Source of the DNA: Bacilli bacterium
GTDB taxonomy: Bacteria; Bacillota_I; Bacilli_A; ML615J-28; CAG-698
Direction of reading: 5' to 3'
DNA length: 49,564 nt
Assembly (NCBI GenBank): GCA_017617065.1
Contig: JAFZWP010000015.1
Coordinates: 1-49,564 of the forward strand
Under the pieces are notes generated by a model. It searched no databases, had not been told where the DNA came from, and was given only the letters and a program-made list of their open reading frames with translations. Of the stretch, positions 1 through 49,564 are shown piece after piece (within the stretch, counting starts at the first letter, position 1; each line of letters begins with the position of its first letter). The position numbers and the translations under genes were made by a program.

Positions 1-269
1 TTTTATTGAAACCATTATCTAAAACTTTCTTTTCTGCTTCTTTTAACAAGCTAGAGCCATATCCTTTATTTTGATAAATTGGATCTACACATAAACAGCA
101 TAAATTATCATCACGCACAATTGCAAATCCAATTAGTTTATCATTATCATATCTAGTTAGATATGTATTTTTACCCCATGATAATTTATCTTTAAATACA
201 TCATAACTTAAATCAAATTCGTTAAATGCTTTTCTGAAACATTCATACATTAATTTTAATTCTTCCATT
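1..269 (-). CDS. GNAT-family N-acetyltransferase, C-terminus cut by window edge
   Basis: About 89 N-terminal residues are visible, starting at an ATG preceded by AAGGAGA. The sequence ends in the acetyl-CoA binding motif A: CVDPIYQNKGYGSSLL fits the Q/R-x-x-G-x-G/A signature of the GNAT superfamily, and the preceding strands (KLIGFAIVRDDNLCCL) fit beta-3/beta-4. The 3' end lies beyond the left edge. The acceptor substrate cannot be predicted. No promoter was convincingly identified, and the gene may be read from the two-gene unit upstream. Confidence 0.8.
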
Positions 270-336
270 AGTCTCCTTCGCAAGCAATTGTAAAATATGT
301 TTTTTTTAAATTAAACATACAGACCTATTCATTTTT

Positions 337-1023
337 TTACTTGCTTTTTCCGCAATAGGAAATATATTCAATAGAATAATTATTGCATATTATTTTTTCA
401 AAACAATGTGTATTTGTTTTCTCATCATAATCATCTAAAAACACAAATTCCCCGTTGCTATCATAATTACCATACTGCAACTTTAGATATTCTAACATAT
501 CGTTATAGTCTTGTTCATCTAGTGTAACAATCAACCTAACCTCATAGTATGAAGGAATAGGATTCCAAACATCATTAAAACAAAATGAATAATAATACCT
601 AGCGTCATTATATTGAAGAACAGTTTCTTTATTAGGAAAAAACGATAAGTTGGCTTTACAGTCCCTATCGCATATTAAGTAATCATCAAAGTCATATGTT
701 TCACTTTTATATAAAGTATAAGTCATTCCCAGTGCCACAAAATATAAAATCACTATGAAACACGTATGCAAGCCCAGCAATATTTTGATGATTATATTTT
801 TTCTTAACAGTAAAAACACGCTTGCGATTGTCAAATTAGCAACTATGCTCAACACAATTCTAATCACTGCATTTTTATCTGTAACTCTATATAGAAGCAT
901 ATTTTTGACGGATAATATCATGGGATTTAGAAGTGACATATACAGCATATAAATGACTATTATGACGATATAAAGCAACGGTAAAAGCTTGATTATAGAA
1001 TTAGATTTACCAAAACAATTCAC
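337..1023 (-). CDS. Membrane protein of unknown function with C-terminal soluble domain
   Basis: 228 residues from a GTG start with GGAGG five bases upstream, overlapping the end of the preceding 73-aa gene by 17 bases, so the two are probably translationally coupled. Three hydrophobic segments (about residues 12-33, 52-73, 76-99) are followed by a roughly 125-residue domain rich in Tyr and acidic residues. A stretch reading FFPNKETVLQYND followed by EVRLIVTLDEQDYNDML has the same layout as the soluble domain of the membrane protein at 31120-31704 (YFPEYELFPYANN then LELTFDNDTEFEEF). I infer a shared family but do not recognise its function. Immunity-like or envelope roles are both possible. 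Confidence 0.6.
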   Translation of the reverse strand: MNCFGKSNSIIKLLPLLYIVIIVIYMLYMSLLNPMILSVKNMLLYRVTDKNAVIRIVLSIVANLTIASVFLLLRKNIIIKILLGLHTCFIVILYFVALGMTYTLYKSETYDFDDYLICDRDCKANLSFFPNKETVLQYNDARYYYSFCFNDVWNPIPSYYEVRLIVTLDEQDYNDMLEYLKLQYGNYDSNGEFVFLDDYDEKTNTHCFEKIICNNYSIEYISYCGKSK

Positions 1024-1228
1024 ACAATCCTCCTATTATTTTATATGCTTTTGCTAGTTCATCGTTAGTGTTTAAATCAACATCATGACTGCTTTCAATA
1101 ATGTCTTTTATATCCCTGTCATCATTTCTAAAAATTAATAATCCTAGTTTTGTAATACACGGGTGATAAAATGCAAAATTATGTGCTTGCCACTCTTTAG
1201 TAAATTGTGTGATTTCTTGTTCAGACAA
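1007..1228 (-). CDS. Small orphan protein, TTG start, first gene of a two-gene unit
   Basis: 73 residues, mostly polar, ending in a hydrophobic stretch (IIGGLCELFW). No in-frame ATG exists between the upstream stop and the body of the frame, so TTG is the likeliest start; the ribosome binding site is weak. A well-formed promoter (TTGCAT-17-TATAAT) lies just upstream, placing the start about 25 bases into the transcript and supporting expression. It overlaps the downstream membrane-protein gene. No family is recognised. It could instead be the remnant of a longer gene whose 5' part has been lost. Confidence 0.45.
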   Translation of the reverse strand: MSEQEITQFTKEWQAHNFAFYHPCITKLGLLIFRNDDRDIKDIIESSHDVDLNTNDELAKAYKIIGGLCELFW

Positions 1229-1257
1229 TTTACATTCTTGTTCGTTGCTATGATTAA

Positions 1258-1286
1258 ATTATACATTCATAATAAGACATATGCAA
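1258..1286 (-). promoter_or_regulatory. Sigma-A type promoter for the 73-aa/228-aa unit
   Basis: On the minus strand TTGCAT (1281-1286) and a perfect TATAAT (1258-1263) are separated by 17 bases. It lies just after the terminator of the nifJ gene and points to the small two-gene unit. Confidence 0.6.
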
Positions 1287-1291
1287 ATATA

Positions 1292-1325
1292 TAAAAAATA
1301 AGGGATTCATACGAATCCCTTATTT
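1292..1325 (-). terminator. Rho-independent terminator of nifJ
   Basis: A 13-bp stem (AAATAAGGGATTC pairing with GAATCCCTTATTT) around a short loop is followed on the minus strand by ATTTTTTAT, immediately after the nifJ stop codon. Confidence 0.85.
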
Positions 1326-1337
1326 GCACTATTATTC

Positions 1338-4300
1338 TTATAATGAATAATCCATAGCTGCATAACGTTTGTACATCTTATATCTTCTTTGAGCTTCAGC
1401 TTTATTTAAATTTAATAATTCTTCTGCTCTAGCAGGATTGAACATAGAAAGTTGTGCATATCTATTTTCAGTCATTAGATGATCTCTATATAAATCCCAA
1501 TTAGGTTCCTTAGAATCTATTTGCATTGGGTTCTTGCCAACTTCAGCTAGTCTTGGGTCATATCTAAATGTTACCCAGTATCCACAATCTACAGCAAGCT
1601 TAGCTTGTTCTTGAGCTTTACCCATACCACGTTTTAGACCATGGTTGATACATGGTGCATAAGCGATAATGATACTTGGTCCATGATAACTTTCAGCTTC
1701 TTTGATTGCTTTAAGCATTTGTGCTTGACTAGCACCATGAGAAATTGCAGCTACATATACATGACCATAGCTCATAGCAATAGCTGCTAAGTCTTTCTTC
1801 TTACCAGTTTTGCCAGATGCAGTGAACTTAGCAATTGATGCTGTTGGACTTGATTTAGATGATTGACCACCAGTATTTGAATATACTTCAGTATCTACTA
1901 CTAAGATATTAACATCTTCATTATTAGCGATTACGTGGTCAAGTCCACCGTATCCAATATCGTATGCCCAGCCATCTCCACCAAAGATCCATTGACTAGT
2001 CTTAACGATATAATCTTTATTTTCTAATAATTCTTTAGCACAGTCGCAAGTCAAGCCTTGTACTAGTGGAACGATTTCTTTAGCAATACGTTTAGTAATT
2101 TCACCATCATATCTATTATCTAACCATTCTTGAGCAAGTTCTTTAGCTTTAGCTGGAGCACTATCGCATTCTAACATTTGTGTAAATGCATGAGCAACTT
2201 TATTACGCATTGTTTCGTTTGCTACTTTCATACCAAATCCGAATTCTGCGTTATCTTCAAATAATGAGTTAGCCCAAGCTGGACCAAATCCTTCTTTATT
2301 TGTAGTGAATGGACTAGATGGGAAACTACCACTGTAAATTGAAGAACAACCTGTAGCATTAGCTACAACCATTCTATCACCAAATAATTGAGTGATTAAC
2401 TTAATGTATGGAGTTTCTCCACATCCTCCACAAGCGCCACTAAATTCAAATAAAGGTTGAGCAAATTGTGAATTCTTTGGATTAGCCATCTTATCAACTA
2501 AGTTATCTTTATAACTTACTTCATTAAAGAAGTATTCACTTAATTTATCAGTCTTATTAGCAATTAATTCATTAATGTTAACCATCTTTAAGGCTTTAAC
2601 TTTTTCGCCAGTCTTCTTATCAGGGCGTCCTGGACAAGTGTTAACACAAACTTCACATCCTGTACAATCATCAACAGAAATTTGCATTGTATATTTTAAG
2701 CCTTCTAAGCCTTTGCCCATAGCTTCTAAATATTTAGCTTTCTTAGGAGCGCTAGCTACTTCATCTTCAGTTAATAAGAATGGTCTAATAACTGCATGAG
2801 GACATGCAAATGAACATTGATTACATTGAATACAGTTTTTAGGATCCCAAACAGGAACGAATGTAGAGATTGCTCTCTTTTCGAAGGCAGCAGTACCTGC
2901 AATCATTGTACCATCTTCGTAACCTTCAAATGCTGATACTGGTAAATCATAACCTTTAACAGCATTAATAGGTTTTGCAATACGGTTGATGAATTCAGGT
3001 AAGTTTTTATCAACTTTTGCTTTCTTAGCTTTTAAGTTAGCCCATGCTGGATCAACTTTAACTTCATGTAAGCCATCAGCGCCAGAATCAATTGCTTGAT
3101 AATTCATGTTAACAACATTTTCGCCTTTTTTAATGTATGACTTATATGCTGCTTTCTTCATTAATTCTTTTGCATGTTCATAAGGCATAATTTGTTCATT
3201 TAATTTAAAGAATGCAGATTGTAAAATTGTATTAGTTCTTCCACCTAAACCAATCTTTCTAGCTAAGCTAACTGCATCGATCATATAGAACTTAGCATGC
3301 TTTTGAGCAAGTTGAGCTTTAACACCATCAGGGATAATCTTAATTAATTCTTCTTCTGAAAGAGTTGTATTGATTAAGAATGTTCCGTGATCTTTTAAGT
3401 TAGAGATCATATCATATTTTTCAATATAAACATCCATACTACAACTGATGAAGTCAGCTTCAGTTACTAAATATGTAGATCTAATAGGGTTTGGAGAGAA
3501 ACGTAAATGGCTTCTAGTTACTCCACCAGACTTCTTAGAGTCATATGCGAAATATGCTTGAGCATAGTTATCAGTGTTATCACCAATAATCTTAATTGAG
3601 TTTTTATTAGCACCAACTGTACCATCGCTACCTAATCCGTAGAATATTAATTGGGTAGCACCTTCACCTGCTGTGTTAACTTCTTTCTTAACTGGTAAGC
3701 TTAGATGAGTTACATCATCATTAATACCAATTGTGAAGTGTTCTAAAGCTTTCTTGCCTTTAGCTAAGTTATCATATACTGCAATGATTTGACCAGGTGT
3801 AGTATCTTTACTAGATAGGCCGTATCTACCACCAATAATCATTGGGGCATTCTTTACACCATAGAATGCTGCTCTAACATCTAAGAATAATGGTTCACCT
3901 AATGCACCATTTTCTTTAGTACGATCAAGTACTGCAATTCGTTTAACAGATGCAGGTAATACATCCATTAAATATTTAACTGAGAATGGACGATATAGAT
4001 GAACATTAATTGCACCTACATGACGACCTTCTTTTTCATTTAAGTAATCAACTACTTCTTTAATGCATTCATTAACCGATCCCATAGCAATGATAATATC
4101 AGTTGCTTCTTTATCACCATAATATGTAAATGGAGCATAGTCTCTTCCTGTTACTTTAGAGATTTCAGCCATATATTTAGCTACGATATCAGGAACAGCA
4201 TCATAATATTTGTTTTGAGCTTCTCTAGCTTGGAAGTAAACATCATCATTTTGTGCAGTACCACGAGTTACTGGATGATTTGGATTTAAGCATCTAGCTT

Positions 4301-4913
4301 TAAATTCTTTTACTTTATCCCAGTTAAGTAAATTCTTATATACTTCATAATCCATTACTTCAACTTTTTGGATTTCATGAGATGTTCTAAATCCATCAAA
4401 GAAATGCATGAATGGAACGCTTGCTTCAATTGCTGCTAAGTGTGCTACCCCTGCTAAGTCCATAACTTCTTGAACACTTGATGTAACTAACATTGCAAAA
4501 CCAGTTTGACGGCATGCCATGACGTCTTGGTGATCACCAAAGATTGATAAAGCGTGTACAGCTAAAGCACGTGCTGATACATGCATAACACCTGGTAGTA
4601 ATTCACCAGCGATTTTATACATGTTAGGAATCTTTAAAAGAAGTCCTTGACTAGCTGTGAATGTAGTAGTTAGTGCACCAGCTTGAAGTGAACCATGTAC
4701 AGTTCCAGCAGCACCAGCTTCAGATTGCATTTCCACAACCTTAACTGGATTTCCAAATAAGTTTAATTTCCCTTTACTTGCCCAATCATCAATGTTTTCA
4801 GGCATTGGAGTAGAAGGAGTAATAGGATAAATACCAGCTACTTCAGTAAATGCATAAGCAGCCCATGCGGCAGCTTGGTTACCATCCATAGATTGAAAAA
4901 CTTTGTTTGCCAT
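1338..4913 (-). CDS. nifJ: Pyruvate:ferredoxin (flavodoxin) oxidoreductase, single-chain
   Basis: 1191 residues, the usual size of homodimeric PFOR. It oxidatively decarboxylates pyruvate to acetyl-CoA and CO2 with reduction of ferredoxin in the cytoplasm. Domains in order: N-terminal pyrimidine-binding half (GIYPITPSTPM, VVEMQSEAGAAG), core/CoA domain, two [4Fe-4S] motifs near residue 695 (CIQCNQCSFACP) and 751 (CTGCEVCVNTCP), a CGGCGETPY segment near 828, and the thiamine diphosphate site near 979 (GDGWAYDIGYGG) followed by EVYSNTGGQSSKSSPTA. The ATG start is preceded by GGGGGA. It is monocistronic, between its own promoter and terminator. Its reduced ferredoxin would feed the hydrogenase and Rnf complexes encoded further right. 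Confidence 0.97.
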   Translation of the reverse strand: MANKVFQSMDGNQAAAWAAYAFTEVAGIYPITPSTPMPENIDDWASKGKLNLFGNPVKVVEMQSEAGAAGTVHGSLQAGALTTTFTASQGLLLKIPNMYKIAGELLPGVMHVSARALAVHALSIFGDHQDVMACRQTGFAMLVTSSVQEVMDLAGVAHLAAIEASVPFMHFFDGFRTSHEIQKVEVMDYEVYKNLLNWDKVKEFKARCLNPNHPVTRGTAQNDDVYFQAREAQNKYYDAVPDIVAKYMAEISKVTGRDYAPFTYYGDKEATDIIIAMGSVNECIKEVVDYLNEKEGRHVGAINVHLYRPFSVKYLMDVLPASVKRIAVLDRTKENGALGEPLFLDVRAAFYGVKNAPMIIGGRYGLSSKDTTPGQIIAVYDNLAKGKKALEHFTIGINDDVTHLSLPVKKEVNTAGEGATQLIFYGLGSDGTVGANKNSIKIIGDNTDNYAQAYFAYDSKKSGGVTRSHLRFSPNPIRSTYLVTEADFISCSMDVYIEKYDMISNLKDHGTFLINTTLSEEELIKIIPDGVKAQLAQKHAKFYMIDAVSLARKIGLGGRTNTILQSAFFKLNEQIMPYEHAKELMKKAAYKSYIKKGENVVNMNYQAIDSGADGLHEVKVDPAWANLKAKKAKVDKNLPEFINRIAKPINAVKGYDLPVSAFEGYEDGTMIAGTAAFEKRAISTFVPVWDPKNCIQCNQCSFACPHAVIRPFLLTEDEVASAPKKAKYLEAMGKGLEGLKYTMQISVDDCTGCEVCVNTCPGRPDKKTGEKVKALKMVNINELIANKTDKLSEYFFNEVSYKDNLVDKMANPKNSQFAQPLFEFSGACGGCGETPYIKLITQLFGDRMVVANATGCSSIYSGSFPSSPFTTNKEGFGPAWANSLFEDNAEFGFGMKVANETMRNKVAHAFTQMLECDSAPAKAKELAQEWLDNRYDGEITKRIAKEIVPLVQGLTCDCAKELLENKDYIVKTSQWIFGGDGWAYDIGYGGLDHVIANNEDVNILVVDTEVYSNTGGQSSKSSPTASIAKFTASGKTGKKKDLAAIAMSYGHVYVAAISHGASQAQMLKAIKEAESYHGPSIIIAYAPCINHGLKRGMGKAQEQAKLAVDCGYWVTFRYDPRLAEVGKNPMQIDSKEPNWDLYRDHLMTENRYAQLSMFNPARAEELLNLNKAEAQRRYKMYKRYAAMDYSL

Positions 4914-4945
4914 TTAATTTTTCCCCCATTAAATAATTTATATTT

Positions 4946-4960
4946 TATTGATAATCAATA
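4946..4960. promoter_or_regulatory. 15-bp palindrome in the nifJ leader, candidate operator
   Basis: TATTGAT-A-ATCAATA is a perfect 7-1-7 inverted repeat lying just downstream of the nifJ -10 box, between the expected transcription start and the ribosome binding site. The 7-1-7 layout resembles Fur/PerR family boxes, but the bases do not match those consensus sites exactly, so the binding protein is unknown. Confidence 0.4.
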
Positions 4961-4974
4961 TAATTACCATATCG

Positions 4975-5003
4975 ATTATAACACACGTATATATAATTGT
5001 TAA
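4975..5003 (-). promoter_or_regulatory. Sigma-A promoter of nifJ with extended -10
   Basis: TTAACA (4998-5003), a 17-base spacer and TATAAT (4975-4980) preceded by TGT. It follows directly after the terminator of the upstream gene, so nifJ is transcribed independently. Confidence 0.75.
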
Positions 5004-5004
5004 G

Positions 5005-5035
5005 AAAAAATAGTTAGTATGGCTGTACTAACTAT
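5005..5035 (-). terminator. Terminator of the AbiEi-like gene
   Basis: A 10-bp stem (ATAGTTAGTA pairing with TACTAACTAT) with a 6-base loop, followed on the minus strand by a run of T. It begins five bases after the stop codon of the AbiEi-like gene. Confidence 0.8.
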
Positions 5036-5040
5036 TATAC

Positions 5041-5628
5041 TTATTTATTTTTACTCTCTATATGTTCGCGAAGCATTTTGATTGTTTTGCTTTTGTAATA
5101 ATATGATAAGTCGATTAGTTTTTCTTTATCTAATTTATCAAATTCTATTTCATCAATTCTTAAATCTTCAAATAGCAATTCTTCAATTGTTTCTTCGCTT
5201 TTATTTATTTTAATTTTTGATAAGGTATCAAGTAGAGCTTTTTCGCGTGAAGCTATCATTATTGAATAACCTTCAAGTTGTATAATATCAACCCCATATG
5301 GATAAGCACCCTCGTTTATATCTTCGTAATAGAAATCTCCAAAATCATTTACAAATTCTTTTGTTTTATTCTTTCTGAATGTAGCCGACATTGTAAGATA
5401 TACTCTTTCAGGTATCATATCATAAAACGATAGTGCACTTTCGAATGATATATATGATGGATAAACAATCGCATTTGCTAATGCAATTTTATTGGCTGAT
5501 TTATTCGTTTCATATATCCCCCTTTTTACTGAAATAAGTTTTCCTGCTTTAGCTTCACGCCTTATTTTGTCATATATGTTTACATAAGCTTTATATTCTT
5601 TCTTCAAATCGTTTATAGTTTTAATCAT
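5041..5628 (-). CDS. AbiEi-type antitoxin/transcriptional regulator, orphan
   Basis: 195 residues from the ATG chosen here. An upstream in-frame TTG is impossible because it lies in the -10 box of the gene's promoter; the ATG has GTGGAG nine bases upstream. An N-terminal winged-helix-like part (LKKEYKAYVNIYDKIRREA, LISVKRGIYETN) is followed by the AbiEi signature block around PSYISFESALSFYDMIPE and VYLTMSAT. In type IV toxin-antitoxin systems this protein represses its operon and neutralises the nucleotidyltransferase toxin AbiEii encoded next. Here a terminator and nifJ follow immediately, with no toxin gene in the window. It may be a solitary regulator or the remnant of a lost system. Confidence 0.75.
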   Translation of the reverse strand: MIKTINDLKKEYKAYVNIYDKIRREAKAGKLISVKRGIYETNKSANKIALANAIVYPSYISFESALSFYDMIPERVYLTMSATFRKNKTKEFVNDFGDFYYEDINEGAYPYGVDIIQLEGYSIMIASREKALLDTLSKIKINKSEETIEELLFEDLRIDEIEFDKLDKEKLIDLSYYYKSKTIKMLREHIESKNK

Positions 5629-5651
5629 ATTTTTTGTCTCCACTAACTCCA

Positions 5652-5680
5652 ATTTTATAGAATGAATTTGAAATAGTCAA
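5652..5680 (-). promoter_or_regulatory. Promoter of the AbiEi-like gene
   Basis: TTGACT (5675-5680), a 17-base spacer and TAAAAT (5652-5657). It places the transcription start about 17 bases before the ATG at 5628 and rules out the longer TTG start. Confidence 0.65.
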
Positions 5681-5685
5681 GCATA

Positions 5686-5709
5686 TAAAAAACACCCTTT
5701 TGGGTGTTT
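5686..5709 (-). terminator. Terminator of the PHP phosphatase gene
   Basis: AAACACCC pairs with GGGTGTTT around a 4-base loop, followed by a T run on the minus strand. The stem overlaps the stop codon of the gene. Confidence 0.85.
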
Positions 5710-6496
5710 ATAAATCAAAGTGGTATTCGCATCTATCAATATAGTAACATAAATACTTAAATCCAGCCTCTTTAATTATCGTCATATATTTATCAAAATT
5801 AAGACGATAATTCTCAACTTTATGAGCATCACTTGATAAAGTAAGTTTTCTTCCGCCTAATTTATAATATAAATTAAGAATATATCTTAAATATTGATCA
5901 TCATTAATTGTACTTTGTACTTTAGAATTAATCTCTAATGTTTTATTAGTTTCAATTAATTTATTAAATATTTTAATTAATTTATCTTCATATAATTTAA
6001 TATTTTCATTTTTATTAACCATTCTAGCTGTTTTAAAGCCATAATCAAAATGGCTTAAAACATCATAGTTAGAAAAGTTTGATATTGCTTCTAACACTTT
6101 ATCAAAGTATTTGCATAAATCATTATAAGTATCTAAAAATGATTCTTTTAAATAATAATCATGCACTGCATCATCGTGTACACTTAATTGTACTAAATCA
6201 AATTTATGATTAGCTAACATATTATTCATATCATCTAAATGATCAGGTCTATATCCTAATTCTATGCCATATAAAAAAGTAATATTAGGATATAGAGGCA
6301 TTAAAGATTTGCATTCTACTCTTAATGCATCAAAATCCGCAATCCAACTTTTATCAAATGATGGTGGATCATAGTCTACATGTTCGCATGTAATGAAATA
6401 ATTAATACCTAATTTAGAAGCTATATCTAAATATGCTTTTAAATCTTCTTTAGAATCAGTAGAATAATGTGAATGCATATGTTGATCATGTAACAT
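5708..6496 (-). CDS. PHP-domain phosphatase, HisJ/histidinol-phosphatase family
   Basis: 262 residues with the PHP metal motifs in order: DQHMHSHYSTD near the N-terminus, CEHVDYDPP near 37, IELGYRPDH near 79, and a late SSDAHK near 224. The length matches HisJ-type histidinol-phosphate phosphatases, but no histidine biosynthesis genes are nearby, so another phosphate ester substrate is equally likely. The ATG has AGGAGG just upstream. A strong terminator sits immediately before that ribosome binding site and leaves no room for a promoter, so expression probably depends on read-through from the TerB-like gene or on a promoter within it. Confidence 0.8.
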   Translation of the reverse strand: MLHDQHMHSHYSTDSKEDLKAYLDIASKLGINYFITCEHVDYDPPSFDKSWIADFDALRVECKSLMPLYPNITFLYGIELGYRPDHLDDMNNMLANHKFDLVQLSVHDDAVHDYYLKESFLDTYNDLCKYFDKVLEAISNFSNYDVLSHFDYGFKTARMVNKNENIKLYEDKLIKIFNKLIETNKTLEINSKVQSTINDDQYLRYILNLYYKLGGRKLTLSSDAHKVENYRLNFDKYMTIIKEAGFKYLCYYIDRCEYHFDL

Positions 6497-6507
6497 ATAT
6501 ACCTCCT

Positions 6508-6534
6508 AAAAAAGTCTTTCCTAAGAAAGACTTT
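6508..6534 (-). terminator. Terminator between TerB-like and PHP genes, possibly leaky
   Basis: AAAGTCTTTC pairs with GAAAGACTTT and is followed on the minus strand by TTTTTT and then directly by the AGGAGG of the next gene. Confidence 0.75.
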
Positions 6535-6545
6535 TATTGTTATTT

Positions 6546-6950
6546 TTATTCAGAAATTAATCTTTTTGCGTTTTCACGTAAATCACGTTCAGCGTAAACT
6601 AGCTTCATTAGTTCTTTCTTTTTCTTTTCATTAATTCCAAAAGCTTCTTGAATCTTTTCAATTAATAAATGTTCTTCTACTGAATATAATTCATCATTTA
6701 AAGATAAAGCCACTATATTCATATAAACAAGACGTTTTGTGGAATCATTTTTCTTAGCGAAATAATTGATTAATTTATCAATTGATAAGGCAGAAATTTT
6801 ATAACTATTGAAGTTTTCGCCTAATTCATATTTTAAACGATTAAAAATCTTTTGTTCTGTTTCAGTTGCTTTACCATCAACTAAAACAACACGATTTAAT
6901 AAATCGATAAAGTATTTCTTTTCTTCTCTTGATAATAAACTTAGTAACAT
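6546..6950 (-). CDS. TerB-like small helical protein
   Basis: 134 residues, all-helical in appearance, with two halves reminiscent of the TerB fold: FIDLLNRVVLVDGKATETEQKIF and, later, VALSLNDELYSVEEHLL followed by IQEAFGI. The acidic DG...E and D.....EE positions fit the metal-associated residues of TerB-family proteins. There is no signal peptide or membrane segment. The ATG follows a GGAGG. It lies downstream of the yabB cluster with its own extended -10 promoter. The family match is by eye, and the cellular role is unknown; no other tellurite-resistance genes are present. Confidence 0.55.
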   Translation of the reverse strand: MLLSLLSREEKKYFIDLLNRVVLVDGKATETEQKIFNRLKYELGENFNSYKISALSIDKLINYFAKKNDSTKRLVYMNIVALSLNDELYSVEEHLLIEKIQEAFGINEKKKKELMKLVYAERDLRENAKRLISE

Positions 6951-6972
6951 AATATTACCTCCATCAATAACG

Positions 6973-7001
6973 ATTATATCATATTTTTTTATAATTAAAA
7001 A
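6973..7001 (-). promoter_or_regulatory. Extended -10 promoter of the TerB-like gene
   Basis: TATAAT (6973-6978) preceded by TGA. The -35 region is poor (TTTTTA at 6996-7001) and lies within the end of the methyltransferase gene. Confidence 0.45.
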
Positions 7002-7710
7002 TATTTAATACTTCTTCTGTATAAATATTTTTATTATTATCTTGATAAATATAAAGTGGGCTTAATACTTTAACATCATCAGGCCTATTTTTCTTTGCTT
7101 CAACTAACACTAGTAGTGCTTCGCTATTTATTATAGGATATACAAATCTAATTCTTTTTACTCCAAAATTATTTTGTTTTAGTTTAGTAAGTATTTCTTG
7201 TAATCTTTCACATCTATGGATGAAATAAAAACTTCCCCCATCAATAAGTAATCTATTTGCTTCTTTTGTTATATCTAAAAAGTTACATTTTAGTTCGTGA
7301 CGGGCAATACTTAAATAATCATTTTTATTTAGATGTGATGCTTCGCTTACTTTAAAGTAAGGTGGATTACAACTAACGATATCAAATTTATCATTACCTA
7401 CTATTTTATATATATCTATTAAATTATTATTAATAATTTCAATATTATTTATATTATTAATCTCAACACTTTTCTTAGCTAGTGTAGATATATATTCTTG
7501 AATCTCAACACCGATTATATTTGCATCAGTCTTCAAAGTTAAAAATAAAGGAATCGGCCCGTTACCTGTACATAAATCGATAATGTTTTTCGCACTATTC
7601 ACTTTTATAAATGATGCCAGTAACAAACTATCAATTGAAAAACTAAAGGCATCACTATCTTGATATATCTTTAATCCATCATATCCAAGTAAATCATGGA
7701 TTACTTCCAT
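6979..7710 (-). CDS. trmN6: tRNA1(Val) (adenine37-N6)-methyltransferase-like protein (YabB)
   Basis: 243 residues. A class I methyltransferase fold with SAM motif I near residue 44 (NIIDLCTGNGPIPLFL), motif II ending in an acidic residue (NIIGVEIQ) and the N6-adenine catalytic motif NPPY near 115. This matches the TrmN6/YabB family that methylates A37 of tRNA1(Val). The start ATG overlaps the stop of the preceding ricT gene (TAATG), and the order tmk-holB-ricT-yabB is that of B. subtilis. It probably shares the tmk promoter. tRNA-Val(TAC) encoded at 49350 is a conceivable substrate. Confidence 0.85.
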   Translation of the reverse strand: MEVIHDLLGYDGLKIYQDSDAFSFSIDSLLLASFIKVNSAKNIIDLCTGNGPIPLFLTLKTDANIIGVEIQEYISTLAKKSVEINNINNIEIINNNLIDIYKIVGNDKFDIVSCNPPYFKVSEASHLNKNDYLSIARHELKCNFLDITKEANRLLIDGGSFYFIHRCERLQEILTKLKQNNFGVKRIRFVYPIINSEALLVLVEAKKNRPDDVKVLSPLYIYQDNNKNIYTEEVLNIFNYKKI

Positions 7711-8573
7711 TATTCTAAATCCTTTAATTCGTCAATATCTAAATTTAAATTCTTATCTTTATTTTTATGTTTGCTAACGATACATTTAACATCTTTTGCA
7801 GGATGTTTTTCAATACTATCTTCATTCTTTACTGAGATGATTTCTCTTAAAAAATCAACATTAGTTACTTCACAGCCTTTGCATGTAGGGGTATCTACAA
7901 TATCGCCAACATCAGGTAATCTTTTTCTAGCTTCAGAATATACTTCTTCTTCATAACCTATGCAGCACATCAGCTTTCCGCAAAGTCCTGTAATCTTACT
8001 AGCCGTTAGGCTCATATTTTGATCTTTAGCCATTTTCATAGTAACTAAATCAAATTCTCTTAAATGTTTAGCACAACATAATTCTCTTCCGCAGATTCCA
8101 ACTCCGCCCATCATCTTAGCGCCTTCACGCTGACCGATTTGGCGAAGTTCGATTCTAACTCTCATAACAGCAGCTAAACTTTTAACAAGTTCTCTAAAGT
8201 CAACTCTACCTTCCGCGTTATAATAAATTAAAAGTTTCGAACCATCTAATGTATATTCTATACCAACTACTTTCATATCTAATTTATGTTCTTCAATTAT
8301 CTTTTTAATAATTGGTAAGTCCTCTTCAGCCCTTGCTTCATTAGCGATAAAAGAGCGTATATCTTTTTCTGTAGCTGGTCTAACTACATCTTTTAATTCT
8401 TTTTCTAATTTTTCATCTTCTATTTCTTGAATTGGCTTTACGACTTTACCTAATTCTAATCCCCTAATGGTTTCTACTACAACCATTGATCCAACTTTTA
8501 ATTTAAATGGTTCAGGATTAAACCAATATATTTTTCCGCCGTCTTTAAAACCAACGCCTACAACTTTTTTCAA
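7710..8573 (-). CDS. ricT: PSP1-domain protein RicT (YaaT)
   Basis: 287 residues from a TTG start chosen because AAGAGG lies eight bases upstream and the resulting N-terminus (MKKVVGVGFKDGGKIYWF) matches family starts; a GTG three codons earlier is possible. The PSP1 region contains the conserved Cys-rich segments CGRELCCAKHL near 172 and LCGKLMCCIGYEEE near 202, plus CKGCEVTN near 225. In B. subtilis RicT acts with RicA and RicF as an Fe-S protein complex that assists RNase Y in mRNA processing, competence and sporulation. It lies two bases after holB, as in B. subtilis. Confidence 0.9.
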   Translation of the reverse strand: MKKVVGVGFKDGGKIYWFNPEPFKLKVGSMVVVETIRGLELGKVVKPIQEIEDEKLEKELKDVVRPATEKDIRSFIANEARAEEDLPIIKKIIEEHKLDMKVVGIEYTLDGSKLLIYYNAEGRVDFRELVKSLAAVMRVRIELRQIGQREGAKMMGGVGICGRELCCAKHLREFDLVTMKMAKDQNMSLTASKITGLCGKLMCCIGYEEEVYSEARKRLPDVGDIVDTPTCKGCEVTNVDFLREIISVKNEDSIEKHPAKDVKCIVSKHKNKDKNLNLDIDELKDLE

Positions 8574-8575
8574 GA

Positions 8576-9553
8576 TTAACACCTCTTAATTTCCGTAAAC
8601 AACTGTGCATATAATAAATCTTTATTAACATTATATGTAAGTCTTTCTTTAAACTTTAATAATAACTCTAAAATAGCAATTTCTTGCTCAATCTTTAAAC
8701 TTGGTCTATTGCTAGCAATCGTTTCACAAAATACCAACTTTTCTAGATCAGCTTCTTGATTAATTAGTATTTTAATTTTATCGTTTTGAGCTGCTGTTAG
8801 CATATCAAAAAACATAATATGATAACTTTTAAGCGTCTCTTCAATTAAAAATTTACCTTTAGTAAACATAATAAGGAGCCCATTATGATCTCTTGCTTCA
8901 AACGATAAAGTTATATCTTTAGCTAACTCTATCATTTTCGTAATCATATTATCATTAGTCATCTTACGCGCTTCTTCTATATTATATGTTAAGGAAGCAA
9001 TAATATGACTAGTTTCAATATTGATGCCTCTATCTTCTAAATCACCTAATATTTCAATACGATTAATTGGGGCAAAATTAATAACTTGGCATCTAGATTT
9101 AATTGTGGATAACAATCTATTGGCGTTTTCGGTAATTAATACCCCATATGTATTTTCATTCATCTCTTCTAAAAACTTTAGAAGCGAGTTAGCAGAACTC
9201 GATGTCATCTTATCAGCTTCATATATTATAAAGATCTTTTTAGCCTCACTTGTTAAGCCAAAATCATTTTGTAAATCAATAATTTGTTCTTTCTTAATAT
9301 ATTCTCCAGCTGGTTTAATAATAGTTAAGTTAGGATTAGTACCATTTGCAACTTTTAGACATTGGTTGCACTGTCCGCATGCTCCACTAATTTCACAAAG
9401 AATTAAGCTTGCTAAGTATCTAGCTGCATCTTTTTTAAAGGTACCCCTAGGCCCTGAAAATAAATAAACAGGAACTAATCTGTCCTTTTTAAAACTATTA
9501 TCAAGAAGCTTTACAACCGCAGGTTGATATTTCTTTAAATCTTCAAAGCTCAT
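8576..9553 (-). CDS. holB: DNA polymerase III subunit delta prime
   Basis: 325 residues. A clamp-loader AAA+ protein with P-loop region YLFSGPRGTFKKDAARYLA near residue 30, a zinc finger (CEISGACGQCNQC near 53-65), a Walker B-like IIYEADKM near 103 and the SRC motif (TIKSRCQVINF near 152). The P-loop is degenerate (GPRGTFKK rather than GxxGxGKT/S), consistent with a delta-prime subunit of weak or no ATPase activity. It sits between tmk and ricT as in many Firmicutes. The ATG is preceded by a modest AGTAGG. Confidence 0.9.
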   Translation of the reverse strand: MSFEDLKKYQPAVVKLLDNSFKKDRLVPVYLFSGPRGTFKKDAARYLASLILCEISGACGQCNQCLKVANGTNPNLTIIKPAGEYIKKEQIIDLQNDFGLTSEAKKIFIIYEADKMTSSSANSLLKFLEEMNENTYGVLITENANRLLSTIKSRCQVINFAPINRIEILGDLEDRGINIETSHIIASLTYNIEEARKMTNDNMITKMIELAKDITLSFEARDHNGLLIMFTKGKFLIEETLKSYHIMFFDMLTAAQNDKIKILINQEADLEKLVFCETIASNRPSLKIEQEIAILELLLKFKERLTYNVNKDLLYAQLFTEIKRC

Positions 9554-9560
9554 GATATAC

Positions 9561-10184
9561 CTACTTAATTAATTTATTAATGATTTCCATACAATCATTA
9601 AATACATCTTCCCTATTTTGATTGCCATTTATACTAACAAATCTATCAGGAAACATATTACTTACTTTAATATAACCATCATATACTGCTTTATGGAAAT
9701 TCATCTTTTCTAAATCTAATCTATTTTGGTTTCTATTATTATCTTTAATTCTAGCAAGTCCTACTTCAGGTGTCACGTCCACAAATATTGTTTTATCAGG
9801 AAGCAAGCCATCGGTAGCAAAGAGGTTAACATTTAATACTTCTTCGATGCCAATTCCTCTAGCATATCCTTGATAAGCTAGGCTAGAATCAATATAGCGG
9901 TCGCATAATACAATATAACCTTCTTCTAGTTTTGGTATAACCACTTCAATTAAATGTTGTCTTCTACTAGCAGCATATAATAAGGCTTCTGTTCTTTTAT
10001 CCATTTTTGTATTATTAACATTTAAAATAACACTTCTAATTTGTTCAGCTATTTCAACTCCACCAGGTTCTCTAGTTTTATATACTTTTTTACCATCAGC
10101 TAAAAGTTTTTCATAAACTTTATCGATTAAAGTAGTCTTTCCACTACCTTCGCCACCTTCAAATGTGATAAACAAACCTTTCAT
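9561..10184 (-). CDS. tmk: Thymidylate kinase
   Basis: 207 residues from the ATG with GGTGG five bases upstream; an ATG four codons earlier lacks a ribosome binding site. It phosphorylates dTMP to dTDP. The P-loop FEGGEGSGKTT is at the N-terminus, the substrate motif TREPGG near 39, the DRY motif (LCDRYIDSSLAYQG) near 90, and a lid region rich in Arg/Asn near 145. It is the first gene of the tmk-holB-ricT-yabB operon and has its own promoter. Confidence 0.96.
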   Translation of the reverse strand: MKGLFITFEGGEGSGKTTLIDKVYEKLLADGKKVYKTREPGGVEIAEQIRSVILNVNNTKMDKRTEALLYAASRRQHLIEVVIPKLEEGYIVLCDRYIDSSLAYQGYARGIGIEEVLNVNLFATDGLLPDKTIFVDVTPEVGLARIKDNNRNQNRLDLEKMNFHKAVYDGYIKVSNMFPDRFVSINGNQNREDVFNDCMEIINKLIK

Positions 10185-10221
10185 AATATCCACCATTTCA
10201 TTTTTATTTTTCTATATTTGC

Positions 10222-10250
10222 ATTATCGCATAAATTAGCAAATTTCTCAA
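10222..10250 (-). promoter_or_regulatory. Promoter of the tmk-holB-ricT-yabB operon
   Basis: TTGAGA (10245-10250), a 17-base spacer ending in TGC, and GATAAT (10222-10227), just after the subtilase terminator. Confidence 0.7.
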
Positions 10251-10256
10251 TACTTT

Positions 10257-10283
10257 TAAAAAACAAGTCTATTTCTAGACTTG
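10257..10283 (-). terminator. Terminator of the sigma/anti-sigma/subtilase operon
   Basis: CAAGTCTA pairs with TAGACTTG around a 4-base loop, with a T run on the minus strand. The stem is close in sequence to the terminator at 14533-14563. Confidence 0.8.
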
Positions 10284-10294
10284 CTTTTTAAATC

Positions 10295-12454
10295 TTATTT
10301 TCCAAATGGTAAATTGTCTTCTTCTTTTTTTACTGCAAACGGAATATAATTATTAACCATTTTTTTATTATTTAAATGAATAAACGATAACGTACCATTC
10401 AAATAAGCATCAATGTCTGCATCTGCTAACACTATTACTCCATTTGGTAATATATAACTTCCATTAATAGTTCTTGGAAGATTGTTTGAAGTAAATGGGA
10501 CAATTCCCATGGCTGCTGGGCCCCCACAAATTATGCAAGTCGCATATTGTTGGCCAGGGGGAATGGTCCCTTGGGCTACTGCATGAACTTCTGTATACCA
10601 ATCATCACAAGCGCAAAATACAGTATGTTCTGTATAATTGCGCCACGAATATGTATCATATGTATGATAATGTTTTGAAATTTGCGTGGTAATTGTTCCA
10701 CTTTGAGAATCATTAGCAAACTTTACTCTTAAATAATATGTACCAGTTGATAAATATTTAGGGAAATGGACATTATTATTAGAATTGTTTAAATCATTAT
10801 AGCTTAATTGATTATAGTTACTATCATATAATGTTACGTTAAGTGGATATGAAGCTGATATATTAAAATCATATCCTCTAGAATATGTAACATTTAGTTT
10901 GTAAAAGCCATTATCATTAGTGAAATAATCATTATTTGCTAATGCTGTGTGACTAATATTAATAGTAGTAATACTATTATTAAGAGTACATGGTGTAAAA
11001 GCATGATTAGTTAGGACATATTTAACTGCACCATATGCATTTAACTTCTTAACATATTGATTTTCTAAACTTCCACCAGGACCCGTTGGTGCCTGAATAA
11101 CTATATTATCTGCTCCTTCTAATATAGCGGTTTTTAATTGAGATGCTGTTAGATTCGGATTGATAGACAATAATAATGCAGCAACACCTGTAACGTGAGG
11201 CGCCGCACATGATGTGCCATTGAAAAGTGAATATGCTGAAGAGGTTGATGAATTAGTCGTTATACAATCGAATACCATTAGGTTGGTTTCTCCTCCACCC
11301 GGAGCAAAAATACTTACTGAACTACCAAAATTTGATGATTTCGTATCACTCCATATGGATCTATTGCCACTACTATCAATTGCACCAACAGAAATTAGAT
11401 TATTTAAGTTAAATGCACTTATAAACGAATAGTTATCTAGATTATTGCCATCATTACCGACAGACCACACAAAAAGGCCCTGATATTCATATACTGCTGC
11501 TAAAACACCAAAGTTTGTTCCAAATCCACTTACGCTATAGTTAAGTACAGATATTCTTGAACTACTATCCCACGAATCACGAGCATTTATAATTGCTGCA
11601 ATAACAGAATCAGAATCATGGTGACCTGATCCACTGCTGTCGCTCACGGTTTGCAATGGTACAAGTGAAACTTTATGATTTATACCGGTCACACCAGTAT
11701 CATTATCGCCAACAGCGCCTACTATTCCAGCGACCCTTGTTCCGTGGCCACCATAATCATCAATAGTCGTAGTATTATTGTTATAAAAATCATATCCAGT
11801 TACCACATTCGCATTCAAATCTTCGTGAGAAGCAATACCGCTATCAATAATCCCAACTCGAACATCAAAAGTACCACGAGTGAATTCCCATGCTTCATCT
11901 GCAGCAATTCCACTAGAACTATTTAACGCCCACTGGAGTTGGAAAAAAGGATCATCAGGCGTTATTGAATCGGGTTCATAACTATAATTAGGCCCAACAT
12001 AACACACCTCGCTTAATAATTCGACCTTGCTAACAATTTTCAAAACTTCTTCCTTTGATTCTGAATTTAGAACTGCTTTGATGATTTGCCTAAATTTAAT
12101 TTTGCTTAAATAATTGGCTGTCTCAGAATTAGATAAATCCAATGTATTATCATCTATCAATATTCTACTCGGAACCTCTGACAAGTCTTCGAGCGAAATT
12201 ATTTCCTCAATTTTGTAAAGTTTTTTTGAAACATTTTCCGACACTCCCCTATATTGACTATACTCTGATTTAAGCACAATAATTATAGAATCTGTAGAAA
12301 AGCATTGATTAATGTCTATATCTATTATTACTTTTTCATCATCAAGTATTTGCTTAGATATTGTAGCAGCACTAACATTTAGTGTAAAAATAATAGGAAA
12401 AAGAAACAAAACAGCAACAATCAAAGATGCCTTTATTAAAATCTTTTGCATCAT
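10295..12454 (-). CDS. Secreted subtilisin-family serine protease (S8) with C-terminal extension
   Basis: 719 residues. A signal peptide (hydrophobic to about residue 28, cleavage near VSA-A) is followed by an I9-like propeptide (about 50-158: FSTDSIIIVLK ... KFRQII ... YVGPNYSYEP) and the S8 catalytic domain with intact triad: Asp in VGIIDSGIASHED near 203, His in GGHGTRVAGIVGA near 236, Ser in NGTSCAAPHVTGVAAL near 413. A beta-rich segment (about 495-590) looks like a PPC-type domain, then comes a short tail with CACDDW and CIICGG. There is no LPXTG or transmembrane anchor, so it is probably released or loosely bound. It is the last gene of an operon led by an ECF sigma factor, suggesting sigma-controlled secretion. 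Confidence 0.9.
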   Translation of the reverse strand: MMQKILIKASLIVAVLFLFPIIFTLNVSAATISKQILDDEKVIIDIDINQCFSTDSIIIVLKSEYSQYRGVSENVSKKLYKIEEIISLEDLSEVPSRILIDDNTLDLSNSETANYLSKIKFRQIIKAVLNSESKEEVLKIVSKVELLSEVCYVGPNYSYEPDSITPDDPFFQLQWALNSSSGIAADEAWEFTRGTFDVRVGIIDSGIASHEDLNANVVTGYDFYNNNTTTIDDYGGHGTRVAGIVGAVGDNDTGVTGINHKVSLVPLQTVSDSSGSGHHDSDSVIAAIINARDSWDSSSRISVLNYSVSGFGTNFGVLAAVYEYQGLFVWSVGNDGNNLDNYSFISAFNLNNLISVGAIDSSGNRSIWSDTKSSNFGSSVSIFAPGGGETNLMVFDCITTNSSTSSAYSLFNGTSCAAPHVTGVAALLLSINPNLTASQLKTAILEGADNIVIQAPTGPGGSLENQYVKKLNAYGAVKYVLTNHAFTPCTLNNSITTINISHTALANNDYFTNDNGFYKLNVTYSRGYDFNISASYPLNVTLYDSNYNQLSYNDLNNSNNNVHFPKYLSTGTYYLRVKFANDSQSGTITTQISKHYHTYDTYSWRNYTEHTVFCACDDWYTEVHAVAQGTIPPGQQYATCIICGGPAAMGIVPFTSNNLPRTINGSYILPNGVIVLADADIDAYLNGTLSFIHLNNKKMVNNYIPFAVKKEEDNLPFGK

Positions 12455-12472
12455 TTACCATCCTTTTTATAA

Positions 12473-13953
12473 CTAATCACCTGTTTGAATTAGGTTTGGA
12501 GCAACATATTTCACGAAATTTAGTTGCTCAACCACTCTTACTGCTTCTATTACTGAAGCTTTATCAGTTGGCTTTATGTTTATTACAATTATTTGCCTAA
12601 AATTATTCAATAGTTCTTGGTATTCAGGCTCATAAAAAGATGCAGGAGGAGTTGTGCCAGAAAGATATTCCATATTTGTAGCATTTGCAAGACCAAAAAC
12701 GCTTATATCCAATTCAGGATATCTCGTAGTTCTTTTTAACACAACTATGATTTTATCGAGTGTAAATTCATCATCTTCATTTCCTTGCCATATTATTTTT
12801 TCATCATTAATGTCAAAGTTTTCTAAAATCCATATTGACAATAAATCATCATCCGTTACAAACCCTTTTTCGTAAGCTTCGCTTAATTTATAAAAATTGT
12901 TTCCAGTCCACAAAAGTATTTCTCTGTTGGAAAATCTATATGAAAATGTGACACTTCCTATAACAACGTTTTTTTCTAATCCCGTATCGCCGTGATCTGC
13001 TAATTTAATTAATACAACATCATACCCATTGTAATTGCCATAGTACTTTTCTATTAAAATATTGTTGATTGGATAGTTACCACTTAAATATGCATCTATA
13101 TAACTTTGTTTGATTTCATATTCTTTTGTGACATAATTCTTTACAAAATCTACTTTTTCTAATGGTATTAATGAAATAAATAATGATTTTAACTTTACAT
13201 CATAAACACCAGCACCATATCTTTCATTTATGCCAATTAAAATATATCCACTATCATATACTCGTATTTGTATTGTCCTTGAATCATCAGCACCTGCAAG
13301 AAAGAAAGTATACTCATTATTGTAGTCTTCACTAAGAATATCATTATATTCGCTGTGAAAGAAATCTACTTTATCAATTATATCAATATATGGCAAGTCG
13401 AATCTTGATAATAAATCTTTGTAAAATGCTTTATCGACAGTCCAAATTACTGAACTGTATCTGCCTTCCATCATACGGATATTTACTATTTCATTTTGAT
13501 TAAAAATTTTATCTAAAGATATATAGCTAGTATTCAAGTTTAAACAATCATTCCATCTGGCTGATTTTTTTAAATTATCAATAGCAGTATTTTTTTCATA
13601 TGATAACTTTGATAAATCCAACTTTTCTTGCTTATCAGCAGAAATTGTTTGAATATCTTTTTCAATTTCTATTATCTTCGTTATTTTTTCTTCGTCGTTA
13701 TCAATATATTCTAAATTATCAATTGATCTATTAATTTTAGCTATAGTGTTCGTTTTATTATTAATGAGTATAATGCCTAAAATGATAGCAGCAATTACTA
13801 TAACCGAACTAGATAAAACACATGTTAACTTAATCATCCGTTTGTTATATTTATTTTTACTTGCTTTGCACGCTTCAAGAACTTTATCTTTATTACCCTC
13901 TATATTAGGAATATCAAGTTTTAAAAGTTCTTCTAATTCTTTATCTTCCATCG
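12473..13953 (-). CDS. Membrane anti-sigma-like protein with extracytoplasmic propeptide-like domain
   Basis: 493 residues from the ATG with AGGAGG seven bases upstream, overlapping the sigma-factor gene by 13 bases. It has an acidic cytoplasmic head (about 1-40), one membrane segment (about 41-64), and a long outside part that contains a coiled-coil-like stretch (about 70-130) and a segment of the type YYGNYNGYDVVLIKL ... FYKLSEAYEKGFVTDDDL seen in many secreted proteins. The last 100 residues (about 396-493) parallel the propeptide of the neighbouring subtilase: FTLDKIIVVLK vs FSTDSIIIVLK, NFRQII vs KFRQII, and VVEQLNFVKYVAPN vs KVELLSEVCYVGPN. Topology and position indicate an anti-sigma factor. 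The sigma-binding motif is not recognisable by eye. Confidence 0.7.
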
Positions 13954-14441
13954 CTTGCCCTCCTTTTAACAATTATTTCTTTTAACTTAATTTTCGCCCT
14001 ACTAAGCCTTGTGGTAGCGTTACTTTCACTTATTTTTAAAATTCTAGCTATTTCTTTAACACTATAATTATTGAAATAACGAAAAACAATTATGGTTTTA
14101 TAACTCTTGTTAAGCAAATTAACACACTCGTATATGTCATCATTATCATTATTTCTATAAGAGTCAGGAAGATTATCAATGTATTCACTACTAGTAAGTG
14201 CCTTCGCATTTTTCTTCTTGCGCAAAAAATCTAGTGATTTATTGATTGTTAAACGTATTAACCAATATTTATCGTTATCGTCATTACAAGTTTTATGAGT
14301 TTGATAAAACTTAATAAATACTTCTTGCACAATGTCTTCAGCATCAAAACTATCATGCGTATAGCCATATGCTATATTGAATAATTCTTTAAAGTATTGA
14401 TCAAAAACGCGCGTAAATTCTAAATCAGTCAATTGCTTCAT
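13941..14441 (-). CDS. ECF-type RNA polymerase sigma factor
   Basis: 166 residues, typical of group 4 sigma-70 proteins. Region 2 reads FKELFNIAYGYTHDSFDAED then IVQEVFIKFYQ (about 17-50); region 4 with its helix-turn-helix is near 115-155 (YNNYSVKEIARILKISES as FNNYSVKEIARILKISES, then TTRLSRAKIKLKE). The ATG follows AGGAGG. It is co-transcribed with the anti-sigma-like gene and the subtilase, which are therefore its likely control partner and output. A candidate ECF-type promoter upstream suggests autoregulation. Confidence 0.92.
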   Translation of the reverse strand: MKQLTDLEFTRVFDQYFKELFNIAYGYTHDSFDAEDIVQEVFIKFYQTHKTCNDDNDKYWLIRLTINKSLDFLRKKKNAKALTSSEYIDNLPDSYRNNDNDDIYECVNLLNKSYKTIIVFRYFNNYSVKEIARILKISESNATTRLSRAKIKLKEIIVKRRASDGR

Positions 14442-14474
14442 ATGGCCTCCTAACCAAATACACTTTTATCCTCC

Positions 14475-14509
14475 ATATATAAAACGTTTCAAAGTAACAA
14501 AATGTCACA
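14475..14509 (-). promoter_or_regulatory. Candidate ECF-type promoter of the sigma operon
   Basis: On the minus strand TGTGACA (14503-14509) is followed after about 16-17 bases by CGTTTTATATA (14475-14485). No good sigma-A pair is present, while a TGTnACA-like -35 with a CGT-containing -10 is the general look of ECF promoters. The assignment is by eye only. Confidence 0.35.
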
Positions 14510-14532
14510 CTTTTTTTAAAATTTTTTTAATA

Positions 14533-14563
14533 TTTTTAAAGCAAGTCTTTTTAGACTTGCTTT
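14533..14563 (-). terminator. Terminator of the 605-aa exported protein gene
   Basis: AAAGCAAGTCT pairs with AGACTTGCTTT across a 4-base loop, ten bases after the stop codon. The T tract on the minus strand is short. Confidence 0.65.
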
Positions 14564-14572
14564 TTGTTATTT

Positions 14573-16390
14573 TTATTTACCAAACAACGAATCATACAAG
14601 CTAATTAAATCCGGTGTTAGCATACTATCTTCAATTGAATCAAATAAGACTTGTTTATTATCATCTGATAAAGACTGAATTGCTTCAATTAAATTAGTTG
14701 TATCTTCTTCTGTTAGGTTGCCTGCACTAATTGCTTCACTTGAATTATTAATTTGACTTAAGACATTATTTACAGCTTCAGCTTGCTCTGGATCAGTTGT
14801 ATCAAAATCATCTTCATCTAAATCACTATTTTCTAAATAATTACTTACAGCATGACTTACAACATCTATGCTTGCGGCTACAACTGGGTTAGTAATAGTT
14901 ACATATACATCTAAACTATCTTCAGTTAGGCACAATCTATCAACTTTCATAGGTAAAGCTGCTCCACCTTCCACCTTTAACATCTCATTAAAGTTATCAG
15001 CGCTTATTAATAGACTATTAGTTTCATTATCATATTCCATCATATTACTTTCACTAATCTTTTCGGCTAATATTACTTTAATGAAATCACTTGATGCTTC
15101 GATAAATGATGAAGTTTGCTCACTATTTCCTTTACCAATTTCAATCTTATCATCTAGTTTAATAGATATTTGATTAGTATTATTACCACTAACATTTCCA
15201 CCTAAAGTAATTAACGTCTTTAAACCATTCAAGTCTAAAATTACATTAATAATTACTCTTTCAGCTGCTAAATCTACATCGATGCCTGTAATCATTAGTT
15301 TTATAGATGCATCCGTATTAGGAATTTCAAATTCAGCCATATAACTAGCATATCCACCTGATTTAGCAAATATCAACGCATTGAAATCAGTTTCCGAAAT
15401 AGTAATTTTACGATCATTAGATGCTATACTTGAAATAGCTAAGCTTTGCGTAATTGAAGTTATATATAAATCATAATCAAACTCACCACTATATTCTGGA
15501 TTTAACACAAGCTGATCTGCATCCACATCCGCTTTAGCTAGATCACATCTAACTCCAAATCTATTTCCAAATACGCCTAAATCTAAAATATCATTTTCTT
15601 TACTAGTAATCATATCAGCTAGTGATACTAGTGTTGCTTTAGTGGTCTCTTCTGATTCCACGTTATCCGTAATTACTTTAGTTAAGAATGCAGATAAACT
15701 ATCTTTAGTAACGCCAATTTTTAAATTCTTTAAATCTACATCTACTTTCAACTGTTCAGTTGATAATTTTTCTTCTAAATTCTTTTCACTTAAGCCAATT
15801 TTAGAAGCAATATTGATAATCCTCTTAGCTCCGCTACCTGCATAATTAATTTTACCGACCTTTAAAGTATCAACTTTTAGGAAAAATTCTTCATTTGTTT
15901 CCTCAAATGATAAATATAACTCGATGCAAGAAGTTTTATTACCAATAATAGCAGGCATAAATAGCATTAATTTCTCATTATCAATTTTAGAATAAACACT
16001 TTTAACTATTACTCCTTTTCCACCAACTAGGGGAACGCTCTTTTCTAGAGTTGAAGCCCAAATGTAGTTCTTTTGATCGCTGTAATCAGCTTCACTTTTA
16101 GGAAGCGGCAGATAGTTTTCGTTTATTTTTTCTCTAACTATACAAAATAGAAGTAAGTTTAACTGGTTTTCGTCTAATGTAATATCAATATAGTTCTTAG
16201 AATGAAGGTCAAAGCCTTCAGATAATACCGCCGATATCACTTCCGACTTATCCGCATCTGCCTTATATATAGCAGTTGGGGTGTCATCTGTATCATTTGC
16301 TAAGCTTACATAGAACCCGATTACTGTTCCAACTGCAATTAATACTATAATTAATACTAAAATTATTATAAATTTGAATAATTTTTTCAT
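14573..16390 (-). CDS. Membrane-anchored exported protein of unknown function
   Basis: 605 residues with a single N-terminal hydrophobic segment (about 6-29) lacking a lipobox, so probably a type II anchor with a large outside domain. The outside part has repeated units of similar flavour: ITLDENQLNLLLFCIV near 70, ISETDFNALIFAKSGG near 325 and ISADNFNEMLKVEGG near 475, which suggests duplicated modules. The C-terminus is acidic and helical (ENSDLDEDDFDTTDPEQAE). The ATG follows GGAGGTATATAG. It is monocistronic, between its own promoter and terminator, upstream of the ECF sigma operon. I do not recognise the family; a lipid- or wall-related extracytoplasmic role is only a guess. Confidence 0.75.
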   Translation of the reverse strand: MKKLFKFIIILVLIIVLIAVGTVIGFYVSLANDTDDTPTAIYKADADKSEVISAVLSEGFDLHSKNYIDITLDENQLNLLLFCIVREKINENYLPLPKSEADYSDQKNYIWASTLEKSVPLVGGKGVIVKSVYSKIDNEKLMLFMPAIIGNKTSCIELYLSFEETNEEFFLKVDTLKVGKINYAGSGAKRIINIASKIGLSEKNLEEKLSTEQLKVDVDLKNLKIGVTKDSLSAFLTKVITDNVESEETTKATLVSLADMITSKENDILDLGVFGNRFGVRCDLAKADVDADQLVLNPEYSGEFDYDLYITSITQSLAISSIASNDRKITISETDFNALIFAKSGGYASYMAEFEIPNTDASIKLMITGIDVDLAAERVIINVILDLNGLKTLITLGGNVSGNNTNQISIKLDDKIEIGKGNSEQTSSFIEASSDFIKVILAEKISESNMMEYDNETNSLLISADNFNEMLKVEGGAALPMKVDRLCLTEDSLDVYVTITNPVVAASIDVVSHAVSNYLENSDLDEDDFDTTDPEQAEAVNNVLSQINNSSEAISAGNLTEEDTTNLIEAIQSLSDDNKQVLFDSIEDSMLTPDLISLYDSLFGK

Positions 16391-16424
16391 CTATATACCT
16401 CCAAATCGATATATTCACGCCTAG

Positions 16425-16453
16425 ATTATAACACAATTTATATTCATTATAAA
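16425..16453 (-). promoter_or_regulatory. Promoter of the 605-aa protein gene, extended -10
   Basis: TATAAT (16425-16430) preceded by TGT, with a weak -35 (TTTATA at 16448-16453) at 17-base spacing. Confidence 0.6.
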
Positions 16454-17013
16454 AAATATAAATCTTATTTAATCTTCATTTAATAAATAAATATAAATAT
16501 CCATCTCCTATTTAGTTTAATTATCTAAAATCATATATATTTTTTATAATTCAAAAGATATGCTTTTAAGTTATGTTTAAAGAGCCTTAATTAGATGCTA
16601 AAATCATATATTTTTTAGGTAGATTAAACTATATACATTTAAAACACGCAAACTGCCTCTTAAAACGCCTTATTTTTATAACTAAATATATATTTAAAAA
16701 ACGCTATAAAACGCGGTTTTTAAATATTTTATGCTTTTTTAAAACATATATATGAAAACTTATCCCTTACTTCTAAAATGCCTAAAATTTATGCCCAAAA
16801 TCCTTATATTTTTGATTTAAAATCGATTTTTTGATTTTTTTCAATTAAGTTTTAAGATTGGGATATTTTTAGAAATAAGCGCAAATTTTGGGTTTTGAGC
16901 CTTTTTTTAAAAATTTTAAAAAAATATATAAATTTGGGCTCATTTTTTGACGCATTTTTAATCATCTTCAAACTTATAAAAAATCAGCCCTAAATTTATG
17001 GATTTTTGGGCAT
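16454..17013. other. About 560 bp of noncoding, very AT-rich DNA with repeats and stems
   Basis: No reading frame of useful length is present on either strand. Visible structure: a direct repeat CTAAAATCATATAT...TTTTTTA at about 16525-16546 and again at 16598-16617; a hairpin at 16691-16726 (TATTTAAAAA/TTTTTAAATA with inner CGC/GCG); AAATTTGGGCT near 16930 facing AGCCCTAAATTT near 16986; and ATGCCCAAAATCC near 16791 facing GGATTTTTGGGCAT near 17000. It could hold an RNA or be decayed sequence. Confidence 0.5.
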
Positions 17014-17040
17014 TTAAAAAAGCTCCTTTTAAAGGAGCTA
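17014..17040 (-). terminator. Terminator of the ecfA1-ecfA2-ecfT-truA operon
   Basis: The palindrome AGCTCCTTTTAAAGGAGCT is followed on the minus strand by TTTTTTAAA, five bases after the truA stop. Confidence 0.8.
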
Positions 17041-17044
17041 AAAA

Positions 17045-17770
17045 TTAATACTGAATATCCACTAAATAAAGCCCGTTAGCAGGGGCTGTTTTAGGGGCCC
17101 TCTTACGATCTAGGGAATTTAAGACGTTTTCAAGGTCGGAAATTGTTATTTTTCCCCTCGCTACTTCTACCATCATTGCTACCATTATCCTTACTTGGTT
17201 GTGAAGGAAGCCATTTCCTTTAAATCTTATCTTTAAAAGGCTATCAACTTCGCAAAAATCAATAGAATATATGGTTCTAATGGTATTTTCTAGCTTATGA
17301 TTTTTAGTAATTGCCTTAAAATCATGGGTACCTATAAACACTTTAGCAGCCTCCTTTAGTTTTGATGCATCAAGAGGGTATTTATAATACCATCTATAGT
17401 TCACTTTTAGAGGATCTACTTCTGAAAAGTCCATTAAATATTCATAAGTTTTGCTTTTTGCGCTAAATCTAGCATGAAAATCTTCCCCTACATGCTCAAC
17501 TTTTACAATATGAATGTCTTTAGGTAGTCTACAATTGATAGCATTTTTCATAAAGGCATCTTTCATGTCTACTTCAAAATCAAAATGGAACACCTGCCCA
17601 TATGCATGTACCCCAGCATCAGTTCTACCAGCACCATATACTTTAGTTTTCTTCTTAGTTATGATTAAAAGAGCATTTTCTAATTCACTTTGGACACATC
17701 TTAAGTCATTTTGGACTTGAAAGCCATGAAAATTAGTCCCATCATACGCTACAGTGCATTTATATCTCAT
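17045..17770 (-). CDS. truA: tRNA pseudouridine(38-40) synthase
   Basis: 241 residues. The catalytic motif YGAGRTDAGVHAYGQ near residue 46 contains the conserved nucleophilic Asp, and later family segments are visible (DFHARFSAKSKTYEY near 101; RFKGNGFLHNQVRIMV near 182). It isomerises uridines in the tRNA anticodon arm. The ATG overlaps the ecfT stop in an ATGA arrangement, so it is translationally coupled at the end of the ECF operon, exactly as in B. subtilis. The following rplM-rpsI pair of B. subtilis is absent here. Confidence 0.96.
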   Translation of the reverse strand: MRYKCTVAYDGTNFHGFQVQNDLRCVQSELENALLIITKKKTKVYGAGRTDAGVHAYGQVFHFDFEVDMKDAFMKNAINCRLPKDIHIVKVEHVGEDFHARFSAKSKTYEYLMDFSEVDPLKVNYRWYYKYPLDASKLKEAAKVFIGTHDFKAITKNHKLENTIRTIYSIDFCEVDSLLKIRFKGNGFLHNQVRIMVAMMVEVARGKITISDLENVLNSLDRKRAPKTAPANGLYLVDIQY

Positions 17771-18735
17771 AAAACGAACCTCACAACTATCATACCAGCT
17801 AGCAATAAAAGACTAAATATATAAGTAAATATATCAGCTAGCTTATATTTTAAAATATATAGACTAGTTCTATTATGCCCTGGTATATAACTTCTAGCTT
17901 CCATCGCTAAGGCAAGGTCAGCAGCCTTTTTATAAGCTATTACAAACATCGGAACAAGCAAAGATACCATTTGACGGATCTTTTTCATAAATCCACCTTG
18001 GCTAAACTCCACCCCTCTACTAGCTTGAGCCCTTAAAATTCGGTATGCTTCGTTAATTAGGGTTGGAATAAACCTCAAGGCAATTGAAATCATCATTGTA
18101 AAGATTGATGTATCAATATGTATCTTTTTAAGGGGGGCAAACATCTTATCTAAGCCAAGTGTAATATCAGTTGGCTTAGTACATAGTGTTAAACAACTTG
18201 ACATACTAACTAAAATTAACACTCTAACTAGAATTATGCCGCTATTCATTAAGCTTGCATCGTGGATAGTAATAGAATACGGAGTAATTACCTCTCCATA
18301 TGGCCACCATATCTGTAAAGCAAAAGCCCCTATTATAGCAATTAAATACTGAGTTATACGTAGTTTTGGAAGTAATCTTCTCAAAAAGACAACTATTAAA
18401 ACTAAAATTACACCTACAATTAAATTAATATAAGTTAAAGTAAAATTAAATGTATATAATTCATTACCACTTTTATTGAATAATACTTGAAACAAGAAAG
18501 TAAATATTAACAATGTGGATATCATCTTTATACTTTTTAGATATTTAATAATTGGTACTTTGCTTGTACAAATTAATATAAATGCAAGGCCTAATAATAA
18601 TACTAATATATCTAACCTTCTAATAAAGAATACACCGATCATTAATATAAACATGCTAATAAGTTTACATCTAGGATCTAGGCGGTGTAACCACGAATTA
18701 GCGTGGTAATATTGACCAAATACTACGCTATTCAT
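17767..18735 (-). CDS. ecfT: ECF transporter transmembrane T component
   Basis: 322 residues from the ATG with AAAGGTG six bases upstream; a GTG three codons earlier is less likely. It has multiple membrane segments and the two coupling-helix Ala-Arg-Gly type motifs (ILRAQASRGVEF near 232 and LALAMEARSYIPG near 280) that contact the two ATPases. The start overlaps the end of ecfA2. It forms the energising module with EcfA1 and EcfA2 shared by many vitamin S components, such as the RibU-like protein at 25366. Confidence 0.93.
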   Translation of the reverse strand: MNSVVFGQYYHANSWLHRLDPRCKLISMFILMIGVFFIRRLDILVLLLGLAFILICTSKVPIIKYLKSIKMISTLLIFTFLFQVLFNKSGNELYTFNFTLTYINLIVGVILVLIVVFLRRLLPKLRITQYLIAIIGAFALQIWWPYGEVITPYSITIHDASLMNSGIILVRVLILVSMSSCLTLCTKPTDITLGLDKMFAPLKKIHIDTSIFTMMISIALRFIPTLINEAYRILRAQASRGVEFSQGGFMKKIRQMVSLLVPMFVIAYKKAADLALAMEARSYIPGHNRTSLYILKYKLADIFTYIFSLLLLAGMIVVRFVL

Positions 18736-19594
18736 GTGCTTCACCTTTTATAAGTGCTTTTTCTAATTCTAAGAAGGCACTATGCGCATCAAATTTATAT
18801 GGATCAATATCAAGATTATATTTTTTCTTTAGCTCTAACATTACTCTAGTTAGATGTGGATAATCAAGATGAGCATCCTCAATTAATTTTTCATCTTTAA
18901 ATAATTCTAGACTATCTCCATCATATAAAATATTACCTTTTTTAAGAACAATAGCGCGCTTACAATATTTAGTTACTACTTCCATATCATGAGTAATAAG
19001 TATTATTGATATATGCTTATTCTCATTTAGATCTTTTAGAAATTCTAGTAATTCTTCTTTTGAGACACTATCTAGGCCTACAGTTGGCTCGTCTAAAACC
19101 AAAATATCTGGTTTACTAGCTAAAATCCCCGCTATTGCAACTTTTCTCATTTGGCCGCCACTTAATGTAAATGGGTTACGATCTTTTAAGTTAGTTATTC
19201 CCATTATCTTCATAGCATCCATTGCTAGGGCTTCTGGGTTATCTAATTTAAAGTTTTTAGGGCCAAATGATATATCTTTAATTACTGTATCTTCGAATAG
19301 TTGATACTCTGGAAACTGAAATACTAGTCCGACTTTCTTTCTAATTGGTAAAAGCTTGCTTCTTTTTGTTATTTCTTTTTCATCAACCACTAGTTTTCCT
19401 TTTGCAGGGACTAATAATCTATTAAGTAAATGCGTTAGAGTCGATTTGCCAGATCCAGTATGGCCAACTATTGCAATAAATTCATTAGTATCATTAATTG
19501 TTAAGTTATCAACTTTTAAATAATACTCACCATTAATTCTAGCTTTTCTAGATGAGTCATACGAAAAGATTACTTGTGAAAGATTAACTGACAT
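18728..19594 (-). CDS. ecfA2: ECF transporter ATP-binding subunit A2
   Basis: 288 residues. Walker A IVGHTGSGKST near 43, Q-loop FQFPEYQLFE near 93, the signature TLSGGQMRKVAIAGILA near 143 (the GGQMRKVA form is characteristic of EcfA2), Walker B ILVLDEPTVGLD and switch His in ILITHD. The ATG has GGAGG upstream and overlaps ecfA1 by 25 bases. It pairs with EcfA1 to power EcfT-dependent import of micronutrients. Confidence 0.95.
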   Translation of the reverse strand: MSVNLSQVIFSYDSSRKARINGEYYLKVDNLTINDTNEFIAIVGHTGSGKSTLTHLLNRLLVPAKGKLVVDEKEITKRSKLLPIRKKVGLVFQFPEYQLFEDTVIKDISFGPKNFKLDNPEALAMDAMKIMGITNLKDRNPFTLSGGQMRKVAIAGILASKPDILVLDEPTVGLDSVSKEELLEFLKDLNENKHISIILITHDMEVVTKYCKRAIVLKKGNILYDGDSLELFKDEKLIEDAHLDYPHLTRVMLELKKKYNLDIDPYKFDAHSAFLELEKALIKGEAHE

Positions 19595-20382
19595 ACTTCA
19601 TCCTCCACTTCTTTGCTAATTGAAGAAGACCTAATTAGATTAAGTAATTTAATCGTATCAGGAACTACTAAATTAGCACCTTTTAATAACTCTTCGTCTT
19701 CTAATATATCTTTAGCATCGCCGCAAGCTACGATTTTTCCACCATTCATTACAATTACACGGTCAGCTAAAACTATTTCGTTTAGATTATGCGTAATATT
19801 AATTATTGTTTTTTTGTGTTTTAAGTTAGATATAACACCAAGTACTTCTCTAACCCCTCTTGGGTCTAACATACTAGTTGCTTCATCTAAAATAATAATA
19901 TCAGTATCACAAGCAAGAATTCCCGCTATCGCTACACGTTGCTTTTCGCCACCTGACAAAGATTCAGGGCTACGATCTAAAAAATTATCCATCCCTACAA
20001 TGTGGGAGAATTCATTGATTCTATCAATCATCTCGCATCTATCGATACATCTATTTTCTAACCCGAATGCGATATCATCTTTTACAGTAACCCCAACAAA
20101 TTGGTTATCTGGATTTTGGAATACTATACCAATTTTACGCCTTAAAAGGTCAGATTCTTCACTTTCATCACCAGCTACTAATAATTTATTATCGATATAT
20201 ATATTTCCACTTGTTGGGACAAGCAGGCCACATAACAGTTTAGCAAGAGTTGACTTACCTGATCCGTTATGGCCGACTATACAAACAAATTCGCCTTCTT
20301 CTATTTCTAAAGATACGCCACCTATGGCATTCTTTATATTTTCATATTCGAATTTCAAATCTTCAACTTTGATTATCGCCAT
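19570..20382 (-). CDS. ecfA1: ECF transporter ATP-binding subunit A1
   Basis: 270 residues. Walker A CIVGHNGSGKSTLAKLL near 34, Q-loop FQNPDNQFVG near 88, signature SLSGGEKQRVAIAGILA near 142, Walker B IIILDEATSMLDPRG and INITHN switch. The ATG follows AGGAGG. It is the first gene of ecfA1-ecfA2-ecfT-truA, with a good promoter just upstream. No S component is in this operon, which is typical of group II (shared-module) ECF systems. Confidence 0.95.
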   Translation of the reverse strand: MAIIKVEDLKFEYENIKNAIGGVSLEIEEGEFVCIVGHNGSGKSTLAKLLCGLLVPTSGNIYIDNKLLVAGDESEESDLLRRKIGIVFQNPDNQFVGVTVKDDIAFGLENRCIDRCEMIDRINEFSHIVGMDNFLDRSPESLSGGEKQRVAIAGILACDTDIIILDEATSMLDPRGVREVLGVISNLKHKKTIINITHNLNEIVLADRVIVMNGGKIVACGDAKDILEDEELLKGANLVVPDTIKLLNLIRSSSISKEVEDEVCQLIFHK

Positions 20383-20406
20383 ATTGCATACCTCCTAGTT
20401 ATATCG

Positions 20407-20435
20407 ATTTTACCATAATTTACCCTTTTTTTCAA
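20407..20435 (-). promoter_or_regulatory. Promoter of the ecfA1 operon, extended -10
   Basis: TTGAAA (20430-20435), 17-base spacer ending TGG, TAAAAT (20407-20412). Confidence 0.7.
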
Positions 20436-20453
20436 GATAACGCATTTTATTCT

Positions 20454-20512
20454 AAAAGGCTATTTTTAGCACTTTTTAAATATAAATATATGTATTTCAA
20501 TTTTAGCCTTTT
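20454..20512. repeat. Inverted repeat upstream of the ecfA1 promoter
   Basis: AAAAGGCTA (20454-20462) and TAGCCTTTT (20504-20512) are perfect 9-base arms separated by 41 AT-rich bases. It lies just upstream of the -35 box. Its role is unknown; it may be a binding-site pair or decayed DNA like the 16454-17013 spacer. Confidence 0.35.
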
Positions 20513-20550
20513 TATACAGCCATTTAAATTTAAGCAAATATTTCCTATAT

Positions 20551-20577
20551 ATAAAAATAGGCTCATCTTGAGCCTAT
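20551..20577 (-). terminator. Terminator of the HEPN-motif gene, overlapping its 3' end
   Basis: ATAGGCTCA pairs with TGAGCCTAT across three bases and is followed by TTTTT on the minus strand. The stem includes the last codons and the TGA stop of the gene. Confidence 0.85.
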
Positions 20578-21003
20578 AATTCTACCATATTCTTTTTCTG
20601 CTTTCTTTCTCGTATCATTTACAATTTTATAATACTCTTTTAGTTTATCGTGATCTTCTTTTAATCTTTGTGATTCTGCTTCATATTCAGAGCTTGTAGG
20701 GAAATTATCTAGATATATAAATTTGATATAACCACTATGAGCCCAGTGATTTCTAATACTAGTTATTTTTAATAAATATTCATAATCATCAGCATTAAAA
20801 AAGTGATCATTATCACTATAATCTAATTCTTGTAAATTAATAATAGTTTGACCTAAAGTCATCTTTTCTTTTAGTAAGTTATAAAAGTTTGCTTTGTAAT
20901 CACCGTTTAACATTGAAGCATAAATATGCTTAATATCATTTTCGATTACTTGGCAATACATTATAACTTCCCCTACATAATAAATAAAATCTCTAAAACT
21001 CAT
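20563..21003 (-). CDS. Small soluble protein with a HEPN-like R-x4-H motif
   Basis: 146 residues, mostly helical and charged, no signal or membrane segment. Near residue 88 it reads SIRNHWAHSGY, which fits the RN-xxx-H active-site motif of HEPN-domain proteins, preceded by helices (VIMYCQVIENDIKHIYASML) typical of that small helical fold. HEPN proteins include RNase toxins and nucleotidyltransferase partners, but also inactive family members. No antitoxin or nucleotidyltransferase gene is adjacent. The gene stands alone with an extended -10 promoter. The assignment rests on the motif only. Confidence 0.5.
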   Translation of the reverse strand: MSFRDFIYYVGEVIMYCQVIENDIKHIYASMLNGDYKANFYNLLKEKMTLGQTIINLQELDYSDNDHFFNADDYEYLLKITSIRNHWAHSGYIKFIYLDNFPTSSEYEAESQRLKEDHDKLKEYYKIVNDTRKKAEKEYGRIIGSR

Positions 21004-21018
21004 ATTATCACCAAATAG

Positions 21019-21028
21019 ATTATATCAT
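21019..21028 (-). promoter_or_regulatory. Extended -10 element for the HEPN-motif gene
   Basis: TGATATAAT on the minus strand with no good -35, directly after the oadB terminator. Confidence 0.5.
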
Positions 21029-21039
21029 ATTTATATAAG

Positions 21040-21067
21040 AAAAACTGACTAATAAATTAGTCAGTTT
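21040..21067 (-). terminator. Terminator of the oxaloacetate decarboxylase operon
   Basis: AAACTGACTAAT pairs with ATTAGTCAGTTT with a minimal loop, followed by TTCTTAT on the minus strand. Confidence 0.85.
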
Positions 21068-21075
21068 ATATTTTA

Positions 21076-22302
21076 TCAACCAAACATAGATAGTAATATA
21101 CCAGCAGCAATTGCGCTTCCAATAACACCAGCAACATTAGGTCCCATTGCATGCATTAATAAGAAGTTTGTAGGGTCTTCTCTTTGACCTTCTTTTTGAA
21201 CTACACGGGCAGCCATTGGTACAGCTGATACACCAGCTGCTCCAATCATTGGATTTACTTTTCCACGTGTTAGCTTGCACATTAACTTTCCACCTAAAAC
21301 GCCTGAAGCTGTAGCTACTGAGAAGGCTAGAATGCCTAGGCCAAAGATCATTAATGTTTGTAATCTTAAGAAGTTTTGACCATCTGCTGTAGCGCCAACG
21401 CATACACCAAGTAAAATAGTTACGATATATAATAACGCATTTCCTGCAGTATCAACTAGATGTGGTACTACACCACTTTCTTTAAATAAGTTGCCTAACA
21501 TTAAGCATCCAATTAATGGTGCACAAGATGGAACTAAAAGTACTGCCACAGTTGTTACAACGATTGGGAATAAAATCTTTTCAATCTTTGAAACAGGGCG
21601 TAATTGTTGCATCTTGATTGCACGTTCTTTTTTAGTTGTTAATAATCTAATAATTGGTGGTTGGATGGCAGGAACAAGTGCCATATAACTATATGCAGCA
21701 ACTGATATTGCTGGAAGCAAATGATCAGCTAATTTTGTAGTAACTAGAATGGCTGTAGGTCCATCAGCTCCACCGATGATACCAATACTTGATGCTTCTT
21801 CTGCGTTAAAGCCTAAAAGAATTGCACCAACAAATGTAATGAAAATTCCGATTTGAGCAGCAGCTCCAAGTAACATACTCTTTGGATTAGCAATTAGTGG
21901 ACCAAAATCAGTAGTGGCACCAATTCCTAAGAAGATTAAACAAGGATATATACCAGTTTTAACACCTAGATAAAGGTAACCAAGTAATCCTCCGAAATAG
22001 TGGCCATTATACTTTACAAATCCACTCGCTGCATCTGCTCCGTTTGCTAAATCGTATTCCGCACTATCTACATATACGAATATCTTATCAGCGATATTTG
22101 CAATAGGTAAGTTAACAAGTAACATACCAAAAGCAATAGGTATTAATAAATATGGTTCAAATGATCTAAATATTGCTAAATATAGAAGCACACAAGCAAC
22201 TACTAGCATTACTGCATTTTGCCAACCATAATTAGCATTAGTAAAGAATTGTACAATACCAGAATCGCCTAAGAATTTTTGAATTATTTCTCCGATTCCC
22301 AT
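21076..22302 (-). CDS. oadB: Na+-translocating decarboxylase beta subunit
   Basis: 408 residues, about ten membrane segments. The family signature IGIIGGADGPTAILVTT near residue 177 carries the Asp implicated in sodium movement in OadB, and a second re-entrant-type segment is near 378 (MHAMGPNVAGVIGSAIAAG). It decarboxylates carboxybiotin on the carrier protein and pumps sodium out of the cell. It is the last gene of oadA-oadG-biotin carrier-oadB. Beta subunits of methylmalonyl- and glutaconyl-CoA decarboxylases are closely related; the OadA-type alpha subunit in the operon fixes the substrate as oxaloacetate. Confidence 0.94.
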   Translation of the reverse strand: MGIGEIIQKFLGDSGIVQFFTNANYGWQNAVMLVVACVLLYLAIFRSFEPYLLIPIAFGMLLVNLPIANIADKIFVYVDSAEYDLANGADAASGFVKYNGHYFGGLLGYLYLGVKTGIYPCLIFLGIGATTDFGPLIANPKSMLLGAAAQIGIFITFVGAILLGFNAEEASSIGIIGGADGPTAILVTTKLADHLLPAISVAAYSYMALVPAIQPPIIRLLTTKKERAIKMQQLRPVSKIEKILFPIVVTTVAVLLVPSCAPLIGCLMLGNLFKESGVVPHLVDTAGNALLYIVTILLGVCVGATADGQNFLRLQTLMIFGLGILAFSVATASGVLGGKLMCKLTRGKVNPMIGAAGVSAVPMAARVVQKEGQREDPTNFLLMHAMGPNVAGVIGSAIAAGILLSMFG

Positions 22303-22309
22303 AGATTAA

Positions 22310-22648
22310 TTATCCAATGATTAATAACTTATCGCCGTTATTAACTTTTTGTCCTTTGCTAACTAATACGTTTTTAACAACTCCATCAAATGGAGATACA
22401 ACTTCGTTTTCTAATTTCATAGCTTCAAGAATTGCTACTACTTGACCTTTCTTTATAGCATCACCTGCTTTAACCTTAACATCAAGGATTGTTCCTTGCA
22501 TTGGAGCAACAACATCTTGACCTTCTCCACTTGTTACAGGTGCTGGAGCAGCTTTTTGTGTAGCTTCGATTGAGCCAGCTTGTTCGTTTACTGCTTCTAA
22601 TTCAACTTCGTAAACTTTACCATTAACTTTTACTTTATAAACTTTCAT
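22310..22648 (-). CDS. Biotin carrier protein of the Na+-pumping decarboxylase
   Basis: 112 residues. The C-terminal biotinyl domain has the biotinylation motif ILEAMKLENEV with the target Lys near residue 77, preceded by VVAPMQGTILDVKVKAGD. An N-terminal part and a short Ala/Pro linker (QKAAPAPVTSGEG) are typical of separate carriers in oxaloacetate or methylmalonyl-CoA decarboxylases. AAGGAGAA precedes the ATG. It ferries the carboxyl group from OadA to OadB. No biotin ligase or biotin synthesis gene is in the window. Confidence 0.93.
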   Translation of the reverse strand: MKVYKVKVNGKVYEVELEAVNEQAGSIEATQKAAPAPVTSGEGQDVVAPMQGTILDVKVKAGDAIKKGQVVAILEAMKLENEVVSPFDGVVKNVLVSKGQKVNNGDKLLIIG

Positions 22649-22659
22649 ATTTATTCTCC

Positions 22660-22965
22660 TTAATTAATTTGTTTAACACTAACGCAACGTGCGTTTTGTC
22701 TTGTTTCGTTATAAAAATCAATTGAAGCAACAAGCACTGCTGCCATCATATCATCATCAGCTTCTACTAATGCAGGATCTACACTGCCAGGATTGCTCAC
22801 AGCTGGTGCTGGAGCTTCAGCTTTAGGTGCATTTGTATCTCTATATTTTATTAAAGATAAAATATTAACACATAATACAATAATTAATAAAATTAAGAAT
22901 ACACCAGCAATCGCAACTATTGAATATAGTAATGATTGACCAATTGTAATATCAGTTAAATACAT
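22660..22965 (-). CDS. oadG: Oxaloacetate decarboxylase gamma-type subunit
   Basis: 101 residues with one N-terminal membrane segment (about 12-35: LLYSIVAIAGVFLILLIIVL), an Ala/Pro-rich linker and a soluble C-terminus (DDMMAAVLVASIDFYNETRQ), the layout of OadG/MmdD subunits that hold the complex together. It sits between oadA and the biotin carrier gene, with AGAGGT before the ATG. Sequence identity of this family is low, so the call leans on context. Confidence 0.8.
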   Translation of the reverse strand: MYLTDITIGQSLLYSIVAIAGVFLILLIIVLCVNILSLIKYRDTNAPKAEAPAPAVSNPGSVDPALVEADDDMMAAVLVASIDFYNETRQNARCVSVKQIN

Positions 22966-22975
22966 ATCTATACCT

Positions 22976-24367
22976 CTATAATGTTAGACTAAATTCGATT
23001 ACTTCGTCTTCATCTTTTGCTTCTTGCTTTGGTGCATATTTTTCAGTTAAGAATTTAACTGCTTTTTGCTCAAACAATGCACAAGTTAAGACATCTTCAT
23101 CGGATCTAACTAAATCTTTATATTTTTCTTTATACATTTCAAATTGAGGTTCAATCTTATCAGCAGGACGATAAGTAATTACTTCATCATCGCCAATTAC
23201 TAGTTTTTGGATCTCTGGATCTACTGGAGCAGGAGCTGCGCCATATAAGCCATGTAAGTAATCTTTGATTTCTTTAGGTACCATTTTATATCTAACACCA
23301 GTCATAACATTCATTACTGATTGTGTACCAACCATTTGCGAAAGTGGCGTTACAAGTGGAGGATAACCTAGTTCTTTACGTACACGTGGAACTTCGTTTA
23401 ATACAGCTTCGTATTTATCCATTGCATCTTGTTCTTTAAGTTGACTCATTAAATTTGATAACATTCCACCAGGAACTTGATATTTTAAAATACTAGGGTT
23501 ACAAGTTAGTGCTTTAGGATTTAGTCTACCGCTCTTTAAATATGCATCTTTAAACTTAGTTAGAGTATCAGCTGCTCTCTTTAAGCATGCGATATCAAGT
23601 TTAGGATCATATTTAGTACCTTGTAAAGCATAGCAGAATGATTCAGTTGATGGTTGACTTGTTCCACCACTAAAAGGCGATAAAGCTGTATCAATGATAT
23701 CTACACCAGCTTCAATTGCTTTGGCATATGTCATCTCACAAATACCACCTGTACAATGTGAATGAAGTTCAATAGGTAGTTTAGTGCTAGCTTTTAATCT
23801 AGAAATCAATTCATAAGCTGCTTCTGGTAAAAGCACACCTGCCATATCTTTAATACATAAAGAATCAGCACCCATCTTTTCAATTTCTAAAGCTAGTTTT
23901 ACATAATAATCTACAGTATGAACTGGACTAGTAGTATAGCTTACAGCTATTTGACAGTGTCCACCATATTTTTTTGTGGAATCAACGGCACACTTTAGAT
24001 TTCTAATATCATTCAAAGCATCGAATACTCTAATGATATCAATACCATTTTCTAAAGACTTCTTAACAAACATATCTACTACATCATCTGCATAATGATG
24101 ATATCCTAAGATATTTTGTCCACGGAATAACATTTGTAATTTTGTGTTTTTACATCTTGCTTTAATTAGACGTAATCTTTCCCATGGATCTTCATTTAAA
24201 AAGCTAATGCAAGCATCAAATGTAGCTCCACCCCATACTTCTAATGCATGATATCCAGCTTTATCCATATCATCTACTAAAGCTAAGATTTCATCAGTAG
24301 TCATACGAGTAGCAATTAAAGATTGATGGCCATCACGTAAAGCAGTGTCAACAATTTTTACACCCAT
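22976..24367 (-). CDS. oadA: Oxaloacetate decarboxylase alpha subunit (carboxyltransferase)
   Basis: 463 residues. The N-terminal TIM barrel carries VDTALRDGHQSLIATRM near residue 7 and the metal/catalytic segments LCIKDMAGVLLP near 166 and IELHSHCTGG near 199. The C-terminal conserved carboxyltransferase region (RVRKELGYPPLVTPLSQMVG near 329) follows. Unlike fused OadA or pyruvate carboxylase it lacks a biotinyl domain, which is supplied by the separate carrier gene. It transfers the carboxyl group of oxaloacetate to biotin, releasing pyruvate. It is the first gene of the operon with a strong promoter and AAGGAGG before the ATG. Confidence 0.95.
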   Translation of the reverse strand: MGVKIVDTALRDGHQSLIATRMTTDEILALVDDMDKAGYHALEVWGGATFDACISFLNEDPWERLRLIKARCKNTKLQMLFRGQNILGYHHYADDVVDMFVKKSLENGIDIIRVFDALNDIRNLKCAVDSTKKYGGHCQIAVSYTTSPVHTVDYYVKLALEIEKMGADSLCIKDMAGVLLPEAAYELISRLKASTKLPIELHSHCTGGICEMTYAKAIEAGVDIIDTALSPFSGGTSQPSTESFCYALQGTKYDPKLDIACLKRAADTLTKFKDAYLKSGRLNPKALTCNPSILKYQVPGGMLSNLMSQLKEQDAMDKYEAVLNEVPRVRKELGYPPLVTPLSQMVGTQSVMNVMTGVRYKMVPKEIKDYLHGLYGAAPAPVDPEIQKLVIGDDEVITYRPADKIEPQFEMYKEKYKDLVRSDEDVLTCALFEQKAVKFLTEKYAPKQEAKDEDEVIEFSLTL

Positions 24368-24440
24368 TAATTTGCCTCCTTAGTACTAATATATAAGTAT
24401 AATAATTAACACTCTGGAAAAATCCCAAAATATTCAATTC

Positions 24441-24469
24441 ATTATATATCAAAATCTTATTTTTTTCAA
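24441..24469 (-). promoter_or_regulatory. Promoter of the oad operon
   Basis: TTGAAA (24464-24469), 17-base spacer, TATAAT (24441-24446). The roughly 65-base leader contains a weak TGG...CCA hairpin. Confidence 0.75.
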
Positions 24470-24543
24470 TATTCGCAAAAGAAAAACAAAACTTAATTAT
24501 TATATTTTTTTTATTACATATATTAATTTAATTATAATTCCAT

Positions 24544-24572
24544 AAAAAAATGTGTAGCAATGCTACACATTT
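24544..24572 (-). terminator. Terminator of rpsD
   Basis: AATGTGTAGCA pairs with TGCTACACATT, followed by TTTTTTT on the minus strand. Confidence 0.9.
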
Positions 24573-24577
24573 TCTTT

Positions 24578-25198
24578 TTAACGGTTGTAGAATTCTACAA
24601 TCAAGTTTTCTTTAATTTCTGGTAATACTTCGCTTCTTTCAGGAAGACGTACGAATTTACCTTCTAATTTTTCATTATCAACTGATACATATTCTTTTCT
24701 AGCAAAGTTTTGATCGATTGCTTCATGAATGAAGGCGATTCCTTTTGATGTTTCCTTAACAGCAATTGTTTGACCAGGTTTAACTAAATATGATGGAATA
24801 TCACATTTCTTACCATCAACTAAAATATGTTGGTGGTTAACCAATTGACGAGCTTGTCTACGAGTTGAAGCAAATCCCATTCTATAAACTAGATTGTCTA
24901 ATCTTGTTTCTAATAGAATTAAGAAATTGTCACCATGTTTACCAGCCATCTTACCAGCTTTGTCAAATAAGTTTCTGAATTGTTTTTCGCTTAAACCATA
25001 AGTGAAACGTACTTTTTGTTTTTCTTGTAATTGAATACCATATTCAGATAATTTAGCTCTTCTTTGACCATGTTGGCCTGGTGCATAACGTCTACGTTCT
25101 TTACCATTTTTGCCTAAAGCAAATTCTTTTTCACTCTCTAATGTAGAGTATTTTAATCTTCTAGAAACCTTCCATGCAGGTCCTGTGTAACGTGCCAT
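24578..25198 (-). CDS. rpsD: Small ribosomal subunit protein S4
   Basis: 206 residues. The N-terminal region ([34 protein letters not shown]) and the S4 RNA-binding domain near 97-160 ([39 protein letters not shown]) are unmistakable. It binds 16S rRNA and nucleates 30S assembly. It stands alone, as in B. subtilis, and has AAGGAGGAG before the ATG. A structured 150-base leader suggests feedback control by S4 itself. The zinc-finger cysteines of the C+ form are absent. Confidence 0.98.
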
Positions 25199-25356
25199 AT
25201 TTTTCTCCTCCTTATATAAATATTTAGTAAGGACTTAAATCAAACATAGTTAAGATCATTAATCATTTGTTTTCACGCGATAGCTAGCGCTACTTACATC
25301 CACCTTTGGTAAGTCTTAATCATATATTCATTTAAGTGCTGTCTTACTAGCACACT
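25199..25356 (-). promoter_or_regulatory. Structured 5' leader of rpsD, candidate S4-responsive element
   Basis: Nested complementary segments close most of the leader: AGTAAG (25226-25231) with CTTACT (25343-25348), ACTTAAAT (25233-25240) with ATTTAAGT (25330-25337), TTAAGA (25250-25255) with TCTTAA (25314-25319), and an inner hairpin ACTTAC/GTAAGT (25292-25297 and 25309-25314). S4 autoregulation through leader RNA is established in Firmicutes; that this leader does it is inference. Confidence 0.6.
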
Positions 25357-25362
25357 ATAACG

Positions 25363-25391
25363 ATTTTACTCCTTTTCAGTCGAATTGTCAA
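25363..25391 (-). promoter_or_regulatory. Promoter of rpsD, inside the end of the upstream gene
   Basis: A consensus TTGACA (25386-25391), 17-base spacer and TAAAAT (25363-25368). It lies within the last codons of the RibU-like gene, so rpsD does not depend on that gene's promoter. Confidence 0.75.
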
Positions 25392-26133
25392 GGTTTTCTT
25401 CTTTTTGGTTATCTTCTTTTGCAATGTTGTGATATAGTTTAGAAATTCTTTTATATACAATAAATGTGATAACTGAAGATACTACTGTAATTATTAAATT
25501 AAATGGAATTACACCAATTAATACATACATCAACATATAGTTACTTTCATTAATCGAAGGTACGTTTTCAGCTAACATTGATACAAATCCAGCTAAATTA
25601 TCATTAAAAACTAATTTAATATAGAATGGTAGTAATAATATAATATTAGCTATTATAGCAGTAATCACCCAAGCAACACTTGCAAATACTAACGACATTG
25701 CTGCTCTAGCTTTAGTTTTATTTTTTAAATAGTATATGCTTGATGTAAGAGTAGCGGCTACGCCAATACATAAGTCGGCTAGTTCACCAACACACATATT
25801 TTTGGTGAATGGTATACAAATTGCCGTTCTAATGAGCACAACCATTACACCACTTGTTGGTCCAAGAAGGAAACCAATAATATAAGCAGGCAAGATAGAT
25901 ATTTGCAATTTCAAAAAAGTAAAAATTGGAAATGGTATTTTGGCGAAAAGATATAAAGGAACACTCAAACCAGAAAATACAGCAATAGTAACATACTTTT
26001 TAATCTTTTCTGATCTGGTTTGAGCTCTTTCAAATTTTTTAGCTATGAATGTAGCGCCAATAAGCAACAGTACCAAAAATACAATAAATAATATTTTAAC
26101 AAGTGTTAAGTTATTTTTTAAAAAATCACCCAT
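25366..26133 (-). CDS. ECF transporter S component, RibU-like
   Basis: 255 residues, five to six membrane segments. The core (KLQISILPAYIIGFLLGPTS, GVMVVLIRTAICIPF, CVGELADLCIGVAA) follows the RibU pattern of a K-x-Q-x-S-x-L-P segment, GPxxG and VGELA motifs, so riboflavin/flavin uptake is likely. The C-terminal tail is charged (KEDNQKEENLDNSTEKE). It would use the EcfA1-A2-T module encoded at 17767-20382. Flavin import fits a cell that makes Rnf, ApbE and an FMN hydrogenase subunit. No FMN riboswitch is visible in its leader. Substrate is inferred from sequence pattern only. Confidence 0.75.
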   Translation of the reverse strand: MGDFLKNNLTLVKILFIVFLVLLLIGATFIAKKFERAQTRSEKIKKYVTIAVFSGLSVPLYLFAKIPFPIFTFLKLQISILPAYIIGFLLGPTSGVMVVLIRTAICIPFTKNMCVGELADLCIGVAATLTSSIYYLKNKTKARAAMSLVFASVAWVITAIIANIILLLPFYIKLVFNDNLAGFVSMLAENVPSINESNYMLMYVLIGVIPFNLIITVVSSVITFIVYKRISKLYHNIAKEDNQKEENLDNSTEKE

Positions 26134-26156
26134 ATTATTATCTCCAATACTGTATC

Positions 26157-26185
26157 ATTTTACCAAATACTTTTAGCTTAATCAA
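26157..26185 (-). promoter_or_regulatory. Promoter of the RibU-like gene, extended -10
   Basis: TTGATT (26180-26185), 17-base spacer ending TGG, TAAAAT (26157-26162). Confidence 0.65.
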
Positions 26186-26203
26186 TCAATAACTTTTAAA
26201 ATT

Positions 26204-26233
26204 AAAAAAGTGCGAGTAAACTCACACCTTTTT
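26204..26233 (-). terminator. Terminator of the pgk-tpiA operon
   Basis: AAAAAGGTGTGAG pairs with CTCGCACTTTTTT (one G-U pair) across a 4-base loop, with a T run on the minus strand. Confidence 0.88.
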
Positions 26234-26238
26234 AAATC

Positions 26239-26994
26239 TTATTTTACAGCAGCATTTACTAGTTTTAAGAAATCTTCAGGGATTAGGCTAGCACCACCAA
26301 TTAATGCACCATCAATATCTTCTTGAGCCATTAATTCATCAACGTTAGATACTTTTACGCTTCCACCGTATTGAATTCTAACAGCTCTAGCTGTCTTCTT
26401 GTCAAATAATTTAGCAACCTTTTCACGGATGAAATGGCAAGTTTCTTGAGCTTGAGCAGATGTAGCAGTTTTGCCTGTTCCGATTGCCCAAATAGGTTCG
26501 TATGCTATAACAAGTTTAGCCACTTGTTCTTTAGTTAAACCTTCTAAATCTTTTTCAATTTGGCCGCCAACAACTTCTTCAGTTAAGCCTGATTCTCTTT
26601 GCTCTAAAGATTCACCGCAGCACATAATAGGAGTTAAGCCTTTTTCAAATGCAACTTTAACTTTTTTGTTAACTGTTTCATCAGTTTCGTTAAACATTGC
26701 TCTTCTTTCGCTGTGACCAATGATTACATATGTAACACCAATGTTAGTTAGCATATCAGCGCTTACTTCACCAGTAAAGGCACCTTTTTCTTCAAAATGC
26801 ATATTTTGTGCACCAATGCGTAAATTTCTTCCTTGATATTTTACAGCATATCCTAAGTCAACAAATGGAGCACAAATAACACTATCAACTAATTTCTTTG
26901 ATGGAAGTTTGCTCGCAACTTCTAAAACGAATGCTTTAGCTTCGTCGCGATTCTTATACATTTTCCAGTTTCCAGCAATAATAGGTTTTCTCAT
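26239..26994 (-). CDS. tpiA: Triosephosphate isomerase
   Basis: 251 residues from the ATG with GAGGT seven bases upstream; an in-frame upstream extension lies inside the pgk 3' end and is not needed. Catalytic residues are visible: Lys in AGNWKMYKN (residue 11), His in IIGHSERR near 95 and Glu in [11 protein letters not shown] near 165, plus the phosphate loop GGSVK near 211. It interconverts dihydroxyacetone phosphate and glyceraldehyde-3-phosphate. It follows pgk after 11 bases in one operon. Confidence 0.97.
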
Positions 26995-27005
26995 TTTCTT
27001 ACCTC

Positions 27006-28253
27006 TTATTTTCCGCAGCCGCAGCAGCATTTATCATTAATTGCAGCTACACCTGGTAATTCTTTACCTTCTAAATATTCTAAGCTTGCTCCACCACCTG
27101 TAGAGATGTGAGTGAATTTAGCCTCATATCCCATATTAATAGCAGCAGATGCGCTATCGCCACCACCGATAATTGTAGTAGCACCTTGTAAGTGAGCTAG
27201 AGTTTCACAAATAGCTTTTGTGCCAACAGCGAATTTTTCAACTTCGAATACGCCAGCAGGGCCATTCCATACAACAGTCTTAGCGCCTTCTAATTCTTTA
27301 GCGAATGCTTTAATAGTTTCAGGACCGCAATCTAAGCCTTGCCAATCAGCAGGAATTTCAGTTGCTTTAACAACTTTAGTTTCAGCTTCGGCAATTGCAC
27401 CAAAGAAATCTTCAGCTACTTTTGCTTCATCTGGTTTAGCGATTACTACGTCAACTGGTAAAACAAGTTTGCCATTAGCTTTATCAAGTAGACCTTTAGC
27501 AAATTCTACGAAATCAGGTTCGCATTTAGATTTACCAACTTCATATCCTAATGCTTTATAGAATGTATATGCCATAGCTCCACAGATTAAAATCTTATCA
27601 GCTTTTTTAAGTAAGTTTTCAATAACTGAAATCTTATCAGAAACTTTTGCACCACCAAGTATTGCTACAAATGGTCTAACAGGATTATCTACTGCTTCAC
27701 CGATGAATTTAATTTCTTTTTCCATTAAGAAACCAGCAACAGCAGGTCCATTGATGTTTGTAGAAATACCAACGTTAGATGCATGAGCTCTATGAGCTGT
27801 ACCAAAAGCATCATTTACAAATACTTCACCTAAAGATGCCCAATATGCACCAAGTTCTGGATTGTTCTTAGATTCTTTTTTACCATCTAAATCTTCAAAA
27901 CGAGTGTTTTGGAACATTAATACTTCTTTAGGTTGTAAAGCTTTAATTGCATCTTCTAATTCCTTGCCTCTAGTTTGAGGAATGAATTTAACGCTTTGGC
28001 CTAATAATTCTTCTAATCTTTTAGCAACTGGAGCTAAATCATTTTTAGCTTTGTCAGCTTCTTCAGCTACTCTTCCTAAGTGTGAGAATAATACAACTTT
28101 AGCATTGTGATCAATTGCATACTTAATAGTAGGTAATGCTTGCACAATACGATTATCGTTTGTAATCACACCATTTTTCATTGGCACGTTAAAATCAACT
28201 CTAATTAAAACGACCTTTCCATTTAATTCAACATCTCTAATAGTTTTTTTCAT
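27006..28253 (-). CDS. pgk: Phosphoglycerate kinase with Cys-rich C-terminal tail
   Basis: 415 residues from the ATG with GGAGG four bases upstream. Family motifs: [13 protein letters not shown] near the N-terminus, LFSHLGR near 60, [16 protein letters not shown] near 204, and GGGDSASA near 370 with [12 protein letters not shown] near 388. It makes ATP from 1,3-bisphosphoglycerate in glycolysis. Oddly, the usual C-terminal end (PGVAAIND) is followed by KCCCGCGK, four cysteines in five residues, just before the stop. It is the first gene of pgk-tpiA. Confidence 0.97.
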
Positions 28254-28293
28254 CTTTACCTCCAATAGATATCTGAATTTATTTTACATATGC

Positions 28294-28322
28294 ATTATAC
28301 AATAAATTATCAAAATTGTATA
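28294..28322 (-). promoter_or_regulatory. Promoter of pgk-tpiA
   Basis: TATACA (28317-28322), 17-base spacer, TATAAT (28294-28299). Confidence 0.65.
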
Positions 28323-28331
28323 TTAAAACAA

Positions 28332-28361
28332 TAAAAAAGCAAACGCTTGTGCGCTTGCTTT
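28332..28361 (-). terminator. Terminator of the sugar-ABC ATPase gene
   Basis: AAAGCAAGCGC pairs with GCGTTTGCTTT (one G-U pair) with a 4-base loop, then a T run on the minus strand. Confidence 0.88.
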
Positions 28362-28376
28362 AAGATAACTATAATA

Positions 28377-29504
28377 TTAGTTATATTTTCTAATTCTCTT
28401 ACCTTCTTCATCAGCAACGAAGAAATGGCATTTTTCCATATTGAATGCAAGTTGAATTGTATCACCCATAGAAATATCAGTTCTAGCAGCAATCTTAGCA
28501 ACGATTGGTTGACCTGAAAGTTGTGCATAAACTAATGATTCATAACCTAATAATTCGCATACATCAATCTTGTATTCTAATTTTAATTCATCATACTTAT
28601 CAAATTTAGCATGTTCATCATGAATATCTTCTGGTCTAATACCTAAGATAATTGGTTTTTCAATTTGGTTTTGTTCCTTTAATACTTCAAACATCTTTTC
28701 AGGAACTTTAATCTTATGCATACCTAACTTATGATCACCAACGAAGAATTCGCCTGTTTCTAATACTTTACCTTCGATGAAGTTCATGGCAGGAGAGCCA
28801 ATGAAGCCGGCAACGAATCTATTTTCAGGGAAGTCATAAATTTCTTTAGGTGCACCGATTTGTTGAATGTAACCATCTTTCATAACTACGATTCTTGATG
28901 CCATTGTCATGGCTTCAGTTTGGTCATGTGTTACATAGATTGTAGTGATACCTAATCTTTGAGTAATCTTAGTAATTTCAGTTCTCATTTGTACACGTAG
29001 TTTAGCATCTAGGTTAGATAATGGTTCGTCCATTAAGAATACTTTAGCATCACGAACGATAGCTCTACCTAAAGCAACACGTTGTCTTTGACCACCTGAT
29101 AAAGCTTTAGGGCGTCTTTGAAGTAATGGTTTAAGTCCTAAAATTTCAGCTGCTTCATTAACACGACGTTCAATTTCTTCTCTTGAAACTTTACGAAGTT
29201 TCAAACCAAATGCCATGTTATCATATACTGTCATATGTGGATACAATGCATAGCTTTGGAATACCATGGCGATGTTACGATCTTTTGGAGCAACATCATT
29301 TACTACATCATCATCAATTCTAAGTTCGCCTGATGTGATTTCTTCTAGACCAGCAATCATACGAAGTGTAGTAGTCTTTCCACAGCCAGAAGGTCCAACG
29401 AATACGATAAATTCTCTATCTTTAATGTTTAAGTTAAAGTCAACAACAGCATGTACTCCGCCATCATAAACTTTGTTAATGTTTTTAAGTGTTACAGTTG
29501 CCAT
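28377..29504 (-). CDS. msmK: Sugar ABC transporter ATP-binding protein (UgpC/MsmK/MalK type)
   Basis: 375 residues from the ATG with AAGGAGG six bases upstream. Walker A VGPSGCGKTTTLRMIAG near 36, signature ALSGGQRQRVALGRAIV near 135, Walker B LMDEPLSNLDAKLR near 158 and switch VTHDQTEAMTMA. The C-terminal regulatory OB domain typical of MalK/UgpC is near 235-375 (GIRPEDIHDEH). No permease or binding-protein gene is nearby, so it is probably a shared ATPase serving several carbohydrate importers elsewhere, as MsmK does in streptococci. A 15-bp palindrome upstream is a candidate operator. Confidence 0.9.
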   Translation of the reverse strand: MATVTLKNINKVYDGGVHAVVDFNLNIKDREFIVFVGPSGCGKTTTLRMIAGLEEITSGELRIDDDVVNDVAPKDRNIAMVFQSYALYPHMTVYDNMAFGLKLRKVSREEIERRVNEAAEILGLKPLLQRRPKALSGGQRQRVALGRAIVRDAKVFLMDEPLSNLDAKLRVQMRTEITKITQRLGITTIYVTHDQTEAMTMASRIVVMKDGYIQQIGAPKEIYDFPENRFVAGFIGSPAMNFIEGKVLETGEFFVGDHKLGMHKIKVPEKMFEVLKEQNQIEKPIILGIRPEDIHDEHAKFDKYDELKLEYKIDVCELLGYESLVYAQLSGQPIVAKIAARTDISMGDTIQLAFNMEKCHFFVADEEGKRIRKYN

Positions 29505-29543
29505 AAATTTCCTCCTTAGCACAAAATAACTTCTTACAATACC

Positions 29544-29552
29544 ATTGTATCA
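29544..29552 (-). promoter_or_regulatory. Extended -10 element of the msmK-type gene
   Basis: TGATACAAT on the minus strand; no good -35. The leader before the AAGGAGG is about 25-30 bases. Confidence 0.45.
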
Positions 29553-29572
29553 AATAGTCGAAATTAAACCTA

Positions 29573-29587
29573 TGTGCAAAGTGCACA
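29573..29587. promoter_or_regulatory. 15-bp palindrome upstream of the msmK-type promoter
   Basis: TGTGCA-AAG-TGCACA is a perfect 6-3-6 inverted repeat about 24 bases upstream of the -10 box, a position suited to a repressor or activator. It does not match the CcpA cre consensus, and the binding protein is unknown. Confidence 0.45.
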
Positions 29588-29590
29588 AAA

Positions 29591-29623
29591 TTAAAAATCC
29601 TTGAATAAAGTCCAAGGAATTTT
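29591..29623 (-). terminator. Terminator of the PucR-like regulator gene
   Basis: AAAATTCCTTG pairs with CAAGGATTTTT around a 9-base loop, just after the stop codon, T-rich downstream on the minus strand. Confidence 0.8.
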
Positions 29624-29625
29624 AA

Positions 29626-30249
29626 TCATATCTTTTTCAAAAATTCATACATTATTACTGCATCTTTAAAGCATCTTATGTCTAAATCTGTCTCTTCTTT
29701 AATCTGTCCTAATTTATAATTTACAGTGTTACGATGCATATATGTGCTTTTAGCAGTTAAGCTTATATTTAAGTCACATTCAAACATTTGATTAGCAAGT
29801 ATTAATAAGCTTTCATCTTTAATCATCTTATTTAAAACAATTGGTGCTAATTCTTTTGCTAAGGTAGAATTACGGGTTAAATATTTAATAATATTCTTAT
29901 TTGAAGAATAAGTATATTTTTGCAAGTTAGCTTTATTATATATATCTAACAATTGATGGAATTCGCTACCATCATTAAATTGAATTTTACCGCTTTCGAA
30001 TAAATGAGCATCGATATAAAAGTCATCATTAATAGTTTTAATTAAACTCTTAAAATCAAAATCTACATTATTAAAATAGAATATTACGCTATAACCTTCA
30101 TAACTTACTACTTCACATTCGCCAATTACATCTTTTAATATATCTATTATTTCATATATATATTTAGATGTATTTAGAATGATAAATTTATAATAAGGAT
30201 AATTTGGCTTAATTTTATTTGTTAAGTACTTTTGCATTATATTAATCAT
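29626..30249 (-). CDS. PucR-type helix-turn-helix regulator
   Basis: 207 residues from the ATG with AGGTGA five bases upstream. The C-terminal HTH (about 160-205) reads SLTAKSTYMHRNTVNYKLGQ then IKEETDLDIRCF, the classical PucR/CdaR C-terminal motif H-R-N-T-x-x-Y-R/K-L. The N-terminal two thirds form an unidentified sensory-like region and lack a GGDEF-like or PurC domain by eye. It is monocistronic and transcribed toward the orphan sugar ATPase gene, but a terminator separates the two. A regulatory link to sugar uptake is plausible but unproven. Confidence 0.8.
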   Translation of the reverse strand: MINIMQKYLTNKIKPNYPYYKFIILNTSKYIYEIIDILKDVIGECEVVSYEGYSVIFYFNNVDFDFKSLIKTINDDFYIDAHLFESGKIQFNDGSEFHQLLDIYNKANLQKYTYSSNKNIIKYLTRNSTLAKELAPIVLNKMIKDESLLILANQMFECDLNISLTAKSTYMHRNTVNYKLGQIKEETDLDIRCFKDAVIMYEFLKKI

Positions 30250-30266
30250 ACTATTCACCTATAAAG

Positions 30267-30295
30267 ATTATACCATATCGGAAAAATAGAACCAA
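30267..30295 (-). promoter_or_regulatory. Promoter of the PucR-like gene, extended -10
   Basis: TTGGTT (30290-30295), 17-base spacer ending TGG, TATAAT (30267-30272). The -35 lies in the arm of the upstream terminator. Confidence 0.65.
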
Positions 30296-30312
30296 TATTT
30301 TCGGTTCTATTT
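30282..30312. terminator. Terminator between the ATPase remnant and the PucR-like gene
   Basis: AATAGAACC pairs with GGTTCTATT around a 9-base loop, with T runs on both sides, so it could work in both directions. Confidence 0.65.
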
Positions 30313-30330
30313 TGATATTTTTTATATTCC

Positions 30331-30660
30331 TTACAAAAATACTGGATATGAATAAGCTTTATCATTGATAGGTCTAATCGCATCACAAGTATCTATGATT
30401 AATCCCGGCTTTATCTCCATACCATATTTTGATAATACTTTAAAATTCTTGGTTGGTTTAGTAGGTTGTTGTTTCTTTTTTGCTTTTATTGGATAGGTAA
30501 TATTATTTAACACATATAGCAAATCAATTTCTTTTTGATCTATATCTCTATAGTAAAATAAATAATTTTTACCTCCTAATTTAAAATAATTATACCTATT
30601 TTTATCAATTAAAAATGTTTTTTTTAATGATATATGGCAAGATAATAAGCAGTATATTAA
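30331..30660 (-). pseudogene. C-terminal remnant of a DUF4143-type ATPase
   Basis: An open frame of 109 codons without a usable start. Its translation contains FYYRDIDQKEIDLLYVL, then ITYPIKAKKKQQPTKP, KNFKVLSKYG and YSYPVFL, which match the end of AAA ATPases carrying the DUF4143 C-terminal domain (FYR-x-x-EID, PIEvK, NF-x-x-L, P-x-x-L/I). The roughly 300 upstream residues with the P-loop are missing; the region before is AT-rich and closed by stops. It is probably a deletion remnant of a mobile or defence-associated gene. Confidence 0.6.
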
Positions 30661-30686
30661 TTAAACAATAATGAATAAAACATATT

Positions 30687-31037
30687 TTACTCTACATATT
30701 CATATCTAGTGTGCGATGGACGCATTTTGTTAAAACAAATAAAAGACAATTCTTGAGTGGAAGGCGAATATTCTAATATAATTGATGATACATATGTTCC
30801 GCGTCTTCCAATTAAGCACTGTAAAATGATATGATTATTTGATATGTATATTTCGGATGGCTTATAATCCAAAGTATCCATTTCATCATAAAAAAAAGAG
30901 TCGCGCATAAATGTTCTATCTAAAACCATTGTACTGTCTACGCTAATATTTCGAATTAAAAATGCATCTTTATCATCATATAATTCTAAATATATTCCAC
31001 TTGGAATTAACTCTTCTTGATTATCCTGATATCTTCC
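30687..31037 (-). pseudogene. Unrecognised coding remnant without a proper start
   Basis: The frame is open for 116 codons. The only ATG (30927-30929) has no ribosome binding site, while coding-like sequence (LIPSGIYLELYDDKDAFLIR) continues upstream of it. Just beyond the upstream stop, another frame reads NLQTTDDACNCNFLQILPDN, suggesting a frameshift near 31035. The end is RRGTYVSSIILEYSPSTQEL followed by SFICFNKMRPSHTRYEYVE. No family is recognised. It lies in an islet with another remnant, so decay is the best reading, but a short functional gene from the ATG cannot be excluded. Confidence 0.4.
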
Positions 31038-31119
31038 TTATAAGATTGTCTGGCAATATTTGTAAGAAATTACAATTACATGCATCGTCTGTTGTTTGTA
31101 AGTTTTTTTGACTTTATAA

Positions 31120-31704
31120 TTACTCCCACGTTAAATTTGTGCTTCTGAATATTTCATGGTATTTCGGCTTCCCTCCAAGAAATTTATACATTAAATATCT
31201 TATAGTAAGTTTTTCTTTGCTGATGCATAATAACCCTCCAATGTATGGTACTTTTTCCTTATAATGAAAAGCAACAATATCATCATCTTCAACTATGCTA
31301 ATAGAATAACTTTTGTATATCAAAATCTCGGTATACGAGAATCGATTATGCTCGTATGAAACAAATTCTTCAAATTCAGTATCGTTATCAAACGTCAATT
31401 CGAGAATATATGTCAAATCATATACAAGCGTTCCCCTACCATCGAACACACAAAAATCTGACACATTATTCGCGTAAGGAAATAGTTCATACTCCGGAAA
31501 ATATTTTTTTGCGCTTGAGTTAAAACTATCCTGATTACATATTTGTTCTCCATAAGAAGTTTTGATATACAATTCGGTGTTATGAATAGTTATTCTCTTT
31601 CTACATTTATAATCAGCAACTAAACATGATATTGCAATCAAAAAAATCATTGCATAAATCGAGCTTATCAAAATTATAATGCGACAAATATTTCTTTTTT
31701 TCAT
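31120..31704 (-). CDS. Membrane-anchored orphan protein, second gene of a two-gene module
   Basis: 194 residues from the ATG two bases after the stop of the preceding gene, with GGTGAT overlapping that stop, so coupled translation is likely. One N-terminal membrane segment (about 8-29: IIILISSIYAMIFLIAISCL) precedes an outside domain whose core (KYFPEYELFPYANN ... YILELTFDNDTEFEEFVSY) resembles the soluble domain of the membrane protein at 337-1023. The C-terminus is basic/aromatic. Function is unknown. Confidence 0.6.
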   Translation of the reverse strand: MKKRNICRIIILISSIYAMIFLIAISCLVADYKCRKRITIHNTELYIKTSYGEQICNQDSFNSSAKKYFPEYELFPYANNVSDFCVFDGRGTLVYDLTYILELTFDNDTEFEEFVSYEHNRFSYTEILIYKSYSISIVEDDDIVAFHYKEKVPYIGGLLCISKEKLTIRYLMYKFLGGKPKYHEIFRSTNLTWE

Positions 31705-31705
31705 A

Positions 31706-31969
31706 TCACCAATATAATACATAAAATGTAAGCTTTCTGTATAATTCTTTAAACGCGTATGATACTGCAGATACAATACCACTATCATTTGCTTCAATAT
31801 TTGTTCCTAAATCAAGATGAACGCTTCTCCTGTGCAAATTATATGTATGCTTAAACAATAGTGTCTTAATTGAATTATTTGGCAATCCGCTAATCAAGGT
31901 CAATGCTGATCCATCACTAATTGATGTATTAAAATATGTACCATATGATTTTATTCCTTGATTTGACAT
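31706..31969 (-). CDS. Small orphan protein, first gene of a two-gene module
   Basis: 87 residues from an ATG with GGAGAT nine bases upstream and a promoter about 30 bases further. The sequence (SYGTYFNTSISDGSALTLIS, LHRRSVHLDLGTNIEANDSG) is soluble, with a hydrophobic end. No family is recognised. The HLDLGTN segment and pairing with a membrane protein are reminiscent of effector tail/partner modules in polymorphic toxin loci, but this is weak. It may be the remaining C-terminus of a larger protein that acquired or kept a start. Confidence 0.5.
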   Translation of the reverse strand: MSNQGIKSYGTYFNTSISDGSALTLISGLPNNSIKTLLFKHTYNLHRRSVHLDLGTNIEANDSGIVSAVSYAFKELYRKLTFYVLYW

Positions 31970-31998
31970 AATTATTATCTCCTTTTGTTTATAATTTA

Positions 31999-32028
31999 AT
32001 TATACATTTAGAATATTATATATGTAAA
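31999..32028 (-). promoter_or_regulatory. Promoter of the 87-aa/194-aa module
   Basis: TTTACA (32023-32028), 18-base spacer, TATAAT (31999-32004), just after the hydrogenase operon terminator. Confidence 0.6.
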
Positions 32029-32029
32029 T

Positions 32030-32064
32030 AGAAAAGAAAAACAGTGACTTAATAAGTCACTGTT
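32030..32064 (-). terminator. Terminator of the hydrogenase operon
   Basis: AACAGTGACTT pairs with AAGTCACTGTT across three bases, then TTTCTTTTC on the minus strand. Confidence 0.9.
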
Positions 32065-32074
32065 TCTGCTTTTT

Positions 32075-33847
32075 TTAGTCTTCATATTTTCCTTTTGGAG
32101 AATATGTAGTATGTAATAATTCATGCGCTAAATGGCCATTAGGTTCTTTTAAGAATTCTTCATATAATGCTTTAACAGCAGGATTATCATGAGATTTTCT
32201 TAGTTTACCATCAGCATCAAGTTTATATAATGCTTTAGCACGTTCAGCTCTTACATCAACTTGTTCTTGAACGCTAGCGCTAACTACTGGCTGACCACCA
32301 CCGTTTACGCATCCACCTGTACAACCCATGAATTCAACAAATGCATATTTACCAGGGTTTGCTTTAATGCGATTAAACATTTCAGGGAAGTTAACAGCAC
32401 CATGTACAACTGCTACTGTTAATTCTAGGCCATTAATAGTAAGTGTTGCTTCTTTGATGTTTTCTGTTCCTCTTACTGGAGTGATATCAACATCTTTGTA
32501 ATCTTTCTTTTCTAATAAGTCTCTTGCAGTTCTTAATGCTGCTTCCATTACACCACCAGTTGCACCAAAGATTACACCAGCACCTGTATATTGGGCAAGT
32601 GGACTAGTAAGTTTTGCATCTTCTAAACTATTAAAATCGATTCCTTCTCTCTTAATGAATCTAGCTAGTTCTCTAGTTGTTAATACTAAATCTACATCAC
32701 GTAAGCCATTAGTTTCCATTTCAGGTCTTTTTGCTTCATATTTCTTAGCAATACATGGCATAAATGAAATAACTCTAATCTTCTTAGGATCTACACCAAG
32801 TTTATTTGCATAATAATGTTTAATTAAAGCACCTTGGATTTGTTGAGGAGATTTAGTAGTTGATAAGTTAGGTAAGAAATCTGGATAATAAGTTTCGATA
32901 TATCTAATCCATCCAGGAGAGCAAGATGTAAACATAGGAAGAACAACATCTTCACCCTTTAAATGTTTCTCTAATCTACCTAATAATTCAGTTCCTTCTT
33001 CCATGATTGTAACGTCTGCTGCAAAGTTAGTATCAGTTACATCATCAAATCCTAATTTTTGAAGGGCAGCATAAATCTTGCCTTCTACATTAGTACCCAT
33101 CTTATAACCAAATTCTTCACCTAATGCTGCTCTTACTGATGGAGCAATTTGAGCTACAGTATATACTTCAGGATCATTGATCATATCAATAGCTTGATCA
33201 ATATCATCTTTTTCTTTGATAGCGCCAACTGGACAAGCTTGAATACATTTACCACAGAAAATACATCCTGTTGTATCCATATTATGATTTAGAGCTGGAC
33301 CAACATATGTCTTGAATCCACGATTATTGTAATCTAGGATACCAGTTCCTGCTAATTTTTGACATGCAGCGATGCATCTTCCACAAAGTACACATTTAGA
33401 TGAATCGATTTCTAATGCATCTGTAATGTTAACGATTTGAGGCTTTCTTGAGAATGTATCATCTTCACCCATTACGTTAGGGATATTGTATCTACGAAGT
33501 AATGCTAAGAATTCGCAGTTATGTTCACGAGGACATTTCCAGCATTCAAATCTATGGCTTGCTGCAAGTAATTGTAAGTTTTTAGTTACAGCCATTTTAA
33601 CTCTTGGAGTATTAGTGTTAACGATCATTCCATCACTAACTTGAACTGTACAAGAGTTTTTCATCATTACACGGCCACGATCATTAATTTCTACTACGCA
33701 TAAACGACAAGCAGAATTTTCATTGATGCCTTTTAAGAAGCATAAACGAGGGATATTAACACCAGCTAAAGCAGCTGCTTCTAAAACGGTAGCAGTACTT
33801 TCAACTTCTACGACTTTTCCATTGATTGTTACATTTACTTTACTCAT
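32075..33847 (-). CDS. hndD: NAD(P)-linked [FeFe] hydrogenase catalytic subunit (HndD type)
   Basis: 590 residues. N-terminal [2Fe-2S] domain (CRLCVVEI near 47), His/Cys cluster (HRFECWKCPREHNC near 98), two [4Fe-4S] motifs (CVLCGRC and CIFCGKC), then the H-cluster domain: L1 FTSCSPGWIRY near 307, L2 FMPCIAKKYE near 362, L3 EFMGCTGGCVNGGGQP near 509. The conserved tail HLAHELLHTTY is present. It produces or consumes H2 in the cytoplasm with HndA, HndB and HndC. L1 has Ser where many hydrogenases have the second Cys of TSCCP. HydEFG maturases are not in the window. It is the last gene of the operon. Confidence 0.95.
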   Translation of the reverse strand: MSKVNVTINGKVVEVESTATVLEAAALAGVNIPRLCFLKGINENSACRLCVVEINDRGRVMMKNSCTVQVSDGMIVNTNTPRVKMAVTKNLQLLAASHRFECWKCPREHNCEFLALLRRYNIPNVMGEDDTFSRKPQIVNITDALEIDSSKCVLCGRCIAACQKLAGTGILDYNNRGFKTYVGPALNHNMDTTGCIFCGKCIQACPVGAIKEKDDIDQAIDMINDPEVYTVAQIAPSVRAALGEEFGYKMGTNVEGKIYAALQKLGFDDVTDTNFAADVTIMEEGTELLGRLEKHLKGEDVVLPMFTSCSPGWIRYIETYYPDFLPNLSTTKSPQQIQGALIKHYYANKLGVDPKKIRVISFMPCIAKKYEAKRPEMETNGLRDVDLVLTTRELARFIKREGIDFNSLEDAKLTSPLAQYTGAGVIFGATGGVMEAALRTARDLLEKKDYKDVDITPVRGTENIKEATLTINGLELTVAVVHGAVNFPEMFNRIKANPGKYAFVEFMGCTGGCVNGGGQPVVSASVQEQVDVRAERAKALYKLDADGKLRKSHDNPAVKALYEEFLKEPNGHLAHELLHTTYSPKGKYED

Positions 33848-33857
33848 GTTACCCTCC

Positions 33858-35651
33858 TTACTTCGTAATTATTGCACCAACTGGGCAGTTAGTCTTACAT
33901 GCACCACACTTAATACAAATAGATGTATTAATTTCATGTTTAGCTTTAAGTTCACCAGTGATTGCATTAGCTGGACAGTTTCTCTTACATTTACCGCAAC
34001 CGATACATTTATCAGTTACATAATATTTAATTAAGTTCTTACATACGCCAGCTGGACATTTCTTATCAACTACGTGAGCAACATACTCATCATAGAAATT
34101 ATTAAGTGTTGATAAAACTGGGTTTGGAGCAGTTTGACCTAAACCGCATAAAGAACTACCTTTAATGAATTCAGCTAAATCTTTTAATTCTTTAAGGTCT
34201 TTCATTTCACCCTTGCCATCAACAATCTTATTTAAGATTTCAAGCATTCTACGTGTACCTTCACGGCATGGTGTACATTTTCCACAAGATTCATCAACTG
34301 TAAACTCTAAGAAGAACTTAGCAACATCTACCATACAGTTGTCTTCATCCATGACAATCATACCACCACTTCCCATAATAGAGCCAAGGGCTGCTAGGTT
34401 ATCATAATCAATTGGAGTGTCTAAGTGTGCTGCTGTTAAGCATCCACCACTTGGGCCACCAGTTTGAACGGCTTTAAATTGTTTGCCTTTTGGAATGCCA
34501 CCACCGATATCGTAAATTACTTCACGAAGAGTAGTTCCCATAGGAACTTCTAGTAGGCCAGTATTATTAATCTTTCCACCTAAAGCAAATACTTTAGTAC
34601 CTTTAGATTTTTCAGTACCGATCTTATTAAACCAATCAGCTCCTCTTAAAATAATTTGAGGAACGTTAGCAAGTGTTTCTACGTTATTAATAATAGTTGG
34701 TCTTTGCCATAAACCTTTAACAGCTGGGAATGGTGGTTTGTTACGAGGCATACCTCTTTCACCTTCAATAGATGCCATTAAAGCAGTTTCTTCTCCACAA
34801 ACGAATGCTCCAGCTCCAAGTCTTGCTTCTAGGTTAAAGCTAAAGCCTGTACCAAAAATATTATCACCAAGCAAACCATATTCGTAAGCTTGTTTAATTG
34901 CATGATTTAATCTTTCAACTGCTAGAGGGTATTCAGCTCTAACATATACATAACCTTGGTTAGCACCAATTGCATATCCGGCAATTGCCATTGCTTCGAT
35001 TACTACATGTGGATCGCCTTCTAATACTGCACGGTCCATGAATGCACCTGGATCACCTTCATCGGCGTTACAAATTACATATCTTGGGCCATTATCAGAA
35101 TGATCAACTAAACTCCATTTTCTACCTGTTGGAAATCCTGCTCCACCACGTCCACGTAATCCTGATTTTAAGATTTCATCAATTACTTCTTGAGGAGTCA
35201 TAGATGTTAATACTTTACCTAATGCTTCATAACCATCACGGCCGATATATTCATCAATATCCATTGGGTTAATAATACCACAGTTACGTAAAGCGATACG
35301 TTCTTGACGTGCATAGAAGTTCATCTCTCTGAAGATTTTAATTTTAGCTTTTTCTTCGGCAGTCATTTCGCTGTAAACTAATTTTTCAACTATTCTACCT
35401 TTTAAGATATGTTCTTTACAAATAGTTTCAACGTCACTTACCTTAACATGAGCATAAAAAGTATCATCAGGATATACAACTACAACTGGACCTCTTTCAC
35501 ATAAACCAAAGCATCCACTGTTAAATACAGATACTTCATTTTCAAGACCTAATTCTTTAATGCATTCTTCAAATTTTTCTTTGATTTCTTTTGAATGTGA
35601 TGACATACATCCTGTACCACCACAAACAACAATTTGGGTTCTAATTGCCAT
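33858..35651 (-). CDS. hndC: NADH-binding (NuoF-like) hydrogenase subunit HndC
   Basis: 597 residues. An N-terminal thioredoxin-like [2Fe-2S] domain (CGGTGCMSSHS near 9; CFGLCERGP near 47), the FMN/NAD domain (GLRGRGGAGFPTGRKW near 165, AYAIGANQGYVYVRAEYP), the NuoF [4Fe-4S] motif (CGKCTPCREGTRRML near 459), and two C-terminal ferredoxin clusters (CIGCGKCKRNCP near 555, CIKCGACKTNCP near 585). It exchanges electrons with NAD(H) and probably ferredoxin in an electron-bifurcating/confurcating complex. GGAGG precedes the ATG; neighbours are hndB and hndD. Confidence 0.95.
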   Translation of the reverse strand: MAIRTQIVVCGGTGCMSSHSKEIKEKFEECIKELGLENEVSVFNSGCFGLCERGPVVVVYPDDTFYAHVKVSDVETICKEHILKGRIVEKLVYSEMTAEEKAKIKIFREMNFYARQERIALRNCGIINPMDIDEYIGRDGYEALGKVLTSMTPQEVIDEILKSGLRGRGGAGFPTGRKWSLVDHSDNGPRYVICNADEGDPGAFMDRAVLEGDPHVVIEAMAIAGYAIGANQGYVYVRAEYPLAVERLNHAIKQAYEYGLLGDNIFGTGFSFNLEARLGAGAFVCGEETALMASIEGERGMPRNKPPFPAVKGLWQRPTIINNVETLANVPQIILRGADWFNKIGTEKSKGTKVFALGGKINNTGLLEVPMGTTLREVIYDIGGGIPKGKQFKAVQTGGPSGGCLTAAHLDTPIDYDNLAALGSIMGSGGMIVMDEDNCMVDVAKFFLEFTVDESCGKCTPCREGTRRMLEILNKIVDGKGEMKDLKELKDLAEFIKGSSLCGLGQTAPNPVLSTLNNFYDEYVAHVVDKKCPAGVCKNLIKYYVTDKCIGCGKCKRNCPANAITGELKAKHEINTSICIKCGACKTNCPVGAIITK

Positions 35652-35660
35652 ATTATCCTC

Positions 35661-36029
35661 CTACTTTTTAAACTTTTCGATTAAATATTCTTCAACAACT
35701 TTGCCGCCAATAACATGTTGTTCTACAATCTTTTCGGCTTTCTTAGGATCAACTAAGCAGTATGTACTTCTAGTACCACTTGGATCGTATACTTCTACGA
35801 TTGGTTCTAAGGCACATTCACCAATACAACCAACTTGTGTAACTGTAACATTATCTAAATTCTTTTCTGCTACTAGTTCTACAATTCTATTAAGTACTGG
35901 TCTAGCACCAGCTGTTATTCCACAAGTAGCCATACCAACAACAACTCTATATCCGTTCTTTTCATCACGAATACTCATCTTTTTAGCAGCTTGTTCTCTA
36001 ATTCTCTTTAAATCTTCTAAAGACTTCAT
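35661..36029 (-). CDS. hndB: Hydrogenase subunit HndB, thioredoxin-like [2Fe-2S] protein
   Basis: 122 residues. The family segments MATCGITAGARPVLN near 37 and QVGCIGECALEPIVEVYD near 71 are clear. Three of the cysteines typical of the fold are visible, as usual for HndB where the first pair is incomplete. GGAGG precedes the ATG. It is one of four structural subunits of the NAD-linked hydrogenase, positioned directly upstream of hndC. Confidence 0.88.
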   Translation of the reverse strand: MKSLEDLKRIREQAAKKMSIRDEKNGYRVVVGMATCGITAGARPVLNRIVELVAEKNLDNVTVTQVGCIGECALEPIVEVYDPSGTRSTYCLVDPKKAEKIVEQHVIGGKVVEEYLIEKFKK

Positions 36030-36046
36030 ATTTCCTCCTATGTTTT

Positions 36047-36613
36047 TTATAAATTATCAATGGCTTCAATTTCATTAAGTCCATCTCTGATGTAATCCTT
36101 TGCCCATTTCATCAGACTTAGATCTTTAATTGACATACCATCAAGTATACTTTTTATCTCTACAGTATCAAAAACAAATTCTTTTGTTTCTTTATTTTTA
36201 ATAACTCTATGAATGTATTTTATATCTACATTTTCATCATTAATTACTAATATATAAAATGTATCGACCCAATTACCAAATGGTGGAAGATCAATATTGC
36301 TTAATTTGAATGTGGCAGTTAGGTTTGTACCAACCCCAACTTTGGATTCAATTTTAAATGACCCTTCACACAGCTCGGCTAATTCTTTAAATAAAGGTAA
36401 CCCTAGACCAACTTTTCTTGTTGTTCTAGTCGTATAAAACGGGCTTAACGCTTTTTCTAAAACTTCTTCGCTCATTCCGCAGCCATTATCCACGATGTTA
36501 ATCGTAAGTAAGTCATTATCTTTATCAGTAACGATATTTAAATTAACTAGCGTGGCATCTGCTTTGATTGAGTTTTGCATAATATCAAGTAGGTATAACG
36601 ATAACTCATTCAT
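36047..36613 (-). CDS. Stand-alone histidine-kinase-type ATPase domain protein
   Basis: 188 residues with an HATPase_c fold: N-box LYLLDIMQNSIKADAT near 6-21, G1 IVDNGCGMSEE near 39, G2 region TTRKVGLGLPLFKEL near 64 and GVGTNLTATF near 92. There is no dimerisation/phosphoacceptor His domain and no membrane segment, and the last 80 residues are unassigned. Such stand-alone ATPases recur in clostridial hydrogenase operons. A signalling or assembly role is inferred; the real function is unknown. Confidence 0.8.
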   Translation of the reverse strand: MNELSLYLLDIMQNSIKADATLVNLNIVTDKDNDLLTINIVDNGCGMSEEVLEKALSPFYTTRTTRKVGLGLPLFKELAELCEGSFKIESKVGVGTNLTATFKLSNIDLPPFGNWVDTFYILVINDENVDIKYIHRVIKNKETKEFVFDTVEIKSILDGMSIKDLSLMKWAKDYIRDGLNEIEAIDNL

Positions 36614-36614
36614 A

Positions 36615-37328
36615 CTATTTTTTACCTTTTAAAAGTGCTCTTTTAAACCCTTCAAAGCTTACTTCATCTAAATCAATAAAATTAATTGCCTCATTGATAT
36701 CTACAACAGAATGAGCATCAGAATTAAATAGATGAACATAATCTTTAATTTCTGGGTATTTTTCTTCTAATTCTTTTTCGTTTTCGCGGCCTAATATTTC
36801 GATAGCATCGATATCATATTTTTTAAACTCATGATAGTATGTTAAATAACCAGTTGAGCCCGGTCTATTAATATGTGCTAATACTACTAAACCATTATAT
36901 TTTCTAACTAGCTTGATATATTCTACTAAATCTAAATCAAGTGATTGGTGAAGTGAATATGGAATGATTTCTGCTACTTCATCAAATTCATCGCACACTT
37001 GAGCAGACCCATAAGTTTCTTTTACATTATGATCTAGATGAGTTTCTAATTCCCCATCAAATCGCATAACATCTTTGAACTTACCGAAATAGCTTAAGAC
37101 ATGAAAACCTTCTTTAACTTGAGCTTCAATTCCATACATCAAATAATAATCATAACTTTCAATTAATTGCTCTAAAGTTGGATATTGTTTACATGAATTA
37201 TGATCCGTAATTGATATCATACCTAACTCTTTAAGCATTACCATATTTAGAATATTATTTGGTGTTTGGCTATCATCAGCACAACTTGAAAGTACGCTAT
37301 GTATGTGTAAGTCGTAACTAACCTTCAT
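36615..37328 (-). CDS. PHP-domain phosphoesterase in the hydrogenase operon
   Basis: 237 residues. PHP metal motifs are present: YDLHIHSVLSSCADD at the N-terminus, ISITDHNSCKQY near 37, GIEAQVKEGFHVL near 66, VVLAHINRPGS near 144 and LFNSDAHSV near 197. It probably hydrolyses a phosphoester (nucleotide, oligonucleotide or sugar phosphate). It sits one base before the HATPase gene and overlaps the DRTGG gene by 11 bases, so its product is tightly co-expressed with the regulatory cassette rather than with metabolism in general. Confidence 0.82.
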   Translation of the reverse strand: MKVSYDLHIHSVLSSCADDSQTPNNILNMVMLKELGMISITDHNSCKQYPTLEQLIESYDYYLMYGIEAQVKEGFHVLSYFGKFKDVMRFDGELETHLDHNVKETYGSAQVCDEFDEVAEIIPYSLHQSLDLDLVEYIKLVRKYNGLVVLAHINRPGSTGYLTYYHEFKKYDIDAIEILGRENEKELEEKYPEIKDYVHLFNSDAHSVVDINEAINFIDLDEVSFEGFKRALLKGKK

Positions 37329-37653
37329 GTTTAATAATTTCCCTTGCGGTAGCGATTGAAGATGTATGGCTAATTAAAATAGCAATACCTTCTTCGTTTG
37401 CTTTCGCAATTATATCATCAGTTGGCATAACTCCTTCGCAAAAGATAATAGCGCTCATATCAAGAAGTGTTGCTACTGCTACCGCATTAATTGTATTAAG
37501 AATAGTAAGTAGACAAGTTTTTTCTTGATGAACATGACCCATTACCCAACTTAATAAGTCAGATGTATATAAATCTTTTATTTCGTTGTCTAAAGTCTCT
37601 TCATTTGATAACAATTTAATAAAAGATATATCTAATAAGTCTCTAACTTTCAT
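37318..37653 (-). CDS. DRTGG-domain protein (second copy)
   Basis: 111 residues. The fold and segments ISFIKLLSNEETLDNEIKDL, LSWVMGHVHQEKTCLLTIL and GIAILISHTSSIATAREII match the small DRTGG domain found with phosphotransacetylase and as free proteins in hydrogenase operons. GAGGC precedes the ATG. It may bind a nucleotide or a partner protein; no enzymatic residues are evident. Paired with the similar protein at 38075-38446. Confidence 0.72.
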   Translation of the reverse strand: MKVRDLLDISFIKLLSNEETLDNEIKDLYTSDLLSWVMGHVHQEKTCLLTILNTINAVAVATLLDMSAIIFCEGVMPTDDIIAKANEEGIAILISHTSSIATAREIIKHEG

Positions 37654-37654
37654 T

Positions 37655-38074
37655 TTAAGCCTCAGGGTGAAGTTTAAATACTTCTACGACTCTAGTTCCA
37701 TCGGGTGATGATTCTACAATTAATTCATCACTTGCTCGCTTCATATTTGGAAAGCCCATACCAGCCCCAAAACCATTTTCACGATCTTGTTGGCTAGCTG
37801 TTGACCAGCCTTCTTTCATAGCGTTTTCGATTGATGGAATTCCAGGGCCACGATCTAAGAATTCAATTCTTAATTCTTTATCATCATACTCTACGTTACA
37901 TATGCCACCATATGAATGGATAACTACATTGATTTCGGCCTCATATGAAGCAATAGCGACGCGTCTAATGATCTGCTTATCAATTCCCCATTCATTAAGC
38001 ATACGTTTTATTTTACTTGAGATATAACCAGCATTTTCTAAGCTAGTTGATATATCATATGTGAGTTTTTCCAT
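37655..38074 (-). CDS. RsbW-like anti-sigma/ATPase protein
   Basis: 139 residues with GHKL ATPase motifs: N-box RRVAIASYEAEINVVIHSYG near 40-60, G1 EFLDRGPGIPSIENAM near 71, and G2 NGFGAGMGFPNMKRASDEL near 98. The pattern (GFGAGMGFPNMKR) is that of the RsbW/SpoIIAB serine kinase family. No sigma factor or anti-sigma antagonist (STAS) gene is nearby; its only company is the DRTGG/PHP/HATPase cassette. It may regulate operon or enzyme activity by protein binding or phosphorylation, which is inference. Confidence 0.82.
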   Translation of the reverse strand: MEKLTYDISTSLENAGYISSKIKRMLNEWGIDKQIIRRVAIASYEAEINVVIHSYGGICNVEYDDKELRIEFLDRGPGIPSIENAMKEGWSTASQQDRENGFGAGMGFPNMKRASDELIVESSPDGTRVVEVFKLHPEA

Positions 38075-38446
38075 TTATTCTGCTTTACCAAGTACGCCAC
38101 TAGCATAAAGTTTTCCGCTTGCGGTAAACATTGAATCTTCAGTACCAATGACAATTATTCCACTTTCTTGCGCCGCATCATATACATTATCGTTAGGAGT
38201 TTTACCCCTAACTAATATAACAACTTCAAAATCTAACATTTCAGCTGTTCTAATGCTTTGTTTAGTAACTAAGCCAGTAAGTAATACACCATGTTCAAAG
38301 AATCTATCTGGAGCAGTACGAAGAAGCATTAATGCATCACTCATCATATCAGATCCACATGCATATTTAACTTCTTTTTCTCCATCATATGTATCTGGTG
38401 TAAAGATTTTGGCGTTTAGTACTTCTACAACTTCTTTAAGCTTCAT
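38075..38446 (-). CDS. DRTGG-domain protein (first copy)
   Basis: 123 residues, resembling the protein at 37318-37653. Visible segments are VVEVLNAKIFTPDTYDGEKE, YACGSDMMSDALMLLR, and EMLDFEVVILVRGKTPNDNV followed by AQESGIIVIGT. It overlaps the hndA stop (TAATG) and ends directly before the RsbW-like gene. It is probably a small ligand- or protein-binding domain; no catalytic residues are seen. Confidence 0.72.
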   Translation of the reverse strand: MKLKEVVEVLNAKIFTPDTYDGEKEVKYACGSDMMSDALMLLRTAPDRFFEHGVLLTGLVTKQSIRTAEMLDFEVVILVRGKTPNDNVYDAAQESGIIVIGTEDSMFTASGKLYASGVLGKAE

Positions 38447-38934
38447 TATTTATTACCTTTAAGATCTTCTAAAGCTTTATGAGCTGTAGTTGGTGTTGAT
38501 TTACCATATACATGTCCATCAACTGTAAATACTGGAGCAAGTCCACAAGCACCAATACAACGTGTTGCTTCTAAAGTATATTCACCATCTTCAGTAGTCT
38601 TACCAGGTGCAATTCCTAAAATCTTTGAGAATTCATCAATAACTAATTGTGATCCTCTAACATAACATGCTGTACCTAAGCATACACTGATAACATGTTT
38701 CCCTTTAGGTTCAATAGAAAAATGAGAATAGAATGTAACTACACCGTTAATCTTAGCTACGCTTTCCCCTAATTCTTTAGAGATGATTTTTTGCACTTCA
38801 ATTGGAACGCATCCAAAAATTCTTTGTGCATCATGTAATGTTGGCATTAAAGGACCAGGTTTTTTCTTGTTTTCTTTAATGCAATTTAGAAGTTCTTGTA
38901 ATTGGTTTTCTTCAATTTTTAATTTAACTGCCAT
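38446..38934 (-). CDS. hndA: Hydrogenase subunit HndA, NuoE-like [2Fe-2S] protein
   Basis: 162 residues. Helical N-terminus (GPLMPTLHDAQRIFGCVP) then a thioredoxin-like [2Fe-2S] domain: SVCLGTACYVRGSQ near 84 and ATRCIGACGLAPVFTVDG near 126, giving the C-x4-C and C-x3-C pairs of NuoE. It passes electrons in the diaphorase part of the complex. First gene of the operon hndA-DRTGG-RsbW-DRTGG-PHP-HATPase-hndB-hndC-hndD. Confidence 0.93.
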   Translation of the reverse strand: MAVKLKIEENQLQELLNCIKENKKKPGPLMPTLHDAQRIFGCVPIEVQKIISKELGESVAKINGVVTFYSHFSIEPKGKHVISVCLGTACYVRGSQLVIDEFSKILGIAPGKTTEDGEYTLEATRCIGACGLAPVFTVDGHVYGKSTPTTAHKALEDLKGNK

Positions 38935-38962
38935 ATTTTTTACTCCTTTTTCATCAGTATGG

Positions 38963-38991
38963 ATTATATCATTTTTTACGTCAAATTTGAA
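38963..38991 (-). promoter_or_regulatory. Promoter of the hydrogenase operon, extended -10
   Basis: TATAAT (38963-38968) preceded by TGA, with a weak -35 TTCAAA (38986-38991) at 17 bases. No Rex-type palindrome is obvious near it. Confidence 0.6.
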
Positions 38992-39054
38992 TACATTTTT
39001 ATTAAATTGTTATAAACATAATTTTTAGGCATATTCTTTATCTTTATATTCATT

Positions 39055-39086
39055 AAAAAGCAAGACGAATTTTTATTCATCTTGCT
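39055..39086 (-). terminator. Terminator of the rlmI-apbE-NusG_II-Gx operon
   Basis: AGCAAGATGAAT pairs with ATTCGTCTTGCT (one G-U pair) with a 4-base loop, overlapping the stop codon, then TTTTT on the minus strand. Confidence 0.85.
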
Positions 39087-39600
39087 TGTTTTCTTCTAAA
39101 ATTTCAAATAAATTTGTAGCTATAATTCGCTCACATACAATACCATTAAGTATTCCAGTTATAATACTAGCTAACATTATGAATGGTAAATATAATAATA
39201 TTCCACTAGTCTGCATAATTATTAAAGCAACAACTATTTGCCCAACTGCGTGAAATATTGCTCCAATTACACTAATTACTAATGGTTTTAATGTCTTTAT
39301 ATATCTAAATAAAAACATTACTAAAAATGATAACATTGCCCCGCTTAAACTCATATAAAATGCAATCGATAAAAATGTACCTTTAAGTAAGTTTGCAAGT
39401 AATACTCGAAGTAGGTCAACCATTAATGCTTCATATACTTTATATTTATATAAACATATAAGTATCACAATATTAGCTAACCCTAATTTTACACCTGGTA
39501 TACCAATTGAAGGGATAAAACTTTCTAAATAATTAAGTACAATAGCGATAGCTAAAAGTAAGCTAAGTGTAACGTAACGAAGAATTTTCTTATGTTTCAT
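39073..39600 (-). CDS. Gx transporter family membrane protein
   Basis: 175 residues, five to six membrane segments. The N-terminal signature YLESFIPSIGIPGVKLGLAN followed by IVILICLYKY is that of the family often labelled heptaprenyl diphosphate synthase component I or Gx transporter (ECF S-component-like). It overlaps the NusG-domain gene in an ATGA arrangement. The combination ApbE, NusG_II and Gx is recurrent in anaerobes with Rnf or flavin-based electron transfer. A substrate such as an isoprenoid or flavin precursor is speculative. Confidence 0.8.
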   Translation of the reverse strand: MKHKKILRYVTLSLLLAIAIVLNYLESFIPSIGIPGVKLGLANIVILICLYKYKVYEALMVDLLRVLLANLLKGTFLSIAFYMSLSGAMLSFLVMFLFRYIKTLKPLVISVIGAIFHAVGQIVVALIIMQTSGILLYLPFIMLASIITGILNGIVCERIIATNLFEILEENKQDE

Positions 39601-39977
39601 CCTGCCACCACATCTATATCACTAGCCCTACTTATTAGTTTTATATATAGACCATGATATGCACATATTATTGGTCTAGCAGGAGATGACGAATATCCTT
39701 GAGATATACAAAAACCTGTTGGACAATTATTCTCTAATACTTTAATAGCGCCTTTTTTAACCATCAGCTTTATATCATCATTTAGTATTATTTCTCTTTC
39801 GGTAGACTCTTTATCTAAATCGATGGTAAGTACTAATTCACCTTTTAGATAAATTTCAGCTTTAACACTTTTTTTACTTGATACCGATTCAATAATTATT
39901 AAACTAAGCAAAGTTAGTATAAGTAGGCTACCAATGATTATAAAATCAAGTAAATGACTTTTTAAATACTTTTTCAT
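39597..39977 (-). CDS. NusG domain II-containing exported protein
   Basis: 126 residues with one N-terminal membrane segment (about 10-28) and an outside beta domain. The motif ENNCPTGFCISQGY near 83 and PIICAYHGLYIKL near 101 provides three cysteines and a His in the arrangement typical of the NusG_II family, a stand-alone relative of the NusG insertion domain and not a transcription factor. Overlaps both neighbours (ATGA), between apbE and the Gx gene. Proposed to take part in extracytoplasmic flavin or redox chemistry; unproven. Confidence 0.82.
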   Translation of the reverse strand: MKKYLKSHLLDFIIIGSLLILTLLSLIIIESVSSKKSVKAEIYLKGELVLTIDLDKESTEREIILNDDIKLMVKKGAIKVLENNCPTGFCISQGYSSSPARPIICAYHGLYIKLISRASDIDVVAG

Positions 39978-40984
39978 AATGTCATTACTCCACCCACTAA
40001 TTTACCATCTTTGAAAAAATGAATATGATAATCATAATCTAGATTTGCCCCGTTAAACAAATTTATAGCATCAGGATTAATCATTAGGTATGTAGATAAT
40101 AAATCAGTTTTATCGATGCTTAACATAGGTGTTACCACTACAACCGTATCATATGTGGCGGTAGGATATCCTGTTGCTGGATCAATTATATGATGATATG
40201 TTTTATCATTAATAATAGTTTTTTGTTCTAAGATACTAGCAGTACCAATAAAACTATTTTTTACATTCTTTAAAACATAATTTGTACCATTTACGAGCAC
40301 ATTAAATCCTTTGCCATTTTCTTTTTCTCCAACTAAAATTGTTGATTGTCCTAAATCAATCATATATTTTTTGATATCTTTTTCTACTAAATAATTATGA
40401 ATAATTGTAGCTACATATCCTTTAGTAATTGCTCCTAAATCAAACTCGACTTTAGAATCTTCACCTACAGTTAATATATGTCTTGTAGCACTAGATGTGA
40501 TGTCGTAATTGTATTTACCATCTATGATATCTTGAACTATTTGGGTAATTGTATCTTCATCTGGTAACACTTTTTTACTAATGGCATCTTTCCATATATT
40601 AGTTAAGTCACCAATCCCTAACATAATTGTTTCATCAATTTTTAGGGCATTATGAAAGAAAGTATCAATATCTTTAGGAATATTTAAAATTGATGCTAGG
40701 TCATTAGAAATCTCAAGTTCAATTTCGGTGCTTCCTCTTTTGATGCTATCGTTTATCGACTTAATATTAGTGATTCCATCATATGTATGATATGCATCAG
40801 TTAGTTTGTTGTAGTAATTTAGGATATCTACAATATCTTCTAAGTTAGATTCATTTCCTTCGTATAAATTAATAGTTACAGTTGTATCAAAAACAAAAAT
40901 TGTCTTTGTAAAATGGGAACTTTTTGAACATCCAAAAAGTGAAAAAGATGCCAAAAGTAATATAAATATTAATATCTTTTTCAT
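39974..40984 (-). CDS. apbE: FAD:protein FMN transferase, lipoprotein
   Basis: 336 residues from the ATG with AGGTGA five bases upstream. The N-terminus is a lipoprotein signal (ILLLASFSLFGC, Cys19). Catalytic-region motifs are visible: VEFDLGAITKGYVATII near 190, MIDLGQSTILVGE near 218, YHHIIDPATGYPTATYDTVV near 275 and the metal-binding TDLLSTYLM near 306. It covalently attaches FMN to a Thr/Ser in target proteins outside the membrane, classically RnfG and RnfD. It lies next to rlmI, with the rnf operon directly upstream. The family's usual N-terminal half is somewhat divergent here. Confidence 0.92.
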   Translation of the reverse strand: MKKILIFILLLASFSLFGCSKSSHFTKTIFVFDTTVTINLYEGNESNLEDIVDILNYYNKLTDAYHTYDGITNIKSINDSIKRGSTEIELEISNDLASILNIPKDIDTFFHNALKIDETIMLGIGDLTNIWKDAISKKVLPDEDTITQIVQDIIDGKYNYDITSSATRHILTVGEDSKVEFDLGAITKGYVATIIHNYLVEKDIKKYMIDLGQSTILVGEKENGKGFNVLVNGTNYVLKNVKNSFIGTASILEQKTIINDKTYHHIIDPATGYPTATYDTVVVVTPMLSIDKTDLLSTYLMINPDAINLFNGANLDYDYHIHFFKDGKLVGGVMTL

Positions 40985-40993
40985 GCCATTCAC

Positions 40994-42175
40994 CTACATT
41001 ATTTGAAGGACTGCAACCTTTAAATATAAGGCTTCATCCATATTAAGTAAGCTTGCATGATCTTTACCTTGGAAGCGCAAATCAACTAGTTTTGCTTTTT
41101 TGTTGGCATGATTAATGGCTTCATTAATCATTTTCATAAATAAGGCTAAAGTTAGATGTTGAGAACAAGAGCATGTAATTAAATATCCACCTTTGTTAAC
41201 TAGTTTTAAACCTAACGTGTTGATATCTAAATATCCTTTATATCCTTCTTTTACAGTATCAATCGATTTAGTAAAAGCAGGTGGATCTAATATTACTACA
41301 TCAAACTTTTGTCCTTTTTCTTTATAATCTCTTAGAGCTTTAAAGACATCTATACAAATTGGATTAATATTATTAAAGTTATTAAGTTTAGCGTTTTTAG
41401 ATACTTCTAAAGTTGCACGTTCTGATATATCTAGGCTATATATATCTTTAGCCCCATATTTAGCTGCACAAAGTGAAAATCCCCCAACATTGCAAAAACA
41501 ATCAAGCACAGTTCTATCCTTAACATAATACTTAAGCATATCGCGATTAGCTTGTTGATCTAGAAAATATCCTGTTTTTTGACCATTAACGATATCTACA
41601 TTAATCTTTAAACCATTTTCTTCAATAATAACGTGATCTGGAACTTCTCCAAATAAAATACCTTTTTGTTCTTTTAATCCTTCTTTTTCGCGAACACTTA
41701 CATCACTACGCTCGTATATGCCTAAAGGATTAAATTCTTCTTTTATGATATCAATTATCATATCTTTTCTAACTTCCATACCTAAAGTTAAGAATTGGCA
41801 TGATAAATAATCACCATATTTATCTACAATTAGTCCAGGTAAGTTATCACTTTCAGAAAAGATGGCACGATATGAATTATTATATCCTTGGCATGTTCTA
41901 GACATATTTGCTATATGTACTAAATTTTTAAAATAATCATAATTAAAATAGTTTTCATCTAACTCTTCTTTTGTAACTAATAACATTCTTACAATTATTT
42001 TAGATGCATGATTAATATATCCGTATCCTACTATTTCGCCATTTAGTGATAATACTTTGCAAATACTACCTTGCTTATCTTTACCAGTAATCTTACTTAC
42101 TTCATTAGCATATATCCAAGGATAGAATGATTTGATTCTTTTTTCTTCGTTTTGTTTTAAAATTACATTATACAT
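40994..42175 (-). CDS. rlmI: 23S rRNA (cytosine-C5)-methyltransferase, RlmI family
   Basis: 393 residues. An N-terminal PUA domain (KSFYPWIYANEVSKITG as RIKSFYPWIYANEVSKITG, about 12-80) and an EEHEE-type middle precede a Rossmann methyltransferase: motif I VLDCFCNVGGFSLCAAK near 218, IYSLDISERA near 241, motif IV VVILDPPAFTKS near 290, and motif VI with the catalytic Cys (YLITCSCSQHL near 330). It methylates a cytosine of 23S rRNA (C1962 in E. coli). It leads the operon with apbE, NusG_II and Gx; its presence there looks like transcriptional convenience. Confidence 0.88.
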   Translation of the reverse strand: MYNVILKQNEEKRIKSFYPWIYANEVSKITGKDKQGSICKVLSLNGEIVGYGYINHASKIIVRMLLVTKEELDENYFNYDYFKNLVHIANMSRTCQGYNNSYRAIFSESDNLPGLIVDKYGDYLSCQFLTLGMEVRKDMIIDIIKEEFNPLGIYERSDVSVREKEGLKEQKGILFGEVPDHVIIEENGLKINVDIVNGQKTGYFLDQQANRDMLKYYVKDRTVLDCFCNVGGFSLCAAKYGAKDIYSLDISERATLEVSKNAKLNNFNNINPICIDVFKALRDYKEKGQKFDVVILDPPAFTKSIDTVKEGYKGYLDINTLGLKLVNKGGYLITCSCSQHLTLALFMKMINEAINHANKKAKLVDLRFQGKDHASLLNMDEALYLKVAVLQIM

Positions 42176-42192
42176 ATTATTACCTCGACAAG

Positions 42193-42201
42193 ATTATAAC
42201 A
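42193..42201 (-). promoter_or_regulatory. Extended -10 promoter of the rlmI-apbE operon
   Basis: TGTTATAAT on the minus strand, no good -35, directly after the rnf terminator. Confidence 0.5.
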
Positions 42202-42202
42202 T

Positions 42203-42231
42203 AAAAAAGTGCTGTAATAAATACAGCACTT
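42203..42231 (-). terminator. Terminator of the rnf operon
   Basis: AAGTGCTGTA pairs with TACAGCACTT around a 5-base loop, then TTTTTTA on the minus strand, a few bases after the short rnfB stop. Confidence 0.9.
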
Positions 42232-42236
42232 ATTGT

Positions 42237-42557
42237 TTATAATTTAATATTTACTGGAGTTCCATCATCATTTGGGTGATCTTTTAAATATTCAAGGATT
42301 GGGTTATATGTAGTCTCTAATTTACCTGGGCGACATTTTGATAAATTGCCAGCTTCCCCTTTAACAATAGCAGCCGCAAACCCTTTACATCCAGCATATC
42401 CACAGCTTCCGCAGTTCGCATTTGGAAGCATCTTTGCTACTTCTTCAATACGATTATCTTCTTTAACATAAAACACTTTACTAGCTATAGCTAAGCCTAA
42501 TCCAAATAATAGACCTAAACCAGCTAATACTATAAAAGCCCATAAAACCGGCAACAT
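42237..42557 (-). CDS. rnfB: Short RnfB-like subunit lacking ferredoxin domains
   Basis: 106 residues, less than half the usual RnfB. It has the N-terminal membrane anchor (about 4-28) and the [4Fe-4S] domain (ANCGSCGYAGCKGFAAAIVK near 48, closing Cys in LSKCRPGK), then only a short tail (TTYNPILEYLKDHPNDDG) and a stop followed directly by the terminator. The two ferredoxin-like clusters of normal RnfB, which accept electrons from ferredoxin, are absent, and no frameshifted continuation is seen. It is the last gene of rnfCDGEA-(60 aa)-rnfB. Confidence 0.85.
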   Translation of the reverse strand: MLPVLWAFIVLAGLGLLFGLGLAIASKVFYVKEDNRIEEVAKMLPNANCGSCGYAGCKGFAAAIVKGEAGNLSKCRPGKLETTYNPILEYLKDHPNDDGTPVNIKL

Positions 42558-42739
42558 TATTTTTCCTCCTTACGTAAAGAACATAATTTGTTTTGGCAAG
42601 CAGCACATTTACTTGCTTCTATTTTTAAATCTTGGCATTCTTTAGGAATTGGTGTTTTCTTGTTTAGAATATAACTAACAAAAAACACTGCTACTAATAA
42701 TCCTATAGCCACAATTGCAATAATTAATTCTTTTGTCAT
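42557..42739 (-). CDS. Small membrane-anchored Cys-rich protein in the rnf operon
   Basis: 60 residues: one membrane segment (about 4-24: ELIIAIVAIGLLVAVFFVSYI) and a short tail with ECQDLKIEASKCAACQNKLCS, giving C and CxxCxxxxC. It overlaps rnfA (ATGA) and rnfB by a base, so it is clearly translated as part of the operon. Four cysteines could hold a cluster or zinc. I do not recognise it as a standard Rnf subunit. It could supply an electron-relay function missing from the short RnfB. Confidence 0.65.
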   Translation of the reverse strand: MTKELIIAIVAIGLLVAVFFVSYILNKKTPIPKECQDLKIEASKCAACQNKLCSLRKEEK

Positions 42740-43317
42740 TTAATTAAACCTGTAAATCCAATAAATGCTAAGCTCATTAAAGCAGCTGTAATTAAAGCAA
42801 TTGGAATGCCTTTTAAACATTTAGGAACATTACTTGCTTCTAAGCGAACACGAATGCAAGAGAATGCAAAAATAATAATTAAGAAGCCTACACTTGTACC
42901 AACTGCATTAGCCATACTCATACCAAATGAAAGATTAGTATCAGTATTACCTTGAGCAACACCTAATACTGCACAGTTAGTAGTAATAAGTGGTAAATAT
43001 ACACCAAGAGAAGCATATAAAGACGGGCTATATTTCTTTAAAAACATTTCAATTAATTGAACAAGGGATGCAATAACTAATATATATGTAATTGTATCCA
43101 TAAAAGCGATATTTGCTGGTACTAAAATATAGTGATAAACTGGCCAACAAATTGCGCTAGCAATAACTATTACAAATATAACAGCTAGTCCCATCGATAA
43201 CGCTTCATTAGATTTTTTAGATACACCTAAGAATGGGCAAATTCCATAGAAACGATACAAAACTACGTTTTGAATCAACATGGCATTAATAATTGCTAAT
43301 ATAAATGCTACAACCAT
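42736..43317 (-). CDS. rnfA: Rnf electron transport complex subunit A
   Basis: 193 residues from the ATG with AAAGGAGG six bases upstream. Six membrane segments; family motifs NAMLIQNVVLYRFYGICPFL near 13, the Cys-containing LITTNCAVLGVA near 103, and VGTSVGFLIIIFAFSCIR near 142. RnfA and RnfE are homologous, inverted membrane subunits that hold a [2Fe-2S] cluster between conserved cysteines (C in GICPFLG and TNCAVLG). Located between rnfE and the 60-aa gene. Confidence 0.95.
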   Translation of the reverse strand: MVVAFILAIINAMLIQNVVLYRFYGICPFLGVSKKSNEALSMGLAVIFVIVIASAICWPVYHYILVPANIAFMDTITYILVIASLVQLIEMFLKKYSPSLYASLGVYLPLITTNCAVLGVAQGNTDTNLSFGMSMANAVGTSVGFLIIIFAFSCIRVRLEASNVPKCLKGIPIALITAALMSLAFIGFTGLIK

Positions 43318-43318
43318 T

Positions 43319-44023
43319 TTATGCCTCCTTTGCCTCACTAGCAATTTTTGCTAGTCTTTCTTTTTCTAATTTCGCATTAACTTTTTCTAAGTTTTCTTTT
43401 TTGTTAGCATGAAATGCTAGTATTGCTAGTATTACACCAAGTACTAAGAAAGCTCCAGCAGGCATTGTAAAGATGCTCATTGCATAATTTTGTAAAGGAG
43501 TAAAGCTTACATATGGTAAGAATGTAAAGATTTCCCCAAATGTTAAGCCACCTGTACCTAATATTTCACGTACTAAAGCCATAATAACTAGGGCTAAAGT
43601 ATAACCAATTCCCATACCAATTCCATCAAGTAAGCTAGCACCCACTCCATTTTTAGATGCAAATGCTTCGGCTCTACCTAAAACTATACAGTTAACTACG
43701 ATTAATGAAATAAATACACCAAGCGTAGAATATAGTTCTGGCAAGAACGCTTCCGATAACATCTTAACAATCGTTACGAATGTAGCGATGATTACGATAT
43801 AGCATGGAATTTTAATCTGAGACGGTATTATCTTACGAAGTAACGATATAACTACATTTGATCCAATTAATACAAATGTAAATAAGAATCCCATTCCGAT
43901 AGCACCTTCTAGCGAAGTTGTAGTAGCTAAAGATGGACATGTACCTAAAAGTAAGACAAACAAAGGGTTTTCTTTAATAATACCTTTAGTTAATTCATAT
44001 AATTTACGAGGTTTAGATTCCAT
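43319..44023 (-). CDS. rnfE: Rnf electron transport complex subunit E
   Basis: 234 residues, six membrane segments and a basic C-terminal tail. Signature segments NPLFVLLLGTCPSLATTTSL near 18 and LIVVNCIVLGRAEAFASKNG near 105 contain the paired cysteines that complete the RnfA/RnfE intramembrane cluster. The ATG overlaps the rnfG stop (TAATG) and follows AAGGAGG. Confidence 0.95.
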   Translation of the reverse strand: MESKPRKLYELTKGIIKENPLFVLLLGTCPSLATTTSLEGAIGMGFLFTFVLIGSNVVISLLRKIIPSQIKIPCYIVIIATFVTIVKMLSEAFLPELYSTLGVFISLIVVNCIVLGRAEAFASKNGVGASLLDGIGMGIGYTLALVIMALVREILGTGGLTFGEIFTFLPYVSFTPLQNYAMSIFTMPAGAFLVLGVILAILAFHANKKENLEKVNAKLEKERLAKIASEAKEA

Positions 44024-44532
44024 TAGTTCGCACCTCCTTTATAATCATTAACAGCAATTAATACGAGCTCTTTTACTAGGGTAGCTCCAAATGTAGCACC
44101 ACATGCTACATCTACATTATCGATATCAGCTACAGCGCCATTATTATATGTAGACTTAACATGATTTTTAACTTTTGATGCATATGATTGAGTGTTAGAT
44201 GTTAATACAACTTTTTCAGCTGAACCATCTAAATTAATACCAACAAGTAAGCTTATATTTCCATAAGCGTTTTTACCGCTTACTGAATAAATATAGCCTT
44301 TGACAGTCTCGCCATCTTTTACAACCCATTTCTTTTCAATTGCTTCATTCTCTCCATTTAGCTCAACTTCTTCATATGTCATATTAGGGAATATTTCGCT
44401 ACAAGCTTTTTCTTGAGCTTTAATCTTATTCTCTTTAATGATTGGCGAAGTAAAATAGTTAATAAAGGCAATTAAAATTGCACATAATCCACAAATCAAA
44501 CATAACACAATAGCAGTTTTAAAATATTTCAT
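44023..44532 (-). CDS. rnfG: Rnf electron transport complex subunit G with atypical flavin site
   Basis: 169 residues: one N-terminal membrane segment (about 6-29) and an FMN-binding domain (NAYGNISLLVGINLDG near 88, VLTSNTQSYASKV near 110). In flavinylated RnfG the FMN is attached to the last Thr/Ser of a [ST]GA[TS]x[TS] motif; here the equivalent segment near 142-149 reads ACGATFGATLV, with Cys first and Gly at the acceptor position. Everything else about the domain is typical. It may be modified at another Thr, bind FMN non-covalently, or rely on RnfD alone. Position between rnfD and rnfE is standard. Confidence 0.92.
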   Translation of the reverse strand: MKYFKTAIVLCLICGLCAILIAFINYFTSPIIKENKIKAQEKACSEIFPNMTYEEVELNGENEAIEKKWVVKDGETVKGYIYSVSGKNAYGNISLLVGINLDGSAEKVVLTSNTQSYASKVKNHVKSTYNNGAVADIDNVDVACGATFGATLVKELVLIAVNDYKGGAN

Positions 44533-44542
44533 TTTATACCTC

Positions 44543-45604
44543 CTAAAGTGCTAGTAGGATAATACCTACTAATACGGCTAGGATTGCTCCTAAAACAATA
44601 AATTGCTTGTAATTATATTTTGGACTACTCCATTTATAATAATCGATTGTTGGGACAAACATATTCATAATTAGAATTGCAAAGGCAACTCCTTCTGGGA
44701 AGGCGCCAAATAGTCTAATCAGTACGGCAAGGGCTGCTACAAGGGAACCATATAATATTCTACCAAACTTAGTAGTAGGACTAGTTACTGGATCAGTTAC
44801 CATGAAGACAGCACCAAAAATTAATCCACCTGATAATAATTGATATAACATGATATTTAGTGCATTAGCGCTATCTACTTTTAAGCCAGCAATTAACATT
44901 AAAAAGGCAAAAGTAATAATAGTAGATAACATTGCTCTAATATCAGCTGATTTACGAATTAATAAATATATTCCACCTACGATAATAGCGATTTTACCTG
45001 CTTCACCCATAGCTCCTGGTACATTACCAATAAATAAATCAAACAATTTATAATTAGTAATATTAGCAATGTTACCATTTGTATGTGCAAGTGGAGTTCC
45101 ACCAGCCACAATATCAACTATGTTAGATGATTTATGATCTAATTTAAAACAAATACTAGCAGCAACTCTACCTAAAGCGGCTGGGTTAAAGATGTTAGAA
45201 CCTAAACCACCAAATAATAATTTACCTATTACGATGCCAAATAAAGCACCCACTATTACAATCCATACACTAGTTCCTGCTGGCATAATTAATGCATAAA
45301 TTAATGCACTAATCAGGGGAGCAAGTAAGTTATTAATTGTATAGTGGCTATATGCTTCTTTTAGTTTTTCTTTAAATGTTTTCTTAGATCCATCATATTG
45401 AGGTTTGTTTACTAAATAAACAAATATAGCTTCACTTGCTAGCATTATAGCAATTGCGATTAACAATACATATATTGCACTCCAACCATACATTACACAA
45501 GAAAAGATAGTAATTGGTGTTAGCGCAATAACTACATCAAGCATCATTCGCTTGACATCGGCTTTTCTACGAATATAAGGAGCACTTTCTTTAATTAATT
45601 TCAT
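44543..45604 (-). CDS. rnfD: Rnf electron transport complex subunit D
   Basis: 353 residues, about nine to ten membrane segments. The covalent-flavin motif region reads VAGGTPLAHTNG near 167-175, with Thr in the expected acceptor position (usual form SGATPLA). Other signatures: GGLGSNIFNPAALGR near 128 and FMVTDPVTSPTTKFGRI near 256 as GAVFMVTDPVTSPTTK. It forms the membrane core with RnfA, E and G and is a presumed ion-translocating part. GGTG precedes the ATG. Confidence 0.95.
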   Translation of the reverse strand: MKLIKESAPYIRRKADVKRMMLDVVIALTPITIFSCVMYGWSAIYVLLIAIAIMLASEAIFVYLVNKPQYDGSKKTFKEKLKEAYSHYTINNLLAPLISALIYALIMPAGTSVWIVIVGALFGIVIGKLLFGGLGSNIFNPAALGRVAASICFKLDHKSSNIVDIVAGGTPLAHTNGNIANITNYKLFDLFIGNVPGAMGEAGKIAIIVGGIYLLIRKSADIRAMLSTIITFAFLMLIAGLKVDSANALNIMLYQLLSGGLIFGAVFMVTDPVTSPTTKFGRILYGSLVAALAVLIRLFGAFPEGVAFAILIMNMFVPTIDYYKWSSPKYNYKQFIVLGAILAVLVGIILLAL

Positions 45605-45607
45605 AGT

Positions 45608-46900
45608 TTACACCATCTTCTTAGCTTTCCTTACAAATTCAGTAACTGGTATCTTAGATGTACATGAATATGTACAAAGTCCACATTCAATACATCTTTT
45701 CAGATTCATAGCTTTTAAAGCATCGGTATCTTTTGCTTTATATGCGTTCATAATTTGAACTGGCTTTAGGCCAACTGGACAACTTAATACGCAGCTTCCG
45801 CATCTAACGCACGGCTCTTCAACCCAGTTCTTTTTATTCATAACAATAACACTAGTTACAGTTTTAGATATAACAGCATCATCTCTAACTAGGCTTGCAC
45901 CCATCATCGGTCCGCCTAAAATAAATATCTTATCTGAATCATCAGTGTAGCCATTACATTTTTCAATTAATTCTTGAATTGATGTACCAACTCTTACTCT
46001 AAAGTTTTGAGGGAACTTAATGCCATCTCCAGTTAAAGTAAAATTACGTTTAACAACTGGCATATTATATCTAACAGCTTTATATAAACCTACTATTGTA
46101 CTAACATTAAAATTCATAATGCCATATTTTGCAGGTAATACTCCACTTGGTATTTCAATACCAGTAGCACTCTTAATCATAGCTATTTCCCAACCTTGAG
46201 GGTAGAAATTACCAACTCGTGCGATTTCGATATTATATTCAGGATATCTTTTTGCTACTGCATGTAATACTTCATATATATCTTGATGCTTTTCTTTAAC
46301 GGCAATTATAGCTTTTTTCGCATCAAATGCTTGTAATGCGTATCCAATTCCTCGCATAATACGATCAGGAAATTCCATCATTAAACGATAATCACTTGTT
46401 AGATATGGTTCACATTCAATACCATTAATGATAATTGTATCAATTGGGTCTTTTGTTTGGAACTTTACATATGTAGGGAAAGAACTGCCGCCTAGACCAA
46501 CTAGCGCACAATCTTTAACGATTTTAATAAAATCTTCTCTAGTTAATGCTTTAATTTCTTCTGGAGTACGTTCGTGAATTGTATCGCAGTATGTATCTTG
46601 CTTATCATTTTTAATTTTAATAAAATCCACAAGTTTTCCACTACGATGAAACTTCTTTACAATTCCTTCAACTTCACCTGATACAGTAGAATGAATTGGT
46701 TGTTCAAAGAATGGTCCATGACGTAGGCCAATTACTTGACCAAGTAATACTTTATCACCAGGTTTAACATATACTTCACCAGTTGCGCATCTTGCATTAG
46801 TTACAGATATATATACGTAATCTGGATCAGTATAACGTACGCTAGGTAAATACTTAGTTAGTGTTTTAATATCTTCAATTTTTTTAGTTTTTCCAATCAT
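45608..46900 (-). CDS. rnfC: Rnf electron transport complex subunit C
   Basis: 430 residues. N-terminal biotinyl-like barrel (KPGDKVLLGQVIG near 43), NAD/FMN-binding domain (LVGLGGSSFPTYVKF near 129 with GIECEPYLTSDYRLMM near 157), SLBB-like region, and two [4Fe-4S] motifs CVRCGSCVLSCPVG near 367 and CIECGLCTYSCTSKIP near 405. It is the NADH-interacting cytoplasmic subunit. It leads the operon; AAAGGA precedes the ATG. Confidence 0.96.
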   Translation of the reverse strand: MIGKTKKIEDIKTLTKYLPSVRYTDPDYVYISVTNARCATGEVYVKPGDKVLLGQVIGLRHGPFFEQPIHSTVSGEVEGIVKKFHRSGKLVDFIKIKNDKQDTYCDTIHERTPEEIKALTREDFIKIVKDCALVGLGGSSFPTYVKFQTKDPIDTIIINGIECEPYLTSDYRLMMEFPDRIMRGIGYALQAFDAKKAIIAVKEKHQDIYEVLHAVAKRYPEYNIEIARVGNFYPQGWEIAMIKSATGIEIPSGVLPAKYGIMNFNVSTIVGLYKAVRYNMPVVKRNFTLTGDGIKFPQNFRVRVGTSIQELIEKCNGYTDDSDKIFILGGPMMGASLVRDDAVISKTVTSVIVMNKKNWVEEPCVRCGSCVLSCPVGLKPVQIMNAYKAKDTDALKAMNLKRCIECGLCTYSCTSKIPVTEFVRKAKKMV

Positions 46901-46936
46901 TGCTTTTTCCTTTCTAAAAAAATCACTTCAAAATAA

Positions 46937-46965
46937 ATTTTATAATACTTTTATCCTTTTGTAAA
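46937..46965 (-). promoter_or_regulatory. Promoter of the rnf operon
   Basis: TTTACA (46960-46965), 17-base spacer, TAAAAT (46937-46942). Confidence 0.6.
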
Positions 46966-46971
46966 GAAACG

Positions 46972-47006
46972 AAATAGATATCTAACGCGCTGTTAGATAT
47001 CTATTT
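46972..47006 (-). terminator. Terminator-like hairpin after the HD-GYP gene
   Basis: AATAGATATCTAAC pairs with GTTAGATATCTATT around a short loop; the following bases on the minus strand are T-rich but interrupted (TTTCGTTTCTTT). Confidence 0.65.
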
Positions 47007-47016
47007 TTATAAATAT

Positions 47017-48357
47017 TTATTTATTATATGTTACATTTTTAACTTCATCAGTTGCCTTTATAAATGCATCTACAATTTTAGGATCAAAATGCGTGCCACT
47101 TTCTTTTTTAATGAGATCTACGGCATCATCAAATTTAAGTGGCTCTTTATAACTTCTTTTTGAAACTAGCGCATCAAATACATCAGCTACTGCCATAATA
47201 CGAGCTGAAAGAGGTATATCTTCACCTGATAATTTTTGGGGATATCCTTTTCCATCCCATTTTTCATGATGACAATATGCAAGGTTACGTGCCTCATTTA
47301 AATAGCCTGATGATTCTTCAGATACCATATCAATTGCACTAGTAATGATATTTTTACCAGCAATTGTATGACTTTTAATTATTTCAAATTCTTCATCGGT
47401 TAGTCCGCTTGTTTTATTTAAAATTGCATCAGGGATTTGAATTTTACCAATATCATGAAGTGGAGCTGAACGTACAACATCTTCTATATATTCATCAGTT
47501 AACTCGTTAGCATACACTCCATCTTTTTTTAACTGGTTCATAATAACTCTAGCGTATTCTGCTGTCTTTTTAATATGGTCGCCGGTACATTTATCGCGGC
47601 TTTCGACTAAATCAGCAAGTACCATAATTAGACCATTTTGCATATGTGATATAGATTTTGTTTGTTTTTCGTAAGTTTCCGTTTGATTCTTTAGAATAAC
47701 GAAGTACATAAAAACTGAACTTGCTGTTGTAGCAAAAATTATGTATTGAATTCCATATGAAAAACTTTGAATTATAATCGCTATTACTGGAGCAACTAGG
47801 TATGTCCAAAATGATATTCTTACACGGTTATTTATGTTTTTACCATATATGATTAATATAACCATGCCAAGAACTAGCATTACAACAGGAATGACGTTAT
47901 ATAAATTATATCCTACACCTCTATGATACATATTATTTTCGTCAAAGAAAAACGGAAAGTTAGTAGCACTGCCAATTATTACTGCTATGGAATGAGTAGC
48001 AAATAATATATGCAAAATAAGTGATATCTTTTTTGCTTTAGCTTTTGGCATGGACATAGATAGCAAAAGTAGAGACATTAAATATGCTGTTCCACAAGAA
48101 GCAACACCTTCGATGCATGGGAGTATATATAGTATTGTTCTAACTATATTTCCTGGTTGTCCTTCCATTATTTGTCTTGCAAGATGGGCACCCATATTTA
48201 AAATTAAACCTGGTAAAATCAGTGTGAAGTAACGTTTAATATCTTTTTGTAGGTTTGATGATGTGCTGATGTGTATAAAACACATTGTACATATACCTAT
48301 ACCCATTGCAATTATAATTGTATTAATAAGATTAACTGTTGTAATCTGAAATATCAT
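47017..48357 (-). CDS. Membrane HD-GYP domain protein, putative c-di-GMP phosphodiesterase
   Basis: 446 residues. The N-terminal half has about seven to eight membrane segments (to about residue 225) of the sensor type seen in histidine kinases, with no extended outside loop. A linker (YEKQTKSISHMQNGLIMVLA) leads to the HD-GYP domain: TGDHIKKTAEYARVI near 257, HDIGKIQIPDAIL near 300 and HHEKWDGKGYPQKLSG near 364, with late ADVFDALVSKRSYKEP. All metal and GYP residues are present, so it is probably active. The input signal is unknown; no GGDEF protein is in the window. Monocistronic. Confidence 0.9.
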   Translation of the reverse strand: MIFQITTVNLINTIIIAMGIGICTMCFIHISTSSNLQKDIKRYFTLILPGLILNMGAHLARQIMEGQPGNIVRTILYILPCIEGVASCGTAYLMSLLLLSMSMPKAKAKKISLILHILFATHSIAVIIGSATNFPFFFDENNMYHRGVGYNLYNVIPVVMLVLGMVILIIYGKNINNRVRISFWTYLVAPVIAIIIQSFSYGIQYIIFATTASSVFMYFVILKNQTETYEKQTKSISHMQNGLIMVLADLVESRDKCTGDHIKKTAEYARVIMNQLKKDGVYANELTDEYIEDVVRSAPLHDIGKIQIPDAILNKTSGLTDEEFEIIKSHTIAGKNIITSAIDMVSEESSGYLNEARNLAYCHHEKWDGKGYPQKLSGEDIPLSARIMAVADVFDALVSKRSYKEPLKFDDAVDLIKKESGTHFDPKIVDAFIKATDEVKNVTYNK

Positions 48358-48391
48358 ATATCTTTCCTCTTAATTATTCATATCTAATTCC

Positions 48392-48420
48392 ATTATATCT
48401 TATCTATTTTTATCGCACAA
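48392..48420 (-). promoter_or_regulatory. Promoter of the HD-GYP gene
   Basis: TTGTGC (48415-48420), 17-base spacer, TATAAT (48392-48397), directly after the tRNA-cluster terminator. Confidence 0.65.
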
Positions 48421-48421
48421 T

Positions 48422-48457
48422 AAAAAAACTTCTCTTGTTCTATAACAAAAGAAGTTT
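48422..48457 (-). terminator. Terminator of the rRNA-tRNA operon
   Basis: AAACTTCT-TTTGTT pairs with AACAAG-AGAAGTTT around a short loop with one bulge or mismatch, then TTTTTTTATTG on the minus strand. It follows tRNA-Ser, the last gene of the cluster. Confidence 0.85.
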
Positions 48458-48463
48458 ATTTAA

Positions 48464-48552
48464 TGGCGGAGGTAGTAGGATTTGAACCCACGCGCGCTCT
48501 CACGCCTTGCGGTTTTCAAGACCGCCCCCTTCAGCCACTTGGGTATACCTCC
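48464..48552 (-). tRNA. tRNA-Ser(TGA)
   Basis: Class II tRNA with a long variable arm, anticodon loop CTTGAAA, acceptor GGAGGTA/TACCTCC, encoded CCA. Last gene of the cluster. Confidence 0.95.
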
Positions 48553-48559
48553 AAAAAAA

Positions 48560-48635
48560 TGGTGGTTCAGGGCGGGATCGAACCGCCGACACTTGGATTT
48601 TCAGTCCAATGCTCTACCGACTGAGCTACCGAACC
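48560..48635 (-). tRNA. tRNA-Phe(GAA)
   Basis: Cloverleaf complete, anticodon loop CTGAAAA, encoded CCA. Confidence 0.95.
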
Positions 48636-48653
48636 ATATTAAATTTTAAAAAC

Positions 48654-48729
48654 TGGCGGTCTTGACGGGACTTGAACCCGCGATCTCCAGTGTGACAGAC
48701 TGGCATGTTAACCACTACACCACAAGACC
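48654..48729 (-). tRNA. tRNA-Asp(GTC)
   Basis: Anticodon loop CTGTCAC, discriminator G, acceptor GGTCTTG/CAAGACC, encoded CCA. Confidence 0.95.
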
Positions 48730-48732
48730 ACA

Positions 48733-48808
<76 letters not shown>

Positions 48809-48817
48809 ATGTTATTC

Positions 48818-48894
48818 TGGTGGACCCACTAGGACTCGAACCTAGGACCGACCGGTTATGAGCCGGGAGCTCTGACCAACTGAGCTATGGGTCC
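48818..48894 (-). tRNA. tRNA-Ile2(CAT), lysidine type
   Basis: CAT anticodon in loop CTCATAA, acceptor GGACCCA; the body follows the B. subtilis tRNA-Ile2 pattern rather than elongator Met. It would need TilS to read AUA. It sits between elongator Met and fMet, the same order as in B. subtilis trnB. CCA encoded. Confidence 0.8.
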
Positions 48895-48898
48895 GAAA

Positions 48899-48975
48899 TG
48901 GTAGCGGAGGGGGGATTCGAACCCTCGACCTCCCGGGTATGAACCGGACGCTCTAGCCAGCTAAGCTACTCCGCC
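48899..48975 (-). tRNA. Elongator tRNA-Met(CAT)
   Basis: Anticodon loop TTCATAC, acceptor GGCGGAG paired, GTAGCTTAGCTGG D-arm; typical elongator Met. CCA encoded. Confidence 0.9.
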
Positions 48976-49000
48976 AGATTAAGTTATTTTCTTTTAAAAA

Positions 49001-49076
49001 TGGTGGATCCTGTCGGGATCGAACCGGCGACCTCCTGCGTGCAAAACAGGCGCTCTCCCAGCTGAGCTAAGGACCC
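49001..49076 (-). tRNA. tRNA-Ala(TGC)
   Basis: Anticodon loop TTTGCAC; the acceptor stem contains the G3-U70 pair that identifies alanine tRNAs. CCA encoded. Confidence 0.95.
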
Positions 49077-49084
49077 ACTAAAAT

Positions 49085-49171
49085 TGGTGCTTAAGGTGGG
49101 AATCGAACCCACACGGTATTGCTACCACAGGATTTTAAGTCCTGCGCGTCTACCTATTCCGCCACTCAAGC
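49085..49171 (-). tRNA. tRNA-Leu(TAA)
   Basis: Class II tRNA with long variable arm, anticodon loop CTTAAAA, discriminator A, CCA encoded. Confidence 0.95.
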
Positions 49172-49190
49172 ATATTTTTTTCAAGGAGAA

Positions 49191-49266
49191 TGGTGTCTCC
49201 GAAGTGATTCGAACACTCGACCCACTGATTAAAAGTCAGTTGCTCTACCGGCTGAGCTACGGAGAC
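49191..49266 (-). tRNA. tRNA-Lys(TTT)
   Basis: Anticodon loop CTTTTAA, acceptor GTCTCCG/CGGAGAC, CCA encoded. Confidence 0.95.
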
Positions 49267-49269
49267 AGA

Positions 49270-49346
<77 letters not shown>

Positions 49347-49349
49347 AAA

Positions 49350-49425
49350 TGGTGCGGAATGACGGGCTCGAACCGCCGACCCTCTGCTTGTAAGGCAGAT
49401 GCTCTCCCAGCTGAGCTAATTCCGC
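49350..49425 (-). tRNA. tRNA-Val(TAC)
   Basis: Anticodon loop CTTACAA, acceptor GCGGAAT/ATTCCGC, CCA encoded. It is the first tRNA after 5S rRNA. Confidence 0.95.
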
Positions 49426-49438
49426 GTTAGAAATAAAG

Positions 49439-49551
49439 TTGGCAACTACCTACTTTTGCAGGGTAAAGACCCAACTATCATCGGCGTAAAAGTGCTTAAC
49501 TTCTGTGTTCGGGATGGGAACAGGTGTATCCACTTTGCTATCGTCACCATA
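49439..49551 (-). rRNA. rrf: 5S ribosomal RNA
   Basis: About 112 bases with the conserved loop CCCATCCCGAACACAGAAG and a closing helix pairing TGGTGAC with GTTGCCA. It is followed on the minus strand by the tRNA cluster, so the 16S and 23S genes should lie beyond the right window edge. Confidence 0.95.
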
Positions 49552-49564
49552 CTTTCTTTCAAAA

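Follow-up and report, generated by a model that had tools for sequence, protein, structure and literature searches.

A subtilase-propeptide-type tail on a likely anti-sigma factor encoded beside a subtilase in a Bacilli bacterium

By profile comparison, the C-terminal tail of a likely anti-sigma factor in a gut bacterium of the Bacilli belongs to the same homology class as the propeptide of the protease encoded next to it. Both genes lie in the window, meaning the whole analysed stretch of 49,564 nucleotides, and follow a gene for an ECF-type sigma factor on the same, minus strand (Table 1), in the order sigma factor, membrane protein and subtilase that the first-pass annotation had read. The tail is predicted to bind or plug the co-encoded protease, and we infer, by analogy, a feedback on the sigma factor. 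In the reading put forward tentatively here, which we give somewhat less than an even chance, the free C-terminus of the tail would dock into the neighbouring subtilase at its active site, so that the anti-sigma factor would act both as a membrane-bound inhibitor and as a sensor of the protease. Occupation or cutting of the tail would alter cleavage of the anti-sigma factor and thereby sigma release, as lysozyme acts on RsiV. If true, a regulator equipped with a pro-part-type inhibitor of its own operon's protease would give secreted proteolysis a direct product-sensing loop, both halves of which are defined and short enough for in vitro tests.

Table 1. Features of the sigma factor operon and its surroundings in the window.
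Feature	Position	Strand	Basis or remark
Stretch unaligned with the syntenic G001 locus (tail and subtilase)	10264..12841	.	blastn flanks
Subtilase, 719 aa	10295..12454	-	Peptidase_S8 4.6e-40
C-terminal domain of subtilase	10346..11014	-	profile SUBC
Catalytic domain of subtilase, residues 198-449	11108..11863	-	Pfam
Propeptide of subtilase, residues 41-157	11984..12334	-	propeptide-type profile 3e-26
Likely anti-sigma factor, 492 aa from ATG at 13951	12473..13951	-	position, overlap, topology
Subtilase-propeptide-type tail, residues 379-492, ends at stop codon	12476..12817	-	
'YYG' domain, residues 295-373	12833..13069	-	also on subtilase partner lipoproteins, and fused to subtilases
Ectodomain common to paralogous anti-sigma proteins, residues about 126-263	13163..13576	-	profile ASE
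Single transmembrane segment, residues 42-65, basic side cytoplasmic	13757..13828	-	read by eye
ECF-type sigma factor, 166 aa	13941..14441	-	Pfam Sigma70_r2 2.4e-14, Sigma70_r4_2 1.5e-13
Candidate ECF-type promoter, TGACATTT-N13-CGTTTTA	14480..14507	-	putative function

The sigma gene product is a small protein with Sigma-70 regions 2 and 4, matching the sigma70-ECF superfamily over the cut-off. Both blocks of its candidate promoter recur upstream of the sigma gene in a genome of the same genus (G001); the pattern was built from the window site itself, and no further exact match to it is listed in the host's own genome. The second gene, which begins within the last bases of the sigma gene, encodes a protein with one transmembrane helix and its N-terminus inside, a topology read by eye, and this protein is likely an anti-sigma factor that would inhibit the sigma factor. 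Sigma-partner gene pairs also occur at G000:C1, G001:C4 and G023:C88. No Pfam family is found in the likely anti-sigma factor at E<=1, and hence no recognised RsiV or RsgI domain, which sets it apart from both of these regulators; its YYG copy likewise has no Pfam family. The ectodomain shared with its paralogs was modelled by AF2 with block means of pLDDT of 48-85. The subtilase has a signal-peptide-like start, 18 bases downstream of the anti-sigma stop codon, and the motifs of Asp204, His237 and Ser415 and of the oxyanion Asn334 place it in Peptidase S8. Its SUBC domain recurs in other subtilases and in a paralogous sigma operon (G023), there in the third gene.

The motifs that the first-pass annotation had quoted from tail and propeptide read as stated, and the resemblance is real: a profile of five tail sequences aligned in HHalign with one of six subtilase propeptides over 110 columns (98.9 %, E 1.8e-17), the best of 30 column-shuffled controls reaching 1.2 %. 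The full-length match rests on profiles, because pairwise BLASTP of tail and propeptide aligns 36 residues only (16/36 identical, E 7e-6 as a single comparison). Significant profile matches to subtilase propeptides place the tail in their homology class: across the 43 genomes of the order, a tail-only profile (A1) matched the propeptide of the window subtilase at 4.0e-11 and those of other subtilases at best at 1.2e-12, E-values being per genome. The label 'I9-like' was right in kind, but Pfam lends the family name no support: Inhibitor_I9 (PF05922) left the tail unmatched and is absent from the 13 families listed at E<=10 for 16 members of alignment A2, a scan in which HMMER filters drop most weak matches. 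For the tail itself a single family is listed, the Fervidolysin prodomain (PF22148, Fervidolysin_NPro-like), at E 0.053 and 14.4 bits against a cut-off of 21; it was matched by 2 of the 16 members, at best at 0.0013. The tail is modelled confidently, with a ferredoxin-like order of strands and helices (pLDDT 91.3), and searches with this model in Foldseek and VIA gave generic ferredoxin-like folds only, with no solved propeptide, among the 50 matches listed by each. Predicted topology places the tail outside, as had been supposed, at the extreme C-terminus of the protein. The earlier interpretation thus holds for the propeptide-class homology, the outside C-terminal position and the pairing of tail and protease described below, and fails where it would make the tail a copy of the adjacent propeptide: the two share 30 % identity in alignment A2, and the tree does not make them sisters, leaving a recent copy unsupported.

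POIA1 and yeast IB2 are stand-alone propeptide-like subtilase inhibitors that act in trans and have a free C-terminus; they are soluble, whereas the window domain, for which Inhibitor_I9 is unlisted, is attached to a regulator. Sensing of an enzyme by an anti-sigma factor that inhibits it is already known for lysozyme, and RsiV is the closest precedent. RsiV is described as an ECF anti-sigma factor that binds with its outer part in the active-site pocket of lysozyme and inhibits the enzyme; RsiV is needed for sigma-V activation, sigma release being controlled by regulated proteolysis (PMC5014341). Whereas RsiV senses lysozyme in that account, the window protein would sense the subtilase of its own operon through a propeptide-type domain. 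A site-2 protease encoded in the host's genome (PF02163, 1.8e-62) counts in favour of the sensor reading. The RsgI proteins of cellulosome bacteria are similar in that an outer module recognises the substrate of the enzymes under their control, but the module described there is carbohydrate-binding and detects polysaccharide (PMC12484212), while that of the window is of the protease pro-part type. Subtilase domains are also described in the genetic context of ECF54 sigma factors (PMC8999054).

A different role, possible though clearly short of probable, is that of a partner without signalling, in which the tail tethers the surface subtilase, folds it in trans or restrains it, and sigma is released through other ectodomains. 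The anti-sigma factor would then merely have taken over from a lipid anchor, and lipoprotein partners probably act likewise. Gene neighbourhoods argue for this role, as subtilases with this propeptide nearly always appear to have an anchored partner gene. Outside the window, 21 of the 22 non-fused subtilases have a same-strand neighbour at <=400 bp with a lipoprotein call (17) or with a signal peptide or transmembrane segment only (4), against a background of lipoprotein calls on 71/669 ORFs in the surveyed loci, both kinds of call coming from a crude pattern made for this analysis. Of the other propeptide-bearing subtilases, 21/24 have a partner, adjacent or fused, that carries a YYG, FDK or stand-alone propeptide module, which counts for the sensor reading; six S8 ORFs without a same-frame propeptide match are excluded from this count, and the final two of the 24, examined once the partner rule had been framed, both fit. 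Together these modules form an interchangeable set of anchored partners for this group of Bacilli subtilases, none matching a Pfam family over its cut-off in this analysis, and in the window the anti-sigma factor seems to fill the partner slot. Also for the sensor reading, G001 and G041 each encode a single protein with YYG domain, propeptide and S8 domain, a Rosetta stone arrangement in which YYG and propeptide follow one another as they do at the end of the anti-sigma factor. The occurrence of YYG domains apart from subtilases (47 matches in 18/43 genomes) tells against it. The prcB-prcA-prtP operon of dentilisin in Treponema denticola likewise combines a lipoprotein partner gene with a surface subtilase, and PrcB is described as interacting with the protease PrtP; as described, that operon is without a sigma factor (PMC8167434). 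The window subtilase matched PrtP below the cut-off (3e-19). Equating the FDK lipoproteins with PrcB, which they had seemed to resemble, was not supported by a test of PrcB_C (PF14343), found over the cut-off in 0/43 genomes of the order and listed at E<=0.1 for none of 10 neighbouring proteins scanned. A partner role without signalling accords with the nearest relatives of the tail, which are C-terminal domains of lipoproteins rather than the neighbour's own propeptide. It leaves unexplained, however, why the tail was fused to the regulator of the same operon instead of a lipoprotein, and anti-sigma relatives that lack the tail already carry the YYG domain.

The sensor reading also has a substrate-competition variant, which we consider unlikely. 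Here, the propeptide tail would sit in the active site and hold the operon's own mature protease at the cell surface; a competing foreign protein would displace the tail, which, once freed or cut, would allow cleavage of the anti-sigma factor, sigma release and production of more protease. If true, the cell would read the outside protein supply through the occupancy of its own enzyme.

Relatives of the anti-sigma factor were checked for the tail, which is absent from the syntenic gene of the same-genus G001 and from a protein 98 % identical over the 75 % covered; the fusion, seen in one genome only, is therefore probably recent. Comparison with G001 by blastn leaves the stretch with tail and subtilase unaligned between a flank of 86.5 % identity across 3378 bp and one of 78.1 % across 6072 bp. 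In the tree, the tail of the window groups with P0013 and with that of a lipoprotein in another family (G039) in a single clade (98/94). The proteases adjoining the window and G039 tails also fall in one clade, which includes a protease of G001 (96/92). The G039 protease is decayed and comes in frame after the stop codon of the tail, and this succession of related tail and related protease indicates that the two travel as a pair; tail type and protease type thus co-occur in two families of the order. We infer that the tail was transplanted recently from the lipoprotein type. If true, this would show the origin of a sensor, a ready-made inhibitor-enzyme pair moving in and its inhibitor half fusing to a regulator. 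A gain of the domain with the first protease of the locus was rejected in its simple form, as the tail-less G001 locus keeps, directly after its anti-sigma gene, a remnant of a different subtilase gene, with a signal-peptide-like stretch and a propeptide start (profile score 13.5-14.5 bits against <=7.1 in 200 shuffles). The same recombination of a lipoprotein-subtilase pair could have been an accident without any selected role for the tail on the anti-sigma factor. This we hold to be improbable, even though the fusion occurs once, close relatives lack the tail, the third-gene slot of these sigma operons varies between loci and a repeated terminator sequence at the right edge of the insert points to local recombination; against it, the reading frame continues uninterrupted to where the domain naturally ends, the structure model has high confidence, and the same tail and protease types stand together in G039.

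It is very unlikely that the domain senses something else, as a general ferredoxin-like ligand domain or a receptor of a foreign protease. The generic results of the fold searches fit such a role and count against the sensor reading, as do the 14/18 stand-alone propeptide domains without an adjacent subtilase, by which the counter-indication named in the first-pass annotation, a domain equally common without a protease neighbour, partly applies. In favour of the sensor reading, stand-alone propeptide proteins within the order directly adjoin a subtilase in 4/11 cases (one of the four subtilases being decayed), with a chance probability of about 3e-9 from a rough gene count, or 7e-7 with one same-genus case left out. 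Such sequence kin as could be read are either propeptides of subtilases, some of them decayed, or domains at the C-terminus of anchored or secreted proteins; this and the specific pairing of tail and protease clades in the window and G039 speak against another ligand. Also for the sensor reading, the stand-alone domain is C-terminal in 18/18 proteins, with 1-23 residues after it; five of these proteins are weak and without the Pro-Asn motif (four in G172, one in G349). Left out of the 18 are L023 7455-7766, labelled 'alone' by the script and really a subtilase remnant, decayed or cut cases in G032, G040 and G038 (contig edge), two G028 contig edges, a split gene in G018, and G014:C34 and G036:C1, which resemble transposase helix-turn-helix proteins.

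An assembly artefact wrongly joining the anti-sigma gene to a lipoprotein-subtilase stretch is scarcely credible: the assembly consists of 24 contigs and has 5.11 % contamination, and the window protein itself is absent from the protein search listing, but the G001 gene order is kept on both flanks at 78-87 % identity, the join is in frame, and the G001 locus has its subtilase remnant at the same place.

The window carries an operon in the order sigma factor, membrane protein and subtilase, as claimed in the first-pass annotation and borne out for all three genes, which lie on the minus strand. All active-triad motifs are present in the subtilase sequence. The single-TM middle protein has no match in Pfam; its position, its topology and the paralogous sigma-partner pairs of other genomes (G000:C1, G001:C4 and G023:C88) suggest that it is an anti-sigma factor. 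The C-terminal domain of the subtilase contains one C-x-C and one C-x-x-C pair, shares its 'NGSYILPNGVIVLADADIDAYLNGTL'-type end with other subtilases and with the third gene of a G023 operon, and possibly has a role in surface attachment.

Features of the operon and loci with partner-lipoprotein domains (YYG, FDK) in the genomes compared
Feature	Position	Strand	Remarks
ECF-type sigma gene	13941-14441	minus	regions 2 and 4 present
Single-TM protein, likely anti-sigma	12473-13951	minus	start overlaps sigma gene end
Subtilase	10295-12454	minus	starts 18 bases past single-TM gene; S8 domain 4.6e-40
Subtilase C-terminal domain	10346-11014		
Candidate promoter	14480-14507		both blocks kept upstream of the sigma gene of G001 (same genus)
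FDK lipoprotein loci	L100, L101, L104-L108, L136, L153, L025		
YYG runs / duplicated pair	L138 7988-10484; L139 4729-8142		

The C-terminal tail of the likely anti-sigma had been proposed to parallel the propeptide of the neighbouring protease. Pairwise, this similarity is weak (36 residues aligned), with 30 % identity in a 16-row alignment. As judged by sequence profiles the resemblance is not in doubt and the claim holds: a profile of five stand-alone tails alone matches the window's own propeptide at 4.0e-11, as well as other subtilase propeptides in the order searched, and profile-profile alignment of tails with propeptides reaches 98.9 % (E 1.8e-17, 110 columns), against at most 1.2 % for 30 column-shuffled controls. 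The tail is predicted to fold as beta-alpha-beta-(alpha)-beta-alpha-beta (pLDDT 91.3). Since PDB fold searches with it gave, among the matches listed, generic ferredoxin-like chains only, Inhibitor_I9 is absent from the Pfam families listed for the domain and the Fervidolysin prodomain model matches under its cut-off, we named it a subtilase-propeptide-type domain, not I9. The observation is confirmed; the origin of the tail is corrected below, and the proposed function is plausible.

In PMC10580911, propeptides of mesophilic bacterial subtilases are described as chaperones and inhibitors. A propeptide-class tail on the outer face, with a free C-terminus and a matching protease adjoining, reads as a docking inhibitor; at best reading, the anti-sigma tail, predicted outside, would dock on the co-encoded subtilase and inhibit it. 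RsiV, which according to PMC5014341 binds the active-site pocket of an enzyme, inhibits it and is cleaved as a result, is a precedent for an anti-sigma that binds and inhibits an enzyme. A site-2 protease gene is present in the window's genome. The subtilase could either favour or block cutting of the anti-sigma. Should binding be demonstrated, the protein would be a new form of anti-sigma factor that senses an enzyme.

The chief rival reading is that the anti-sigma merely stands in for the lipid anchor of an ordinary subtilase partner. Such partners were surveyed by reading 24 propeptide-bearing subtilases, the window's excluded, with their neighbours. YYG, the domain preceding the tail in the anti-sigma, is fused ahead of the propeptide in two (G001:C9, G041:C4); 21 of the 22 non-fused subtilases have a same-strand neighbour no more than 400 bp away that a crude pattern calls a lipoprotein (17) or that gets a signal-peptide/TM call only (4). 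Of all 669 ORFs in the loci first surveyed, partners included, 71 receive the lipoprotein call. Fused or adjacent, a partner with YYG, FDK or a stand-alone propeptide accompanies 21/24, the YYG domain of G014 being counted at 1e-3 only. The three exceptions are the G210 gene and two G028 genes; the latter two adjoin lipoproteins of leucine-rich-repeat type, and YYG proteins lie farther along. The last two loci, G503 and G513, served to test this partner rule once it had been formulated, and in both a YYG lipoprotein adjoins the subtilase. No Pfam family exceeds its cut-off for any of the three modules, which combine as FDK+YYG (G358, G503), FDK+tail (G023), YYG-YYG-tail (G014) and, at the end of the window anti-sigma, YYG-tail. 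YYG also occurs away from subtilases: its 47 matches are spread over 18 of 43 genomes.

FDK lipoproteins (domain around 'FFKDKTLVIFY') adjoin subtilases with the same propeptide type. Their domain looks PrcB-like, but PF14343 gives no match. YYG proteins also form runs beside such subtilases (five in G288), and G241 has a duplicated subtilase-YYG lipoprotein pair.

With a profile of tails and subtilase propeptides, the domain was matched in 28 of 395 genomes of the class. It is C-terminal in all 18 stand-alone proteins read, followed by 1-23 residues past the profile end (5-11 in 13), so that the chain ends approximately where a subtilase would continue into its catalytic domain. All 17 besides the window's have a lipoprotein or signal-peptide call, made with a crude pattern. 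A subtilase, in one case decayed, adjoins four of the 18, all within the order; four of 11 there has a chance of ~3e-9, or 7e-7 with one same-genus case dropped (rough gene count). An adjoining subtilase is absent for the remaining 14, so the module is not tied to having a protease beside it. G005 has, at L095 9308-9811, a propeptide of 167 aa that stands alone and gets a signal-peptide call; it closely resembles the propeptide encoded by a subtilase gene of a different contig (L105 8851-12285), and is possibly a trans-acting inhibitor or a truncated copy.

As for the origin of the tail, the same-genus genome G001 has the window's genes in unchanged order to either side of the locus, with 86.5 % identity across 3378 bp and 78.1 % across 6072 bp; its anti-sigma stops after the YYG domain, and behind it stands no intact protease, only the 5'-end remnant of another subtilase. 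The G001 sigma gene (L020 9237-9740) is frameshifted in a run of T, through decay after protease loss, phase variation or sequencing error. P0001, 98 % identical to the window anti-sigma over the 75 % covered, also ends after YYG. The closest tail (74-77 %) belongs to the lipoprotein P0013 and comes from a contig of 782 bases; next is that of a G039 lipoprotein. In G039 a decayed protease sequence, 51-55 % identical to that of the window, comes after the tail's stop and covers the propeptide and the beginning of the catalytic part. The clades of the tails (98/94) and of the proteases (96/92, a G001 protease among them) are compatible. The simplest inference is that recombination brought a paired lipoprotein and subtilase into an older locus of sigma, anti-sigma and subtilase genes, the lipoprotein half becoming the new anti-sigma end. 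The fusion was seen in one genome. At the edge of the insert stands a repeated terminator: window 10260-10314, the subtilase gene end with its terminator hairpin, matches L020 9837-9891, the end and terminator of a 604-aa G001 gene (92.7 % over 55 bp).

Third genes with a subtilase-system domain occur in other sigma/anti-sigma operons (L024 7511-10519; L022 8071-12528). The third gene encodes a secreted protein bearing the subtilase's C-terminal domain in G023, a 1004-aa YYG lipoprotein in G000:C1 and a 644-aa protein without a subtilase-system domain match in G001:C4 (L029). Among the anti-sigma relatives P0001-P0008, the N-terminal module is similar, in some nearly constant, and the C-terminal outer domains differ, as if the sensor part had been swapped by recombination.
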